64,000 nt of DNA, from the NCBI RefSeq assembly GCF_010093305.1, contig NZ_PDWS01000018.1, positions 1 through 64,000 of the forward strand, written 5' to 3'. This document shows positions 1-64,000 of this stretch, piece by piece. This DNA is from Pseudoxanthomonas sacheonensis (lineage in GTDB: Bacteria > Pseudomonadota > Gammaproteobacteria > Xanthomonadales > Xanthomonadaceae). The position numbers and the translations under genes were made by a program. The notes under the pieces were generated by a model that made no database searches, was not told the origin of the DNA, and saw only the letters and a list, made by a program, of their open reading frames with translations. Position 1 is the first letter of the stretch. Every line of letters begins with the position of its first letter.

Positions 1-1949
1 GCGGTCACCGGATCGTAGCCCACCTGGGCCGCCACGATGCCGTTGACCGTGATCTTCTTGACCTGCCCGATCACCCACTTGCCCGTGTTGTTCTCGTATT
101 CGTAGCTCTCCTGCTTGGAGAACCCCAACGAGCTGGATTTGGTCGCGCTGGTTTGCTGGGCGAAGGCGTCGAAACAACGGACGGCGCCGCAGAGATCGAC
201 AGACGAGGAAAAGGTCGCGCCGTCCTGGGAAGTGACGGCCTGCAGCAACGGGCGGTGATATTCGGCCGTGAATCCGTCGCCCCCGGGCTTCAGACTGCTG
301 CCATAGCTGGCCGGATAAGCCTGATCCGCCCCGCTCAAATCGTAGGCGTTCTCGACCGTGCGCAGCACGGCGGTCTCGCCGGTGCCCTCCTCCACCTTGA
401 GCAGCTTGCCTTCGTTGTAGCGATAACTATTGCCATAGGTGTAGCGGATCCATTTTCCATTCGGACCGGTCACCGTGGTTTTGCTGGAACCTGCGCAACT
501 GTCGGAGGTGCAGTGGGGCAATGCGCAGTTGTAGGCGCTCCAGTTGCACACCGGATACATGATCGTCGTACCCGGATACCGGTAGCTGCTGATGCCGGGA
601 ACGTAGGAATAATTCCACTCCGCAGCCGCCAACCCGGGTCCGGAAACTCCTTTTTTCAACAACGTGAAGCTGTTGTCCGAGTTGGCCCACAAATTGACGT
701 CGTCGGTCGTATTGTTGCCGCTGCCTGCTGGCGCGCCTACGGGATAGGTCGTCACGTGCCCGCAGCTGACAGGCACGTTGCTGCGCCCGTGTTTCTGGAT
801 GTTGACCGTAAAAGTGCCCAGCGCTCCGGCGGGATGCTTGAGGGTCCCCACGGGCGCCAGCGATGCATTCAAGGGCGTTTCCGGATTGGTGCAGGAACGC
901 AGGATCTCCCCCGTGGGCGCTTCGTTGTACTTTATCTCGGCGTTGGTGAACTCCGCGAAGCCGATGTTCCAGGCGCTCCCGTCCGGCAGAGTCACCGAAC
1001 TCAGCGTCTTCCGGCCGGAAGAAGTATCCGCATAGGCATAGTTCCAGGAGCGGGTGCCATCGCTCACGCTGGAAACAAAGCTGCCTGAATAGCTGACCGT
1101 CAGCTGCCGGCCATCGCTGGCCTGCATGCCCGTCATGCGCGCCGGCGCATTCCATGCGTTGGAATAGGTATAAGTCACCCAGTTGCCGAAGCGGTCCTCG
1201 ACACGGGTGGCGTAGAGCGCATTCTTTCGCCGCGTCTGGTAGGCATAGACCGGATGCCCGTTCACATCCAGCATATTTCCCTTCATATCGGGCATGCGGT
1301 ACTGCGCCATCCAGTTGAACCAGTACCGCGTGCCATCGGCAGTGGTGGCGATGAACCCCTCTCCGGTCGCATTGAGCACCGTTGAAAGACAGGCGATATG
1401 GGTCTTGCCGTCGCCCGTCACCCAGGGGTAAGGCCCGCCGGACGATGGCTTGGCGATGGCCGGCTTGGCGACCAGTACATCGCCTCCCGACCCGGGCAGA
1501 TCGAGATTCAAGCCTTGCCAATAGTCTTCGTAAGTGTAGCCGCCACCAGGAAGAGCGGGAGGCGCGGCCACGGAGCAACGACTGCCCGGCGAGGCGCCAG
1601 GCGCATTCCAGTCGGGGGTATGCACGGCGTTTATGTTCGGAAGATCGACAGACCAGTCGGCGAGCATGTCCTCGCTGTAATAGTCCTTGCGGTTCATGAC
1701 CGTGTACGAGCGCGAGAAAGCCAGCGGCAAGCTGTCGTTGCCCGGCAGGCTCACGTCGGTCGCAGAGAACGACAAGGCGCCATTGGACAGCTGGACTTGA
1801 TCGCCCGCGAAGTCGGGCCCAAGCGGAGAAACGGCCTGACTGGCCTTCAAGCGTTGGCCGGTCTCCTGCCACGCGAACTTCCCCGCCGTCTGCGCGCTGG
1901 CAGAAACATGAAAGAACAACAGCATTACCGCTACGGCTACGCGAACCAT
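1..1949 (-). CDS. RHS/YD-repeat-type secreted protein, N-terminal part, runs off left edge
   Basis: The frame is open without a stop for 649 codons from ATG 1949 to the window edge, so the C-terminus is missing. Residues 1-20 look like a signal peptide (MVRVAVAVMLLFFHVSASAQ). After it comes the N-terminal region typical of xanthomonad RHS repeat proteins: a segment rich in SRSYTV / DWSVDLP, then YRFGNW/YTYSNAW-like YD motifs and strand-rich Tyr/Gly/Asn sequence. RHS proteins form a large beta-shell that often encloses a variable C-terminal toxin or enzyme, but that part is outside the window, so no toxin claim can be made. The small secreted gene 51 bp upstream on the same strand may be cotranscribed. 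A competing frame inside the gene (427-1872) has Arg-rich, atypical composition and is a shadow. The RHS family call is fairly sure; function is unknown. Confidence 0.75.
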   Translation of the reverse strand, partial: MVRVAVAVMLLFFHVSASAQTAGKFAWQETGQRLKASQAVSPLGPDFAGDQVQLSNGALSFSATDVSLPGNDSLPLAFSRSYTVMNRKDYYSEDMLADWSVDLPNINAVHTPDWNAPGASPGSRCSVAAPPALPGGGYTYEDYWQGLNLDLPGSGGDVLVAKPAIAKPSSGGPYPWVTGDGKTHIACLSTVLNATGEGFIATTADGTRYWFNWMAQYRMPDMKGNMLDVNGHPVYAYQTRRKNALYATRVEDRFGNWVTYTYSNAWNAPARMTGMQASDGRQLTVSYSGSFVSSVSDGTRSWNYAYADTSSGRKTLSSVTLPDGSAWNIGFAEFTNAEIKYNEAPTGEILRSCTNPETPLNASLAPVGTLKHPAGALGTFTVNIQKHGRSNVPVSCGHVTTYPVGAPAGSGNNTTDDVNLWANSDNSFTLLKKGVSGPGLAAAEWNYSYVPGISSYRYPGTTIMYPVCNWSAYNCALPHCTSDSCAGSSKTTVTGPNGKWIRYTYGNSYRYNEGKLLKVEEGTGETAVLRTVENAYDLSGADQAYPASYGSSLKPGGDGFTAEYHRPLLQAVTSQDGATFSSSVDLCGAVRCFDAFAQQTSATKSSSLGFSKQESYEYENNTGKWVIGQVKKITVNGIVAAQVGYDPVT

Positions 1950-2000
1950 CCTTTATCCCCGGGCTCCTGGAGCCGTTCTATGGCTATGCTTCGAATTCGG

Positions 2001-2333
2001 TTACTCGACCTGGTTCTCGCCGACGACGGCGTAGGTCTTGGAATCGACGAATATCTCGACGACTCTTTCGCCATTGACGGCCGCCTTCTCGGGATTGCTG
2101 ACCGTTATCTTGAAAACCAGCCGGCCCGTCGCCTCAGGAATGGCCTCGACGGTGTAGTCGCCGGAATCCAATCCGCGGGTGCGCGCCAGATAGCCGGCGA
2201 TCTCCACCGTGGCTTCCACGCGAATGCCGGACGACGCCTTTTCCGCTGTCTGCGCCAACAACGACAGCGGCAGCAAAGCCGCCAACAGGAAAACAAATCT
2301 TTGCGACCCTCTGCCCACACGCGCCCCCTGCAT
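2001..2333 (-). CDS. small secreted protein of unknown function upstream of the RHS gene
   Basis: 110 codons. Residues 1-28 form a classical signal peptide with basic start (RVGRGSQR) and hydrophobic core (FVFLLAALLPLSLLA), followed by likely cleavage near AQ. The mature part is about 82 residues, acidic and strand-like, with no Cys pair and no motif I recognise. It lies 51 bp upstream of the RHS gene on the same strand, with no terminator between them, so the two are probably one transcript. A secreted accessory or chaperone for the RHS protein is possible but only an inference from position. The ATG has no strong ribosome binding site. Confidence 0.55.
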   Translation of the reverse strand: MQGARVGRGSQRFVFLLAALLPLSLLAQTAEKASSGIRVEATVEIAGYLARTRGLDSGDYTVEAIPEATGRLVFKITVSNPEKAAVNGERVVEIFVDSKTYAVVGENQVE

Positions 2334-2689
2334 CGGCTTAAGAAAATCCCCGCCCCGCTCAGAACCTCATTGCGAGGCGCTGCCGCGTCTGTATATCCCG
2401 CGCGTTGCCGAAAGGCAACGGTTGACGATTAATGTTCCACGGCTCACGGCATGCAACCGGGACATGCCGCCTTTGGGCGGAATGCTTACAGTCGTTTTTC
2501 GCCCGAAAGGGCTTACGTATCTTTACGAAAAAAGCGGGCCGAAGCCCGCTTTTCTTCAAATCCGGCAAGAAAGCAACAGCTTACTCGGCCGCCACGCCCT
2601 AACCTTCTTCCGCGACCTTCATCGACAATAGAAATCATGTCTTTCCGAGTGGGTGCGCCCCGACCTGCATCGTGCACGTCCTTGCAATG
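2334..2689. other. intergenic region with a terminator; no gene seen
   Basis: 356 bp between the small secreted gene and the PQQ dehydrogenase gene, both read leftward. It holds the terminator at 2528-2554 and presumably the promoter of the small secreted gene/RHS unit. Short open frames here on either strand lack a ribosome binding site and have atypical composition. Confidence 0.5.
2528..2554 (-). terminator. rho-independent terminator after the PQQ dehydrogenase gene
   Basis: Perfect 7-bp stem AGCGGGC/GCCCGCT with a 4-nt loop. Read leftward it is followed by six T, and by four T read rightward, so it can work both ways. It lies about 135 bp past the stop of the leftward sugar dehydrogenase gene and insulates it from the RHS unit. 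Confidence 0.75.
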
Positions 2690-3862
2690 CTAAAGGACCG
2701 TCGGCGTAATCCGCAACACCTTCCCATCCACCGCATCCGTCAACACATAAATCGCCCCCTCCGGTCCCTGCCGCACATCGCGGATGCGCTGCTGCAACGC
2801 ACCGAGCAAACGCTCTTCGTGCGTAACTTTGTCGCCATCCAACTCCAAACGAATCAACTCACTCGACGCCAACGCACCAAGAAACAAATTGCCGCGCCAT
2901 TGCGGAAACAGATCGCCGGTATAGAACGCCATGCCGCTAAGTCCTGGCGATACCGCCCAGACATGGTGAGGCTGCTCCATACCCGGCGCCGAATTGCCGA
3001 CCGATCCGGGCACGGGCTCGCCGCTGTAATCCTTGCCATGAGTGATGACCGGCCAACCATAATTGCGTCCGGCTTGCGGAATATTGAGTTCGTCGCCGCC
3101 CATCGGGCCGTGTTCGCTGGTCCATATCTGCCGCGTCACCGGATGCAGCGCGGCGCCCTGCATGTTGCGGTGGCCGTACGACCAGATTTCCCCTCTTGCG
3201 CCGGTACGCTTGACGAAGGGATTGTCGTCGGGAATGCGACCGTCAGGCCAAATCCGCACCAGCTTGCCTTGCAGCTTGTCCAATTCCTGCGCGGCAGCGG
3301 CCGCCACGCGGTTGTCGCCCTGGGTGATGAACAGATGCCCGGCATCGTCGAAGACCAGGCGTGAACCCACATGAGTGCCGTGCGAAAGTTTCGGCTCCTG
3401 GCGATAGACCACCTTCGTATCCTGCAGCGCCCCGCCCTGCAGGCGCCCGCGCACCACCGAGGTGCCGGCCTTGTTGCCGCGCAGGGTGGGCTCGGCAAAG
3501 GACAGATAGACCAGGTTGTCGCTGGCGAAGGTCGGCGATACCGCCACATCCAGCAGACCGGCCTGGCCATCGACGAAGATCTTCGGCAAGCCCGTGATGG
3601 GCGCCGACACCTCGCCCGCTGCGGAAATACGGCGCAGGCGGCCAGGCCTTTCGGTGACCAGCATGTCGCCGCCCGGCAGGAAGGCCAGCCCCCACGGATG
3701 CTCCAGGCCGGCGACCAGCTCGGTCACCGCGTAAGACCCCTTCTCGGACGCGTGCACGGTGGGCGCTGCGTTCACCGCACGCGGCTCACTGGCCGGGGAA
3801 GCAGGCTCCTTGCCGCCGCAAGCCGACAGGCCGAGCAACAGGAGGACAGCCAGAATGCGCAT
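2690..3862 (-). CDS. PQQ-dependent aldose sugar dehydrogenase family lipoprotein
   Basis: 390 aa. The start at 3862 was chosen because it begins directly with a lipoprotein signal, MRILAVLLLLGLSAC with lipobox LSAC and lipidated Cys15; the longer frame to TTG 3979 adds 39 unlikely residues. The rest matches the soluble glucose/sorbosone dehydrogenase (YliI/Asd) beta-propeller: GLEHPWGLAFLPGGDMLVTERPG near the N-terminus, then LSHGTHVGSRLVFD, then GDNR, then SYGHRNMQGAALHP and a WTSEHGPMGGDELN segment, which supply PQQ and Ca2+ contacts in this family. It probably oxidises aldoses in the periplasm, passing electrons to the respiratory chain. The gene stands alone, with its own terminator, and diverges from the ACP operon. 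Confidence 0.85.
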   Translation of the reverse strand: MRILAVLLLLGLSACGGKEPASPASEPRAVNAAPTVHASEKGSYAVTELVAGLEHPWGLAFLPGGDMLVTERPGRLRRISAAGEVSAPITGLPKIFVDGQAGLLDVAVSPTFASDNLVYLSFAEPTLRGNKAGTSVVRGRLQGGALQDTKVVYRQEPKLSHGTHVGSRLVFDDAGHLFITQGDNRVAAAAAQELDKLQGKLVRIWPDGRIPDDNPFVKRTGARGEIWSYGHRNMQGAALHPVTRQIWTSEHGPMGGDELNIPQAGRNYGWPVITHGKDYSGEPVPGSVGNSAPGMEQPHHVWAVSPGLSGMAFYTGDLFPQWRGNLFLGALASSELIRLELDGDKVTHEERLLGALQQRIRDVRQGPEGAIYVLTDAVDGKVLRITPTVL

Positions 3863-4023
3863 GGCAACGACTCCGTGGAAATGCAGGGATGCCCGGATGT
3901 TAGCACCCGCTTCCGGTAGCGGGCGGGAGACGGCGGCGCCCGGCCTCCTTGCCCGCGTACTGGCCGGAATCAGGCCCAACCCGCGTTCATGTTGTTAGCA
4001 CCAAGGGAGATTGGGGGATCCGC

Positions 4024-4272
4024 ATGCAGCACAAGCAACAGATCAAGAAATTCATACTGGAGAACTTCCTGTTCTCGGACGACGAGTCCGCGATAGGGGA
4101 CCAGGACTCGTTGATACGTGGCGGCATCATCGATTCGACGGGCATCCACGAACTGATCTTCTTCCTGGAAGACGAGTTCAAACTGACCATCGTGCCGGAT
4201 GAAATGATCCCGGCGAATTTCGATTCGATCCAGACCGTCGACGAATTCGTCCGCCGCAAACTCGCCGTCTGA
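4024..4272 (+). CDS. acyl carrier protein
   Basis: 82 aa, acidic, with the phosphopantetheine attachment motif DST in GGIIDSTGIHEL (Ser38). Start ATG 4024 follows an AGGGAG ribosome binding site; the upstream in-frame extension is not protein-like. It is the first gene of a tight rightward run with the acyl-CoA ligase 14 bp downstream, the NadE-like gene and the GNAT gene, so it is probably a dedicated carrier loaded by that ligase rather than the fatty-acid AcpP. Similar ACP-ligase pairs occur in exosortase/polysaccharide loci. Confidence 0.85.
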   Translation: MQHKQQIKKFILENFLFSDDESAIGDQDSLIRGGIIDSTGIHELIFFLEDEFKLTIVPDEMIPANFDSIQTVDEFVRRKLAV

Positions 4273-4286
4273 CCAGCAGGCCGCAC

Positions 4287-5792
4287 GTGAACGGATTACC
4301 TGGCCGCGTCGCCCGCATCGCCCGGGAAACACCGCAGCGCACCGCTTTGGTGGATGGTGCGCGCATAATCGATTACGGCCAGTTCTGGCAGCAGGCGCAG
4401 GCTTTCGCTACTCGGCTGCACGAACAGGGCCTGGCGAAGGGCGATCGCCTGGCCTTGTTACTACCCAATCGCATCGAAGCCGCCGTCGCCTGCTATGGCG
4501 GCTGGCTGGCCGGTGCCGTGGTGGTGCCGTTGAACGCGCAGGCGCGCGAGCGTGATTTCGCGCCCTGGTTACAGCATTGCGGCGCCCGCCATGTGGTCTA
4601 CGAACAAGGCCACCGCGATGCGGAGCTGGCGCTGGAGCAGATCGGATACGGCGGTAGCCGCACCGTGCTGGCGGATGGGGAGCCCTTGCTTCCGTCGTCT
4701 GAAGAAACAGCCGCACCGGAAATCCAGATAGTCGAAGACAGCGACACCGCGCTGATTCTCTATACCTCCGGCACCACAGGCGCACCGAAAGGAGTGATGC
4801 TCAGCCACGCCAATCTCGCCGCCAATGCCGAAGCGGTGGTGTCCTACCTTGGACTGGGACCGGAAGACCGCGTGCTCAGCGTGCTTCCTTTCTATTACGC
4901 CTACGGCGCATCGGTCCTGCATACCCATCTCATCAGCGGCGCCTGCGTGGTGCTGGCGCCCAACCTGCTGTTTCCGCACTTGGTGCTGCAGTCGCTTTCG
5001 CAGGAACGCGCCACCGGATTTTCCGGCGTGCCTTCGACCTATGCGCTTCTGCTTCAGCACACCGCCTTGGGCGAATACGATTTCTCTTCGCTGCGCTACC
5101 TGACCCAGGCCGGCGGGGCGATGTCGCCGCAGCTGACCCAGCGCCTGCGCGCCGCCCTGCCCCATCCGCGCTTGTTCGTGATGTACGGGCAGACCGAGGC
5201 GACCTCGCGCATCAGCTGGTTGCCGCCGGAAAAACTGGACGAGAAACTGGGTTCGGTGGGCATTCCCGTGCAAGGCATGCGATGGAAGGTCCTGCGCGAA
5301 GACAGCAGTCCCGCCGACGTCGGTGAAAGCGGCGAAGTGTGGGTGCAAGGCCCCAACGTGATGCAGGGCTACTGGGACAACGCGGCCGCCACCGCCAGCG
5401 TGCTCGCCGAAGGCTGGCTGCGTACCGGCGATGTGGGTTACCTGGACGGCGACGGCTACCTGTTCCTGCAAGGACGCCGCAGCGACATGATCAAGACCGG
5501 CGCGCACCGCGTGCACCCTACCGACGTGGAGGAAGTGATCGCCGAAATTCCGGGCGTGACCGAAGTGGCCGTTGTCGGCGTGGAAGACGAAATCCTGGGC
5601 CAGGTGATCAAGGCTTTCGTCGTCGCCAGCGACCTGCCGCCGCGCGCGGAAGACCGCATCAAGGCGCATTGTCGCGCCCGCTTGGCCCCCTACAAGATCC
5701 CCAAACACGTCGCCTTCGTCGACGCCCTGCCGCGCACCGCTTCCGGCAAGGTCCGGCGCGTCCAACTGATGGAACCACAGAGCACAACATGA
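4287..5792 (+). CDS. AMP-forming acyl-CoA/acyl-ACP ligase
   Basis: 501 aa, GTG start. It belongs to the ANL adenylating superfamily: P-loop-like A3 motif YTSGTTGAPKG at 159-169, A5 motif YGQTEAT at 300-306, the hinge region GDVGYLDGDGYL, and the C-terminal catalytic Lys in ASGKVRR. It activates a carboxylic acid as acyl-AMP and transfers it to a thiol, here most likely the phosphopantetheine of the ACP encoded 14 bp upstream. The type resembles ligases associated with exosortase A/polysaccharide clusters (TIGR03098-like, from memory). Substrate is unknown. It overlaps the next gene by 4 bp (ATGA). Confidence 0.85.
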   Translation: MNGLPGRVARIARETPQRTALVDGARIIDYGQFWQQAQAFATRLHEQGLAKGDRLALLLPNRIEAAVACYGGWLAGAVVVPLNAQARERDFAPWLQHCGARHVVYEQGHRDAELALEQIGYGGSRTVLADGEPLLPSSEETAAPEIQIVEDSDTALILYTSGTTGAPKGVMLSHANLAANAEAVVSYLGLGPEDRVLSVLPFYYAYGASVLHTHLISGACVVLAPNLLFPHLVLQSLSQERATGFSGVPSTYALLLQHTALGEYDFSSLRYLTQAGGAMSPQLTQRLRAALPHPRLFVMYGQTEATSRISWLPPEKLDEKLGSVGIPVQGMRWKVLREDSSPADVGESGEVWVQGPNVMQGYWDNAAATASVLAEGWLRTGDVGYLDGDGYLFLQGRRSDMIKTGAHRVHPTDVEEVIAEIPGVTEVAVVGVEDEILGQVIKAFVVASDLPPRAEDRIKAHCRARLAPYKIPKHVAFVDALPRTASGKVRRVQLMEPQSTT

Positions 5793-6769
5793 CCACTCTC
5801 GACGCCAGCACCCTTGATATCGACTACGAAGCCGAAGCGGATCGCATCGCTGCGAAACTGCGCGAAGTCACCGCGCGGCAGCTGCACCGACGCGGCCTGG
5901 TGGTAGCCATTTCCGGCGGCATCGACAGTTCGGTCAGCGCCGCGCTGGCGGTGCGGGCGCTGGGCCCCGATCGCGTGTTCACCCTGATCCTGCCCGAACA
6001 GGACTCCTCCGACGACAGCGCCGCGCGTGCGCATATCCTGGCCAAGCATCTTGGCGTGCGCACCGAGACGGTGGACATCGCGCCCGCACTGGCCGCGATA
6101 GGCTGCTACACGGCGCGCGACGCAGCGGTGCGGCATGCCTTGCCGGAATACGGCGAAGGCTGGAAATTCAAGATCGTGATCGACGGCGGCACCGAAGGCC
6201 GCATCAACCGCTTCCGCCTGATCGCGCAATCTTCCGACGGTGCGATGGTCGAACGCGAGTTGCCGCTGCAGGATTACCTGACCATTGTGGCGGCCACCAA
6301 TTTCAAGCAGCGCATCCGCAAGACCCTGGAGTACTTCCATGCCGACCGCCTGAACTACGGCGTGGTGGGCACGCCCAACCGGGTGGAATACGACCAGGGT
6401 TTCTTCGTCAAGAACGGCGACGGTTCTGCCGACGTCAAGCCCATCGCGCATCTATACAAATCGCAGGTGTACGGCATGGCGCGTCACCTGGGCCTGCCGG
6501 AGCGCGTCTGCGCCGCCATTCCCACCACCGACACCTACAGCCTCAGCCAGGGCCAGGACGAATTCTATTTCGCCCTGCCCTACCAGCAGATGGACATCGC
6601 CCTGTGGGCGCTCAACCACGACGTGCCCGCGAGCGGCCTGGCTGCGGCGCTCAAGATCAGCGAAACGCAGGCGCAGGCGGTGTATGAAGACATCCGCAAC
6701 AAGCGCCGCACCACCCGTTACCTGCATCAGGCCCCGGTACTGATGAGTCCGGTGGTCGAACTCGACTGA
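5789..6769 (+). CDS. NAD synthase-family ATP pyrophosphatase (NadE-like) in a polysaccharide locus
   Basis: 326 aa. Start ATG 5789 overlaps the ligase stop by 4 bp; upstream sequence in this frame is a shadow of the ligase. The PP-loop motif SGGIDSS is at 42-48, and the NadE-specific block is present (LNYGVVGTPNRVEYDQ followed by GFFVKNGDGSADVKPI and LYKSQV). Ammonia-dependent NadE amidates deamido-NAD through an adenylate. This copy is longer than usual (about 270 aa), with an extra segment around residues 120-160 (FKIVIDGGTEGRINRF region). Placement between an acyl ligase and a GNAT suggests it amidates or adenylates a sugar or carrier-bound acid rather than making NAD, but this is inference; housekeeping NAD synthesis cannot be excluded. 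Confidence 0.75.
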   Translation: MTTLDASTLDIDYEAEADRIAAKLREVTARQLHRRGLVVAISGGIDSSVSAALAVRALGPDRVFTLILPEQDSSDDSAARAHILAKHLGVRTETVDIAPALAAIGCYTARDAAVRHALPEYGEGWKFKIVIDGGTEGRINRFRLIAQSSDGAMVERELPLQDYLTIVAATNFKQRIRKTLEYFHADRLNYGVVGTPNRVEYDQGFFVKNGDGSADVKPIAHLYKSQVYGMARHLGLPERVCAAIPTTDTYSLSQGQDEFYFALPYQQMDIALWALNHDVPASGLAAALKISETQAQAVYEDIRNKRRTTRYLHQAPVLMSPVVELD

Positions 6770-6774
6770 ACCCG

Positions 6775-7833
6775 ATGAACGATCTGTCGCCGCCGCCGCA
6801 GTACGTGACCCGCGACGGCGACGCCTTGCGCGACCGCGATACCGTGCTGTCGATCTGGCACGGCAACCTGGGGCAGGAAGATCGCATTGCGGCGAAGTAC
6901 GAATGGTTCTATCTGGGCTGTCCGTTCGGGCCGCCTGTATTGCAGCTGCTGCACTACACGCCCGATGCCACGGATATAGGCACCGCCTGCGCGGGCCGCC
7001 GCCGCATGCTGTGGCGTGGCGAGGAGATACGCGCCGGCGTGCTGGTGGATCTGACGGTGACGCCGGCGCATCGTTCGCTGGGTCCGGCCCTCATCCTGCA
7101 ACAGGGATTGATCCAGTCGGGCCGGCAGCAGCTGGATCTGCTGTACGGATTTCCCAATCCCAAGGCGGCCGCGGTTTTCAAGCGCATCGGCTACGAAAAA
7201 TTCACCGACATCGTGCGTCATGCGCACGTGCTGCGCCATGCGGGATATCTGCGCAACAAGCTTCCCGCTTGGCTCGCCGTGCCCTTGGGCGCACTGGCGG
7301 ATATGGTGTTCGCGGCAAAGGACAGGCTGGCGCGCGCTTTCGGGCCGCGGTTGGCTTATGCGTGGTCGGATCGTGCCGATCCGGCGATGGACCGATTGTG
7401 GCGGGATTCGGAAAAAGGCAGCGGGCTGCTGGCCATTCGCGACAGCAAACATTGCAAATGGCGGTTCGACGACTCCCCTTTGGTGCGCACGCGCTACCTG
7501 TTCCTCACTGCAGCGGGCGATGCGGGCATGCAAGCCTGGTTCGCCACGCAGGTGGAAGCGGGCACCCTGCATGTGCGCGACTTCTGGTCGGCCGCCGGCC
7601 GCGGCCGCATGGAACGTTCGCATCTGCTGGCATTGCTATGCGCCGCGCGCGAAGCCGGCCACGCATCGGTTTCCATGGAGATCGCAGCCGACGATGCGCG
7701 CCTGGAAAACTGGAAGCGTTGCGGCTTCGTCGAACGCAGCCGCCGGCCTGTGTTCGGCCGCTGGAGCCGTGACGAAACAGCGGATCCTCAGGCGATGGAT
7801 CTGTTCCTGACTTCCGCGGATGAAGACGAATAG
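6775..7833 (+). CDS. GNAT-type acyltransferase with two GNAT-like halves
   Basis: 352 aa, ATG start 5 bp after the NadE-like stop, so part of the same operon. The N-terminal half (about 10-180) looks like a GNAT fold: GVLVDLTVTPAHRSLGPALIL, then YGFPNPKAAAVFKRIGYEK, the usual beta4-alpha-beta signature. The C-terminal half has a second degenerate GNAT-like end (LENWKRCGFVERSRRPVFG). Such proteins N-acetylate amino sugars or transfer acyl groups during polysaccharide building. With the ACP and ligase upstream, acyl transfer from the ACP onto a sugar is plausible. Last gene of the rightward run; 64 bp separate it from the converging deacetylase gene. Confidence 0.65.
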   Translation: MNDLSPPPQYVTRDGDALRDRDTVLSIWHGNLGQEDRIAAKYEWFYLGCPFGPPVLQLLHYTPDATDIGTACAGRRRMLWRGEEIRAGVLVDLTVTPAHRSLGPALILQQGLIQSGRQQLDLLYGFPNPKAAAVFKRIGYEKFTDIVRHAHVLRHAGYLRNKLPAWLAVPLGALADMVFAAKDRLARAFGPRLAYAWSDRADPAMDRLWRDSEKGSGLLAIRDSKHCKWRFDDSPLVRTRYLFLTAAGDAGMQAWFATQVEAGTLHVRDFWSAAGRGRMERSHLLALLCAAREAGHASVSMEIAADDARLENWKRCGFVERSRRPVFGRWSRDETADPQAMDLFLTSADEDE

Positions 7834-7897
7834 TCCAGCGAGTCTGCGTGCCCGGGAATTCCAGGCGATGCGTGCCGGCGCCGTTGCCGCCCGCGCG

Positions 7898-8917
7898 TCA
7901 GGCCAACCGTCTGCTCTGCCTGCGGAACAGGTAAAGCGCCAGCCAATCGGGACGGAACCGCCCCTTCGCATCGACCACCGTATCGGTTTCGAAGCCCGTC
8001 CGTCCCAGCAACCAGCCAGGCTTTGGCGCCACCGGGTTGAGCACCGGCACGCTGGTGAATACGAGTTCGTAACCCGCCTGGCGGGCGCGCTCGGCGATTT
8101 CCGGCGTATGGGCGCCATGCGGAAACGACATGGATTCGGCGTTGGGAAGCGGCTGCCCGAGATGCCGCGCCAACTCTGTCCGCGCACCGCCCAGTTCGGC
8201 GTCCACATCGGCCGCGCGCGTCATAGGCGTGTGGGTCTTGCCATGCAGGCCCAGCGCTACTCCACCTGCCTGCAACTTGCGCAGTTCGCCCACATCGACC
8301 ATGTGCCGAAGGCCGTCATCGAGCGCCTGCAGATATGGGGCCAGTATTTCGTCCCTGCGCCCGGCATCTATTTTTTCGAGCCTGGCGATGGCGTTGCGCA
8401 GCGAGCCCATCGACTCGTCCTGCGGCGTCCACGCTTCGGCCAGCGCGGGCGCCATGGCGCGGGCCAGCTCATCCACCCGCAACAGGCCGCGGCGCCAGGC
8501 GGAAATCAGGCGCTCCTGAAAAAAGGGCTGCTGCGTTCCCACTGCGTCGGCCACCACGAACATCAATCCCGGCAATCCTGCGCGCTGCAGCTCCGGCAAT
8601 GCGTAGTCGGCATTGTCGGACCAGCCGTCGTCGAAGGTGATCAGCAACGCATGCGGCGGCAATGCCGCGCCGGTGCGGTGCGCTTCCAGCACCTGCTGCA
8701 GCGAGACGACGTTGTAATGGCGCTTGAAGAACGCCAGCGATTCGGAAAGATGGGCGATGGACAGCGTGTAGTCGGGATCGCAGGTACGCCAGCGCGGATC
8801 TTCCGGACTCAGCGTGCGGTGGAACATCACCACGGTTAGACTGCCGGCATTGCGCAGGCGGTGGTAGAGGCCCAGCAGACCGCTGGCGTAAAGCAGTTTT
8901 TTGGAGAAGTCCTTCAT
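7898..8917 (-). CDS. polysaccharide deacetylase (NodB homology) family protein
   Basis: 339 aa. Start at 8917 gives the natural MKDFSKKLLYASG beginning. NodB motifs seen: VVMFHR at the start of the barrel, TFDDGWSDN (motif 1, catalytic and metal Asp), HGKTHTPM (motif 2 position, metal His) and SFPHGAHTPEI (motif 3 position). No signal peptide; the N-terminal 25 residues are weakly hydrophobic. It probably removes N-acetyl groups from a lipid-linked or growing polysaccharide of the surrounding locus. Its start codon overlaps the divergent glycosyltransferase start, so its promoter must lie inside that gene; a TATAAT is present on this strand at 8943-8948. Confidence 0.8.
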   Translation of the reverse strand: MKDFSKKLLYASGLLGLYHRLRNAGSLTVVMFHRTLSPEDPRWRTCDPDYTLSIAHLSESLAFFKRHYNVVSLQQVLEAHRTGAALPPHALLITFDDGWSDNADYALPELQRAGLPGLMFVVADAVGTQQPFFQERLISAWRRGLLRVDELARAMAPALAEAWTPQDESMGSLRNAIARLEKIDAGRRDEILAPYLQALDDGLRHMVDVGELRKLQAGGVALGLHGKTHTPMTRAADVDAELGGARTELARHLGQPLPNAESMSFPHGAHTPEIAERARQAGYELVFTSVPVLNPVAPKPGWLLGRTGFETDTVVDAKGRFRPDWLALYLFRRQSRRLA

Positions 8918-9830
8918 GGCGCCAGCGATCGAAGTTTCCGCGATTATACCCACATACAACCGGCGCGAACTGGTGGTCCGCGCGATAGATTCGGTGCTCG
9001 CCCAGACCCGGCGCGTCGACGAAATCGTGGTGATCGACGACGGCTCCACCGACGGCACCGAGGCCTATTTGCGGGAACGTTACGGCGACCGTATCCGCTA
9101 TGCCTGGCAGCCCAACGCCGGCGTCTCCGCCGCGCGCAACCATGGCATGTCGATCGCACGGGGCCGTTACTTCGCCCTGCTGGACAGCGACGACGAATGG
9201 CTGCCGGAAAAGACCGCACGGCAAGTGGAGTGGATGGAAGCCCACCCTGATTTCGGCATGGTCATCTGCGACGTGGAACGCGTGGACGGCGATCACCGCC
9301 TGATCGACGTGTTCCGCCGGCGCGACACCATTCCCGAAGACGGCTGGGTCCTGCGCTGGATCATCCACAACCCCGCCCTGGCGCCCGCGTCGGCCATGCT
9401 GCGGCGCGAAGTGGTGGAAGACGTAGGCGGGTTCGACACCGGTCTGCGCACCGCCGAAGACATCGACTTCCATCTGCGCGTGGCGCAGCGCTGGCGGATC
9501 GGCGTGGTGGAAGCCTCGCTGGTCCGCGCCATGCGCGGGCACGACGGATTGTCGGCCGAATCCTCCACGTACGACGACTACGTGCGCGTTGTCGAGCGGG
9601 CCGTCGAGAACGCCAAGGGTATGGTCGACGATACCGAGCTGCGACGCGCGCTGGCCGCTACCTACGCACGCAACGCGCGCGGAATGCTGATCCGCAAACG
9701 CTGGCGCGATGGCTGGAACCTGGCGGCGCGGGCGTGGCGGTTGACGCCCGACCGGGCCCTGCGCGGAGATCTGCTGAAACTGGTCCCTTTCGGTTTGCGT
9801 CGCGCCGTGCGCAGCCTGCTTCCCGGTTGA
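8916..9830 (+). CDS. family 2 glycosyltransferase
   Basis: 304 aa. Start ATG 8916 is preceded by GGAGAAG at 8903-8909; a TTG five codons earlier is a less likely start. GT-A fold motifs: AIIPTYNRRE at residues 9-18, IDDGSTDGTEAY, and the DxD-type LLDSDDEWLP. It transfers a sugar from a nucleotide sugar to a polyprenyl-linked acceptor at the inner membrane. A C-terminal basic tail (RRAVRSLLPG) and no long TM segments suggest a peripheral membrane protein. It diverges from the deacetylase gene with overlapping start codons, and converges with the polyprenyl glycosylphosphotransferase gene. Confidence 0.85.
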   Translation: MAPAIEVSAIIPTYNRRELVVRAIDSVLAQTRRVDEIVVIDDGSTDGTEAYLRERYGDRIRYAWQPNAGVSAARNHGMSIARGRYFALLDSDDEWLPEKTARQVEWMEAHPDFGMVICDVERVDGDHRLIDVFRRRDTIPEDGWVLRWIIHNPALAPASAMLRREVVEDVGGFDTGLRTAEDIDFHLRVAQRWRIGVVEASLVRAMRGHDGLSAESSTYDDYVRVVERAVENAKGMVDDTELRRALAATYARNARGMLIRKRWRDGWNLAARAWRLTPDRALRGDLLKLVPFGLRRAVRSLLPG

Positions 9831-9891
9831 ATCGGGCGTTGCGGCTGTCGCCGCGCGGTTGTTGCCGCAGACCGGATTCCGCTGCCGCGGA

Positions 9892-11286
9892 TCAGCGCGC
9901 GCCCCGCCCGAACATCACCACTTCCACCGTCTGCAGCAGGATCATCAGGTCGAACACCAGGCCGTGGTTCTTCACGTAGAACAGATCGAACTTCAGTTTT
10001 TCCTCCGCGTCCTGCACGGACGCGCCGTAGGGATAGCGCAACTGCGCCCAGCCGGTGAGGCCCGGCTTCACGCAATGGCGCACGCCGTAGTAGCGGATTT
10101 CGTCCGACAGCAGATTGACGAAGTGCGGGCGCTCCGGCCGCGGCCCGACGAAGCTCATGTCGCCGCGCAGCACTGCGAACAACTGCGGCAGTTCGTCCAG
10201 GCGGGTCAGGCGGATGAATTTTCCTACCCGCGTGCTGCGGTCGTCGTCCTTGCTGGCCCAACGCGCCACGCCGTCTTTTTCCGCGTCCACGCGCATGCTG
10301 CGGAACTTGGTCAAAGTGAAGTTCTGGCCGCGCTGGCCCACCCGCGTCTGGCTGTAGAGGATCGGCCCTTCCGACTCCAGGCGTACCGCCAGGGCGACGA
10401 TCAGCATCACCGGCCATGCCATCAGCAGCAGAATGCTGGCGGCGATCAGATCGAAGAAGCGCTTGCTCAATCTGCGCGGCGTGGAATAGTCGAAGCCGCC
10501 GGAGAACACCAGCCAGGACGGGTCCACCACATTGAGCTGCACCATGCCGGCTTCGCGTTCGAAGAAGGTGGAGATGTCGATGACCGATATGCCGCGCTGC
10601 ACGCAGGTAAGCATGTCTTCCATGGGAAGACCGCCGCGGCGCTCGTCGGGAGCTATCACCAGCTCATCGATCTGCAGGCGCTCGGCCAGCTCGTGCAGGC
10701 CGCTTTCCGGCATTTCCAGCAGATCCTTGCTGACCAGAACCGCCTGTCCCGGCACCGGCACGAAGCCCACCACCACGAACGAACGGCGGTCTGACTGGCG
10801 ACGCATGCGGCTGTTGATCAGCTCCGCGTTCTTGCCCGCGCCGAACACCAGAATCCGCTGGCGCAGCGAATCGGCGCGGATTACGCGCACCGATATCACC
10901 CGCACCAGGATCACGCCCGCCAACCCCATCGCCAGCGACATGGCCAGCACGCCGCGGCCTATATAGGTAGGCGGAATCAGGTAGTACAGGACCACCAGAG
11001 CGACGCCGCCGAAAGCGAACGACAGCGTCGCCCGCAACAGGAAATCCAGCCGGTTGTGGCGGACGTGGACCTGATACATGCCGAAGGCGGCCATCGCTCC
11101 GGTGATGAACAGCGCCACCAGCACCGCGCGCAGCGGAGCCTGCTGGGAGAAAACGAAGTGGCTTTCCGGATCGTTGTGGAAACGGATCCAGGCCGCGAAC
11201 ATGACCGCCAGGACCAAAGCCAGCATTTCGGCGAGCCAGAGCAAGCGCACGGCGCGGGTCTTGCGGCTTGCGTTGGCGGACTTCAT
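9892..11286 (-). CDS. exopolysaccharide polyprenyl glycosylphosphotransferase (initiating sugar transferase)
   Basis: 464 aa. ATG 11286 has GGGAAG 8 nt upstream; the 9-codon longer start is weaker. N-terminal half: about four to five TM helices (LLWLAEMLALVLAVMFAAWI etc.) and a CoA-binding-like Rossmann segment (RILVFGAGKNAELI). C-terminal half: the bacterial sugar transferase domain with KRFFDLIAASILLL, FRSMRVDAE, RLTRLDELPQL and FVGPRPERP, the core catalytic region. It puts the first sugar-1-phosphate on undecaprenyl phosphate. The middle region (DERRGGLPMEDML ... DPSWLVFSGGF) resembles the subfamily tied to exosortase/PEP-CTERM loci (TIGR03013-like, from memory). Confidence 0.88.
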   Translation of the reverse strand: MKSANASRKTRAVRLLWLAEMLALVLAVMFAAWIRFHNDPESHFVFSQQAPLRAVLVALFITGAMAAFGMYQVHVRHNRLDFLLRATLSFAFGGVALVVLYYLIPPTYIGRGVLAMSLAMGLAGVILVRVISVRVIRADSLRQRILVFGAGKNAELINSRMRRQSDRRSFVVVGFVPVPGQAVLVSKDLLEMPESGLHELAERLQIDELVIAPDERRGGLPMEDMLTCVQRGISVIDISTFFEREAGMVQLNVVDPSWLVFSGGFDYSTPRRLSKRFFDLIAASILLLMAWPVMLIVALAVRLESEGPILYSQTRVGQRGQNFTLTKFRSMRVDAEKDGVARWASKDDDRSTRVGKFIRLTRLDELPQLFAVLRGDMSFVGPRPERPHFVNLLSDEIRYYGVRHCVKPGLTGWAQLRYPYGASVQDAEEKLKFDLFYVKNHGLVFDLMILLQTVEVVMFGRGAR

Positions 11287-11642
11287 CGGTCGCTTCCCAC
11301 GACGGACGCGCACAGTCCGTACTGACGGCGGTGCAGAAGTTTTCCGGCGGGAGCGTCGCCGCTTCCACGCAATGTCATCGAACCAGGCATCTGTTCCCCC
11401 GTGGCGTGCCGTTCAGCGCTGGCGCTCCTTTGTTCCGGCCTCCCGCCAGGGGCCGCCGATCCAGCGCTCACCCACATGGCGTGGGCTACCCAGTACAACG
11501 CCACAGGGGTGACGATCCGGCCAAGGCCGGAATCCTTGTTCTCCTCTCCGGCAACGCAGGCGGCCCAGAAACGATTCCAGCCGCCTATGCGGCGGCTGGT
11601 CGTCAGCGTATCAACGGAAGGGCCGGTCCACGCCCATGCAGG
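11287..11642. other. intergenic region with one strong hairpin; no gene seen
   Basis: 356 bp between two leftward genes. A perfect 9-bp inverted repeat, CCAGCCGCC/GGCGGCTGG with a 5-nt loop, lies at 11577-11599, 44 bp past the beta-helix gene stop. It lacks a T run but may end that transcript. The rest should hold the promoter of the sugar transferase gene. A rightward open frame at 11401-11667 has no ribosome binding site and odd composition. Confidence 0.5.
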
Positions 11643-13202
11643 TCATTTCACTATGAAGCGCCGATAGCGCTTGGCCGGCGACTGGCGCCAGACCGTTGGC
11701 CTGGCCTGCTGCCCCCGGACGGCAGGTACCGGCGCCTGCGCGGAGGACTGCGTGGGCGCGGGAGCGGCAACCTGCCCGCCCCGGGGCGGAATCATCGGCT
11801 GCGAGCCGTTGACGCGGATGGGGGCGCCGGTCGATTCGAATTGTTCCAAAGCGCCTATGTCGATCGTTCCATCCAAAGGCGTGCGCGGCTTCTGCGCCCC
11901 TATCGCCATTTTCGCGCGCAGCGGCGGGTCGAAAGCGGCCAGCACCAGAGGCGTCGGGAAAGGGAATGCCGCAGGCGTCGCGGGTGAATTGTTGCCGGCG
12001 TTGATCAACGGACTTCCGGCCAGCGGCCGCAGCGAGCGCTGGGCGACGCTGGTCAGCAACGGGTCGGCGCCGCGCAAGGTCCCGGTCCATTCCGCAGGCA
12101 CCAGGCTGGCCGAAGCCTGTACCCAGTTGTTGCTGCCGGCGACCTTCCGGCCTCCGGACCACGGCTCACGGCTCTGCGGTCCGCAAGTGGGGACACTGAC
12201 GTTGCTGGCAGGATTTTCCCGCACGATCGCAGGCGTCCCGGACGGCTGATAGACCACGTTGTTGTGCATCTCCAGCGATCCCTGGCCAAGCTGCACCAGC
12301 ACCGCGTTGACCGCGCCCGTACGATCGAAAACGATCGTGTTGTTGGCCAACCGGGTTCTGCCCTGATTGCGGCCTTCCAGATCTCCCCCGATACGCAACG
12401 CGTTACCCGAACGGCTGCTGGAATTGTGGATGATCACGTTGCCGACCACGTCCGCGTCCTCTCGCCGGAGGTCGGCGGTCCATGCGGGCTTCTGCGTCTC
12501 GCAATCGGGCCCTATCAGCTCGATCTCGTGCAGATTGGAGCCCTCGATCCAGTTGTAGTAGATCTCCGCCCTCTGATGGCGCACCCGTACCAGCACTCCG
12601 CCCGTGGCGTCGTGCACATAGTTGTAGCGCATACGGAACACGGTATCGGGAAAAGCCACCTCGTCCGATTGCATGTAGATGGCATGACGGGTGTCGCCCT
12701 GGCCGGAATTGGCTATCTCGCTGTATTCCAGCGTGAACGCGCCCGAGTTCTGGTCGGCGGCCAATATTCCATGCGACGGACAATCGTGGATGTAGGCATC
12801 GCGGACAGTGACGTCATGCGCCTCGCTGAAGACGCAGGTGCTGGTGCCGCCCCTGACTTCGAAGCCTTCGAACACGATGTGGTTCGATTGCTCGAACTTG
12901 ATCGTATGGCCGCCGCCCTGCAATACCGGGCGCGTGGCGCCGGCGACGCGGCGCCAGCGGATGACGACCGGATTGGCTTCGGTGCCGCCGTCGTCATCGC
13001 CCACCACGATCCCGCCGGTGTAGGTGGCGTTGCCGTCCACTTCGACGATATCGCCTGCTGCCAGATTGTTGCTGCTGAAGACCGCGGATAGCTGCGTGTA
13101 TTGACGGCCAGACGGTCCCACCGTGTAAGTGGTGGCCGACGCGGCGGCAGGAATCATCGCCAGTAGACCCGCCAGACACAAAAACCTTTTCAAACATTGC
13201 AT
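11643..13202 (-). CDS. secreted right-handed beta-helix protein
   Basis: 519 aa. Signal peptide at residues 1-23 (MQCLKRFLCLAGLLAMIPAA then ASA). It opens with YTVGPSGRQYTQL, the usual start of extracellular beta-helix proteins, then parallel beta-helix coils with repeated asparagine turns (NHIVFEGFEVRGG, DVTVRDAYIHDC, NYVHDATGG, NVIIHNSS, NNTIVFD, NNVVY) between about 40 and 330. The DIGALE motif near 450 is typical of the end of this fold. A Pro/Ala/Gln-rich linker and basic tail (AKRYRRFIVK) follow. Such proteins bind or cleave polysaccharides (lyase/epimerase-like). Its position beside the polysaccharide genes suggests it acts on that product in the periplasm or outside. No catalytic residues can be assigned. 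Confidence 0.75.
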   Translation of the reverse strand: MQCLKRFLCLAGLLAMIPAAASATTYTVGPSGRQYTQLSAVFSSNNLAAGDIVEVDGNATYTGGIVVGDDDGGTEANPVVIRWRRVAGATRPVLQGGGHTIKFEQSNHIVFEGFEVRGGTSTCVFSEAHDVTVRDAYIHDCPSHGILAADQNSGAFTLEYSEIANSGQGDTRHAIYMQSDEVAFPDTVFRMRYNYVHDATGGVLVRVRHQRAEIYYNWIEGSNLHEIELIGPDCETQKPAWTADLRREDADVVGNVIIHNSSSRSGNALRIGGDLEGRNQGRTRLANNTIVFDRTGAVNAVLVQLGQGSLEMHNNVVYQPSGTPAIVRENPASNVSVPTCGPQSREPWSGGRKVAGSNNWVQASASLVPAEWTGTLRGADPLLTSVAQRSLRPLAGSPLINAGNNSPATPAAFPFPTPLVLAAFDPPLRAKMAIGAQKPRTPLDGTIDIGALEQFESTGAPIRVNGSQPMIPPRGGQVAAPAPTQSSAQAPVPAVRGQQARPTVWRQSPAKRYRRFIVK

Positions 13203-13439
13203 TTGCTTTTAACCCCCAGCGCCATGGCGCCGTTGATCCCCTGCCCGCACATTGTCCACATTCCGGCGTGAACGCCCCGCTAAACGGGAAGGACGAACAG
13301 ACGCTTCGGACGGACTTTCCGCACATTTCACCCGGCACCAGATCGCCACGGCGGTCCCGAGGGGCGACAGCCGACAGAAGGAACGGTTGGTAGAGAGGGC
13401 GACTGTCTCGCCGGCACCCGGGCCATCGATGCCGGATGA

Positions 13440-13468
13440 TTGACGGCTCAATTCAGTTCGTGCAAAAT
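13440..13468 (+). promoter_or_regulatory. sigma70-type promoter of tRNA-Arg
   Basis: TTGACG (13440-13445), 17-bp spacer, CAAAAT (13463-13468). The predicted start near 13475 is 6 bp before the tRNA, as expected for a tRNA promoter. Confidence 0.6.
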
Positions 13469-13480
13469 TCCGCTTCTAAT

Positions 13481-13557
13481 GCGCCCGTAGCTCAGTTGGA
13501 TAGAGTACCTGGCTACGAACCAGGCGGTCGGGAGTTCGAATCTCTCCGGGCGCACCA
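13481..13557 (+). tRNA. tRNA-Arg (anticodon ACG)
   Basis: 77 nt cloverleaf. Acceptor GCGCCCG pairs with CGGGCGC, discriminator A and encoded CCA at 13555-13557. D arm GCTCAGTTGGATAGAGT; anticodon arm CTGGCT-ACG-AACCAG; T arm GGGAGTTCGAATCTCTC. The A34 is expected to be modified to inosine by TadA, reading CGU/CGC/CGA. Confidence 0.97.
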
Positions 13558-13576
13558 CCGAGAAAGAAACAAGAAG

Positions 13577-13603
13577 CCAGCAGGCAACTCGCTGGTTTTT
13601 TTG
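13577..13603 (+). terminator. terminator after tRNA-Arg
   Basis: CCAGC/GCTGG stem extended by AG/CT with a small bulge, followed by seven T, 20 bp after the tRNA. Confidence 0.65.
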
Positions 13604-13712
13604 TTTGCGCGACCGATGGCAACTCCGGCCGGCGGAATCCCGGCTGGACAGCGAAGCATCCGCGCAGCAGGCGCCGCTCTTCCGGCGATACGGAGCGGAA
13701 GACCGCGGACAC

Positions 13713-13742
13713 AAAAAAAACCCTGAAAATCAGGGTTTTTTT
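13713..13742 (-). terminator. terminator after tRNA-Ser (bidirectional)
   Basis: Perfect stem ACCCTGA/TCAGGGT flanked by an A run and a T run, so it works both ways. It lies 5 bp past the 3' end of the leftward tRNA-Ser. Confidence 0.85.
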
Positions 13743-13747
13743 GCTAG

Positions 13748-13840
13748 TGGCGGAGAGTGAGGGATTCGAACCCTCGATAAGGCTTTTGACCCTATACTCC
13801 CTTAGCAGGGGAGCCCCTTCAGCCGCTCGGGCAACTCTCC
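13748..13840 (-). tRNA. tRNA-Ser (anticodon GCT)
   Basis: 93 nt class II tRNA on the minus strand. Acceptor GGAGAGT, anticodon GCT in CCCTGCTAAGGG, a long variable arm (AGTATAGGGTCAAAAGCCTTATC region), T arm GAGGGTTCGAATCCCTC and encoded CCA. It reads AGU/AGC. It follows csrA, as in many gammaproteobacteria. Confidence 0.97.
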
Positions 13841-13881
13841 GGGATTTCGAAGCGGACAGCAATGCACCGCCTCAGCCGTTT

Positions 13882-13910
13882 AGGATACCGGCTGACAGAG
13901 GTGACGGCAA
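13882..13910 (-). promoter_or_regulatory. likely promoter of tRNA-Ser
   Basis: On the minus strand TTGCCG, 17-bp spacer, TATCCT, about 41 nt before the tRNA 5' end, and placed just after the csrA stop. Confidence 0.45.
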
Positions 13911-13919
13911 ACGAAATCG

Positions 13920-14132
13920 TCAGCTGGATGAGCTGCTTTCTGCGGGTTGCGCGGGCGCGTTGGCATCTTCACCGCGTTGGATGCGCTGATAGATTTCTTC
14001 GCGATGCACAGCCACGTCCTTGGGCGCAGTGATGCCAATGCGCACCTGATTGCCCTTGACGCCCAGCACGGTCACGGTGACCGAGTCGCCGATCATCAAG
14101 GTTTCGCCAACTCGGCGAGTCAAAATCAACAT
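13920..14132 (-). CDS. csrA: carbon storage regulator CsrA (RsmA)
   Basis: 70 aa, canonical N-terminus [16 protein letters not shown], and the RNA-binding C-terminal strand region IYQRIQRGE; the tail is extended with [10 protein letters not shown]. CsrA binds GGA motifs in mRNA leaders and represses or stabilises translation of carbon-storage, biofilm and virulence genes. AAGGAG lies 9 nt before the ATG and is itself a potential CsrA site. A CCGGCA/TGCCGG hairpin in the leader (about 14152-14171) sits just upstream, suggesting autoregulation. Located between alaS and tRNA-Ser, the classic position. Confidence 0.97.
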
Positions 14133-14277
14133 TTAATTTGTCTCCTTAATCCGGCAAGAGTAGTGCCGGGAGGGCGTTTTAGCCTTAACGGAGGCGTAAA
14201 CGCTTCCTGATTCATTCATCAACGTGAAACATGGTAACGGCCGGCCACTAGGACCCGCAAGCTCGCGTTTCGTGGAT

Positions 14278-16926
14278 TTAGGGCCGTATCCGTTGGGCTA
14301 CCCAAGCCGGAACGTCCGCCAGCGCCGAGGCAAGGGCGGGCCCGTCCTCACCACCACCCTGGGCGAGATCCGGGCGGCCGCCGCCCTTGCCCCCGGTCTG
14401 ACTGGCGATGTGCGCCAGCAGTTCCCCCGCTTTGACCCGGCCCATTGCGGAGCCGTTCACCCCGGCCACCAGCGAAGCCTTGCCCTCGGCTGCTCCCGCC
14501 AGGACGATGACCGCATCGCCCAGCTGCTGCTTGAGCCGGTCCATGGCGTCGCGCAGCGCCTTGGCGTCGAATCCTTCCAGCCTGACGGCCAGCACGCGCA
14601 CGCCCTCGATTTCCACCGCCGAGCCCGCCAGATCCGCAGTGGCACCGGAGGCAGCCTTGGCCTTCAGGCTTTCGAGTTCGCGCTCCAGCTTTTTCTGGCG
14701 CTCGGTCAGCTGCCGCACCTTCTCGACCACCTCGCCAGCGCTGCCGCCCAGCAGGGCCGCCGCTTCCTGCAGGCGCTGTTCTTCGGCGGAAACCAGATCG
14801 AGCGCGCCCTGCCCGGTCACCGCTTCGATGCGGCGCACGCCCGACGACACGCCGCCCTCGCTTACGATCTTGAACAGGCCGATATCGCCGGTGCGGCCCA
14901 CGTGGGTGCCGCCGCAGAGTTCGGTGGAATAGCCGCCCATCTTCAGCACGCGCACATGCTCGCCGTATTTCTCGCCGAACAGGGCCATGGCGCCGAAATC
15001 CAGGGCTTCCTGCATGCCCATGTTGTGCACTTCGGCAGCATGGTTGGCGCGGATTTGCGCATTGACGCGGCGCTCGATCTCAGCCAGCTCGGCCGCGGTC
15101 ACCGGCTGGAAGTGCGCGAAGTCGAAGCGCAGCCGGTCCGGCGCCACCAGCGAGCCCTTCTGCTGCACATGCGTGCCCAGCAGCTCCCGCAACGCCGCGT
15201 GCAACAGGTGCGTGGCGGAATGGTTGAGGATGATGGCGGCGCGGCGCGGCGCATCGACCGAACCCAGCACGTGGTCGCCGATCTTCAGGCTACCGGCCGT
15301 AACCCGGCCTACATGGCCGTGGAATTGGCCGGCGTATTTCAGCGTATCGCTTACTTCGAACTTGACGCCCTGCTCGGCCAGCACGCCGGTGTCGCCGACC
15401 TGGCCGCCGGATTCGGCGTAGAAAGGCGTGCGGTCCAGAATCACCACGGCCTCGTCGCCGGCGCCCACGGAGTCGACCGGGCGTCCTTCCTTCAACAGCG
15501 CGGCCACCACCAGTCCGCCGGCATCCAGCGCGTCGTAGCCCAGGAATTCGGTCGGCTTCAACTTCGCCACCAGCTCCGCGGGCAATCCCGAACCGGAAGA
15601 GAATTTGCCGGCGGCGCGCGCGGTTTCGCGCTGCTGCTCCATCGCCGCGTCGAAGCCGGCCATATCCACCGACAGCCCGCGCTCGCGCGCGATGTCCGCG
15701 GTCAGGTCCACGGGGAAGCCGTAGGTGTCGTACAGGCGGAAAGCGTCCGCGCCGGGAATCACTCCCTTGGCGCGCGAGGCCACGTCATCGAAGATGCGCA
15801 TGCCCGAGTCCAGGGTTTCGGCGAAGCGCTCTTCCTCGGCCTTCAGGGCGCGCTCCACCAGGTCCTGCGCCGCCGGCAGCTCGGGATAGGCCTCGCCCAT
15901 CAGCGCGACCAGGGTCGGCACCATCCTGTGGAAGAACGGCTGGCGTACGCCCAGCATCCAGCCATGGCGCAGGGCGCGGCGGATGATCCGGCGCAGCACG
16001 TAGCCGCGGCCTTCGTTGGACGGCAGCACGCCATCGACGATCAGGAACGAGCAGGCGCGGATGTGGTCGGCGATCACGCGCAGCGACTTGTTCTCCAGGT
16101 CCGCGGTGCCGGTCAGCTCGGAAGCCTTGGCGATCAGGGTCTGGAAGATATCGATTTCGTAGTTGGTGTGGACGTGCTGCAGGATCGCGGCGAGGCGCTC
16201 CATGCCCATGCCGGTATCCACACAGGGCGCCGGCAGCGGCACCAGGGTGCCGTCGGGCTGGCGATCGAACTGCATGAACACCAGGTTCCAGATTTCGATG
16301 AAGCGGTCGCCGTCCTCATCCGGCGAACCCGGCGGGCCGCCAGCGATATGGTCGCCGTGGTCGTAGAAGATCTCGGTGCAGGGACCGCATGGTCCGGTGT
16401 CGGCCATCTGCCAGAAATTGTCCGAAGCGTAAGGCGCGCCCTTGTTGTCGCCGATGCGGACGATGCGTTCGGCAGGGATGCCGACCATCTTGTTCCACAG
16501 CTCATAAGCCTCGTCATCGGTGTGGTACACCGTGACCAGCAGGCGCTCCTTGGGCAGCTTCCAGACCTCGGTCAGCAGTTCCCAGGCCCAGGCGATGGCA
16601 TCTTTCTTGAAATAATCGCCGAAAGACCAGTTGCCGAGCATCTCGAAGAAGGTGTGGTGGCGCGCGGTGTAGCCGACCGAATCCAGGTCGTTGTGCTTGC
16701 CGCCCGCACGCAGGCAACGCTGGACGTCTGCCGCGCGCACGTAACTGCGCTTTTCCGCGCCCAGGAACACATCCTTGAACTGGACCATGCCCGAGTTGGT
16801 GAACAGCAGGGTCGGGTCGTTGCCGGGCACCAGCGGGGCCGAAGGCACGATGGTGTGGCCCTTGCCACGGAAGAATTCGAGGAAATCGCTGCGGATCTGG
16901 CTGCTGCTGAGCTTGGAAGTAGTCAT
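14278..16926 (-). CDS. alaS: alanine-tRNA ligase
   Basis: 882 aa, usual length for AlaRS. Start ATG 16926 gives [19 protein letters not shown]; the longer frame adds 30 implausible residues. Class II catalytic core at the N-terminus ([44 protein letters not shown]). The editing/zinc region carries [17 protein letters not shown] and [13 protein letters not shown]. The C-terminal Ala domain includes [11 protein letters not shown]. It charges tRNA-Ala and edits Ser/Gly mischarging. The gene lies downstream of recX with a 111-bp gap. Confidence 0.98.
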
Positions 16927-17037
16927 CTGGCTGGCATTTGGCGGGCGGGCACGTCTGAAGTGCCGCGGCACCGACAGGATGCGGACGCGCGCTGGAGCAG
17001 ACAACCCAATCCGCAAAGGTTAACAGGCCGGAACGGA

Positions 17038-17616
17038 TCAGTCCTGCAGGTCGCCGCGCAAAGCCGACCTGACCGTATCGCCATCAAAGCCGCGCCGGTA
17101 CAGGAAATCGGCCGCCTTGCGGCGCTGCACCGGGTCGGCCGAAGCCAGTTCCAGACCAAAACGACGGCGGACCAGATCCTGGGCCGCCTGACGCCAGTCG
17201 CCATCGAAGGCCTGCATGGCGGTCTCGATGGTGTCGCCATCCAGCCCATGAGTGCCCAGTTCGGCCCGGATACGGATCGGCCCCTGTCCATGCGCGGCCC
17301 GGGTGCGCACCAGCAGTTCGGCGAAGCGCGCATCGCTCTGCCACCCGTCGCCAGTCAGCCTTTCAATCGCAGCCGACGCGGCCTCGCTCTCGATTCCGCG
17401 CTCGGCCAACTTGCGGGCCAGCTCCTTGCGCGAATGTTCCCTCCGCACCAGCAGGGCCAGCGCCCGCTGCGTAGGCGTCAGTTCCCGCTGCTTGCGCTTG
17501 CGGGAACCGGACGGCGGGACATCGGCATCCCGAGCAACGGCATTGGGACCAGCGGCATCTTCTTCCGGCACGTCGACTTGGCTCCTGATCGAAAAAGCGG
17601 CGCGTCCTTGCGCCAA
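17038..17616 (-). CDS. recX: RecA regulatory protein RecX
   Basis: Up to 192 aa if the TTG at 17616 is the start; family members are often 150-165 aa, so a later start (for example GTG 17571) is possible. Three-helix repeats typical of Rec[38 protein letters not shown], then the ARFGL-like and C-terminal [18 protein letters not shown]. It caps and limits RecA filaments. It follows recA by 6 bp, so it is translated from the recA transcript. Confidence 0.9.
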
Positions 17617-17622
17617 TCCCGA

Positions 17623-18657
17623 TCAAATCTCTGCGTCCTCTTCGACCTCGTCCGGCTTGACTTCGGTCGGCTGGAACTTGTCTCGCAGTTCGCCTTCCAG
17701 GCGCGTGGCGACCTGCGGGTTGTCCTTGAGGTACTGGCGCGAATTGTCCTTGCCCTGGCCGATGCGTTCGTCGCCGTAGCTGTACCAGGCACCTGCCTTG
17801 TCCACCAGTTTGGCTTCCACGCCCATGTCGATCAGCTCGCCTTCGCGGCTGATGCCTTCGCCGTACAGGATCTCGGTGACGATCTGCTTGAACGGCGGGG
17901 CCAACTTGTTTTTGACCACCTTGATCTTGGTCTGGTTGCCGATGATTTCGTCGCCCTTCTTGATCGCACCGATACGGCGGATATCCAGGCGCACCGAGGC
18001 ATAGAACTTCAGCGCGTTGCCGCCGGTGGTCACTTCCGGGCTTTGGCCCGGCATCATCGCGCCGATCTTCATGCGCAGCTGGTTGATGAACAGCACCATG
18101 CAGTTGGAACGCTTGATGTTGCCGGTCAGCTTGCGCAGCGCCTGGCTCATCAACCGGGCCTGCAGGCCGGGCAGCTGGTCGCCCATTTCGCCCTCGATTT
18201 CAGCCTTCGGCGTCAATGCGGCGACCGAGTCGATGACCACCATGTCCACGGCGTTGGAGCGGACCAGCATGTCGCAGATTTCCAGCGCCTGTTCGCCTGT
18301 ATCGGGCTGCGACAGCAGCAGATCGTCCACGTTGACGCCCAGCTTGGCAGCGTAGATGGGATCCAGCGCATGTTCGGCGTCGATGAAGGCCGCGGTGCCG
18401 CCGCGCTTCTGGCACTGGGCGATGGTCTGCAGGGCCAGGGTGGTCTTGCCGGAAGATTCGGGACCGTAGATTTCCACCACGCGGCCCTTGGGCAGGCCGC
18501 CGATGCCGAGTGCGATATCCAGCATCAGCGAGCCGGTGGGAATGGCCTCGACCGCTTCGATGATCTGGTCGCCCATGCGCATCACCGAGCCCTTGCCGAA
18601 CTGGCGTTCGATCTGGGTCAGGGCCGCGGAAAGTGCGCGCTTCTTGTTCTCGTCCAT
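17623..18657 (-). CDS. recA: recombinase RecA
   Basis: 344 aa. Start ATG 18657 ([21 protein letters not shown]); a longer frame to 18714 is not family-like. Walker [10 protein letters not shown] at 65-73, [20 protein letters not shown]-type region (here [14 protein letters not shown]), L2-loop segment [19 protein letters not shown], acidic C-terminus EVEEDAEI. It forms filaments on single-stranded DNA for strand exchange and triggers LexA self-cleavage. The order lexA-recA-recX matches the xanthomonads. No LexA-box match is visible in its own 207-bp leader, so induction may come through the lexA promoter or another repressor. Confidence 0.98.
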
Positions 18658-18864
18658 CGTGGTGTCCTTGGTGGTTTGTCGGGTTGAGGGCAATTTAGCG
18701 GCCATGGGTCGCACAGGTTGCGACGCGAACTGCCGTGATCGAAATTAACTTTGCAACGCGGACTGGGGCTAGCGGACAACGGCTTGAAGACGTGTCGGAA
18801 ATTTCCTGTTTGATAAATAAAGCCTTTTTCTTATTGGTGGACGAACGATGGGACGGCTGCGATA

Positions 18865-19500
18865 TCAGCGATTGGGACGCACCAGACCGCAATACAGGCC
18901 TTCGATGGCGAAATCCTGGCCGGGCATGACCTCGATCGGCGAATAGTCGGGATTGCGCGGCAGCAGACGGATGCGGTCCTTGCCTATCTTCAGGAGCTTG
19001 ACGGTGATTTCGTCGTCGATGCGCGCCACCACGATCTGCCCGGAACGTGCGTCCGGGGTGCGGTGCACGCCGATCAAATCACCATCGAAGATGCCTTCAT
19101 CGCGCATGGAATCGCCCTGCACTTTCAGCAGGTAATCCGGCGCCGGGGCGAAGAAGGCGCGATCCAGCAGCACGAAATCGTCCGAACGTATGTCGGCGCC
19201 GATCGGCAGGCCGGCCGCCACGCGCCCCAGTACCGGCAGGCGAAGTGCGTTATCGGGAAGGACGGCTTCAGGCACAGGGATATCGGTATCGTCGTGGACC
19301 AGACGGATACCCCGCGCCTGCCCGGGCACCCGGCGGATCGCGCCGGCGGCCTCAAGGGCCTCGATGTGGTACTGGGCAGCGCGCACCCCGCTGAAGCCGA
19401 AAGCCTTGGCGATTTCGGCCTGGGATGGCGGCACGCCGTCGGCGCCGATGCGCTCGGCGATCATGGCCAGGATGGCTTGCTGGGTGTCGGTCAGATCCAT
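18865..19500 (-). CDS. lexA: LexA repressor
   Basis: 211 aa. N-terminal winged helix (DTQQAILAMIAERIG, PPSQAEIAKAFGFSG); linker; cleavage site Ala96-Gly97; catalytic Ser131 in QGDSM and Lys168 in ITVKLLK. RecA filament stimulates self-cleavage and turns on SOS genes. The DNA-binding helix differs from E. coli, in line with the xanthomonad box that lies 3 bp upstream of its ATG. No ribosome binding site is visible, and the predicted transcript start is only 2 nt before the AUG, so it is probably translated leaderless. recA lies 207 bp downstream. Confidence 0.97.
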   Translation of the reverse strand: MDLTDTQQAILAMIAERIGADGVPPSQAEIAKAFGFSGVRAAQYHIEALEAAGAIRRVPGQARGIRLVHDDTDIPVPEAVLPDNALRLPVLGRVAAGLPIGADIRSDDFVLLDRAFFAPAPDYLLKVQGDSMRDEGIFDGDLIGVHRTPDARSGQIVVARIDDEITVKLLKIGKDRIRLLPRNPDYSPIEVMPGQDFAIEGLYCGLVRPNR

Positions 19501-19502
19501 GG

Positions 19503-19537
19503 TTAGTAGTAATACTACTAACGAATCTGGAAAGCAA
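19503..19537 (-). promoter_or_regulatory. lexA promoter with self-operator (LexA box)
   Basis: Box TTAGTAGTAATACTACTAA at 19503-19521: perfect 9-bp arms around one central base, identical to what I recall of the xanthomonad LexA site. On the minus strand the promoter reads TTGCTT (19532-19537), 17-bp spacer, TATTAC (19509-19514), so the box covers the -10 and the start site. Predicted +1 is about 19502. Confidence 0.85.
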
Positions 19538-20563
19538 CTATTTCGTGATCAAGCCCTTGCCGACGCCGTGCTGCCTCATGAGCCGTCCTTGGACAAGGGT
19601 GAAATACAGCTCCAACGGAACAACGAAAACAAACAGCAAGGTTCCGTCGGCGCGATAGGCGTCCCGCAGCAATCGCAACCCAGTCGGGAGTTCCGCGCCT
19701 GTCGCGCTCGCCCAATGCTCGTATTGAGGAATGACAAAGATCGCCTGAATCGCAGACACCAATATAGGAAACGCCAATGCAATGAAGACAACCGCAATGG
19801 CCGCGCTTTGCCAGACGTACTCGCCGACGAAACCGTTGCGCCAAATGCTCAACAGATCGCTTCGGATGGCTCGCCAATGTCCCCGGTTGAGCCAAGCCGC
19901 AATGGCTATGACCAGAAAGCAGGCCGATAACAACTCGTCCAGGACCGACAGCAGCGCTGTCATCCAGGACGTGGAGCCGATGGCAGTCAGCTCTCCCACC
20001 ACGAAACTGATCAGTGAGGAACCCGCCCAAAACGCCAAGCACATTGCCAGCGCCCGCATTCCCGGCCAACCAGGCCGCCACCAGCGTGCAGGAGCGGTAT
20101 CGTCGAGCGTGGAAGGATTCAGGCAAAAGAACGGTGTCGCGAAAAAGACGAGCATCGAAACGGCCATTGCGACCAGTTCCAGCCCGTCGTTGTCATGAAG
20201 AACGAACGACACCGCGATCCAGCCCACGCACCACAGCACGCCCGGCAACCAGAAAGCCGGCGCGCGCAATGGCCATGCCAGCGCTGCGCGAGCGTGCCCA
20301 TCGCGGTCCCACCAATTGCGCAATGCGCCTAGCAGCAGTGGCGGCAACATGAAGAAGAGAAATACCGCGAACAGCACCTGCGGATAGGGTCGCACGGTAG
20401 CGAATTCCAACAGCTCAAAAGCACCCCGATCAGATTCCATCGTCAGGATACCGGGCATGCCCCAAGTGAGCGCCAGCAAGAACCAAAGCCAGCCAGTGCA
20501 CCAGCCTCCAGTCAGCGACGCGAATGCGATCCAGCGCCAACTTCCCCGGTTCCAGAGTTTCAA
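19538..20563 (-). CDS. multi-pass inner membrane protein of unknown function
   Basis: 341 aa, strongly hydrophobic with about seven to eight predicted TM helices (for example WCTGWLWFLLALTWG, VLFAVFLFFMLPPLLLG, LVAMAVSMLVFFATPFF, AIAVVFIALAFPILVSAI, LLFVFVVPLELYF). No signal peptide cleavage site, no recognised motif. It lies 6 bp downstream of cinA on the same strand, so it is probably cotranscribed, and its stop codon abuts the -35 of lexA. I do not recognise the family. Confidence 0.7.
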   Translation of the reverse strand: MKLWNRGSWRWIAFASLTGGWCTGWLWFLLALTWGMPGILTMESDRGAFELLEFATVRPYPQVLFAVFLFFMLPPLLLGALRNWWDRDGHARAALAWPLRAPAFWLPGVLWCVGWIAVSFVLHDNDGLELVAMAVSMLVFFATPFFCLNPSTLDDTAPARWWRPGWPGMRALAMCLAFWAGSSLISFVVGELTAIGSTSWMTALLSVLDELLSACFLVIAIAAWLNRGHWRAIRSDLLSIWRNGFVGEYVWQSAAIAVVFIALAFPILVSAIQAIFVIPQYEHWASATGAELPTGLRLLRDAYRADGTLLFVFVVPLELYFTLVQGRLMRQHGVGKGLITK

Positions 20564-20569
20564 TTCCGC

Positions 20570-21067
20570 TCAGCCCGCCAGCCCGTCCAGCCCCCGCAGC
20601 GCCGCCGCCACGGTCTGCCTGCGCACCGCTTCCCGGTCGCCATCGAAGTGGAAGACCTCGGCCCGCGCATAGCCACCACGCCGTTTCCAGCCTATCCACA
20701 CCGTTCCCACCGGCTTGCCCTCGCTGCCGCCGCCGGGTCCGGCGATACCGGTGACCGCCACGGCGATGCTGGCGCCCGAATTGACCAGGGCGCCGGACAC
20801 CATTTCTATCACCGTTTCCCTGCTGACCGCGCCGTGGACTTCCAGCGTCTCCGGACGCACTCCCAGCAGCGCCTGCTTGGCCTCGTAGCTGTAGGCGGCC
20901 ATGCCGCAATCGAACCAGTCGGACGAGCCGGCGATATCGGTCACCGCCTTGGCGATCCAGCCGCCGGTGCAGCTTTCCGCGGTCACCAAACGATGGTGCG
21001 TATCGCGCAGGCGCACGCCGAGGTTCTGGGCGAGCGTGAGCAGATCGTGGTCGTTGGGGATGGACAT
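20570..21067 (-). CDS. pncC: CinA-family nicotinamide-nucleotide amidase (PncC)
   Basis: 165 aa, single C-terminal CinA domain. Start ATG 21067 (MSIPNDHDLLTLAQNLG); longer frames give junk. Motifs: TAESCTGGWIAKAVTDIAGSS, YSYEAKQALLGV, GIAGPGGGSEGKPVGTVW. Enzymes of this family deamidate nicotinamide mononucleotide in the pyridine nucleotide salvage cycle. The gene is commonly located near recA in gammaproteobacteria (mutS-cinA-recA), as here with mutS about 3 kb away. The companion N-terminal MoCF domain of long CinA is absent. Confidence 0.9.
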   Translation of the reverse strand: MSIPNDHDLLTLAQNLGVRLRDTHHRLVTAESCTGGWIAKAVTDIAGSSDWFDCGMAAYSYEAKQALLGVRPETLEVHGAVSRETVIEMVSGALVNSGASIAVAVTGIAGPGGGSEGKPVGTVWIGWKRRGGYARAEVFHFDGDREAVRRQTVAAALRGLDGLAG

Positions 21068-21161
21068 TGGCGGCTTTGACGGCTTTGACGGAATGGCGAC
21101 GGAGCTGCCGTTGTATCGGAAAAGCAGGCGGCTGTCTGCTACGTGCGCCCACGCCCAACGA

Positions 21162-21196
21162 AAACGGCCCGCCACTTCCATGGCGGGCCGCTGGTT
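21162..21196 (-). terminator. terminator after the TonB-dependent receptor gene
   Basis: 10-bp perfect stem CGGCCCGCCA/TGGCGGGCCG with a 6-nt loop; read leftward it ends in TTTT. It lies 17 bp past the receptor stop and before cinA. Confidence 0.8.
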
Positions 21197-21212
21197 TTCC
21201 GACCTTGCGCGA

Positions 21213-23813
21213 TCAGTACTGGATGCGGAAGGTCACGCCATAGGTGCGCGGTGCGCCCAGGAAGGCGTTGTAGGTATTGCGCGGGTCGTTCGGAGTGGGG
21301 CTGGCGGTCTGCAGCGGACCGTCGAAACCCACCTGCACATACTCTTCGTCGAAGATGTTCAGGCCCCAGAATTCCAGCATCCAGCGCTTGCTCTTGGCGC
21401 CGATGCCGAAGCGGGCGTTGACCACCGTGTAGGCGTCCTGCATCTTCTCCACGTCCAGATCGGAACCGGTATTGAATTCGGAGGTGTACTTGGCGCCGAT
21501 GTTGAAACGGCCCACCAGGCTCGCGCCGAAATCCCATTCGTAGGTCGCCGACGCGGTGCCCGACCACTCCGGTGCGAAGCTGGTCTTGTTGCCGGGCAGC
21601 TTGTACAGGGCCCCATCCGGTCCCACGAAATCGGGCGTGGGCATTTCGTCGCCGTAGAAGGTGTCGGCGTACATCAGGCCGCCCTGCAGCATCAGGCCCT
21701 TGCTGGGCTGCCACAGGATTTCGGTATCCACGCCGCGCGAGGTGACCTTGGGAATCGAACGGACCACGAAACTGGTGCCCAGGAAGCTGTTGAGCTGGAA
21801 GTCGTCGTAGGTCTGGTGGAACAAGGTCGCGTTGAGCAGCAGGTTGCCGTCCAGCCAAGTGGTCTTGGCACCCAGTTCGTAGCTATCCACGAACTCGCCG
21901 TCGAACGAAGTGTCGTTGACCGGGACGATGCCCTGCCCGCCGCTGGACAGGCCGTTGGAGGTCTGCACGCGATCCAGATTGAAGCCGCCGCCCTTGTAGC
22001 CGCGCGCCGCCGAAACGTAGGTCATCACGTGGTCGTTCCAGCGGTAGGCCGCCTTGAGCGTGCCGGACCATTCCTTCTCCTCGCGCTCCTGGTGGGTCGA
22101 ACGGCCGTTGTGCAGCGCGTTGGCCCAGGGCAGGCAGCTGAAGCCGATGATGTTGCCGATCAGCGCCTGTTGTTGCGCAGCCGGCAGGGAGGCGAACGGA
22201 ATGCCGCGGGTGGTCAGGGCGGTCGCGATGCGGCCGATGGCAGCCGCGCTGGGCGCGCCGGTAGGACCGAAATACGATGCGCAGGCCGGCGCGCCGTTCG
22301 GATTGGAATAGACCGAGTCCAGGGTCTTCTTTTCCCGGGTGTAGCGCAGGCCCAGGGTCAGGTCGAGCGCATCGGTCGCGTGCCAGGTGTTGTTGGTGAA
22401 CAGCGCCACGCTCTTGGCGTTCTGGTCGTAGTGGTCCAGCGCGCCCAGGCCCGGCGCGAAGGTGGTGCCGAAGGCGCGGCCGGTGGTTTGCGACAGGAAC
22501 AGCGGAGCGGTCGGCGATGCCGCCAGCGCCGGGTTGATCCGCGCCAGCAGGGCGGTGGACAGGAAGGCTTCGTAACCGGTGCCGATGCTGTAGGAATCGT
22601 GCCGGGTCAGATCTTCGTCGGCGTAGAACGCGCCCACCATCCAGTCGATGCTGTCGGTGGCGCCGGTCAGGCGGAATTCCTGGCTGAAGGTCTCGAAGCG
22701 GGTCAGCGATTCGTCCTCGTTCGCGTTCCGGTACAGCAGATCGGCGCCGGTGTAGTCGAAGTCCAGCGCATTGATCGACTGCCAGTCGCGCAATGCGGTG
22801 ATCGAAGTCAGGGTCGCGCCGCCGAACCAGGGCGATTCCCAGTTGACTTCGGCCGAGATGCCCTTGTCCTTCATGTCCTGCTCGGTGCTGCGGTTGCTGT
22901 GGGCGATGCGTGCGAACGGATCGGCGACCGTCGGGATGGAACCGGCTCCGCCCACGCCGTTGATGATCGCGGCGGTCGAGCCGACCACGGTCTGCACGGC
23001 CGAGCAGCAGTTTTCCTCGCGGCTGGTGAAGTCGCCGATGAAGTTGATGTCCAGGTTGTCGGTCGGTTCCAGCAGCAGCTGGGCGCGGATGGAGTGGAAG
23101 TTCTGGTCGTTGTCCTCGTCCACCGTGCGCGGGCCGCGCGAGGGTTCCACATCCAGGAAACCGTCGCGCTTGCGCTTGGTGGCGTAGATACGGAATGCGG
23201 CGTTGTCGCTCAGCGCATCGTTGTACGAGCCCGAGACGCCGATGGCGCCGTAGTTGCCGACGGTGATCTCGCCTTCGGCGCTCTGCGAGTAGCTTGGGCG
23301 GCGGGTGACGATATTGATCACGCCGGCCGAGGTGTTCTTGCCGAACACGGTGCCTTGCGGGCCCTTCAGCACTTCCACCCGCTCCAGTTCGCCCAGGTCG
23401 CCGAAGCCCACGCCGTTGCGGGCGCGGTAGACGCCATCGATGATCACGCCGACCGAAGACTCCAGGCCGGCGTTGTCGCCTACCGTACCGATGCCGCGGA
23501 TACGCGCGGTGGTCAGGGCTTCGCTCTGGGTACTGGTCACGGTCAGGCCGGGAACCAGCACCTGCAGGTCCTTGATATCGCGCACGCCGGTATCTTTCAG
23601 CAGCTGCTCGGGCAAGGCGGTGACCGAAATCGGCACGTCCTGCATCGCCTCTTCGCGCTTCTGCGCGGTCACCGTCATGGTGGCCAGCGTGGTGGGCTCG
23701 TCATCGGTTTTCGCCGGCGACGCGGCCTGTTGGGCTTGCGCCTGCGATACGGCAAAAAGCGCTGTGAACACAGCGACTGTCAGCATCTTGTGCTGCGGTT
23801 TTGCAACGACCAT
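21213..23813 (-). CDS. TonB-dependent outer membrane receptor
   Basis: 866 aa, ATG preceded by GGGAGGGGA. Signal peptide 1-27 (MLTVAVFTALFAVSQAQA core). Region 45-52 TMTVTAQK is the TonB-box area common in xanthomonad receptors. Plug domain with DVPISVTALP, IRGIGTVGDNAG, VIIDGVYRARNG, LERVEVLKGPQGTVFGKN and GVINIVTRRP; then a long barrel with alternating aromatic strands, ending TFRIQY (terminal aromatic as in outer membrane proteins). It takes up a siderophore, vitamin or oligosaccharide using TonB energy. No neighbouring enzyme points to a substrate. Own terminator, so monocistronic. Confidence 0.92.
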   Translation of the reverse strand: MVVAKPQHKMLTVAVFTALFAVSQAQAQQAASPAKTDDEPTTLATMTVTAQKREEAMQDVPISVTALPEQLLKDTGVRDIKDLQVLVPGLTVTSTQSEALTTARIRGIGTVGDNAGLESSVGVIIDGVYRARNGVGFGDLGELERVEVLKGPQGTVFGKNTSAGVINIVTRRPSYSQSAEGEITVGNYGAIGVSGSYNDALSDNAAFRIYATKRKRDGFLDVEPSRGPRTVDEDNDQNFHSIRAQLLLEPTDNLDINFIGDFTSREENCCSAVQTVVGSTAAIINGVGGAGSIPTVADPFARIAHSNRSTEQDMKDKGISAEVNWESPWFGGATLTSITALRDWQSINALDFDYTGADLLYRNANEDESLTRFETFSQEFRLTGATDSIDWMVGAFYADEDLTRHDSYSIGTGYEAFLSTALLARINPALAASPTAPLFLSQTTGRAFGTTFAPGLGALDHYDQNAKSVALFTNNTWHATDALDLTLGLRYTREKKTLDSVYSNPNGAPACASYFGPTGAPSAAAIGRIATALTTRGIPFASLPAAQQQALIGNIIGFSCLPWANALHNGRSTHQEREEKEWSGTLKAAYRWNDHVMTYVSAARGYKGGGFNLDRVQTSNGLSSGGQGIVPVNDTSFDGEFVDSYELGAKTTWLDGNLLLNATLFHQTYDDFQLNSFLGTSFVVRSIPKVTSRGVDTEILWQPSKGLMLQGGLMYADTFYGDEMPTPDFVGPDGALYKLPGNKTSFAPEWSGTASATYEWDFGASLVGRFNIGAKYTSEFNTGSDLDVEKMQDAYTVVNARFGIGAKSKRWMLEFWGLNIFDEEYVQVGFDGPLQTASPTPNDPRNTYNAFLGAPRTYGVTFRIQY

Positions 23814-24086
23814 TGTTATCCCCTCCCAGGGTCATCGAATCGCAAGTTTTTGATAAATACGGTGTTGTTCTGAGTCCCCAAAAATATGTGGTAGTGGACG
23901 CTTCCCCACGTCGCCTCCCGAACTTAACACTATCTTTACGATACGGCATTTTGCAGTGCACCCATACCAAGTTTCCCAAATCGGGATGGCCTTAATGTTT
24001 CAACCGATTCGCGAGCCCGCCCACGGACCGCTAGACTTCCCCTTCCCCCCAGCTCCGGCCTTGACCTTGATTGTTGATTCCCGACC

Positions 24087-26693
24087 GTGAGCGATCCGGC
24101 GACCCTTACCCATACGCCGCTCATGAAGCAATTCTTCGCCGCCAAGGCGGAGTATCCGGACCTGCTGCTGCTGTTCCGCATGGGCGACTTCTACGAACTG
24201 TTCTACGACGACGCCCGCAAGGCCGCGCGCCTGCTGGACATCACCCTGACCCAGCGCGGCAGTTCGGCCGGCGCGCCGATCCCCATGGCCGGGGTGCCCG
24301 TACACGCCTACGAAGGCTACCTGGCGCGGCTGGTGGCCTTGGGCGAGTCGGTGGCTATCTGCGAGCAGATCGGCGACCCCGCGCTGGCCAAGGGCCTGGT
24401 GGAACGCAAGGTGGTGCGCATCGTCACTCCGGGCACGGTGACCGACGAGGCGCTGTTGAACGAGCGCCGCGACACCTTGCTGATGGCGGTCTCGCGTGGA
24501 AAGTCAGGCTATGGGCTGGCATGGGCCGACCTGGCCGGCGGCCGTTTCCTGGTCAACGAAGTCGACAGCGCCGATGCGCTGGAAGCCGAACTCTCGCGCC
24601 TGGAGCCGGCCGAGCTGCTGATCGCCGATGAGGAAGGCTGGCCTGCGTTCCTGACCGCGCGCACGGGCCTGCGCCGGCGCGCCCCCTGGCTGTTCGACGC
24701 CGACAGCGGACGCCGACAGCTGTTGCAGTTCTTCCGCCTGCACGACCTGAGCGGTTTCGGCATCGATGACCGCCCCCTCGCCACTGCCGCCGCCGGCGCC
24801 CTGCTCGGCTACGTGGAGGAAACCCAGAAACAGCGCCTGCCGCACCTGACCGCGATCGCGGTGGAATCGGCGGGCGATGCCATCGCCATGAATGCGGCCA
24901 CGCGCCGGCACCTGGAGCTGGACACGCGCGTCGATGGCGACACCAGGCACACCCTGCTCGGCGTGCTGGATTCCACCGTCAGTCCGATGGGCGGACGCCT
25001 GCTGCGGCGCTGGCTGCACCGTCCGCTGCGCGATCGTCAGGTACTGGGCCAACGCCACCAGGCCGTGGCGGCGCTGATCGAAAGCCGCGCCGACGACGCG
25101 CTGCGCGAACGCTTCCGCGCGCTGGGCGATATCGAACGCATCCTCACCCGCGTGGCACTGCGTTCGGCGCGCCCGCGCGATCTGTCGACCTTGCGCGACG
25201 GCCTGGCCATGTTGCCAGGCATCCGCGAAACGCTCGCCCCGCTCGATTCCCCCCGGCTGCGGGCGCTTTCGGCCGAACTGGGCGAACACACCGATACCGC
25301 GCACCTGCTGGCCGCCGCCATCGCCGAGCAGCCGCCGATGAAACTCAGCGACGGTGGCGTGATCGCCGCCGACTACGATGCCGAACTGGACGAACTTCGC
25401 CGCCTGAGCACCCACGCCGACCAGTTCCTGATCGACCTGGAAACGCGCGAACGCGAAAGCAGCGGCATCAACTCGCTCAAGGTCGGCTACAACCGCGTGC
25501 ACGGCTACTACATCGAGATCAGCAAGGCGCTGTCCGAACGCGCGCCGGTGCACTACACCCGCCGGCAGACGCTGAGCAACGCCGAGCGCTACATCACCGA
25601 AGAACTCAAGTCCTTCGAGGACAAAGTGCTGTCAGCGCGCGAACGCTCGCTGTCGCGCGAAAAACTGCTGTACGAGCAACTGCTCGACACGCTGGGCGTA
25701 GCGCTCGAGCCGCTGAAGCGATGCGCCTCGGCGCTGAGCGAGCTCGACGTGCTGGCCGGCTTCAGCGAGCGCGCACAGGCCCTGGACTGGTCGCAACCCG
25801 AACTGAGCGATAAACCGGGCCTGCGCATCGAACGCGGCCGCCACCCGGTAGTGGAAGCGGTGCGCGAGGAACCCTTCGAACCCAACGACCTGGTACTGGG
25901 CGGGGACGATCGCGGCGGCGAACCACGCATGCTGATCATCACCGGCCCCAACATGGGCGGCAAGAGCACCTACATGCGCCAGAACGCGCTGATCGTGCTG
26001 CTGGCCCACATCGGCAGCTTCGTGCCTGCCTCGCGCGCGGTGATCGGACCGACCGACCGCATCCTCACCCGCATCGGCGCCGGCGACGACCTGGCGCGCG
26101 GACAATCCACCTTCATGGTGGAAATGGCCGAGACCAGCTACATCCTGCATCACGCCACCGAGCAGTCGCTGGTGCTGATGGACGAAATCGGCCGCGGCAC
26201 TTCGACGTACGACGGGCTGGCGCTGGCCGATGCCGTAGCGCGGCACCTGGCCGCGACCAACCGCTGCTACACGTTGTTCGCCACCCATTATTTCGAACTC
26301 ACAGCGCTGGCCGAACCCGGCAGCGGTATCGCCAACGTGCATCTGGATGCAGTGGAGCACCACGATAAAAACGGCGGCGATTCGCTGGCGTTCATGCATG
26401 CGGTGAAGGACGGCCCGGCCGATCGCAGCTTCGGCCTGCAGGTCGCCGCGTTGGCTGGCTTGCCGAAGACCACGGTGCAACAGGCGCGTCGTCGCCTGGC
26501 GGAACTCGAACAACGCGGTGGCGAAAGCCATGCCGCGCAGATGGCGCCGCAGGCATTGGACGCACCGCAACAGTTCGGCCTATTCGCCCCAGCAACCTCT
26601 GCGGCGCAGGAGGCACTGGCCGCACTCGACCCCGATGAGTTGACGCCCAAGCAGGCGTTGGAAGCGCTGTACCGCCTCAAATCACTGCTGTAG
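24087..26693 (+). CDS. mutS: DNA mismatch repair protein MutS
   Basis: 868 aa, GTG start. Mismatch-binding Phe-x-Glu motif in [11 protein letters not shown] near residues 32-42; HTPLMKQF N-terminus; Walker [10 protein letters not shown] starting at residue 620; Walker [22 protein letters not shown]-terminal ATHYFELT. It recognises base mismatches and small loops and recruits MutL. It lies upstream of the divergent receptor gene with a 273-bp gap. The C-terminal end LYRLKSLL is followed by a TAG that belongs to a REP-like repeat (26690-26763), so the very end may have been set by that insertion. Confidence 0.98.
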
Positions 26694-26763
26694 GTCGGGG
26701 CTACGCCCCCGACGTACGGATACCCAAACGACACGAGCGTCGGGGACGTAGCCCCGACCTACG
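26690..26763. repeat. REP-like inverted pair at the end of mutS
   Basis: Two inverted copies of about 25 bp. The first begins GTAGGTCGGGGCTACG at 26690; the second ends CGTAGCCCCGACCTACG at 26763. They differ by small indels and are separated by about 23 bp. The TAG stop of mutS lies inside the first copy. The GTAG-plus-hairpin head is shared with copies at 38325 and 43287. Confidence 0.85.
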
Positions 26764-29344
<2,581 letters not shown>

Positions 29345-29413
29345 TCCGGGAGGAGCAGGTTCCTCTTCGGGCATCAGCGCGGCCGACCAACGGCAGGAGG
29401 CCAGGCAACATGG

Positions 29414-29441
29414 AAAGGGCGCGATTTTCGCGCCCTTTTTT
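29414..29441 (+). terminator. terminator after katG
   Basis: 7-bp stem GGGCGCG/CGCGCCC, loop ATTTT, then six T, about 70 bp past the katG stop. Confidence 0.9.
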
Positions 29442-29554
29442 GAGCGCCGGCACACCCTTCGCTTCGGCCTGAGGTCAAAGTGTGAGTACAGCCCTGCTCC
29501 GAATAGGGATAGCATGGCTGTCCGCTTCATACCCACGTCCTGGAGGACGCCGAC

Positions 29555-30172
29555 ATGAGCACCAACAGCCTCGCCGAAGAACTGTTCCAGCAATTGCAGG
29601 GCGCACCGTTGCAGCAGGTTTCCCAACAACTGGGCACCGGCCAGATGCAGACCGCCAGCGCCATCAGCGCGGCATTGCCGCTGCTGCTGGGCGCATTGGG
29701 CAAGAACACTGCCGAACCCCAGGGCGCCGAAGCCCTGTTCGGCGCCCTGCAGCGCGATCACACCGGCCTGGACCTGGGCAGCGTGCTGGGCGCGGTCCTG
29801 GGCGGCAGCGCAGCCCCGGCGGCACAGAGCAACGGTGCGGCGATCCTCGGCCACATCTTCGGCGGCGCCCAGCCGCGCGCAGAGGCCAGCCTGGGCCAGG
29901 CCACCGGCCTGGGCGGCGACAAGGCCGGTCAGCTGATGAAGATCCTGGCCCCGATCGTGCTGTCGTTCCTGGCCCAACGCTTCATGAGCCAGGGCAATGC
30001 GAATCCCAGCGGCCTCAGCCAGATACTCGGCCAGGAGCGTCAGGTCGCGCAGCAGCAGGGCGGCCTGGGCGGCGGATTGCTCGGCGCGGTGCTGGACCAA
30101 GACGGCGACGGCCAGTTGGGCCTGGGCGATCTGCTGAAGATCGGCGGCGGATTGCTGGGCGGCAAGCGCTGA
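29555..30172 (+). CDS. DUF937 (YidB-like) protein with a C-terminal EF-hand-like loop
   Basis: 205 aa, ATG preceded by GGAGGA. The N-terminal half matches DUF937: LAEELFQQLQGAPLQQVSQQLG, then ISAALPLLLGALGKN, with small Ala/Gly/Leu helices. The last 30 residues carry DQDGDGQLGLGDL, which fits the Ca2+-binding EF-hand loop spacing (Asp at positions 1, 3, 5 and 12). No signal peptide. DUF937 proteins are of unknown function, some reported as envelope or stress related. Alone between katG and a terminator. Confidence 0.75.
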   Translation: MSTNSLAEELFQQLQGAPLQQVSQQLGTGQMQTASAISAALPLLLGALGKNTAEPQGAEALFGALQRDHTGLDLGSVLGAVLGGSAAPAAQSNGAAILGHIFGGAQPRAEASLGQATGLGGDKAGQLMKILAPIVLSFLAQRFMSQGNANPSGLSQILGQERQVAQQQGGLGGGLLGAVLDQDGDGQLGLGDLLKIGGGLLGGKR

Positions 30173-30196
30173 GCCCGATTCTCCCTGTCATACGGA

Positions 30197-30226
30197 AAAC
30201 GCCGGCATCACTGCCGGCGTTTTTTT
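30197..30226 (+). terminator. terminator after the DUF937 gene
   Basis: 9-bp stem ACGCCGGCA/TGCCGGCGT with a 4-nt loop and six further T, 25 bp past the stop. Confidence 0.9.
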
Positions 30227-30292
30227 GTTGCATGAAAAAAACCCGTCGTTCGACACAACAGAAATACCGTTCGTGGTGGGCCTACGAAGAGT

Positions 30293-30400
30293 CCCGTTCG
30301 TGGTGAGCCTGTCGAACCACGCTTTTCAAGGGAAAATCAGCTTCACGCGATTTGAGACAACTCGCAAAGAGCGTGGTTCGACAGGCTCACCACGAACGGG
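30293..30400. repeat. long inverted repeat, CGTTCGTGGTGAGCC family
   Basis: Two perfect 30-bp inverted arms, 30293-30322 and 30371-30400, around a 48-bp spacer. Core GTTCGTGGTGAGCCTGTCGA. A degenerate partial copy lies just upstream (30267-30285). This core is a widespread intergenic element in many proteobacteria. Confidence 0.9.
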
Positions 30401-30459
30401 ATGGGGGAATCCGAACAGGAGAATCCAATCCGATTTTTGTTCGGACCATCCTTCCCGGA

Positions 30460-30855
30460 TTACAACGCGTCCAGATCCCCCAACGCCTGTATCAGCCGCC
30501 GCGCCCGTTTGTCCGGCTTGTGCTCCGGCGCGCGATAGCCGTTGCGTTCGGCGGCGCGTTGCGCGCGTACCTGTTCGCGTTGCGCGCGCGATTCTTCGCT
30601 TTCGGCATAGAGCGTCTGCGCAACGCTGGCCGGCCCGCGCTGTTCGCTGAGCGCCAGCACCTGGATTTCGAAGCGCTCCTCGCCACGCGATACCTTCAAA
30701 CCATCGCCGACCCGCACCATCCGCGACGGTTTCGCGCGCTGCCCGCCCGCCTCCACTTTCCCGGTTTCCACGGCCTGCTTGGCCAGGCTGCGTGTCTTGT
30801 AGAAGCGCGCGGCCCAGAGCCAGATGTCCAGGCGGATGGAGGGGGATTCGATCAT
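30460..30855 (-). CDS. hslR: heat shock protein 15 (S4 domain), HslR
   Basis: 131 aa. Start ATG 30855 gives MIESPSIRLDIWLWAARFYKTRSLAKQAVETGKVEAGG, the typical S4 RNA-binding domain; extra upstream residues are not family-like. The C-terminus is basic and Arg/Glu rich (SRAQREQVRAQRAAERN). Hsp15 binds free 50S subunits carrying a nascent chain and helps recycle stalled ribosomes. Its 5' side is the boundary of the cassette array. Confidence 0.93.
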   Translation of the reverse strand: MIESPSIRLDIWLWAARFYKTRSLAKQAVETGKVEAGGQRAKPSRMVRVGDGLKVSRGEERFEIQVLALSEQRGPASVAQTLYAESEESRAQREQVRAQRAAERNGYRAPEHKPDKRARRLIQALGDLDAL

Positions 30856-30924
30856 TGGAGGAGAATGATGTCGGGAAGGCGGGATATTATCCTTTGTCAC
30901 GGTATGGTTGCCGTATTGACAATA

Positions 30925-30931
30925 GTTAGGC
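30925..30931 (+). other. left junction of the cassette array (GTTAGGC core site)
   Basis: GTTAGGC is the integron recombination core (crossover between G and TTAGGC). It sits 17 bp before the first cassette ORF, where the attI or preceding attC end should be. A 7-bp match alone is weak; the support comes from the attC-like sites downstream. Confidence 0.5.
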
Positions 30932-30947
30932 CTGCGAGCGCACATCT

Positions 30948-31496
30948 ATGAGTTCTTGGGAAGCAGCACTGCCGATCGCCGACGTCGTACCGCAGGCCAA
31001 TTTGGCTCGCAGCCCCGCATTCTTTCCTGTTTCGGTTACAAAATTGGCCGTAATGTCCGTGTGCACATTTGGCCTGTATCAGATTTACTGGTTTTACAAG
31101 AACTGGCGCCTGGTGAAGAGCCGCGATCAGTCGCGCATTTCTCCTCCGTGGCGCTCGGTTCTTGGCCTATTGTTTTGCTATCCGCTGTTCCGCCGAGTTC
31201 GATTCATGGCCCAGCAACAAGCGATTGCGACGCCATCTGCGGCGTTATTGTTCACCGCATGGATTGTGGCGACCCTGTTGAGCTACTCGCCTCCTCCTTA
31301 CCTGCTCTTATCGTTCGGCTCAGTACTGTTCATGCTCCCGATCCAACGAGCCGTCAATCGCATCAACGCGCGCATCGCTCCTCAGCATGATCCGAACCGT
31401 CGATTTGGTGCTTTGAACATTGTAATAGTACTAGTTGGCGGTCTACTCGCCATCTTGAGTGTGATTGGCGCATTCATCGAATCGGTGCAGGCTTAA
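30948..31496 (+). CDS. cassette 1: small integral membrane protein (DUF4234-like)
   Basis: 182 aa with three to four TM helices: LAVMSVCTFGLYQIYWFYKNW at about 35-55, SVLGLLFCYPLFRRVRF, AALLFTAWIVATLLSYSPPPYLLLSF, and ALNIVIVLVGGLLAILSVIGAF. The CTFGLYQIYWFYKNW motif is typical of DUF4234-type membrane proteins. Function unknown. The stop TAA lies inside the GCTTAAC left end of an attC-like site, the normal layout of an integron cassette. Lower GC than neighbours (ATT/TTA-rich codons), in keeping with foreign origin. Confidence 0.65.
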   Translation: MSSWEAALPIADVVPQANLARSPAFFPVSVTKLAVMSVCTFGLYQIYWFYKNWRLVKSRDQSRISPPWRSVLGLLFCYPLFRRVRFMAQQQAIATPSAALLFTAWIVATLLSYSPPPYLLLSFGSVLFMLPIQRAVNRINARIAPQHDPNRRFGALNIVIVLVGGLLAILSVIGAFIESVQA

Positions 31497-31550
31497 CAAT
31501 TCATCCAAGCCGAAGCCGCTTCGCGGCCTGGCTTAGTTCAAGCATTAGGC
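31491..31550 (+). other. attC-like site 1
   Basis: 60 bp. Left R box GCTTAAC (31491-31497), L box CCAAGCC, a central GCCGCTTCGCGGC hairpin, L box GGCTTAG, right end ATTAGGC (31544-31550). The two L boxes are nearly complementary and the R boxes pair in five of seven positions. Very close to attC sites of Xanthomonas/Pseudomonas chromosomal integrons (TAACAATTC-TTCAAGCCG type). Confidence 0.75.
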
Positions 31551-31564
31551 TTCATGGGAGCATC

Positions 31565-31990
31565 ATGGCAATTCATTGGACGCAAACCATAGACACGGTC
31601 GATTGGGATGAGATGTCCGAGCTCTATCGCATCGCCCCTCTTGGCACCAAGAGCGGCGATTGGTTGAAGACCGCTTATTCGAACAGCATGTTCAAAAGCC
31701 TCGCGTTCGATGACGAAAGGATTATTGCTGCCGGACGCGCCGTTGCCGACGGAGTGGACTGCTCTTATCTCTGCGACATTGTGGTCCACCCTTCCTATCA
31801 GGGCTCCGGCCTTGGGAAAGAGCTCATACAAAGATTGGTTGACCTTTCCAAAGGCCATCGCAAAATCATCCTGTATGCCGTTCCTGGTCGGGAGCCGTTC
31901 TATGCCAAATTCGGCTTCCGTCGCATGAACACAGCCATGGCCATTTTTGCCGACCCGCAAAAAGCAGCAGCGGATGGATATACGCAGTGA
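31565..31990 (+). CDS. cassette 2: GNAT N-acetyltransferase
   Basis: 141 aa. GNAT core: SYLCDIVVHPSYQGSGLGKELIQRLVD carries the acetyl-CoA pyrophosphate motif (Q-G-x-G-L-G), then HRKIILYAVPGREPFYAKFGFRRM. It probably acetylates a small molecule; the target is unknown. It starts 15 bp after attC site 1 and stops 1 bp before a degenerate second site, so it forms a compact cassette of about 450 bp. Confidence 0.85.
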   Translation: MAIHWTQTIDTVDWDEMSELYRIAPLGTKSGDWLKTAYSNSMFKSLAFDDERIIAAGRAVADGVDCSYLCDIVVHPSYQGSGLGKELIQRLVDLSKGHRKIILYAVPGREPFYAKFGFRRMNTAMAIFADPQKAAADGYTQ

Positions 31991-31991
31991 A

Positions 31992-32047
31992 GCCTGGCAA
32001 TTCATTCAGGCCGCTTCGCGAATCCATCTAATTCAAGTGCTCAAAGG
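31992..32047 (+). other. attC-like site 2, degenerate
   Basis: Left half GCCTGGCAATTCATTCAGGCCG lines up with a typical GCCTAACAATTCATTCAAGCCG, the central GCTTCGC remains, and the right half ATCTAATTCAAGTGCTCAAAGG lines up loosely with GGCTTAATTCAAGCGTTAGGC. The core GTTAGGC is lost, so it is probably inactive. Confidence 0.55.
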
Positions 32048-32055
32048 AAAAGCTA

Positions 32056-32475
32056 ATGAGCGACAGCGTTTCATTAGGCGGTTGCCAATGCGGCTCGATC
32101 CGCTACGAAATTTCTGGCGAGCCCCTGGATCTGTACATATGCCATTGCAGAGAGTGCCGGAAACAATCGGCTTCCGCCTTCGGCATCTCTTTCATCGTGC
32201 CGTACGCTGCATTGCGCTTGACCCAGGGAGCCCCGAAATTCTGGTCGCGGCCCACCGACACCGGCAACACGCTCGACTGCGCATTCTGCCCGGACTGCGG
32301 GTCCCGGCTATGGCATCAGCGGCGCGGTTCCACCGACACTGTCAGCGTGAAAGGCGGCTCCCTGGATGAGCCCGTCGATCTTCGGCAGGCCGTGCACATC
32401 TGGACCTCGCGCATGCTGCCTGGAGTCATCGTCCCTCAAGGCGCTGCTCAGTTCCCCGGCGAACCGGAAAATTAG
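32056..32475 (+). CDS. cassette 3: GFA/CENP-V-type zinc protein
   Basis: 139 aa. Zinc ligands in the GFA family pattern: GGCQCG (C10, C12), CHCREC (C29, C31, C34) and CPDCG (C78, C81). The family includes glutathione-dependent formaldehyde-activating enzyme (S-hydroxymethylglutathione formation) and many members of unknown role. The ATG follows AAAGGAAA. Between attC-like sites 2 and 3, so probably a mobile cassette. Confidence 0.8.
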   Translation: MSDSVSLGGCQCGSIRYEISGEPLDLYICHCRECRKQSASAFGISFIVPYAALRLTQGAPKFWSRPTDTGNTLDCAFCPDCGSRLWHQRRGSTDTVSVKGGSLDEPVDLRQAVHIWTSRMLPGVIVPQGAAQFPGEPEN

Positions 32476-32497
32476 CGCAGCTCTGCTGCACAGCAAG

Positions 32498-32531
32498 GCC
32501 CGACGACTCATTCAAGCCGAAGCGGTTCCGC
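32498..32531 (+). other. attC-like site 3, partial
   Basis: GCCCGACGACTCATTCAAGCCGA followed by AGCGGTTCCGC resembles the left half of an attC site; the right half is replaced by unrelated sequence leading into the rplS terminator. It looks like the truncated end of the array. Confidence 0.45.
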
Positions 32532-32544
32532 ATCGCATAAAGCA

Positions 32545-32570
32545 AAACGGCCACCCTGAGGTGGCCGTTT
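32545..32570 (-). terminator. terminator of the rpsP-rimM-trmD-rplS operon
   Basis: 11-bp perfect stem AAACGGCCACC/GGTGGCCGTTT, loop CTGA, 22 bp past the rplS stop, with a T run on the minus strand. Confidence 0.85.
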
Positions 32571-32592
32571 CGTTGATGCTGGGAAGTAACGC

Positions 32593-33003
32593 TTACTCTG
32601 CGGCGGCAGCGGCAGCCAGCTTGGCGGCCTTGGCCTGCTGGCCGGCGGCCAGGTCTTCCTTGATGCGGGCGGCCTTGCCTTCCAGATCGCGCAGGTAGTA
32701 CAGCTTGCCCGCGCGGACCTTGCCGCGGCGCTTCACTTCCACCGAGTCGATGGTCGAGCTGTGGGTCTGGAACACGCGCTCGACGCCGAAGCCGTGCGAG
32801 ATCTTGCGCACGGTGAAAGCGGAGTTGAGGCCGGCGTTCTTCTTGCCGATCACCACGCCTTCGTAGGCCTGCACGCGCTCGCGGTTGCCTTCCTTGACCT
32901 TCACGTTCACCACGACGGTGTCGCCGGGGCCGAAAGCGGGCAGTTCGCGCTTGATCTGGGCGGCTTCGAAATCAGCCAGGATGTTCATGTTGAGCTTGGT
33001 CAT
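32593..33003 (-). CDS. rplS: 50S ribosomal protein L19
   Basis: 136 aa. Start ATG 33003; the 25 extra codons upstream are not L19-like. Motifs [23 protein letters not shown] and the typical [16 protein letters not shown] and [17 protein letters not shown]-like stretch. The C-terminal tail is Ala-rich and longer than in E. coli (about 115 aa). Normally the fourth gene of the rpsP-rimM-trmD-rplS unit; here 319 bp with a repeat separate it from trmD. Confidence 0.97.
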
Positions 33004-33322
33004 GGTGGCACCGTGTAAGTGTCGTGGGCGTGTCGTTCGACAACTGGAAACTGATGCAGTCACCGGATTGTGCTGCACGATATTATTGTGGGGTTCCGCC
33101 TACTCGGGTTCCGGCAGGCGAGCCGCATATTCTAACCCAAAATTTGTCGGCGGGGCAAAGGGTTAGCTGACTTTAGCCCCTCTCCCGCCGGGAGAGGGTT
33201 GGGGTGAGGGTACGGCGGAGTCCGGATGCACAAGCCGTGGCTTCCTCACCAAGTCCGCAAAGCCGCTTGCGTCTATTCCCCAAACTGCCAGCACTCCCAC
33301 TCCGCCGCACCCCCATCCGGCG
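33004..33322. other. rplS leader and repeat region between trmD and rplS
   Basis: 319 bp, no gene seen. The right part is occupied by repeat elements (33177 onwards). The rest likely forms the rplS leader; a short AT-rich stretch (33074-33090, ATATTATTGTG) could hold a promoter. Confidence 0.45.
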
Positions 33323-33355
33323 CTACGCGCCACCTTCCCCCGCTGGGGGAAGGGA
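33177..33355. repeat. repeat cluster of CCCTCTCCC/GGGAGAGGG type
   Basis: 33177-33210 is a hairpin CCCCTCTCCCGCCGGGAGAGGG followed by TTGGGGTGAGGG, a common intergenic element. At about 33310-33355 a second, related hairpin, CTTCCCCCGCTGGGGGAAGG next to GGCGCTACGCGCC, reaches into the 3' end of trmD and provides its stop codon. Confidence 0.75.
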
Positions 33356-34087
33356 ATCTCTCCGGAACGCCTCCAGCAGCGCCCGGTCGGCTTTGGACAG
33401 GGAAGCCTCGTCCAGCAGTTCTGGTCGGCGCAGCCAGGTCCGCCCCAGGGCCTGCTGGCGGCGCCAGCGCGCGATGGCCGCATGGTCGCCGGAGCGCAGG
33501 ACCGCCGGCACCTCGCCCAGGGCATGGCTGGCCGGATGGGTGAAATGGGGGCAGTCCAACAAGCCGTCGGCCTCGAAACTGTCCTGTGCCGCCGACTCGG
33601 CATCGTTCAGCGCGCCCTCCTGGAGTCTCGCCACCGCATCGATTAGCACGGCCGCGGCCAGCTCCCCGCCGGACAACACGTAGTCGCCGATGGAAATCTC
33701 TTCGTCCACCTCGGCCGCCACCAGGCGCTCATCGACGCCTTCGTAGCGACCGCAGAGCAGAACCAGGCGCGGCAGCGCGGCAAGTTCGCGGACCTTGCGC
33801 TGGGTCAAAGGCGCGCCCTGCGGCGTCAGATAGATCACCCTGGCCGGCAACTCGCTGTCCGCGCGCGCGGCCGACAGGCAGGCCTGCAACGGCTCGATCA
33901 TCATCACCATGCCCGGCCCGCCGCCGAAGGGGCGGTCGTCTACCCGGCGGTAATTGCCCTCGGCATAGTCGCGCGGATTCCAGCCGTGCAGCGACAGCAG
34001 CTGGCGCTCCTGGGCGCGGCCGACCACCCCGAAACCCGCGCATTGCGCGATGAATTCGGGAAACAGGCTGACCACGTCGATTCGCAT
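33323..34087 (-). CDS. trmD: tRNA (guanine-37-N1)-methyltransferase
   Basis: 254 aa, start ATG 34087 ([13 protein letters not shown]). SPOUT trefoil-knot motifs: [43 protein letters not shown]. It methylates G37 of tRNAs reading CNN codons, preventing frameshifts. The start overlaps the rimM stop by one base (TGATG), so translation is coupled. The last residues [10 protein letters not shown] and the stop are encoded by a GC-rich repeat element, so the C-terminal tail is probably not ancestral. Confidence 0.97.
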
Positions 34088-34599
34088 CAGAAATCCGGAT
34101 CCCAATCCACGGTGATCAGGCCGGCTTCGAAATCCACCGACTTGACGAAATCCGGTTCGACGAACGGAACCATGCGGTCGCGATCGCCGCGAATCGACAA
34201 CACGTCGTTGGCGCCGGTGGAAAACAGGTGCGAAACGGTGCCGAAGTCCACGCCTTCCACATTGACCACCCGGAATCCTTCCAGGTCGACCCAGTAGAAT
34301 TCGCCCGCCTTGGGCGGCGGCAATGCCGAACGCGGCACATAGATATCGGTGCCGCGCATGGCTTCGACCACATCGCGGTCGGTCACGTCCGGAAACGTGG
34401 CCACCAGATGCTTGCCCGATTCCTTGCCGCGCGCGCCTTCGAACTGGCGCTCGCGGCCTGCGGCGTCGACCAGGATCCACGGCTGGTAGCGGAAGATCGC
34501 ATCGCGCGGCTCCGTCCAGGACTCGATCTTGATCTGACCGCGTATGCCGAAGGCGCCGACGATCCTGCCCAGCAGGATCCGACGTTCGTTATCGCTCAT
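34087..34599 (-). CDS. rimM: 16S rRNA processing protein RimM
   Basis: 170 aa. RimM N-terminal domain ([22 protein letters not shown]) and PRC-barrel C-terminal domain ([38 protein letters not shown]). It helps mature the 30S head with ribosomal protein S19. It overlaps trmD by one base and follows rpsP by 39 bp. Confidence 0.96.
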
Positions 34600-34638
34600 G
34601 GGGGAAAAGGACGGCGCTCGACACGCCGTCCTGGCGGA

Positions 34639-34902
34639 TCAGGCCGAAGCCTGCGCCGCGACCTTGCCCGCTTCCTTGTACAGGTTGCGGACCTTGTCGG
34701 TCATCTGCGCGCCCTGGCCGACCCAATGGTCGACGCGTGCGGTGTCCAGCTCGATGCGCTTTTCGTTGCCCGAGGCAACCGGGTTGTAGTAACCCAGGCG
34801 TTCGATGTTGCGGCCGTCGCGCGCGCTGCGCGAGTCGGTGACGATGATGTGGTAGAACGGACGCTTCTTGGCGCCGCCACGGGTAAGGCGAATCTTGACC
34901 AT
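34639..34902 (-). CDS. rpsP: 30S ribosomal protein S16
   Basis: 87 aa, ATG 34902, [21 protein letters not shown], then [18 protein letters not shown]. First gene of the operon rpsP-rimM-trmD-rplS. A TAGAAT at 34955-34960 on the minus strand, about 50 nt upstream, may be its -10 box; the -35 is weak. Confidence 0.97.
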
Positions 34903-35001
34903 TGTGATGCTTTCCTGTGTTGCCCAGTCGCCATTGCGGCGCGGTGAACCGACAATTCTAAGCCATTGAATTGCGGAAGGAAACCCCGCCAACCTCTCGT
35001 T

Positions 35002-35070
35002 TTGTAGAGGCAAGCTTGCTCGGCTGGGCGGCCCATGGAAAGAGCAAGCCGAGCAAGCTCGGCTCTACAA
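35002..35070. repeat. inverted repeat, TTGTAGAG family, covering the aminotransferase stop
   Basis: 24-bp arms at 35002-35025 and 35047-35070, with two mismatches; core AAGCTTGCTCGGCT, head TTGTAGAG. The stop TAG of the aminotransferase gene (35065-35067) is the TAG of the repeat head. Confidence 0.85.
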
Positions 35071-35856
35071 GGCTTGCCAGGCTTGGGTTTCCAGGGCTTT
35101 CTGCAGAATCGACGAAAGCTTTGAGTCGGCCTCGAACTCCGTCTCATCAATACTTGCGATTGACTGGATCCCGCTGGCATTGCTGGTGAATGCAGCCCGG
35201 AACCCGCCCAACCCAGGCAGGTGGACCCGGCGAACGACTTGCGCGACCCCGGACTCCCGCAGGCCCGCCTGTAGCAATTGTTCGGACGTCCCGCGCAGTG
35301 CTGGGGCCTCGGGCCAAACTATCTGTGCCCCATCCCAGAAACCGAGGTTCCATACCGATCCTTCCGAGATCCTGCCCTCGGCATCGACGAACAGCGCATC
35401 GTCGTAGCCCTGCCCCAGCGCCAGCCGGCGGTAATGGAACAAGGGAAAGGTGCCCACATGCTTGATATGCGGCAACGGGCGCTGGAACTCGAACGATTTC
35501 ACCCGCAGCGCACGGGCCGATGACGATGCAGGAGGCGATAGCGAGATCAAGACATCAGGAGCGAAGCTTCCCGCCGGCTTGCGATAGTCGAAGCTTCGCG
35601 AGAACACCGTGGCGCGCAAGGTGCAGTCCGGGTTATCGACGGTCGCCTGGCGCATTTGTTCGCGCACGGACGGAAAATCCAGTTCGGCGCCGAACAGTTC
35701 GCGTGTCGCCGCTTCCAGCCGCTTCCGGTGCAATTCCAGCCCTTGCACCGCACGGTCGCGCACCTGCATGGAAGTGAAGTGGCCATAATTGACCAGCGCG
35801 AGAGCACGCAGCTCGTCCGCATTTGCCGGTCGTCCGTTGAACAAAGCTGCGTGCAT
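35065..35856 (-). CDS. class IV PLP-dependent aminotransferase family protein
   Basis: 263 aa. Fold type IV features: NYGHFTSMQVRDRAVQGLELHRKRL near the N-terminus, the PLP lysine in HIKHVGTFPLFHYR, DDALFVDAEGRISEGSVWNLG, and the phosphate-binding TSNASGIQSI near the end. Relatives include branched-chain and D-amino acid aminotransferases and aminodeoxychorismate lyase; the closest role cannot be chosen from sequence alone. Its stop codon comes from a repeat element. Confidence 0.8.
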   Translation of the reverse strand: MHAALFNGRPANADELRALALVNYGHFTSMQVRDRAVQGLELHRKRLEAATRELFGAELDFPSVREQMRQATVDNPDCTLRATVFSRSFDYRKPAGSFAPDVLISLSPPASSSARALRVKSFEFQRPLPHIKHVGTFPLFHYRRLALGQGYDDALFVDAEGRISEGSVWNLGFWDGAQIVWPEAPALRGTSEQLLQAGLRESGVAQVVRRVHLPGLGGFRAAFTSNASGIQSIASIDETEFEADSKLSSILQKALETQAWQAL

Positions 35857-35890
35857 GCCGATTCCGGTTTTTTTTCAAGAAAGCTGAAAA

Positions 35891-35976
35891 CCGTCGTTCC
35901 CGCGAAGGCGGGAATCCAGCGACTTGGCTCCTGCGAGTTCGAAGTCGCTGGATTCCCACCTTCGCAGGGATGACGG
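35891..35976. repeat. inverted repeat, GTCATTCCCGCGAA family
   Basis: 35-bp arms at 35891-35925 and 35942-35976 with four mismatches; core GCGAAGGCGGGAATCCAGC. Same family as the pair at 60347-60452. It lies between the aminotransferase start and the ffh stop. Confidence 0.85.
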
Positions 35977-36035
35977 CAACAATTTTTACGTCGCGGAACT
36001 GCCGGTCCATTCCCGCACCGACGCTGGCAGGAACC

Positions 36036-37406
36036 TCAACGGAACGGTATACCGCCGCCACGTGCGCCCATCATGCCCTTCATGCCGCGCATCAGGCCCT
36101 TCATGCCGCCGCCGGCCAGCTTGCCCATCATTTTTTCCATCTGCTGGTACTGCTTGAGCAGACGGTTGACGTCGGCCGGCGTGGTGCCGGAACCGCGGGC
36201 GATGCGGGCGCGGCGCGAGCCGTTGAGCAATGCGGGATTGCGGCGTTCCTTCTTGGTCATCGAGCCGATGATGGCGACCATGCGCGGCACTTCCTTGCCG
36301 GTGACCTGCTGCTTCACGTTCTCGGGCACCTGGCCCATGCCGGGCAGCTTGTCCATCAGGCCGCTGATGCCGCCCATGTTCTGCATTTGCTCGAGTTGAT
36401 CGCGCATGTCATTGAGGTCGAACTTCTTGCCCTTGGCGACCTTGGCCGCGAGCTTGGCGGCTTTTTCCTGGTCGACGTTCTGTTCCACCTGTTCGACCAG
36501 CGACAGCACGTCGCCCATGTCGAGGATGCGGCTGGCGACGCGGTCGGGGTGGAAGATATCCAGGCCGTCCGGCTTTTCGCCCACGCCGATGAACTTGATC
36601 GGCTTGCCGGTGACGTAACGCACCGACAGCGCCGCGCCGCCGCGTGCGTCGCCGTCGGTCTTGGTCAGCACCACGCCGGTCAGCGGCAGCGCTTCGGAGA
36701 ACGCCTTGGCCGTGGTCGCCGCGTCCTGGCCGGTCATCGAATCGACCACGAACAGAGTTTCGACCGGATTGATGGCCGCATGCAGCGCCTTGATTTCCGA
36801 CATCATCGCTTCGTCGATGGCCAGGCGGCCGGCGGTGTCGACGATCAGCACGTCGGCGAACGACTTGCGCGCATCGGCGATCGCGGCTTTGACGATATCG
36901 ACCGGCTTCTGCGACGCGTCGGACGGGAAGAACAGCACGTCCACCTGCTGGGCCAGCGTTTTCAGCTGCTCGATGGCGGCGGGACGGTAGACGTCGGCGC
37001 TGACCACCATCACCTTCTTCTTGCGCTTTTCCTTCAGGTGCTTGGCCAGCTTGGCCACGGTGGTGGTCTTGCCCGCACCCTGCAGGCCGGCCATCAGGAT
37101 CACCGCCGGCGCCGGTACGTTGAGGTTGAGGTCGGTGGCGGCCGAACCCATCACCGCGGTCAGTTCGTCGCGAACGATCTTGATCAGCGCCTGGCCGGGG
37201 GTGAGGCTCTTCAGCACTTCCTGGCCGACCGCGCGCACCTTGATGCGTTCGATCAGGGCCTGCACCACCGGCAGGGCCACGTCGGCTTCGAGCAAGGCGA
37301 TGCGCACTTCGCGGGTGGCCTCGCGGATGTTTTCCTCGCTCAGGCGGCCACGGCCGCGCAGGCGCTCGATGGTGCCGGAAAGACGCTGGGTAAGGGACTC
37401 GAACAT
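36036..37406 (-). CDS. ffh: signal recognition particle protein Ffh
   Basis: 456 aa. NG domain: N-terminal MFESLTQRLSGTIERLRG, G1 GLQGAGKTTTVAKLA, G3-like VLIVDTAGRLAID, G4 LTKTDGDARGG, then GVGEKPDGLDIFHP. The C-terminal M domain is Met-rich (DMRDQLEQMQNMGG, GMKGLMRGMKGMMG) and binds SRP RNA and signal sequences. It targets membrane proteins cotranslationally with FtsY. Divergent from the CcsA-like gene. Confidence 0.98.
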   Translation of the reverse strand: MFESLTQRLSGTIERLRGRGRLSEENIREATREVRIALLEADVALPVVQALIERIKVRAVGQEVLKSLTPGQALIKIVRDELTAVMGSAATDLNLNVPAPAVILMAGLQGAGKTTTVAKLAKHLKEKRKKKVMVVSADVYRPAAIEQLKTLAQQVDVLFFPSDASQKPVDIVKAAIADARKSFADVLIVDTAGRLAIDEAMMSEIKALHAAINPVETLFVVDSMTGQDAATTAKAFSEALPLTGVVLTKTDGDARGGAALSVRYVTGKPIKFIGVGEKPDGLDIFHPDRVASRILDMGDVLSLVEQVEQNVDQEKAAKLAAKVAKGKKFDLNDMRDQLEQMQNMGGISGLMDKLPGMGQVPENVKQQVTGKEVPRMVAIIGSMTKKERRNPALLNGSRRARIARGSGTTPADVNRLLKQYQQMEKMMGKLAGGGMKGLMRGMKGMMGARGGGIPFR

Positions 37407-37515
37407 GCGCGAAAGCCGTGATCAAAAGAAGGGCGAAGTATAACGGCACCCACCCGGCCCGACTTCCCAATCGAGAACGGTTCTCGGAAACGGCGCGCTA
37501 TGCCAAACTGCTGGC

Positions 37516-38310
37516 ATGTGGATCTCGCTCGCGGCCGTCGTTTTCTATCTGCTCGCCACTGGCATGCTGGTGCGCGCGGTAGCGCAGGACCAGGTGTCCG
37601 CCAGCCGCGCTTGGCTATGGCCAGCGCTTGCTGGCGTCGCCTTGCATGGGCTCTATCACCTGCTGGTGGCCTGGCGCACACCCGGAGGCCCGGACATGCA
37701 TTTCTTCTCCGCGCTGTCGCTGGTCGGGCTGGGCATGGCGGCCATGACCACGGCCGTCGGCGCGCAGGGGCGCATGGCAGGGCTGGGCGTGCTGTCTTTC
37801 CCGCTGGCCGCGGCACTGCTGATGGTCTATCACCTGTATGGCCATGAGCCCTCACCCGGCCTGGATTGGCGTCTGCAGCTGCACGCCTGGATGGCTTTGC
37901 TGGCCTACGCGACGCTGGCGATCGCCGCACTGCTGGCGGTCATGCTGTGGGCACAGGAACGCGCGCTGCGCCGCCGCGAGTTCCATGCCTGGTTACGCGC
38001 CCTGCCTCCGCTGACCGAGCTGGAAGAACTTCTGTTCCGCACCATCAGCGTCGGCTTCCTGTTGCTGACCGCGACCCTGCTGACCGGCGTGCTGTTCGTG
38101 GAAAACCTGTTCGCCCAGCACCTGATCCACAAGACCGTGCTCAGCGTGCTGTCCTGGCTGGCCTTCGGTGCCTTGCTGATAGGCCGCTGGCGCTACGGCT
38201 GGCGCGGCAACAAGGCGGTGCGCTGGACCCTTACCGCCATGGCACTGCTGCTGCTGGCCTTCTTCGGCAGCAAGTTCGTGCTGGAACTGGTTCTGGAGCG
38301 GGCCAGTTAG
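37516..38310 (+). CDS. inner membrane protein, CcsA/YpjD cytochrome c assembly family
   Basis: 264 aa with about eight TM helices. Signature of the CcsA/YpjD group: a WxW-poor variant, with LDWRLQLHAWMALLAYATLAIAALLAVM and HLIHKTVLSVLSWLAFGALLIGRWRYGWRG; conserved His in LHAW and HKTVLS are the positions used for haem in CcsA. In gammaproteobacteria the gene opposite ffh (ypjD/corE) is regularly this family; it has been tied to CorB/CorC magnesium transporters in some species. Exact role uncertain. Confidence 0.85.
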   Translation: MWISLAAVVFYLLATGMLVRAVAQDQVSASRAWLWPALAGVALHGLYHLLVAWRTPGGPDMHFFSALSLVGLGMAAMTTAVGAQGRMAGLGVLSFPLAAALLMVYHLYGHEPSPGLDWRLQLHAWMALLAYATLAIAALLAVMLWAQERALRRREFHAWLRALPPLTELEELLFRTISVGFLLLTATLLTGVLFVENLFAQHLIHKTVLSVLSWLAFGALLIGRWRYGWRGNKAVRWTLTAMALLLLAFFGSKFVLELVLERAS

Positions 38311-38324
38311 GCAATCGGACTCGC

Positions 38325-38408
38325 AGGAGCTGCGTAAGCTGCGACCGAACATTACCGGCGTGGCACGGATCCGCATGTGCCTTCAACATCGCAGCTTACG
38401 CAGCTCCT
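38325..38408. repeat. REP-like inverted pair (AGGAGCTGCGTAAGC)
   Basis: 20-bp perfect arms at 38325-38344 and 38389-38408 around a 44-bp spacer; the second copy ends CAGCTCCTAC. Same GTAGGAGC head as 43287-43358. Confidence 0.9.
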
Positions 38409-38487
38409 ACAAGGGCTGGATCGCATTCCTGGTAGTCAGACCTCCGGCGGACCTCGCTTGCCGCGACGCAGCATTTCTTTGCTGAAA

Positions 38488-38527
38488 CAATATTTGCCTT
38501 GACAATTATTGCACGGGCGAGGATATT
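38488..38527 (+). promoter_or_regulatory. marR promoter with 24-bp operator palindrome
   Basis: -35 TTGACA at 38499-38504, 17-bp spacer, -10 GATATT at 38522-38527. The 24 bp 38488-38511, centred on the -35, form an imperfect palindrome (CAATA ... TATTG ends, 9 of 12 positions paired), a good MarR-type operator. ATATTTGCC also occurs twice as a direct repeat 33 bp apart (38490, 38523). Predicted +1 is about 38534, 2 nt before the marR ATG. Confidence 0.7.
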
Positions 38528-38535
38528 TGCCCGCC

Positions 38536-38997
38536 ATGAGCCCCTCCTCCCACACCCCTGAAGCCAACATGGGCCTGCTTTTCCGGCAGGTCCGCGACGC
38601 CATGTGGGCCGACATGGCCCGCGAAATGGCCGCCGCCGGGCATGAACTCACCTACAGCCAATTCGTGACCATCAAGCGTCTGGCCACGGATTCGTCCGAC
38701 GGGGTTACCGACCTGGCCCGCTGGGCGCAGGTCAACCCGGGCGCCATGACGCGACTGCTGGACAAGCTGGAAACCCGTGGCCTGTTACGGCGCATCGCCG
38801 ACCCCGGCGACCGTCGCGCACTCCACATCGTGCTGACCGATGCGGGCCAAGCCATCTGGTCCGACATCCAGCACTGCGGCGAGCGCGTACGCGCCCGTGC
38901 CATGCAGGGCCTGGATGACGGCGAACGCGAACAGCTGTTCCGCCTGCTGAATCAGGTTTTGCAGAACCTTACGCCCCCTACCGCCAACGACGATTGA
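38536..38997 (+). CDS. MarR-family repressor of the efflux operon
   Basis: 153 aa. Winged-helix core: LTYSQFVTIKRLATD, GVTDLARWAQVNPGAMTRLLDKLETRGLLRRIADPGDRRALHIVLTDAGQ, where the wing carries D-x-R-D/R-R. Start ATG 38536 has no good ribosome binding site; upstream sequence suggests leaderless translation. It heads an operon with the outer membrane factor (4 bp), EmrA-like and EmrB-like genes, so it most likely represses the pump and releases DNA on binding phenolic or hydrophobic drugs. Confidence 0.93.
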   Translation: MSPSSHTPEANMGLLFRQVRDAMWADMAREMAAAGHELTYSQFVTIKRLATDSSDGVTDLARWAQVNPGAMTRLLDKLETRGLLRRIADPGDRRALHIVLTDAGQAIWSDIQHCGERVRARAMQGLDDGEREQLFRLLNQVLQNLTPPTANDD

Positions 38998-39001
38998 TCC
39001 C

Positions 39002-40480
39002 ATGCGCATTCCCCTCTCTGCGCGCGGCCTGAGGCCGGCGCTTTCCGTATTGGCTCTCGGCCTGTTGCTGGCCGGTTGCGCCAGCACCCATGGCCTGGAA
39101 CCCAAGACCGCGCTGCGGGATGCGGACACTTTGTCCTCCAGTCGCAGCCTTTCCAGCGGCGCGCTCAGCGCGGCCGATTTCCCGCGTCAGGACTGGTGGA
39201 GCGCGCTCGGCGATCCGCAGCTGGACGCACTGATCGACGAAGCCTTGCAAGGCACACCGTCGCTTGAAGCCGCCGACGCACGCCTGCGCAAGGCGCAGGC
39301 CCAAGCCGGGCTGGCCGATGCGGAACGCAAGCCGACGCTGAGTGCAAGCGGGCAGTATTCGGGCGTGCAGTTGCCCGAAACGCTGGCGCCGGAACCGTTG
39401 GGCGGTTCGTACATCGGCAGCACGGTGCTGATGCTGAACTTCAAGTACGGATTGGATCTGTGGGGCGGCAAGCGCGCGCAGTTCGAAGCCGCGGTCGGCC
39501 AGGCCAAGGCGGCCGAAGTCGATGCACAGGCGGCGCGCCTGACGCTGTCTTCCAACATCGCCCGCACCTATGTCGGGCTGGCCCAAGCCTACGCGGCGCT
39601 GGACGTAGCCACGCGCGAGCACGAACGCGCCACGCATCTGCGCAGCCTGGGCGAACAACGGGTCAAGGCGGGCCTGGACAACCAATTGCAGCTGCGCCAG
39701 GCCGAAAGCACCATCGCCAGCGCCGAACAGCAGGCGCAAGCGGCGCAGCAGCAGATCGACATGGCGCGCACCGCGCTGGCTGCATTGCTTGGCCAGGGCC
39801 CGGACCGCGGACTGGCGATTGCCCGCCCGACGGTGTTGCAAGCGCGCACTCCCGTAGTGCCGCAAGTGTTGCCCAGCGAATTGCTGGGGCATCGTCCGGA
39901 CGTCGTTGCAGCGCGGTGGCGCGTGGAAGCCGCAAGCCGCGGCATCGACGCAAGCAAGGCATCGTTCAAACCCAGCATCAATCTCAGCGCGATCGTGGGC
40001 CTGGCTTCGGGTGGGCTCTCGGATCTTTTCAGCAGCGATGCGTTGCTGGGTCTCGGCGGCCCCGCCATCAGTCTGCCGATTTTTGATGGCGGACACCTGC
40101 GCAACCAACTGGACGCAAGCGATGCGGATTACGACCTGGCCGTCGCCAACTACAACCAGTCGCTGGTCGGCGCGCTGCACGAAGTCACCGATGCGCTGCA
40201 GAGCGCGCGTTCGCTCGATCGACAGATCGAAACCTCGCAACGGGCGCTGGCCGCTGCGAAGTCGGCCTGGGACCTTGCGCAGACCCGCTACCGCGCCGGC
40301 CTTGGCACGCAGCTCGACGTGCTGGCCGCGCAACGCCCGCTGCTACAGCTGGATCAACAGATCGCGGCGCTGCAGGCGCAGCGGCTCAACGCAGGCATCG
40401 ACCTGGACCGCGCCCTGGGCGGTGGTCTGATTTTCGAACAACCCCACACCTCCATCGCCAATACCACGGCCACGCCATGA
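39002..40480 (+). CDS. outer membrane efflux lipoprotein (NodT/OprM type)
   Basis: 492 aa. Lipoprotein signal with LAGC box, Cys26. Two OEP repeats rich in coiled-coil: DALIDEALQGTPSLEAADARLRKAQAQAGLADAERKPTL and YDLAVANYNQSLVGALHEVTDALQSA; GHRPDVVAARWRVEAA between them is a family hallmark. Trimeric TolC-like duct. It follows marR by 4 bp and overlaps the EmrA-like gene by 4 bp, so it is the dedicated outer membrane partner of this pump. Confidence 0.95.
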   Translation: MRIPLSARGLRPALSVLALGLLLAGCASTHGLEPKTALRDADTLSSSRSLSSGALSAADFPRQDWWSALGDPQLDALIDEALQGTPSLEAADARLRKAQAQAGLADAERKPTLSASGQYSGVQLPETLAPEPLGGSYIGSTVLMLNFKYGLDLWGGKRAQFEAAVGQAKAAEVDAQAARLTLSSNIARTYVGLAQAYAALDVATREHERATHLRSLGEQRVKAGLDNQLQLRQAESTIASAEQQAQAAQQQIDMARTALAALLGQGPDRGLAIARPTVLQARTPVVPQVLPSELLGHRPDVVAARWRVEAASRGIDASKASFKPSINLSAIVGLASGGLSDLFSSDALLGLGGPAISLPIFDGGHLRNQLDASDADYDLAVANYNQSLVGALHEVTDALQSARSLDRQIETSQRALAAAKSAWDLAQTRYRAGLGTQLDVLAAQRPLLQLDQQIAALQAQRLNAGIDLDRALGGGLIFEQPHTSIANTTATP

Positions 40481-41679
40481 CTTCCAAGATCAATCCCGAA
40501 GCTTCCACTCCCGCCGCCGCACCCGCCGCGCCGAAGAACAGCAAGCGCAAGCGCGCGCTGGGCATCGTCGCGTTGCTGGTGATCGTGGGCGCCATCGCCT
40601 GGCTGGCCTACTACCTGATGTACGCGCGCTGGCACCAGGACACCGACGACGCCTACGTGCAGGGCAACGTGGTCGCCATCGTGCCGCAGACAAGCGGCAC
40701 CGTGATCAGCATCGATGCCGACGACGGCATGAAGGTCGAGGCCGGGCAGACGCTGGTGCACTTGGATGCCAACGACGCGCAGGTCGCCTACGATCAATCG
40801 GTCGCGAATCTGGCCGGCACCGTGCGCCAGGTCCGCGGCTTCTACAGCAGCGTCGATGCCGGCCAATCGGATCTGCGCGCACGCGAAGTCGCGGTGGCGC
40901 AGGCGCGCGCCGACGTGGCCCGTCGCAGCGGCCTGGTGGCCAGCGGCGCGGTTTCCAGCGAAGAGTTGGCGCATGCGCGCGACGTGCTCGCTTCGGCCGA
41001 AGCGGCGCTTGGCAGCTCGCGCGGCAACTTGTCGCGCAGCCGCGCGCTGGTCGACGCCACCACCCTGTCCAAACAGCCGCAGGTGCAGGTGGCGGCCTCT
41101 CAGCTTCGCCAGGCGTATTTGAATCTGCAGCGCTCGGCCATCGTCGCGCCCGTTTCCGGTTACGTGGCCAAGCGCCAGGTGCAACTGGGCCAACGCGTAC
41201 AGCCTGGCACCACCTTGATGACCATCGTGCCGCTGGAACAAGTGTGGGTGGAAGCCAACTTCAAGGAAACCCAGCTCGGCCATATGCGTATCGGCCAGCC
41301 GGTCGAAGTGCATTCGGATCTGTACGGCAGCGACGTGGAATACAACGGCAAAATCGCTGCGCTCGGGCTAGGCACCGGCAGTTCGTTCTCGCTGCTGCCG
41401 GCGCAGAACGCCAGCGGCAACTGGATCAAGATCGTGCAACGCGTTCCCGTGCGCATCGAACTGGATCCCAAGCAGCTTGCCGAGCATCCGCTACGCCTGG
41501 GCCTGAGCATGAGCGTGGACGTGACCGTGCGCGATCAAGCCGGTCCGTCACTGGCCCTTGCGCGCAAGGACGTGAAGCCGATCCTGGCCACGCTGGCCTA
41601 CCAGCGACAGCTGGCCGACGCCGATGCGCTGATCGCACGGATCATCGAAAGCAACCTGCCCGCTTCCGCACGCAACTGA
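40477..41679 (+). CDS. emrA: EmrA-like membrane fusion protein
   Basis: 400 aa. One N-terminal TM helix (ALGIVALLVIVGAIAWLAYYLM, about 25-46) followed by DTDDAYVQGNVVAIVPQTSG, the lipoyl half-motif of EmrA, a coiled-coil hairpin, then RSAIVAPVSGYVAKRQVQLGQRVQPG and the beta-barrel. It links the MFS pump to the outer membrane duct across the periplasm. It overlaps the outer membrane gene by 4 bp (ATGA). Confidence 0.94.
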   Translation: MTSKINPEASTPAAAPAAPKNSKRKRALGIVALLVIVGAIAWLAYYLMYARWHQDTDDAYVQGNVVAIVPQTSGTVISIDADDGMKVEAGQTLVHLDANDAQVAYDQSVANLAGTVRQVRGFYSSVDAGQSDLRAREVAVAQARADVARRSGLVASGAVSSEELAHARDVLASAEAALGSSRGNLSRSRALVDATTLSKQPQVQVAASQLRQAYLNLQRSAIVAPVSGYVAKRQVQLGQRVQPGTTLMTIVPLEQVWVEANFKETQLGHMRIGQPVEVHSDLYGSDVEYNGKIAALGLGTGSSFSLLPAQNASGNWIKIVQRVPVRIELDPKQLAEHPLRLGLSMSVDVTVRDQAGPSLALARKDVKPILATLAYQRQLADADALIARIIESNLPASARN

Positions 41680-41686
41680 TCCGCAC

Positions 41687-43276
41687 ATGGCCACCATCGC
41701 AACAGAGGAAGAAAGCTTCGGCCTGCCGGCGACGCCGGAGCCGGCGGCCAGGCCGTTCGCGCCGCCGAACCTGGCGCTGACCACCATCGGCCTGGCGCTG
41801 GCCTCGTTCATGCAGGTGCTGGACACCACCATCGCCAACGTCTCGTTGCCGACCATCTCCGGCAACCTGGGCGCCAGTTCCAATCAGGCGACGTGGGTCA
41901 TCACCTCGTTCGCTGTGAGCAACGCCATCGCGCTGCCGCTGACCGGCTTCATGGTCCGCCGCTTCGGCGAACGCAAGGTATTCATGTGGGCCACGCTGGC
42001 TTTCGTCATCGCCTCGCTGCTGTGCGGACTGGCCAACAGCATGGGCCTGCTGGTGGCGGCGCGCGCGTTGCAGGGTTTCGTCTGCGGCCCGATGTATCCG
42101 GTGACCCAGGCGCTGCTGATCTCCATCTATCCACCGCAGAAACGCGGACAGGCCATCGCCTTGCTGGCCATGGTCACCGTGGTCGCACCCATCGCCGGAC
42201 CCATTCTGGGCGGCTGGATCACCGACAACTACAGCTGGGAGTGGATCTTCTTCATCAACATTCCCATCGGTATCTTCTCCAGCATCGTGGTCGGCCGGCA
42301 ATTGAAGGGCCGCCCGGAAAAACTGGAACGCCCGAAGATGGACTACATGGGCCTGTCGATGCTGGTGCTGGGCGTGGGCGCGCTGCAGATCCTGCTGGAC
42401 CTGGGCAACGACGAGGACTGGTTCAATTCGACCAAGATCGTCGCCCTTTCGCTTATCGCGGCGGTCGCATTGACGGTGTTCGTGATCTGGGAACTGACCG
42501 ACAAGGATCCCATCGTCAACCTGCGTCTGTTCCGTCATCGCAACTTCGCGGCGGGCACGATCGCGATGGTCATGGCGTACGCGGCGTTCTTCGCCGTCGG
42601 CTTGCTGGTGCCGCTGTGGCTGCAGCGCAATCTGGGCTACACCGCCATCTGGGCGGGTTTCGCCAGCGCGCCGATCGGCATCCTGCCGGTGCTGCTGACG
42701 CCGTTCGTGGGCAAATACGCGACCAGAATGGACTTGCGCTGGTTGGCCACGTTCGCCTTCATCGTCATGGCCGCAACCAGCTTTTTCCGCTCGGGCTTCA
42801 ATCTTGAAGTCGATTTCGAACGAGTCGCGATGATACAGCTGGTGCAGGGACTGGGCGTCGCCTTGTTCTTCATGCCGGTGCTGACCATCCTGCTGTCCGA
42901 TCTGGAGCCGCACGAGATCGCGGCAGGCTCAGGGTTGGCGACCTTCGTGCGAACGCTGGGTGGCAGCTTCGCCGCGTCGTTGACCACCTGGGCGTGGAGC
43001 CAGCGCACGACCATTCATCACGCGCAGTTGACCGAACACATATCCGCTTACGACCCGGCGACGATGCAGACCGTGCAGACGCTGGGCAACGGCGACGTGC
43101 AGCGCGGCGCGGTGGTGTTGAACCAGATGATTTCGCAACAGGCCACGCAGATCGGCTTCAACGAGGTCTTCCACCTGCTGGGAATCCTGTTCCTGGCGGT
43201 GATCCTGTTCGTGTGGTTCGCGCGGCCGCCGTTCGCTGCGAAGATGGGTGGTGGCGCTGCCGCTGGCGGCCATTGA
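41687..43276 (+). CDS. emrB: EmrB-like MFS drug exporter (DHA2, 14 TM)
   Basis: 529 aa with 14 TM helices. Motifs FMQVLDTTIANVSLPTISGNLG (motif D1), FVCGPMYPVTQALLISIYP, TVVAPIAGPILGGWITDNYSWEWIFFINIPIG (motif C, drug/H+ antiport), and LLVPLWLQRNLGYTAIWAGF. Proton-driven export of hydrophobic drugs. It completes the tripartite pump; 7 bp after emrA. Confidence 0.95.
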   Translation: MATIATEEESFGLPATPEPAARPFAPPNLALTTIGLALASFMQVLDTTIANVSLPTISGNLGASSNQATWVITSFAVSNAIALPLTGFMVRRFGERKVFMWATLAFVIASLLCGLANSMGLLVAARALQGFVCGPMYPVTQALLISIYPPQKRGQAIALLAMVTVVAPIAGPILGGWITDNYSWEWIFFINIPIGIFSSIVVGRQLKGRPEKLERPKMDYMGLSMLVLGVGALQILLDLGNDEDWFNSTKIVALSLIAAVALTVFVIWELTDKDPIVNLRLFRHRNFAAGTIAMVMAYAAFFAVGLLVPLWLQRNLGYTAIWAGFASAPIGILPVLLTPFVGKYATRMDLRWLATFAFIVMAATSFFRSGFNLEVDFERVAMIQLVQGLGVALFFMPVLTILLSDLEPHEIAAGSGLATFVRTLGGSFAASLTTWAWSQRTTIHHAQLTEHISAYDPATMQTVQTLGNGDVQRGAVVLNQMISQQATQIGFNEVFHLLGILFLAVILFVWFARPPFAAKMGGGAAAGGH

Positions 43277-43286
43277 CGTTGCCGCT

Positions 43287-43358
43287 GTAGGAGCGACGCG
43301 AGTCGCGAAGCCCTCGGCGATCGGGCAATGGGAGCTTCGCGACTTGCGTCGCTCCTAC
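43287..43358. repeat. REP-like inverted pair (GTAGGAGCGACGCGAGTCGCG)
   Basis: 25-bp arms at 43287-43311 and 43334-43358 with one mismatch, each itself a hairpin (GCGAC..GTCGC). It lies between the converging emrB and radA genes and may help end both transcripts. Confidence 0.9.
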
Positions 43359-43364
43359 GACCGT

Positions 43365-44744
43365 CTATTCCGATGCTGCTTCAAGCGCATCGGACAGCCG
43401 CTCCACAGCGATCACTTCCATCGCCTTGAACGCCCCCGACTTCGGCGCATTTCCTTTCGCCACGATCGCCCGCTTGAACCCATGCGTGGCCGCTTCGCGC
43501 AAACGCTCTTCGCCATTGGGAATCGGGCGGATCTCGCCGGACAATCCGACTTCGCCGAAGGCGATGGTCTTCTCCGGCAACGGCTTGTCGCGCAACGACG
43601 ACAGCACGGCCAGCAATACCGGCAGGTCGGCTGCGGTCTCCTGCACGCGGATGCCGCCGACCACGTTGACGAACACGTCCTGATCGCTGGTGACGATGCC
43701 GCCGTGCCTGTGCAACACAGCCAGCAGCATCGCCAACCGGTTCTGCTCCAACCCCACTGCGACCCGGCGCGGATTGGACAGAGGCGATGAGTCCACCAGC
43801 GCCTGCACTTCCACCAGCAGCGGACGCGTGCCTTCGCGCGTGACCATCACGCAGCTTCCCGGTTGCTGGGTGCTGCCGCCGGACAGGAAGATCGCCGAAG
43901 GATTGGGAACTTCCTTCAGGCCTTTCTCGCCCATCGCGAACACACCCAGTTCGTTGACCGCGCCGAAGCGGTTCTTGAAGGCGCGCAGTACGCGGAAGCG
44001 GCTGCCGCTCTCGCCTTCGAAATACAGCACCGCGTCGACCATGTGTTCGAGCACGCGCGGGCCGGCGATGCCGCCTTCCTTGGTGACGTGGCCGATCAGG
44101 AACACGGCCGTGCCGGTTTCCTTGGCGTAGCGCACCAGACGCGCTGCGCTTTCGCGCACCTGACTCACCGAACCCGGCGCGGCGGTCAGCGAATCGGTCC
44201 ATAGCGTCTGCACCGAATCGGCGACGATCACCTTGGGTTGCGCGGCGACGGCGTGGTCCAGGATCTTCTCGATCCCGGTTTCAGCCAGCGCCCGCAACCC
44301 CTCCATGGGCAGTCCCAGGCGCAAGGCACGGCCGGCCACCTGCGCCAGCGATTCTTCGCCGGTCACGTAAAGCGACGGCAGCGATTGCGACATCTGCGCC
44401 ATCGCCTGCAGCAACAAGGTCGATTTACCGATGCCCGGGTCGCCGCCGACCAGCACCACCGCGCCTTCGACCAGTCCGCCGCCCAGCACGCGGTCGAATT
44501 CGCCTATACCGGTGGAAACGCGAGCTTCCTCGCTGCTGCGCACGTCCTTGAGCGCGGTGATCTGCGGCGCTTCCAGCTTGCCCGCCCAGCCGCTGCGTCG
44601 CGATGCTGCTGGCGCGCCGGCGGCCGGCTCCAGCACGATTTCGGACAAGGTGTTCCAGGCGCCACATTCGGCGCATTGGCCCTGCCACTTGTTGTGTTCG
44701 GCGCCGCATTCGCTGCAGACGTAGGCGGTCTTGCTCTTGGCCAT
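43365..44744 (-). CDS. radA: DNA repair protein RadA (Sms)
   Basis: 459 aa. N-terminal C4 zinc finger with Cys10, Cys13, Cys24, Cys27 (CSEC, CAEC), Walker A GGDPGIGKST at 100-109, the RadA signature KNRFGAVNELG, and a C-terminal Lon-like domain (AFGEVGLSGEIRPI). A hexameric branch-migration helicase that helps RecA in homologous recombination. Stands alone. Confidence 0.97.
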   Translation of the reverse strand: MAKSKTAYVCSECGAEHNKWQGQCAECGAWNTLSEIVLEPAAGAPAASRRSGWAGKLEAPQITALKDVRSSEEARVSTGIGEFDRVLGGGLVEGAVVLVGGDPGIGKSTLLLQAMAQMSQSLPSLYVTGEESLAQVAGRALRLGLPMEGLRALAETGIEKILDHAVAAQPKVIVADSVQTLWTDSLTAAPGSVSQVRESAARLVRYAKETGTAVFLIGHVTKEGGIAGPRVLEHMVDAVLYFEGESGSRFRVLRAFKNRFGAVNELGVFAMGEKGLKEVPNPSAIFLSGGSTQQPGSCVMVTREGTRPLLVEVQALVDSSPLSNPRRVAVGLEQNRLAMLLAVLHRHGGIVTSDQDVFVNVVGGIRVQETAADLPVLLAVLSSLRDKPLPEKTIAFGEVGLSGEIRPIPNGEERLREAATHGFKRAIVAKGNAPKSGAFKAMEVIAVERLSDALEAASE

Positions 44745-44836
44745 GATGTTTTCGTTCGGCGAACCAGCGCACAGGATAGACGCGCGCCATCGCGCAGGGC
44801 GAGACTGGCGCCGTGCGAAGCCGGCTTCGCAGCCCC

Positions 44837-47335
44837 TCAGGCCATCCGGAGCGCGGCCCGGGTGACGACTTCAGCGTCCTGGTGCTGGGTCAGCGCGGAA
44901 TTCCGCGTTTGTTCCTGCCGGGCGCTCGCTTCCGCCATTTGCTGCGTGCTCTGGGCCAGCGGGGTATTCAAACCCTGCATGGTGTCCACGCTGGCGCGTC
45001 GGTGGGCAGGATCGTCCAGCCGCCCTTGCACCGCGAAAGTAAGCTTGGCATCGCCGCTCATCACCACATGGTCGATCCCGCGCATGCCCTGTTCCTTGGC
45101 CGCCACGGCCAGATGGCCGCTCAGCTGGTCGCTGCGCAGATCGGGCGTGCGATTGTGTTTGGCATCGATGGCGTGGATGCCTCGCGCCGCATCGCGGAAC
45201 AGGGAATGCTCGGGGTGGTTTGGGTCGTTGAGCAGAACACCTTTGCCCCGTGCGGGGTGCGGCAAGTCATCTGCCTGCTTCGGCAATGCGGATCGCGGTT
45301 CCTGTCCGATGGTTTGCTGCACAGGCACCGGCTGCTGCATCAGCTGCTTGACCGCGGCGTGCTCAAGCGACTGGGTGCGCGCGTCCAGGCTCGGGATCAC
45401 CGTCTCGGTCATCAGATGCCGTTGGGTGGCTTCATTACCTGCACCTGCCGCGTGCTTGATGACCGACCGTGTCTGCCAGGCGTTCATCAGGCCGCCAGGT
45501 CCAAGATAAGTCGCTTCCGCGGCAAGGACGCCGCCCACTCCTGCTCCGGTTACCGCCAGGGCCGTGGGTGCATGCCCGGTCAGATTGCGCACTCCGCGCC
45601 CGGTTTGATCGAATGCCCGGTCGATGTCGGCTCCGGCGTGTTCAGCGGATTTCCGCAAATTCGCACCGGTCTGGTTGGCGGTCTGTTCCAGCAGCTGCGC
45701 GCCCTGACCCGCGGTCTGCCGGACGCTGTTCGCGTCGCGTCCGGCATGATCCAGCGCTCCTCTGGCCTGTGCGGTCTTGAGGTCGCAGTACGCGTCGGTG
45801 GCCTGATCGCGCCGATCCGCTTCCTGGCGCAGGCCCGGTGCGATCTTGTCCGCGAAAGGCAGATGGCTTGCGGCCCGCAGCAAGGCATTGCTGGTTTCAT
45901 TGCCCCAACGCTGGGTCACGCATTGCGCCATCGGTACCGCAGCTTCCAGGTATCCCGTCGCCATGCGAACCTGCGCGACCGCTTCGCCGCCAGCGCGCAC
46001 TTGCAAACCGGATACCTTGCCGAAGGTCTGCGCGCCGAGTTCGGCAGCCTGGCCGGTGACCTTGCCGCCCACCCGATAGCCGTCACCCAAGGTGTCCAGG
46101 GCAACATCGGTAACCCTGCCGGCGACGGCGATCCCCTCGCCCGCCCGCTTTCCCACGTACGCTCCCGCCACGGCTCCGCTCAACACATTCAGCAGTGGCC
46201 CTGCGTCCTTGGCCACTTCGCTGATTGCCGGTTCTTTCGGCCGATCGATCAGATTGCCCTGGGCGTCCCGCATCTTGGCTTCAAGCATGGGCTGTATCTG
46301 CCCGGCCGCAGTGGGCACCTGCTTCAGGGTCCTGCTGCCGGAATGCTCGGCAAGGTAGTCGATCAGACCCAGCGCGTCCTGCTGGGCTTGTTTGCTATGG
46401 GGCAGGAGTTGTCCCAGCTGCGTGGTCAGCAGCTGCCGCGCTTCCGGCAGACGCGAAACATCGGCCGCCATGGTGGCGACAGCTCCCATCTGCATCCGTT
46501 GCAATGCGTCCATGCGGCCGATCATGGCTTGGCCGTCGGTGAGGACTTCGCCTTTGACTTGATAGGCGGTGATGATTTTGTCGGTGTCGAAAACCGAGAG
46601 GCCTTGTTTTTCAGCGTAGCGCTGTGCAGTGGCGGGATTCAAGCCCGAGGAATTGAAGGTGATGGCGGGAATACCGGTAATCGCGGAAGCTGAAGAGGCC
46701 AAGCCGCCGCCTAATGAATGCCCCGCTATTTCAAAATCATTACCCAATGGCGACAGACTCAAGTCATTCGCAAGCCTCATGGCGCGGTTGTAGTAATCGC
46801 TCTCCAGACCTACACCCTGGATACCGTTATTCACCCAATCTTCTGCTGCAGACTCCCGGGTAACCTCTTTACCCTCGCTGTCGTGTGCTATCACCGCCCC
46901 ATTGGAACCCTTGTAACAGACGACCGGCTTTACATCAGAACCGAAAACCCGAGGGTCAGCCAAATAGATTTCAGCGCGAAAATTGGAATCGTCAGGCTGC
47001 AGATACTGCCTAATCTGCTGGTCAGTCCAGTTCACGCCGGCCTGACGCAAGAGTTCAGGATGCTCGCTCGCACGTATCCAGCCCGGTTGCGATGAAGGCC
47101 TGTGGGCTGCAGATTCGTAGACGTCATCCGCCAATCCTGCTATGTCACGCACATGATATTGCTGCGTCAGCGCATCTGCTTGGCGAGAAATCTGCAAATC
47201 ACCGGATTGCAACGATTGCGCCCGCATTGCAGACAGCAATTCGTTCTGCTGCCGCACCTGCGATATTTTTTCCTCCAGCGTCCGTGGATCCTGGGACGGG
47301 AGTACTGGCCCGACAGTCACAGTGGGCGTAGTCAT
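44837..47335 (-). CDS. predicted type IV secreted lipase effector with XVIPCD tail
   Basis: 832 aa. Start ATG 47335 has AAGGAG 8 nt before it. N-terminal half: alpha/beta hydrolase of lipase-3 type, with nucleophile Ser207 in AGHSLGGGLASS, preceded by DWVNNGIQGVGLE and followed by AITFNSSGLNP and DKIITAYQVKGEVLTD (expected acid region). The middle is Ala/Gly-rich with hydrophobic segments (PTALAVTGAGVGGVLAA). C-terminal residues from about 697 match the XVIPCD, the secretion domain of xanthomonad T4SS effectors: GVLLNDPNHPEHSLFRDA and FAVQGRLDDPAHRRASVDTM, then a Gln-rich end. So it is likely injected into rival bacteria to attack phospholipids. Facing it are two ankyrin lipoproteins, likely immunity. 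No T4SS genes are in the window. Confidence 0.8.
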   Translation of the reverse strand: MTTPTVTVGPVLPSQDPRTLEEKISQVRQQNELLSAMRAQSLQSGDLQISRQADALTQQYHVRDIAGLADDVYESAAHRPSSQPGWIRASEHPELLRQAGVNWTDQQIRQYLQPDDSNFRAEIYLADPRVFGSDVKPVVCYKGSNGAVIAHDSEGKEVTRESAAEDWVNNGIQGVGLESDYYNRAMRLANDLSLSPLGNDFEIAGHSLGGGLASSASAITGIPAITFNSSGLNPATAQRYAEKQGLSVFDTDKIITAYQVKGEVLTDGQAMIGRMDALQRMQMGAVATMAADVSRLPEARQLLTTQLGQLLPHSKQAQQDALGLIDYLAEHSGSRTLKQVPTAAGQIQPMLEAKMRDAQGNLIDRPKEPAISEVAKDAGPLLNVLSGAVAGAYVGKRAGEGIAVAGRVTDVALDTLGDGYRVGGKVTGQAAELGAQTFGKVSGLQVRAGGEAVAQVRMATGYLEAAVPMAQCVTQRWGNETSNALLRAASHLPFADKIAPGLRQEADRRDQATDAYCDLKTAQARGALDHAGRDANSVRQTAGQGAQLLEQTANQTGANLRKSAEHAGADIDRAFDQTGRGVRNLTGHAPTALAVTGAGVGGVLAAEATYLGPGGLMNAWQTRSVIKHAAGAGNEATQRHLMTETVIPSLDARTQSLEHAAVKQLMQQPVPVQQTIGQEPRSALPKQADDLPHPARGKGVLLNDPNHPEHSLFRDAARGIHAIDAKHNRTPDLRSDQLSGHLAVAAKEQGMRGIDHVVMSGDAKLTFAVQGRLDDPAHRRASVDTMQGLNTPLAQSTQQMAEASARQEQTRNSALTQHQDAEVVTRAALRMA

Positions 47336-47355
47336 GTTCGGCTCCTTGCCTTGGG

Positions 47356-47408
47356 TTGACACAGCAATCAACGCTGTTCAACCTGCCACTGTGCATCCTT
47401 GCTGTCAA
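47356..47408. promoter_or_regulatory. shared effector/immunity promoter region with interrupted palindrome
   Basis: The 129-bp gap has TTGACA (47356-47361) reading right and TTGACA reading left (complement of 47403-47408), as parts of an inverted repeat TTGACAcaGCAA / TTGCTGTCAA. If both are -35 boxes, the two promoters face each other and their -10 regions overlap, though both -10 matches are poor. Confidence 0.35.
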
Positions 47409-47464
47409 TCGCACAGGCCACTTAAAAAAGATAGTGAAGTCACATTTAACAGGGGAGATAAACG

Positions 47465-48349
47465 ATGTCCAGGAATGGACTCATGCTCGCTTTCGGTAAC
47501 CTTTTCGCCGCGCTACTGCTATCGTCGTGCCTGATTGCTTGCCACGCGCAACCCACAGGCAAACCCGCCACGGCAGGCTTTCCCGCCAGCAATTATTTCG
47601 AAGGCAAAGCCCTGGAACTGGCCGAGGCAGTTGATCGCAACGATGCGGCCGACGTTCGGCGGCTAATCAAGCAGCAAGGCGTCAATCCCGATGTGATCTT
47701 CGACGAGAGCGCCATGCCCATGGTGGCTTGGCCGGTGTTCAACAAGAATCTGCCGGGTTTGAAACTATTGTTGGACAACGGTGCCGACCCCAACGCGCGC
47801 CGCATCGATTCGCAACGCACAAGCGGGCAGCAACGCAACAACGCACTGGTCTTCGCCGCTGGCAATGCAGACTCGCGTTATCTGACCATGCTGCTCGATT
47901 ACGGCGGCGATCCTAATACCCACAATTCCAATGGAGAACCGCTGACCTACGTGGCCACGCTGCAGGATCAATGGCCTAATGTAAAGGTTCTGATCGAGCA
48001 TGGCGCCAATATCAATGAAGGCCTCTATGTTCCTGAAAGCTACAACACGGTAGTTGCCTGGTATTCGAGTTTCGGTAATTTCGAACAGGTCTATTGGCTT
48101 CTTCAGCATGGTGCCGACCCTACCCGTACCACCGAAACGCAGAGAGGGTCGGTCAATAAAACTCGCATGCCCGTCGTTGACGATATCTACTGGCTGCCGG
48201 TTAAACCGCAGATAGTCGAATGGCAACGCAAATGCCAGCACTGGCTGCGCATGCACGGTATCGAGCGGCAACCAATGCCGACATACATGAAAGAGCGCCG
48301 TATCAAGCTGGGACTTCCTAGCGAGGAGAAGGATATCCCCCTGCTGTAA
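47465..48349 (+). CDS. ankyrin-repeat lipoprotein 1, likely immunity protein
   Basis: 294 aa, ATG after a GGGGAG site. Signal peptide with lipobox LIAC, lipidated Cys26, +2 residue His (not Asp), so probably outer membrane, facing the periplasm. About four to five ankyrin repeats at 55-230: LAEAVDRNDAADVRRLIKQ, PGLKLLLDNGADPNAR, SRYLTMLLDYGGDPNTHNSNG, PNVKVLIEHGANINEGL, FEQVYWLLQHGADPT. The C-terminus is basic/Trp-containing. Divergent from the lipase effector. Periplasmic lipoproteins are known as immunity proteins for xanthomonad T4SS effectors, so self-protection is the most likely role. Confidence 0.7.
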   Translation: MSRNGLMLAFGNLFAALLLSSCLIACHAQPTGKPATAGFPASNYFEGKALELAEAVDRNDAADVRRLIKQQGVNPDVIFDESAMPMVAWPVFNKNLPGLKLLLDNGADPNARRIDSQRTSGQQRNNALVFAAGNADSRYLTMLLDYGGDPNTHNSNGEPLTYVATLQDQWPNVKVLIEHGANINEGLYVPESYNTVVAWYSSFGNFEQVYWLLQHGADPTRTTETQRGSVNKTRMPVVDDIYWLPVKPQIVEWQRKCQHWLRMHGIERQPMPTYMKERRIKLGLPSEEKDIPLL

Positions 48350-48390
48350 ATGCCTCACGACTCGTTTAACGAAAGCATGGACGCATCAAG

Positions 48391-49275
48391 ATGAATGAAC
48401 GGGAAAATTCATTGGCCTTTTTTGGCCTCAAACTGGGGCTGCTGTTATCGACATGCTTGGCTGCCTGCCAGGCGAAACCTGCAAGCGAACCCACAACTGC
48501 AACTTTTTCCGCCAGCAACTACTTCCAAGGCGAGGCCCTGGAGCTGGCCGAAGCAGTCGATCGCAACGATGCAGCCGACGTCCAACGGCTGATCAAGCAA
48601 GAAGGCGTCAACCCGGATGTGATCTTCGACGAGAGCGCCATGCCCATGGTGGTTTGGCCGGTATTCAACAAGAACCTGCCTGGCTTGAAGTTACTGCTGG
48701 ACAACGGAGCCAATCCCAACGCTCGTCGCATCGATTCACAACGTCCAAGCGGGCAGCAACGCAATAATGCTCTGGTTTTTGCCGCCAGCGACGCCGACTC
48801 GCGCTATCTGGCGATGTTGCTCGATTACGGTGGGGATCCCAACACTCACAACTCCAATGGTGAAGCGCTGACCCATGTGGCTTATTTGCAAGATCAATGG
48901 CCAAACGTAAAGATGCTGATCGAGCGTGGCGCCAACGTCAACGAAGGCCTCTATGCACCAGAGGGCTACAACACCGTGGTCAATTGGTATTCCCGTTTTG
49001 GCAATTTCGAACAAGTCTACTGGTTGCTCCAGCATGGGGCCGATCCCACCCGTACTACCGAGACCCAGAAAGGATCGGCCAATAAGACCCGCATGCCCGT
49101 GGTTGACGATATCTACTGGCTACCGGTCAAACCGCAGATAGTCGAATGGCAACGCAAGTGCCAGTATTGGCTGCGGGACCACGGTATCGACCGGTCGCCC
49201 ATGCCGACCCAGATAAAGGACAGCCGTATCCAGCTTGGGCTGCCCAGCGAAGAGAAAGACATCCCGCTTTTATAA
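48391..49275 (+). CDS. ankyrin-repeat lipoprotein 2, tandem paralogue
   Basis: 294 aa, same length and no gaps versus the gene before it; by eye only about 29 of the last 240 residues differ, while the signal peptides differ more. Lipobox LAAC, Cys26, +2 Gln. Same ankyrin pattern (GLKLLLDNGANPNAR, GGDPNTHNSNG, GANVNEGL). Starts 41 bp after copy 1. A recent tandem duplication; either dosage of immunity or recognition of a second effector variant. Confidence 0.7.
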   Translation: MNERENSLAFFGLKLGLLLSTCLAACQAKPASEPTTATFSASNYFQGEALELAEAVDRNDAADVQRLIKQEGVNPDVIFDESAMPMVVWPVFNKNLPGLKLLLDNGANPNARRIDSQRPSGQQRNNALVFAASDADSRYLAMLLDYGGDPNTHNSNGEALTHVAYLQDQWPNVKMLIERGANVNEGLYAPEGYNTVVNWYSRFGNFEQVYWLLQHGADPTRTTETQKGSANKTRMPVVDDIYWLPVKPQIVEWQRKCQYWLRDHGIDRSPMPTQIKDSRIQLGLPSEEKDIPLL

Positions 49276-49373
49276 GGCATCTCGCAACGACGAAGCGCGG
49301 AAGCATCGACAGACAACGCACCGATTTGCTGGGCTTAGAGAATTCGGCCCTGCAACCGATTTGCAACAAACTC

Positions 49374-49404
49374 TTGCAATAATTCCATTATTCCGGAATT
49401 ATGG
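49374..49404 (+). promoter_or_regulatory. arsR promoter with operator palindrome
   Basis: TTGCAA (49374-49379), 17-bp spacer, AATTAT (49397-49402). The 20-bp imperfect palindrome CCATTATTCCGGAATTATGG at 49385-49404 (9 of 10 paired) covers spacer and -10, so bound ArsR blocks the polymerase. Predicted +1 is at 49409, the A of the arsR ATG. Confidence 0.7.
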
Positions 49405-49408
49405 AAAT

Positions 49409-49729
49409 ATGGACACATCCGAAACAGTCGAAGCCCTTCGCGCCCTGGCCCACGACCATCGACTTGCCGCCTATCGGGCCCTTGTACAGGCAGGCCCGAA
49501 TGGCATGGCGGTCGGCGAGCTTCGCGACGCGCTGGACTTGCCTGCCGCCACGCTCACGGCCCATTTGAACCAATTGCGCGCGGCGGGACTCGTCAACGAC
49601 GAAAGGGAGGGGCGTGTCATCCGGATACGTGCCGACTACGGCCGCATGAACGGCCTGATCGGCTTCCTGACGGAGAACTGCTGCGGCGGCAAATCCTGCG
49701 CGCCAGCGCCCAAGAAAGTTCTGCGTTGA
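49409..49729 (+). CDS. arsR: ArsR-family arsenic-responsive repressor
   Basis: 106 aa. Winged helix (LAHDHRLAAYRALVQAG, GMAVGELRDALDLPAATLTAHLNQLRAAGLV, DEREGRVIRIRA). It lacks the classic E. coli CVCDLC metal site; a CCGGKSC cluster at the C-terminus is a likely As(III) site, as in Acidithiobacillus/Corynebacterium-type ArsR. It sits first in the ars operon and has its own operator. ATG chosen because the palindrome ends 4 bp before it. Confidence 0.93.
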   Translation: MDTSETVEALRALAHDHRLAAYRALVQAGPNGMAVGELRDALDLPAATLTAHLNQLRAAGLVNDEREGRVIRIRADYGRMNGLIGFLTENCCGGKSCAPAPKKVLR

Positions 49730-49750
49730 CCCACGACCAATGGAATCGAA

Positions 49751-50254
49751 ATGGAAGACAAGACCTACAACGTTCTGTTTCTCTGCACCGGCAACTCAGC
49801 CCGGAGCATCATGGCCGAAGCGATCCTCAACGTCCTGGGCAAGGGACGATTCAAGGCATTCAGCGCCGGCAGCAACCCGAGCGGGAGGGTTCAGCCCATG
49901 GCGCAGGAGCTTGCCGAAGCTATCGGCTACGACACCATCGATATCCGCAGCAAGAACTGGGATGAATTCGCTGCCGAGGGCGCGCCCGAGATGGACATGG
50001 TCATCACCGTCTGCGACAACGCGGCCGGCGAATCCTGTCCCGTTTGGCTCGGCCACCCCGCGCTGGCGCACTGGGGCGTGCCCGACCCTGTTGCCGTCAC
50101 CGGCGATGAAGACACCCGCCGCCGCGCCTACACCGCCGCTTTCGCCACGCTCCGCCGACGAATCGAGTTGCTGCTGGCACTGCCGCTGCAAAGCCTGGAC
50201 CATCTGGCGGCGCAGGCCAAACTAAGGGAAATCGGGAAGGTCGGCGCGGAATGA
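49751..50254 (+). CDS. arsC: arsenate reductase ArsC, thioredoxin-coupled type
   Basis: 167 aa, low-molecular-weight phosphatase fold. P-loop CTGNSAR with Cys12 and Arg18, second Cys pair Cys88 and Cys96 in VCDNAAGESCP. It reduces As(V) to As(III) with a Cys relay. 21 bp after arsR; overlaps the channel gene by 4 bp. Confidence 0.95.
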   Translation: MEDKTYNVLFLCTGNSARSIMAEAILNVLGKGRFKAFSAGSNPSGRVQPMAQELAEAIGYDTIDIRSKNWDEFAAEGAPEMDMVITVCDNAAGESCPVWLGHPALAHWGVPDPVAVTGDEDTRRRAYTAAFATLRRRIELLLALPLQSLDHLAAQAKLREIGKVGAE

Positions 50255-50901
50255 CCTCGAAGCGATTGTTGTCCGAATTCCTGGCCACCGGACTTCTGCT
50301 GGTAACGGTAGTAGGTTCCGGGATCATGGCCGAACGCCTGGCCGGCGGAAACGGCGCCATCGCCTTGATCGCGAACACCCTGGCGACCATCGGCGGGCTC
50401 TACGTCCTGATCGAAATATTCGGCCCCGTTAGCGGGGCGCACATGAATCCCGCGGTCAGCGCGGTCATGGCCGCGCGCGGCGGCTTGCCGTGGAAGACGC
50501 TGCCCGGATACGTCGTTGTCCAACTGGCAGGCGCCGCATGCGGCGCCTGGCTGGCCAATGCGATGTTCGAACTGCCTGTCCTGGAATTCTCGACAAAAAC
50601 CCGCGCGGGAATCGGGCAATGGTTGGGCGAGATAGTCGCGACCGCCGGCCTGCTGCTCGTTGTTCTGCGCGCGCCGTCCGCACGCGTTGCGGCGTTGGTT
50701 GCCGCCTACATCGGCGCCGCCTACTGGTTTACTTCTTCAACCTCTTTCGCCAATCCAGCGGCCGCTTTCGGACGAATGTTCAGTGATAGTTTCGCCGGCA
50801 TCTCTCCCCACGACGTTCCCGGATTCGTGATTGCCGAAGGCATCGGCGCGGCGATGGGAATGGCCATCAACAAGCTCTTGGGCCCCACCGATCATGCGTG
50901 A
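50251..50901 (+). CDS. aquaglyceroporin of the AqpS type (arsenic channel)
   Basis: 216 aa, six TM helices, two NPA half-helices at 66-68 (HMNPAVS) and 168-170 (ANPAAAFGR). The usual Arg right after the second NPA, part of the selectivity filter, is Ala171 here, which widens the pore and removes a positive charge. Sits between arsC and arsH as AqpS does in Sinorhizobium, where it lets As(III) made by ArsC leave the cell, so it replaces ArsB/Acr3. Overlaps arsC by 4 and arsH by 8 bp. Confidence 0.85.
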
Positions 50902-51613
50902 CTCCGTGCTATTGCCGAACGTCGACACCGGGCTGTTCGCGCTCCCCACTTTGGAGCAGCTTTCGCCGCCCGCCCGGGCGACCCATCCGCCCCGCTTCCT
51001 GCTGCTCTACGGCTCGCTTCGCAAACGGTCTTTTAGCAAGCTCCTGGCTCTTGAGGCTGCACGCCTGCTCGAAGCGATGGGCGCGGAAACGCGCGTATTC
51101 GACCCCGCGGGCCTGCCTTTGCCCGATGCCGAACCGGATACGCACCCGAAGGTGCAGGAACTTCGCCAGCTAGCCCAATGGGCGGAAGGCATGGTCTGGA
51201 GCTCGCCCGAGCGTCATGGCGCGATGTCGGGAATCATGAAAGCGCAAATAGACTGGATACCCTTGTCGCATGGCTCGGTGCGCCCGACGCAGGGAAAGAC
51301 GCTGGCGGTGATGCAGGTGTCCGGCGGCTCGCAATCGTTCAATGCCGTCAATCAGCTGCGGATCCTGGGGCGATGGATGAGGATGCTCACGATCCCCAAC
51401 CAATCCTCGGTCGCCAAGGCCTTCAATGAATTCGACGATGCCGGCCGGATGAAGCCGTCTGCCTTCTACGATCGCGTCGTGGACGTGATGGAGGAGCTGA
51501 TGAAGTTCACCCTGCTCACGCGCGATGTTTCTCCCTTTCTGGTGGACCGCTACAGCGAAAGGAAAGAAAGCGCCAAAGCGCTGTCCAAGCGTGTCGGTTT
51601 CCGAACCATCTAA
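50894..51613 (+). CDS. arsH: ArsH NADPH-dependent FMN reductase
   Basis: 239 aa. Flavodoxin-like fold with FMN loop [18 protein letters not shown] and [23 protein letters not shown]. ArsH oxidises trivalent methylarsenicals and reduces redox stress. Start ATG 50894 overlaps the channel stop. Last gene of the operon, followed by a terminator. Confidence 0.95.
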
Positions 51614-51615
51614 CG

Positions 51616-51645
51616 AAAAAGCCGCCCTTTCGGGGCGGCCTTTTT
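51616..51645 (+). terminator. terminator of the ars operon
   Basis: GCCGCCC/GGGCGGC stem with a TTTCG-type loop, flanked by five A and five T; 2 bp after the arsH stop. It also stands just downstream of the leftward tRNA-Thr. Confidence 0.9.
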
Positions 51646-51653
51646 GCAGAATC

Positions 51654-51729
51654 TGGTGCCGGAAATAGGAATCGAACCTACGACCTCATCATTACGAATG
51701 ACGCGCTCTACCAACTGAGCTATTCCGGC
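51654..51729 (-). tRNA. tRNA-Thr (anticodon CGT)
   Basis: 76 nt on the minus strand. Acceptor GCCGGAA with TTCCGGC, D arm GCTCAGTTGGTAGAGC, anticodon arm TCATTCGTAATGA, T arm GTAGGTTCGATTCCTAT, encoded CCA. Reads ACG. Ends 35 bp from the ispH stop. Confidence 0.97.
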
Positions 51730-51764
51730 GAGGCCGTGAATTCTAGGGGTCGCAGGGGGTGGGG

Positions 51765-52715
51765 TCAATTCACCAGTTGCAGGCGGAGCTCCTTGGGCAG
51801 GGCGAAAACCATGCTTTCCGGCTCTCCGTCCAGCTCGGCCACCCCGTTGGCGCCCAGCTCGCGCAGGCGCTCGATCACACCCTGCACCAGCACGTCCGGT
51901 GCCGAAGCGCCCGCAGTCACGCCGATGCGGGTCTTGCCCGCCAGCCACGACGGCTCGATTTCCGCGGCTCCATCGATCAGATAGGCCTCCACGCCTTCGC
52001 GCTCGGCCAGCTCGCGCAGGCGGTTGGAATTGGAACTGTTGGGCGACCCCACCACCAGCATCAGATCGCAACGCGCAGCCAGCTCGCGCACGGCATCCTG
52101 GCGGTTCTGGGTGGCGTAGCAGATGTCGTCGTGGCGCGGGCCCTGCATCTCCGGGAAACGGGCCTGCAGCGCTTCGATGATGCCGCGGGTGTCGTCCACC
52201 GACAGCGTGGTCTGGGTGGTATAGGCCAGGTTCTGCGGCTGCTCCACTTGCAGCGTGGCCACGCCTTCCAGGTCTTCCACCAGATAGATCCGCCCCGTCC
52301 CGTATTCGCTGTTCCACTGGCCCATGGTGCCTTCCACTTCCGGGTGTCCGGCATGGCCGATCAGCACCACGTCGCGGCCGGCGCGGCAATGGCGCGCGAC
52401 TTCGAAATGGACCTTGGTGACCAATGGGCAGGTCGCGTCGAAGATCTTCAGGCCGCGCGAAGCGGCTTCGGCGCGCACCGCCTGCGATACGCCGTGCGCG
52501 CTGAAGATCACCGTGGCGTTGTCGGGCACTTCGTCGAGTTCTTCCACGAACACCGCGCCGCGGTTGCGCAGGTCTTCCACCACGAAGCGGTTGTGGACCA
52601 CCTCATGGCGGACGTAGATCGGTGCGCCCAGGGTTTCGATGGCGCGCTTGACGATCTCGATGGCGCGGTCGACCCCGGCGCAGAAACCCCTGGGATTGGC
52701 GAGAAGGATGTCCAT
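51765..52715 (-). CDS. ispH: 4-hydroxy-3-methylbut-2-enyl diphosphate reductase
   Basis: 316 aa. Start ATG 52715 ([19 protein letters not shown]); Fe-S Cys12, with further Cys in [11 protein letters not shown] and the third in the [19 protein letters not shown] region. His of the active site in [17 protein letters not shown]. Last step of the MEP isoprenoid pathway, making IPP and DMAPP. lspA lies 7 bp upstream, so ileS-lspA-ispH form one transcript. Confidence 0.97.
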
Positions 52716-52722
52716 GGCTCGA

Positions 52723-53226
52723 TTATGGACCTTTGGCCTTGCGCTTGCCGTCAAAAAGGCCGAACAAAGCGATGCCGACGGCACCCGCGACGATGGCCGA
52801 ATCGGCCAGATTGAAGGCCGGCCAGTAGTGCTCGCGCCAGTGCCACTGGATGAAATCGACGACGTGCCCGTGCATCAGGCGGTCGATGACGTTGCCCAGC
52901 GCTCCGCCGATCACCAGCGCGTAGGGCACTGCCTGACGCCAGTCCCCGCGCGCCGTGCGCGACAGCCAGAATCCCAGCAGGCCGCTGATGGCGACAGCGA
53001 GGATCGTGAAGAACCAGATCTGCCAGCCGCCCGCATCGCTCAGAAAACTGAACGCAGCCCCGGTGTTGTAGGTGCGGTACCAGTTCCAGAAACCTTCGAT
53101 AACCGGGATGGCGGTGTATTCCGGCAGCTTCGCCAGCACCCAGGCTTTGCTCAGCTGGTCCAGAGCGATGACGACGATGGACAGGATCAGCCAGGTGAGG
53201 GCGCTGGGTTTGGGGTGATTGGACAT
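52723..53226 (-). CDS. lspA: lipoprotein signal peptidase II
   Basis: 167 aa, four TM helices. Catalytic Asp pair in [19 protein letters not shown] and [12 protein letters not shown]; also DQLSKAW near the N-terminus. Cleaves prolipoprotein signal peptides after lipidation, serving the many lipoproteins in this window. Start 53226. Confidence 0.97.
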
Positions 53227-53250
53227 GTGGGACGACGCCTTCGTTTGTTC

Positions 53251-53271
53251 CCTTCTCCCACCGGGAGAAGG
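53251..53271. repeat. hairpin repeat between ileS and lspA
   Basis: CCTTCTCCC/GGGAGAAGG with a short loop, of the same type as the CCCTCTCCC element at 33177. No T run, so probably not a terminator. Confidence 0.6.
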
Positions 53272-53281
53272 AAACGCAAGA

Positions 53282-56109
<2,828 letters not shown>

Positions 56110-56113
<4 letters not shown>

Positions 56114-57063
56114 GCGGTCGCTCGTAGTCGTTGTTCGGAAAGGAGGCGGCGCGCGGTTCCGGCGTCGCGTTGCATCTGCTCGGTCAGTGAGGGTAGATCG
56201 GGGAATTTGAGTTCGTCGCGCAGCTTGGCGACGAATTCGACTTCGATATGGCGCCCGTACAGATCGCCGTCGAAATCGAACAAGTGCGCTTCCAACAGAG
56301 GTTCTACGCCGTCGACGGTGGGACGCGTGCCGAAACTGGACACCGACGCATGGGGGCGCTCGCCCACTCCATGCACCCAGGTCGCGTAGATGCCGGAAAG
56401 CGCCGGCACTTTCGGAAAGCGCAGATTGGCGGTGGGGAAACCCAGCGTGCGGCCCAGCTGCTTGCCGCGCACCACGCGTCCGCCGATCGAATAAGCGCGG
56501 CCCAGCAGACGCGAGGCGTCGGTGAAGTCGCCGCTACGCAGGGCCTCGCGGATACGGGTGCTGGAAACGCGTTCGCCCTGCAGCAGCACCGGCTCGATTT
56601 CGTTCGCGGAAAAGCCGAGTTCGCGGCCCATCTGTTTCAGCAGGGGCAGATCGCCGCCGCGCCGATGGCCGAAACGGAAATCCGGACCGATCCAGACCTC
56701 GCGCGCTTCCAGCCGGCCGACCAGCAGGCTGCGCACGAACTCCTCCGCGCCCATGGCCGACAGGCGGGCGTCGAAGCGCAGCAGGCCGACGCTGTCCGCG
56801 CCCAGGTCGCGCAGGCCCCGGTACTTGCCGCGCGCCAGGGTCAGGCGCGGCGGCGGCAGGTCGCGGGAAAAGAACTCGCGCGGCAGCGGCTCGAAGCTCA
56901 GCGCCACCGCCGGCAAGGACAAATCGCGGGCACGGGCGACGGCGTGGCGCACCAGCGTCCGATGGCCCAGGTGCAGACCGTCGAAGGCGCCGATGCAGAC
57001 CACGCTACCGTGCGGGAACAACGCCCCACCATCGACGTCACGAAACAGCCTGCTCATCACCAT
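56110..57063 (-). CDS. ribF: bifunctional riboflavin kinase/FAD synthetase
   Basis: 317 aa. FMN adenylyltransferase domain with [15 protein letters not shown], then [15 protein letters not shown]-terminal riboflavin kinase domain with [20 protein letters not shown] and [16 protein letters not shown]. Makes FMN and FAD. Start at 57063 (ATG-GTG-ATG, so M1 or M3). Order murJ-ribF-ileS-lspA-ispH is classic. Confidence 0.96.
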
Positions 57064-57087
57064 GAAGTATAGCCGGGCAGCCGCAAC

Positions 57088-58719
57088 TCAATGTCCGCGC
57101 AGGTCGTGGGGACGGATGCCCTGCAGCCACAGCAAGGCACCGTAGACAGCGCCACCGGATCCGACAAGAACCGCCAGGCGCCAGCCCCGCTGCCACCAGG
57201 ACCATGGCGTCCAGTCCTGCCAGAGCCACAGAAGCGCTGTCAGCACCAGGATCATGGCCAGACTGGCGACGACGATCTGGCGGATGAATTTCCTCCATCC
57301 GGGCTGCACCTCGTACACCGCCGCTCGCCGCAGGTACCACCACAGCTGCAGTGCGTTCAGCCATCCTGCCAAGGCGATGGCCAGCGCGAGCAGGGCGTGC
57401 ATGCCGGGCAAGTGTTCCAGAGCTGCGAACCACCTGCCGCCGCTTTTGGCCAGCGCAACCTGGCCAGCATCGGTGAAGGCCAGCACGGACGCGAACAGCA
57501 ATGCGGTGAACAGGGCGTTGGCGACCACCGAGACCACGGCCGCCTTGACCGGGGTACGGGTGTCCTGTCGCGAATAAAAAGCCGGAGCCAGCACTTTGAC
57601 CAGCAGGAACGCCGGCACCGCCATCGATTGGGTCATCAGGCTGAGGCTGCTCATGCGGGTATCCACCGCATCGAACTCGCGATACTGGAACAAGGTCGAC
57701 ATCAGCGGCTGCGCGCACATCACCAGGCCGATGCATGCCGGAATGCCGATCAACAGGCAGAGCCTGAATCCCCAGTCCAGGCCCTTCGAGAAGCCCGCCG
57801 GATCGGTGGAAGCGTGACGGCTGGACAAGTGCGGCAGGATCACCGTGCCGATGGCGACGCCGAACATGCCCAGGGGGAATTCCAGCAAGCGGTCGCTGTA
57901 GTAGAGCCAGGTAACGCTGCCGCCCACCAGGAACGAAGCCATCAGGGTGTTGAGCAACAAGTTCACCTGTGCGACGGATGAGCCGAACAAGGTCGGCACC
58001 ATCAACTTCATGATCTTGCGCACGCCCGCGTCGGCCGCACCCCAACGAGGAGTCGGCAGCAGACCCAGCTTTGCCAGCGACGGCAACTGGAACGCCAACT
58101 GCAGGATGCCGGCGGCGAAGACACCCCAGGCCAGGGCGAGAATGGGATCCAGCCCCAAGCGCGGCATCAACGGGGTCAGCCACAGCGCGGCCGCGATCAT
58201 CGAGACGTTCATCAGTACCGGGGACAGCGCCGGTATCGCGAACCTCCCGTAGGTGTTGAGAATGCCGCCGACCAGCGAGGCCAAAGAGATGAACAGCGCG
58301 TACGGGAAAGTGATCCGCAGCATTTCCGTCGCCAGTCGGGCCTGCTCGCTGCCTACCTCGAACCCCGGGGCGAACAGACGCATGACCCAGGGCGCCGCCA
58401 GGACCGCGACCGCGGTCAGCACCAGCAGGGCCGCAGTGAGCGTGCCGGCGACCCGGTCCACCAGGTCTTTCACCGCCCGCTGGTCGCCCCTGGCCTTGTA
58501 TTCGGCCAGCACTGGCACGAAAGCCATGGAAAACGACCCTTCCGCCGACAGCCGCCGCATGAAGTTGGGGATGCGGAAGGCCACCACGAAGGCGTCCATG
58601 GCCGGCCCGGCCCCGAAAACCGCCGCGTAGATCTGGTCCCTGACCAGCCCGGACAGCCGGGACAGGAAGGTCATGGAGCTGAAAACGGCCGTGGAACGCA
58701 GCAGACCCTTGCCGCTCAT
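57088..58719 (-). CDS. murJ: lipid II flippase MurJ
   Basis: 543 aa, 14 TM helices, MATE/MVF fold. Start ATG 58719 (MSGKGLLRSTAVFSSMTFLSRLSGLVRDQI). RIPNFMRRLSAEGSFSMAFVPV matches the family. Moves lipid II to the periplasmic side for peptidoglycan synthesis. Divergent from rpsT, 24 bp upstream of ribF. Confidence 0.96.
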   Translation of the reverse strand: MSGKGLLRSTAVFSSMTFLSRLSGLVRDQIYAAVFGAGPAMDAFVVAFRIPNFMRRLSAEGSFSMAFVPVLAEYKARGDQRAVKDLVDRVAGTLTAALLVLTAVAVLAAPWVMRLFAPGFEVGSEQARLATEMLRITFPYALFISLASLVGGILNTYGRFAIPALSPVLMNVSMIAAALWLTPLMPRLGLDPILALAWGVFAAGILQLAFQLPSLAKLGLLPTPRWGAADAGVRKIMKLMVPTLFGSSVAQVNLLLNTLMASFLVGGSVTWLYYSDRLLEFPLGMFGVAIGTVILPHLSSRHASTDPAGFSKGLDWGFRLCLLIGIPACIGLVMCAQPLMSTLFQYREFDAVDTRMSSLSLMTQSMAVPAFLLVKVLAPAFYSRQDTRTPVKAAVVSVVANALFTALLFASVLAFTDAGQVALAKSGGRWFAALEHLPGMHALLALAIALAGWLNALQLWWYLRRAAVYEVQPGWRKFIRQIVVASLAMILVLTALLWLWQDWTPWSWWQRGWRLAVLVGSGGAVYGALLWLQGIRPHDLRGH

Positions 58720-58832
58720 GGAGGGGCTCCCCCCGGGTTGACCCAAGTCCTTGAATACCCCATAATTTCGCGTTCGTTTTTCCGCATTCCGCCCATTACC
58801 GCTCCACCCAACGATTTCCTAGGATACCCACC

Positions 58833-59102
58833 GTGGCAAATATCAAGTCCGCCAAGAAGCGCGCCAAGCAGGCCGTCGTGCGCAATATGCGCAATACCGG
58901 CCAGCGTTCGATGCTGCGCACCGCCGTCAAGAAAGTGCTCAAGGCGCTGGACGCCAACGACGCCGCCGGCGCCCAGGCTGCTTTCGCCGTGGCTCAGCCG
59001 ATCCTGGACCGCTTCAGCGCGCGCGGTCTGATCCACAAGAACAAGGCCGCCCGCCACAAGAGCCGCCTGACCGCCCGCATCAAGGCCCTGCAAGCCGCCT
59101 GA
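58833..59102 (+). CDS. rpsT: 30S ribosomal protein S20
   Basis: 89 aa: [21 protein letters not shown] and [19 protein letters not shown]. The start is GTG at 58833; non-AUG starts are known for rpsT (UUG in E. coli), where it supports autoregulation. No clean Shine-Dalgarno in front (only AGGAT). Own terminator. Confidence 0.97.
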
Positions 59103-59123
59103 TACGCAGCGATCCGCAGCACC

Positions 59124-59151
59124 AAAAAACCCGGCTCCGGCCGGGTTTTTT
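59124..59151 (+). terminator. terminator after rpsT
   Basis: CCCGGC/GCCGGG stem flanked by six A and six T, bidirectional; 22 bp after rpsT. Confidence 0.9.
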
Positions 59152-59170
59152 GTTGCCGAATGGGCAATGC

Positions 59171-59239
59171 GCAGGGCGGGCACTGCCCGCCTTGGCCTTG
59201 CATTTCGCGTAAAGCCTCGGCGGGCAGTGCCCGCCCTGC
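59171..59239. repeat. inverted repeat, GCGGGCACTGCCCGC family
   Basis: 21-bp perfect arms at 59171-59191 and 59219-59239 with 27 bp between; each arm contains its own GGGC..GCCC hairpin. Between the converging rpsT and obgE genes. Confidence 0.9.
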
Positions 59240-59247
59240 GCGCCTGC

Positions 59248-60452
<1,205 letters not shown>

Positions 60453-60517
60453 ATCGATTTGATGACAATCGATTTATTGCGTTGGCACTTGATTGTCGAG
60501 ACTACCAGGCAAGAAAC

Positions 60518-60541
60518 GAAAAGCCCCGCACGCGGCGGGGC
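60518..60541 (-). terminator. terminator after rpmA
   Basis: Minus strand GCCCCGC/GCGGGGC stem followed by TTTTCG, 24 bp past the rpmA stop, ending rplU-rpmA before obgE. Confidence 0.75.
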
Positions 60542-60564
60542 CATTCGCTCGTTGCCGCGAAAGC

Positions 60565-60825
60565 TTACGCCTCGGCGACGACGCTCACGGTGCGGCGCTT
60601 TTTGGCGCCCTTCACCGAGAACTCGACCTTGCCGTCGACCAGCGCGAACAGCGTGTGGTCGCGGCCCAGACCCACGCCCGGACCCGGATGGAACTCGGTG
60701 CCGCGCTGGCGCACGATGATGTTGCCTGCGTCGATGGCCTGGCCGCCGTAGATCTTGACGCCCAGCATCTTCGGATTGGAGTCGCGGCCGTTGCGCGAGG
60801 AGCCTACGCCCTTTTTATGTGCCAT
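60565..60825 (-). CDS. rpmA: 50S ribosomal protein L27
   Basis: 86 aa: [20 protein letters not shown], then [20 protein letters not shown]. The N-terminal tail lies near the peptidyl transferase centre. 11 bp after rplU. Confidence 0.98.
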
Positions 60826-60836
60826 GACTTATCTCC

Positions 60837-61157
60837 TTACTTGCTGTCACCACCGGCGATGCCGGTGATTTCGATTTCGGTGTAGTGCTGCCGGTGGCCC
60901 ATCTGCTTCTTGTGGTGCTTGCGGCGGCGGAACTTGATGATGCGCACCTTGTCGGCGCGACCATGGGACTTGACGGTAGCGGTGACCGAAGCGCCTTTCA
61001 GCGCGTCGCCGAGCTTGACGCCCTCGCCGTCGCCCAGCATCAGGATCTGGTCGAACTTGATCTCCTTGCCGGCTTCGGTTTCGAGCTTCTCGACGCGAAT
61101 CGTTTCGCCCGTCATCACGCGGTATTGCTTACCGCCGGTGACTAGAACTGCGTACAT
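60837..61157 (-). CDS. rplU: 50S ribosomal protein L21
   Basis: 106 aa: [25 protein letters not shown], then [18 protein letters not shown] and [12 protein letters not shown] preceded by AGAAGGAAAC. First gene of rplU-rpmA. Confidence 0.98.
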
Positions 61158-61219
61158 GGGTGTTTCCTTCTGTAGTTATTTTATTGACCCTGCCGCCATC
61201 GAGGGCGGACAGAAGCGGA

Positions 61220-61249
61220 ATTGTAAGCCTTTCAGCAGGTTAGGGTCAA
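61220..61249 (-). promoter_or_regulatory. rplU promoter
   Basis: Minus strand TTGACC (complement of 61244-61249), 18-bp spacer, TACAAT (complement of 61220-61225). Predicted start about 61213, giving a leader of about 56 nt. Confidence 0.65.
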
Positions 61250-61278
61250 CATTCCAGTCTTCCGGACCCCTTTGGGGC

Positions 61279-61372
61279 GGGAGCGGCGTCCCGCCGCGAG
61301 CTTCCACCGGCCTCCTGCAGACTCCGAGGGAGTCGGCGCCCCGTTGAGAGCTCGCGGCGGGACGCCGCTCCC
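61279..61372. repeat. inverted repeat, GGGAGCGGCGTCCCGCCGCG family
   Basis: 24-bp perfect arms at 61279-61302 and 61349-61372 around 46 bp. Each arm is itself a GCGGCG..CGCCGC hairpin. Confidence 0.9.
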
Positions 61373-61496
61373 ACGACCCGTCCATCTTCTTGTCCGCCAC
61401 CGCCCGGCGCGGCCAGACCGCCTTTTAATATGGGCATTTGCCCCCAGATCGAGGGATCGCTACGCTTCCCTGTTCGCTGACCGGATCCCCCACCCG

Positions 61497-64000
<2,504 letters not shown>

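What the first reader, a model, noticed from the sequence alone, without database searches (positions are those of the whole stretch)
4024..7833. ACP, acyl ligase, NadE-like and GNAT module in a polysaccharide locus
Four genes are packed tightly (14-bp gap, 4-bp overlap, 5-bp gap) beside glycosyltransferase, deacetylase and initiating transferase genes. The combination suggests a pathway that loads an acid on a carrier, converts it (amidation or adenylation by the PP-loop protein), and transfers it to a sugar by the GNAT. I do not know a characterised pathway with this exact set.
Basis: partly seen in the sequence, partly recalled or inferred. Interest (0 to 1): 0.62.

Follow-up and report, generated by a model that had tools for sequence, protein, structure and literature searches.

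The report
NadE-like carrier-protein amide-forming gene module
Four neighbouring bacterial genes belong to a widely conserved, uncharacterised enzyme set that probably loads a small acid on a carrier protein, turns it into an amide and attaches it to a sugar of a surface polysaccharide; one member is routinely labelled as an enzyme that makes NAD, which it probably does not.

Summary
In detail: ACP (4024-4272), ligase (4287-5792), NadE-like (5789-6769) and GNAT (6775-7833), with the stated gaps. The set is not unique to this genome. Among 109 distinct NadE-like loci an ACP lies within 4 kb in 97, a ligase within 4.5 kb in 96 and an asparagine-synthase homologue (AsnB) within 6.5 kb in 85; 20 control neighbourhoods of ordinary NAD synthetases have none. 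In 149 family genomes the GNAT occurs in 18, all within the 19 with the NadE-like gene. All 28 genomes examined (27 with the intact gene) have another NAD synthetase. Sinorhizobium keeps asnB-acp-ligase-nadE alone; its ACP and ligase were studied, but no product was found in the passages read. Best reading: acid loaded on the ACP, amidated by AsnB and/or the NadE-like PP-loop enzyme, and (here) passed to an amino sugar by a tandem GNAT. Substrate, order and product are inferred. A new variant of known carrier-protein/amidotransferase tailoring; the family name 'NAD(+) synthase' is probably wrong.

The parts
4024..4272 (+). free-standing acyl/aminoacyl carrier protein, 82 aa, phosphopantetheine site IIDSTG
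   Evidence: no Pfam hit, NCBIfam hits all below cut-off; best solved relatives are peptidyl carrier proteins 2my5, PigG and PltL; the site Ser is kept in 107 of 108 rows
4287..5792 (+). adenylate-forming ligase (501 aa, GTG start), class I pocket motifs FYYAYG / TQAGGAM / YGQTEAT
   Evidence: PF00501 1.2e-87 and PF13193; TIGR03098 356.9 bits, below its cut-off of 592; motif classes read by eye
5789..6769 (+). NadE-like PP-loop ATP pyrophosphatase (326 aa), NF002048/PRK00876 family; proposed carrier-linked amide synthetase
   Evidence: one clade apart from 27 NAD synthetase sequences
6107..6268 (+). family-specific insert of the NadE-like protein (residues about 107-160, limits set by eye), absent from the NAD synthetases aligned
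   Evidence: alignment with 13 NAD synthetases; strands 126-132, 141-147 and 153-158 in the model; residues 95% or more conserved in 58 sequences: Y107 R110 D111 P119 Y121 W125 K128 N140 G151
6775..7833 (+). tandem GNAT acyltransferase, 352 aa, conserved C-terminus LTSADEDE
   Evidence: no family hit; alignment; model pLDDT 92.6; best solved folds 2hv2 (Z 21.8), Eis and N-myristoyltransferase; co-occurrence with the NadE-like gene
7898..8914 (-). polysaccharide deacetylase (start uncertain; the ORF runs to 9058)
   Evidence: PF01522 6.9e-13; cluster found in 35 of 109 loci
8901..9830 (+). family 2 glycosyltransferase
   Evidence: PF00535 2.4e-35; cluster found in 31 of 109 loci
9892..11301 (-). 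initiating polyprenyl glycosylphosphotransferase, TIGR03013 (XrtA-type)
   Evidence: 541.5 bits over a cut-off of 393.35
2690..3979 (-). GSDH-type dehydrogenase-like protein, divergent from the module; conserved neighbour, relation to the pathway unknown
   Evidence: PF07995 6.2e-133; its cluster found in 27 of 109 loci
3..1949 (-). reading frame cut by the contig end, probably part of an RHS-like element that separates the module from its AsnB and methyltransferase genes
   Evidence: the window starts at base 1 of contig C9; only a sub-cut-off DUF6531 hit; its homologue in CF125 (783 bits) lies directly beside an RHS-repeat frame, to which the RHS frame near the end of contig C5 is similar

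Best explanation
A carrier-protein tailoring module. Step 1 (shown only in part for the Sinorhizobium relative, inferred here): the ligase adenylates a small carboxylic or amino acid and loads it on the phosphopantetheine of the ACP. Step 2 (inferred): the AsnB homologue (glutamine-fed) and the NadE-like enzyme (fed by free or channelled ammonia) each adenylate a carboxylate of the loaded acid, or of a precursor of it, and convert it to an amide; the NadE-like enzyme has kept the ATP/ammonia core of NAD synthetase but carries an insert of its own that may shape the substrate site. A methyltransferase may modify the product. Step 3 (inferred, this locus and relatives): the tandem GNAT moves the amidated acyl group from the ACP to an amino group of a polysaccharide precursor, perhaps one exposed by the neighbouring deacetylase.
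For: Conserved set: in 109 distinct loci an ACP within 4 kb in 97, a ligase within 4.5 kb in 96, AsnB within 6.5 kb in 85; all three in 68 of the 89 loci with 6 kb or more upstream. Control: 0 of 20 ordinary NadE neighbourhoods have ACP, ligase, AsnB or GNAT. asnB-acp-ligase-nadE runs on plasmids of Sinorhizobium, Mesorhizobium, Nitratireductor and Shinella. Another NAD synthetase in 28 of 28 genomes examined. GNAT in 18 of 149 family genomes, all among the 19 with the NadE-like gene. Catalytic core kept (SGGxDS and 20 further shared positions) with an insert and five family-wide replacements. AsnB: SGGLDSS in 76 of 87 sequences, an N-terminal Cys-Gly in at least 81 (the 87 include one unrelated AsnB of this genome). 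ACP nearest, among solved proteins, to peptidyl carriers. Precedents: SMb20650 acylates SMb20651 in E. coli (passage, PMC7232532); a discrete ACP plus AsnB homologue proposed to make a malonamyl thioester (passage, PMC7756379); BtrK acts on glutamyl-S-BtrI (passage, PMC7857480).
Against: No substrate or product is known to me for any member. By HMM score the NadE-like protein passes the NAD synthetase model TIGR00552 (141.5 bits with its neighbours in the frame, cut-off 63.65). The ligases fall by eye in two pocket classes, so the loaded acid may differ between loci although AsnB and the NadE-like protein stay. Within the set distances ligase is missing in 9 of 89 loci, ACP in 6 and AsnB in 9; some of these lie just beyond the limits or farther off, the rest were not followed. 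The GNAT is not seen beside the rhizobial operons. No fusions of ACP with a partner were found. Nothing shows that NadE-like or AsnB touches an ACP-bound substrate rather than a free acid. The insert is less conserved than the core (0.67 against 0.79).
Confidence: 0.5

Rival explanations
1. The NadE-like protein is not an ammonia-dependent amide synthetase but an amide ligase or release enzyme: it adenylates a carboxylate and joins it to an amine other than ammonia (an amino sugar or amino acid), while AsnB alone makes the primary amide.
For: AsnB already supplies an amide-forming activity, so a second identical chemistry seems redundant; the insert sits just before the helix that carries the conserved N..QR.R motif; AsnB-like enzymes may use other nitrogen donors (the best solved hit of the own AsnB is 7ylz, named hydroxyamidotransferase).
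Against: Core positions of NAD synthetase are kept, including GT.N..E, the GDG..D loop and a P..D....Q.DE-like segment; in loci with a GNAT the joining step already has a candidate enzyme.
Confidence: 0.2
2. The gene is a second NAD synthetase (spare or local NAD supply), and its place beside ACP and ligase is incidental or supports a redox step.
For: NF002048 (468.6 bits) and TIGR00552 both call it NAD(+) synthase; best fold matches are NAD/NMN synthetases (3fiu Z 27.1, 2e18 Z 26.9); one of 14 control genomes also passes the NF002048 cut-off, which one is not told.
Against: 28 of 28 genomes examined have another NAD synthetase; the neighbourhood recurs from Pseudomonadota to MAGs labelled Myxococcota and Krumholzibacteriia, unlike that of ordinary NadE (0 of 20); an insert and family-wide replacements such as V207 where 13 of 13 NAD synthetases have Thr; a separate clade on a long branch, support 0.88.
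Confidence: 0.12
3. A fatty-acyl module: the ligase loads a fatty acid on the ACP for lipid or polysaccharide acylation, and the nitrogen enzymes make an amide head group (a lipid amide or lipo-amino acid).
For: The best NCBIfam hits of the ligase are long-chain fatty-acid and exosortase-type ligase models, all below cut-off; SMb20650 is described as a predicted long-chain acyl-CoA ligase and is grouped with fatty-acid activation genes that fall under Myxococcus predation (passage, PMC10315480); the GNAT fold resembles N-myristoyltransferase; a beta-ketoacyl-ACP synthase III cluster in 7 of 109 loci.
Against: SMb20650 cannot replace FadD in S. meliloti or E. coli (passages, PMC7232532); the ACP is nearest, among solved proteins, to peptidyl carriers; two genomes (G003, G133) have a TIGR03099 decarboxylase over cut-off about 2.6 kb from the NadE-like gene, which hints at amino acids (kinship of TIGR03099 to BtrK is recalled).
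Confidence: 0.15

Closest known systems
Sinorhizobium meliloti pSymB operon asnB - SMb20651 (ACP) - SMb20650 (ligase) - nadE
   Same: Same four enzyme families, head to tail, on S. meliloti pSymB (L174; its NadE scores 531.9 with NF002048). ACP and ligase are cotranscribed, and the ligase acylates the ACP in E. coli (passage in PMC7232532).
   Different: No GNAT or polysaccharide genes seen beside it; class II ligase motifs against class I here; NadE about 54% identical. That L174 is the SMb20651 locus is inferred from pSymB, the ACP-ligase pair and one ACP place per record; the original paper (Ramos-Vega 2009) was not held.
XrtA/PEP-CTERM exopolysaccharide loci: TIGR03098 ligase, TIGR03108 amidotransferase, ACP, TIGR03099 decarboxylase
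   Same: ACP, ligase and AsnB homologue beside polysaccharide genes; the window's initiating transferase is a TIGR03013 member; in G224 and G161 an exosortase lies on the same contig, about 13 kb from the NadE-like gene.
   Different: Window ligase below the TIGR03098 cut-off; own AsnB 453.1 against 816.9 for TIGR03108; no exosortase match in this genome; no TIGR03099 over cut-off here. That an XrtA locus also carries an ACP is recalled.
Predicted peptide-synthesis operons with methionyl-tRNA-synthetase paralogues (PMC2922099)
   Same: Passages list acyl-CoA ligase, ACP, GNAT and a PP-loop ATPase close to asparagine synthetase in one kind of operon.
   Different: Built around a tRNA-synthetase paralogue and cupin; a search of that text for 'NadE' and 'NAD synthetase' gave 0.
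Glutarimide polyketide starter set (ACP plus asparagine synthetase homologue, proposed malonamyl thioester)
   Same: Discrete ACP whose acyl group is proposed to be amidated by an AsnB homologue (passage, PMC7756379).
   Different: Loaded by an acyltransferase, feeds a polyketide synthase; no NadE-like enzyme in the passages read.
Butirosin side-chain pathway (BtrI carrier, BtrJ ligase, BtrK decarboxylase, BtrH transfer)
   Same: Amino acid carried on a small ACP and altered there (BtrK on glutamyl-S-BtrI; passage, PMC7857480), then moved to an amino sugar (the transfer is recalled).
   Different: Decarboxylation instead of amidation; no AsnB or NadE-like enzyme (recalled).
NH3-dependent NAD synthetase (NadE) and NMN synthetase of Francisella
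   Same: PP-loop ATP pyrophosphatase fold; 3fiu Z 27.1, rmsd 3.0, 236 aligned, 26% identity.
   Different: About 50-residue insert, family-wide core replacements, different gene context, presence beside another NAD synthetase.

Membership tests
NAD(+) synthase (NadE; TIGR00552 / NF002048) | score over the curated model cut-off | tested here: met
   NF002048 468.6 against 313; TIGR00552 141.5 with its neighbours in the frame against 63.65
NAD(+) synthase (NadE; TIGR00552 / NF002048) | PP-loop SGG.DS and ATP pyrophosphatase core | tested here: met
   25 positions shared with 13 NAD synthetases, including S42 G43 G44 D46 S47; fold
NAD(+) synthase (NadE; TIGR00552 / NF002048) | provides the cell's NAD (no other NAD synthetase in the genome) | tested here: not met
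   another NAD synthetase over cut-off in 28 of 28 genomes, 27 with the intact NadE-like gene and G284 with a truncated one; two in the own genome
NAD(+) synthase (NadE; TIGR00552 / NF002048) | amidates deamido-NAD | not testable with these tools
   needs enzyme assay
XrtA/PEP-CTERM EPS module | exosortase (PF09721) in the genome | tested here: not met
   0 matches in the own genome; 5 of 28 genomes examined have one
XrtA/PEP-CTERM EPS module | TIGR03098 ligase over cut-off | tested here: not met
   window 356.9 against 592.35; class II examples L174 457.7 and L068 483.4, also below
XrtA/PEP-CTERM EPS module | TIGR03108 amidotransferase over cut-off | tested here: not met
   own AsnB 453.1 against 816.9; sister-species AsnB 431.5
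XrtA/PEP-CTERM EPS module | TIGR03099 decarboxylase over cut-off | tested here: not met
   own best 244.4 against 478.45; over the cut-off in 4 of 28 genomes
XrtA/PEP-CTERM EPS module | TIGR03013 initiating transferase | tested here: met
   541.5 against 393.35
acyl/peptidyl carrier protein | phosphopantetheine Ser in a DS motif | tested here: met
   IIDSTG; Ser in 107 of 108 rows
acyl/peptidyl carrier protein | Pfam carrier-domain hit | tested here: not met
   0 Pfam families at E 0.01; weak NCBIfam and solved-structure hits to carriers
GNAT acyltransferase | GNAT fold | tested here: met
   tandem GNAT model, pLDDT 92.6; 2hv2 Z 21.8, rmsd 3.2, 292 aligned
Sinorhizobium-type asnB-acp-ligase-nadE operon | all four families in one locus | tested here: inconclusive
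   ACP, ligase and NadE-like in the window, AsnB on contig C5 of the same assembly; contiguous in sister strain CF125; contiguity in this strain itself is inferred across a contig break
asparagine synthase (TIGR01536) | score over the curated cut-off (own AsnB) | tested here: met
   503.2 against 267.1
N-acetylglutaminylglutamine amide (NAGGN) trio | TIGR03104 amidotransferase over cut-off | tested here: not met
   own AsnB 367.1 against 570.1; sister-species AsnB 363.8

The most novel reading that the evidence does not exclude
Two amide-forming ATP pyrophosphatases of different families act in sequence on one carrier-bound acid: AsnB turns the carboxyl into an amide, and the NadE-like enzyme adenylates that amide and adds a second ammonia, giving an amidine (or, on a second carboxyl, a diamide) that the GNAT attaches to an amino sugar. 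Hundreds of genes now named NAD(+) synthase would then be carrier-protein amide/amidine synthetases.
Probability: 0.1. Interest if true: 0.82.

Novelty: new variant of a known kind. Interest (0 to 1): 0.6.

Why it matters
It gives a testable function to a family (NF002048/PRK00876; 555 stretches encoding relatives in one capped genome scan) that databases call NAD(+) synthase, and it links an orphan Sinorhizobium operon with polysaccharide loci of other bacteria. If right, it adds ammonia-dependent amide formation by a NadE-type enzyme to carrier-protein chemistry and predicts an unrecognised amidated acyl group on bacterial surface polysaccharides.

Tried and rejected
Literature searches for the gene set: (26 papers, 20 listed; 6; 0; 17; 1) were judged from their listings only and showed nothing on this combination; others (7 papers; 2) found the Sinorhizobium ACP and ligase. 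'No product in print' means only these searches and the passages read; most subscription papers are not held.

Idea that the NadE-like enzyme simply takes the place of the XrtA decarboxylase (TIGR03099): not upheld as a rule; the decarboxylase is over its cut-off in 4 of 28 genomes, and in two of these (G003, G133) about 2.6 kb from the NadE-like gene, so both can coexist. Idea that class II ligases are true XrtA ligases: the two tested score below the TIGR03098 cut-off.

Gene fusions joining ACP to AsnB, ligase or NadE-like: none found among the loci scanned. Locus tags in NC_003078.1: the record carries no features. The Phe that stacks on nicotinate in some NAD synthetases (recalled) was dropped as a marker because it is not shared among those aligned. 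Which of the 14 control genomes passes the NF002048 cut-off was not resolved; it could be a genome where this family is the only NAD synthetase. Five duplicate loci were dropped before counting. The NadE-like model was compared only by the VIA-align second look. The class I/class II ligase split was read by eye from three motif windows, not tested on a tree. In the tree one own NAD synthetase gene is present twice (L001, L206), and a check with the root on the other side failed with an error.

Full report
WHAT IS THERE. The ligase is an AMP-binding enzyme. The NadE-like protein scores 468.6 bits with NF002048 (cut-off 313), a family named NAD(+) synthase. The ACP has no Pfam hit but has the phosphopantetheine motif IIDSTG, and its nearest solved relatives are peptidyl carriers (2my5, PigG, PltL), with weaker hits to an aminoacyl and a D-alanyl carrier. 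The GNAT has no Pfam or NCBIfam hit; an AlphaFold model (pLDDT 92.6) shows a tandem GNAT like 2hv2, Eis and N-myristoyltransferase. Beside them lie a deacetylase, a GT2 and an initiating transferase of family TIGR03013.

THE MODULE IS CONSERVED. NF002048 over its cut-off occurs in 19 of 149 genomes of the family and 9 of 274 of the class, the own genome included in both. 116 plasmid records carry one, 76 of them Sinorhizobium. I compared the window, 27 loci and 6 plasmid loci; after dropping 5 duplicates, 109 remain. Measured between gene midpoints, an ACP lies within 4 kb of the NadE-like gene in 97, a ligase within 4.5 kb in 96, AsnB within 6.5 kb in 85 and a GNAT-like hit within 2.5 kb in 52. 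Of the 89 loci with at least 6 kb upstream the numbers are 83, 80, 80 and 44, and 68 have ACP, ligase and AsnB together. Several of the misses lie just beyond these limits, and one of them, L093, is a truncated NadE-like copy. As a control, 20 neighbourhoods (one of them only 9.5 kb long) of ordinary NAD synthetases in 19 of the same genomes show none of the four partners at E 0.001.

THE MISSING PARTNER. AsnB is not in the window. The own genome has it at C5:100681-102591; it is a TIGR01536 asparagine synthase by score, below the cut-offs of TIGR03108 and TIGR03104. It is followed by a methyltransferase and an RHS-repeat frame near the end of contig C5. The window starts at base 1 of contig C9, inside a frame with only a sub-cut-off DUF6531 hit. 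In Pseudoxanthomonas sp. CF125 one contig holds the order AsnB, methyltransferase, two reverse frames, GSDH (reverse), ACP, ligase, NadE-like, GNAT, deacetylase (reverse); the RHS frame near the end of C5 matches the first of the two frames (which has an RHS repeat) and the frame at the start of the window the second. AsnB and ACP are about 11.5 kb apart there. So AsnB and the methyltransferase very probably belong to this locus, but the join in this strain is inferred. In two other genomes without AsnB nearby (G003, G133) it lies on the same contig about 15 kb away.

NOT AN NAD GENE IN ANY ORDINARY SENSE. All 28 genomes examined (27 with an intact NadE-like gene, G284 with a truncated one) have another NAD synthetase over the TIGR00552 cut-off: 27 a near full-length match of 185 to 215 bits, one (G219) a partial match of 67.4 bits in a long frame. 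The NadE-like proteins form one clade apart from NAD synthetases on a long branch, support 0.88 (29 against 27 sequences). They share 25 core positions with 13 NAD synthetases but have an insert at about residues 107-160 that those lack, and five positions fixed to another residue, for example V207 where 13 of 13 have Thr. The model (pLDDT 88.5) matches NAD/NMN synthetases best (3fiu Z 27.1, rmsd 3.0, 236 aligned). Against this reading, plain HMM scoring does call it NAD synthase, and one of 14 control genomes also passes the NF002048 cut-off; which one is not told.

THE GNAT BELONGS TO IT IN THIS FAMILY. A profile of the GNAT (A4) finds it in 18 of 149 family genomes at E 1e-20 (9 of 54 genera). 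All 18 are among the 19 with the NadE-like gene; the exception is G065. The chance figure is 2.7e-22 if genomes are taken as independent, which they are not. In G003 and G133 the GNAT is about 32 and 25 kb from the NadE-like gene, yet still present.

CONTEXTS. The module occurs (a) in polysaccharide loci like this one; (b) among genes that I recall as typical of XrtA/PEP-CTERM loci, such as a DUF3473 deacetylase, a GNVR chain-length protein and a FemAB-like protein (Pfam names, order), with an exosortase about 13 kb away on the same contig in G224 and G161, although this genome and 22 others of the 28 have no exosortase match; and (c) as an asnB-acp-ligase-nadE run away from polysaccharide genes in Sinorhizobium and Mesorhizobium, and, preceded by a protein of about 370 residues without Pfam hit, in Nitratireductor and Shinella. 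Azospirillum ramasamyi has ACP, ligase, asnB, nadE and GNAT after glycosyltransferases and a deacetylase. A PrmC/HemK-like methyltransferase cluster is found in 14 of 109 loci, in 11 of them directly before the NadE-like gene; PrmC itself methylates an amide nitrogen (recalled), which would suit an amide product. Ligases fall by eye into two pocket classes: class I (FYYAYG, TQAGGAM, YGQTEAT; this window) and class II (FDYG, TNTAAALP, YGLTECKR; Sinorhizobium, Rhodanobacter and the second ligases in L068, L110 and L120); L085 has one of each in a single run. Two class II ligases score closer to TIGR03098 than the window's (458 and 483 against 357) but still below its cut-off of 592. Class II often has an Asp where peptide-synthetase domains bind the amino group (recalled), so the loaded acid may differ between classes.

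MECHANISM. The best reading is that the ligase loads an acid on the ACP, AsnB and/or the NadE-like enzyme make it an amide, and the GNAT hands it to an amino sugar. Shown elsewhere: SMb20650 is cotranscribed with SMb20651 and acylates it in E. coli, and it cannot replace FadD (passages of PMC7232532; the acyl group is not named there). PMC5686131 says the function of SMb20651 needs investigation (passage). The source paper, Ramos-Vega 2009, was not held; that its operon includes a putative asparagine synthetase and NAD synthetase is my recollection, and agrees. Proposed elsewhere: an ACP-bound malonyl group is amidated by an AsnB homologue in glutarimide pathways (passage of PMC7756379). PMC2922099 predicts operons with acyl-CoA ligase, ACP, GNAT and an asparagine-synthetase-like PP-loop enzyme around a tRNA-synthetase paralogue (passages). 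Not shown in anything I read: the substrate, the order of the two nitrogen enzymes, their action on ACP-bound acids in this module, and transfer to sugar.

VERDICT. It is a new variant of carrier-protein tailoring with an unusual pair of amide-forming enzymes. The most practical claim is that NF002048 is probably misnamed.

Noticed in passing
L174 (Sinorhizobium meliloti R14, CP130053.1), ACP 10133-10399 and AsnB 8170-10107: This strain has Pro in place of the phosphopantetheine Ser of the ACP and Leu in place of a Ser in the PP-loop of AsnB, while strain 1021 (L176) has the usual residues in both. Two catalytic-site changes in one operon suggest loss of the pathway, or sequencing error.
   Followed up: partly
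window 3-1949 (-) and L186:13092-14426 (-): An RHS-like element sits between methyltransferase and GSDH in CF125 and probably in this strain, whereas other Pseudoxanthomonas loci show AsnB, methyltransferase, GSDH and ACP without it. The contig break of the assembly falls in it.
   Followed up: partly
window 9892-11301 (-): An XrtA-type initiating transferase (TIGR03013 over cut-off) in a genome without any exosortase match.
   Followed up: partly
L093 (G284:C8), about 9510-10025: A truncated NadE-like gene (172-residue open frame, a stop inside the match) in a genome that has an exosortase.
   Followed up: no
window 2690-3979 (-): A glucose/sorbosone dehydrogenase-like gene is a conserved divergent neighbour of the ACP; its cluster is in 27 of 109 loci. 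Its link to the pathway is unknown.
   Followed up: no
L175:5083-6195 and L179:3134-4243: In Nitratireductor and Shinella a protein of about 370 residues without Pfam hit lies directly upstream of asnB; it might be another kind of acyltransferase.
   Followed up: no
L179:9018-10411: In Shinella sp. PSBB067 the operon is followed, on the other strand, by RidA-family and agmatinase genes.
   Followed up: no
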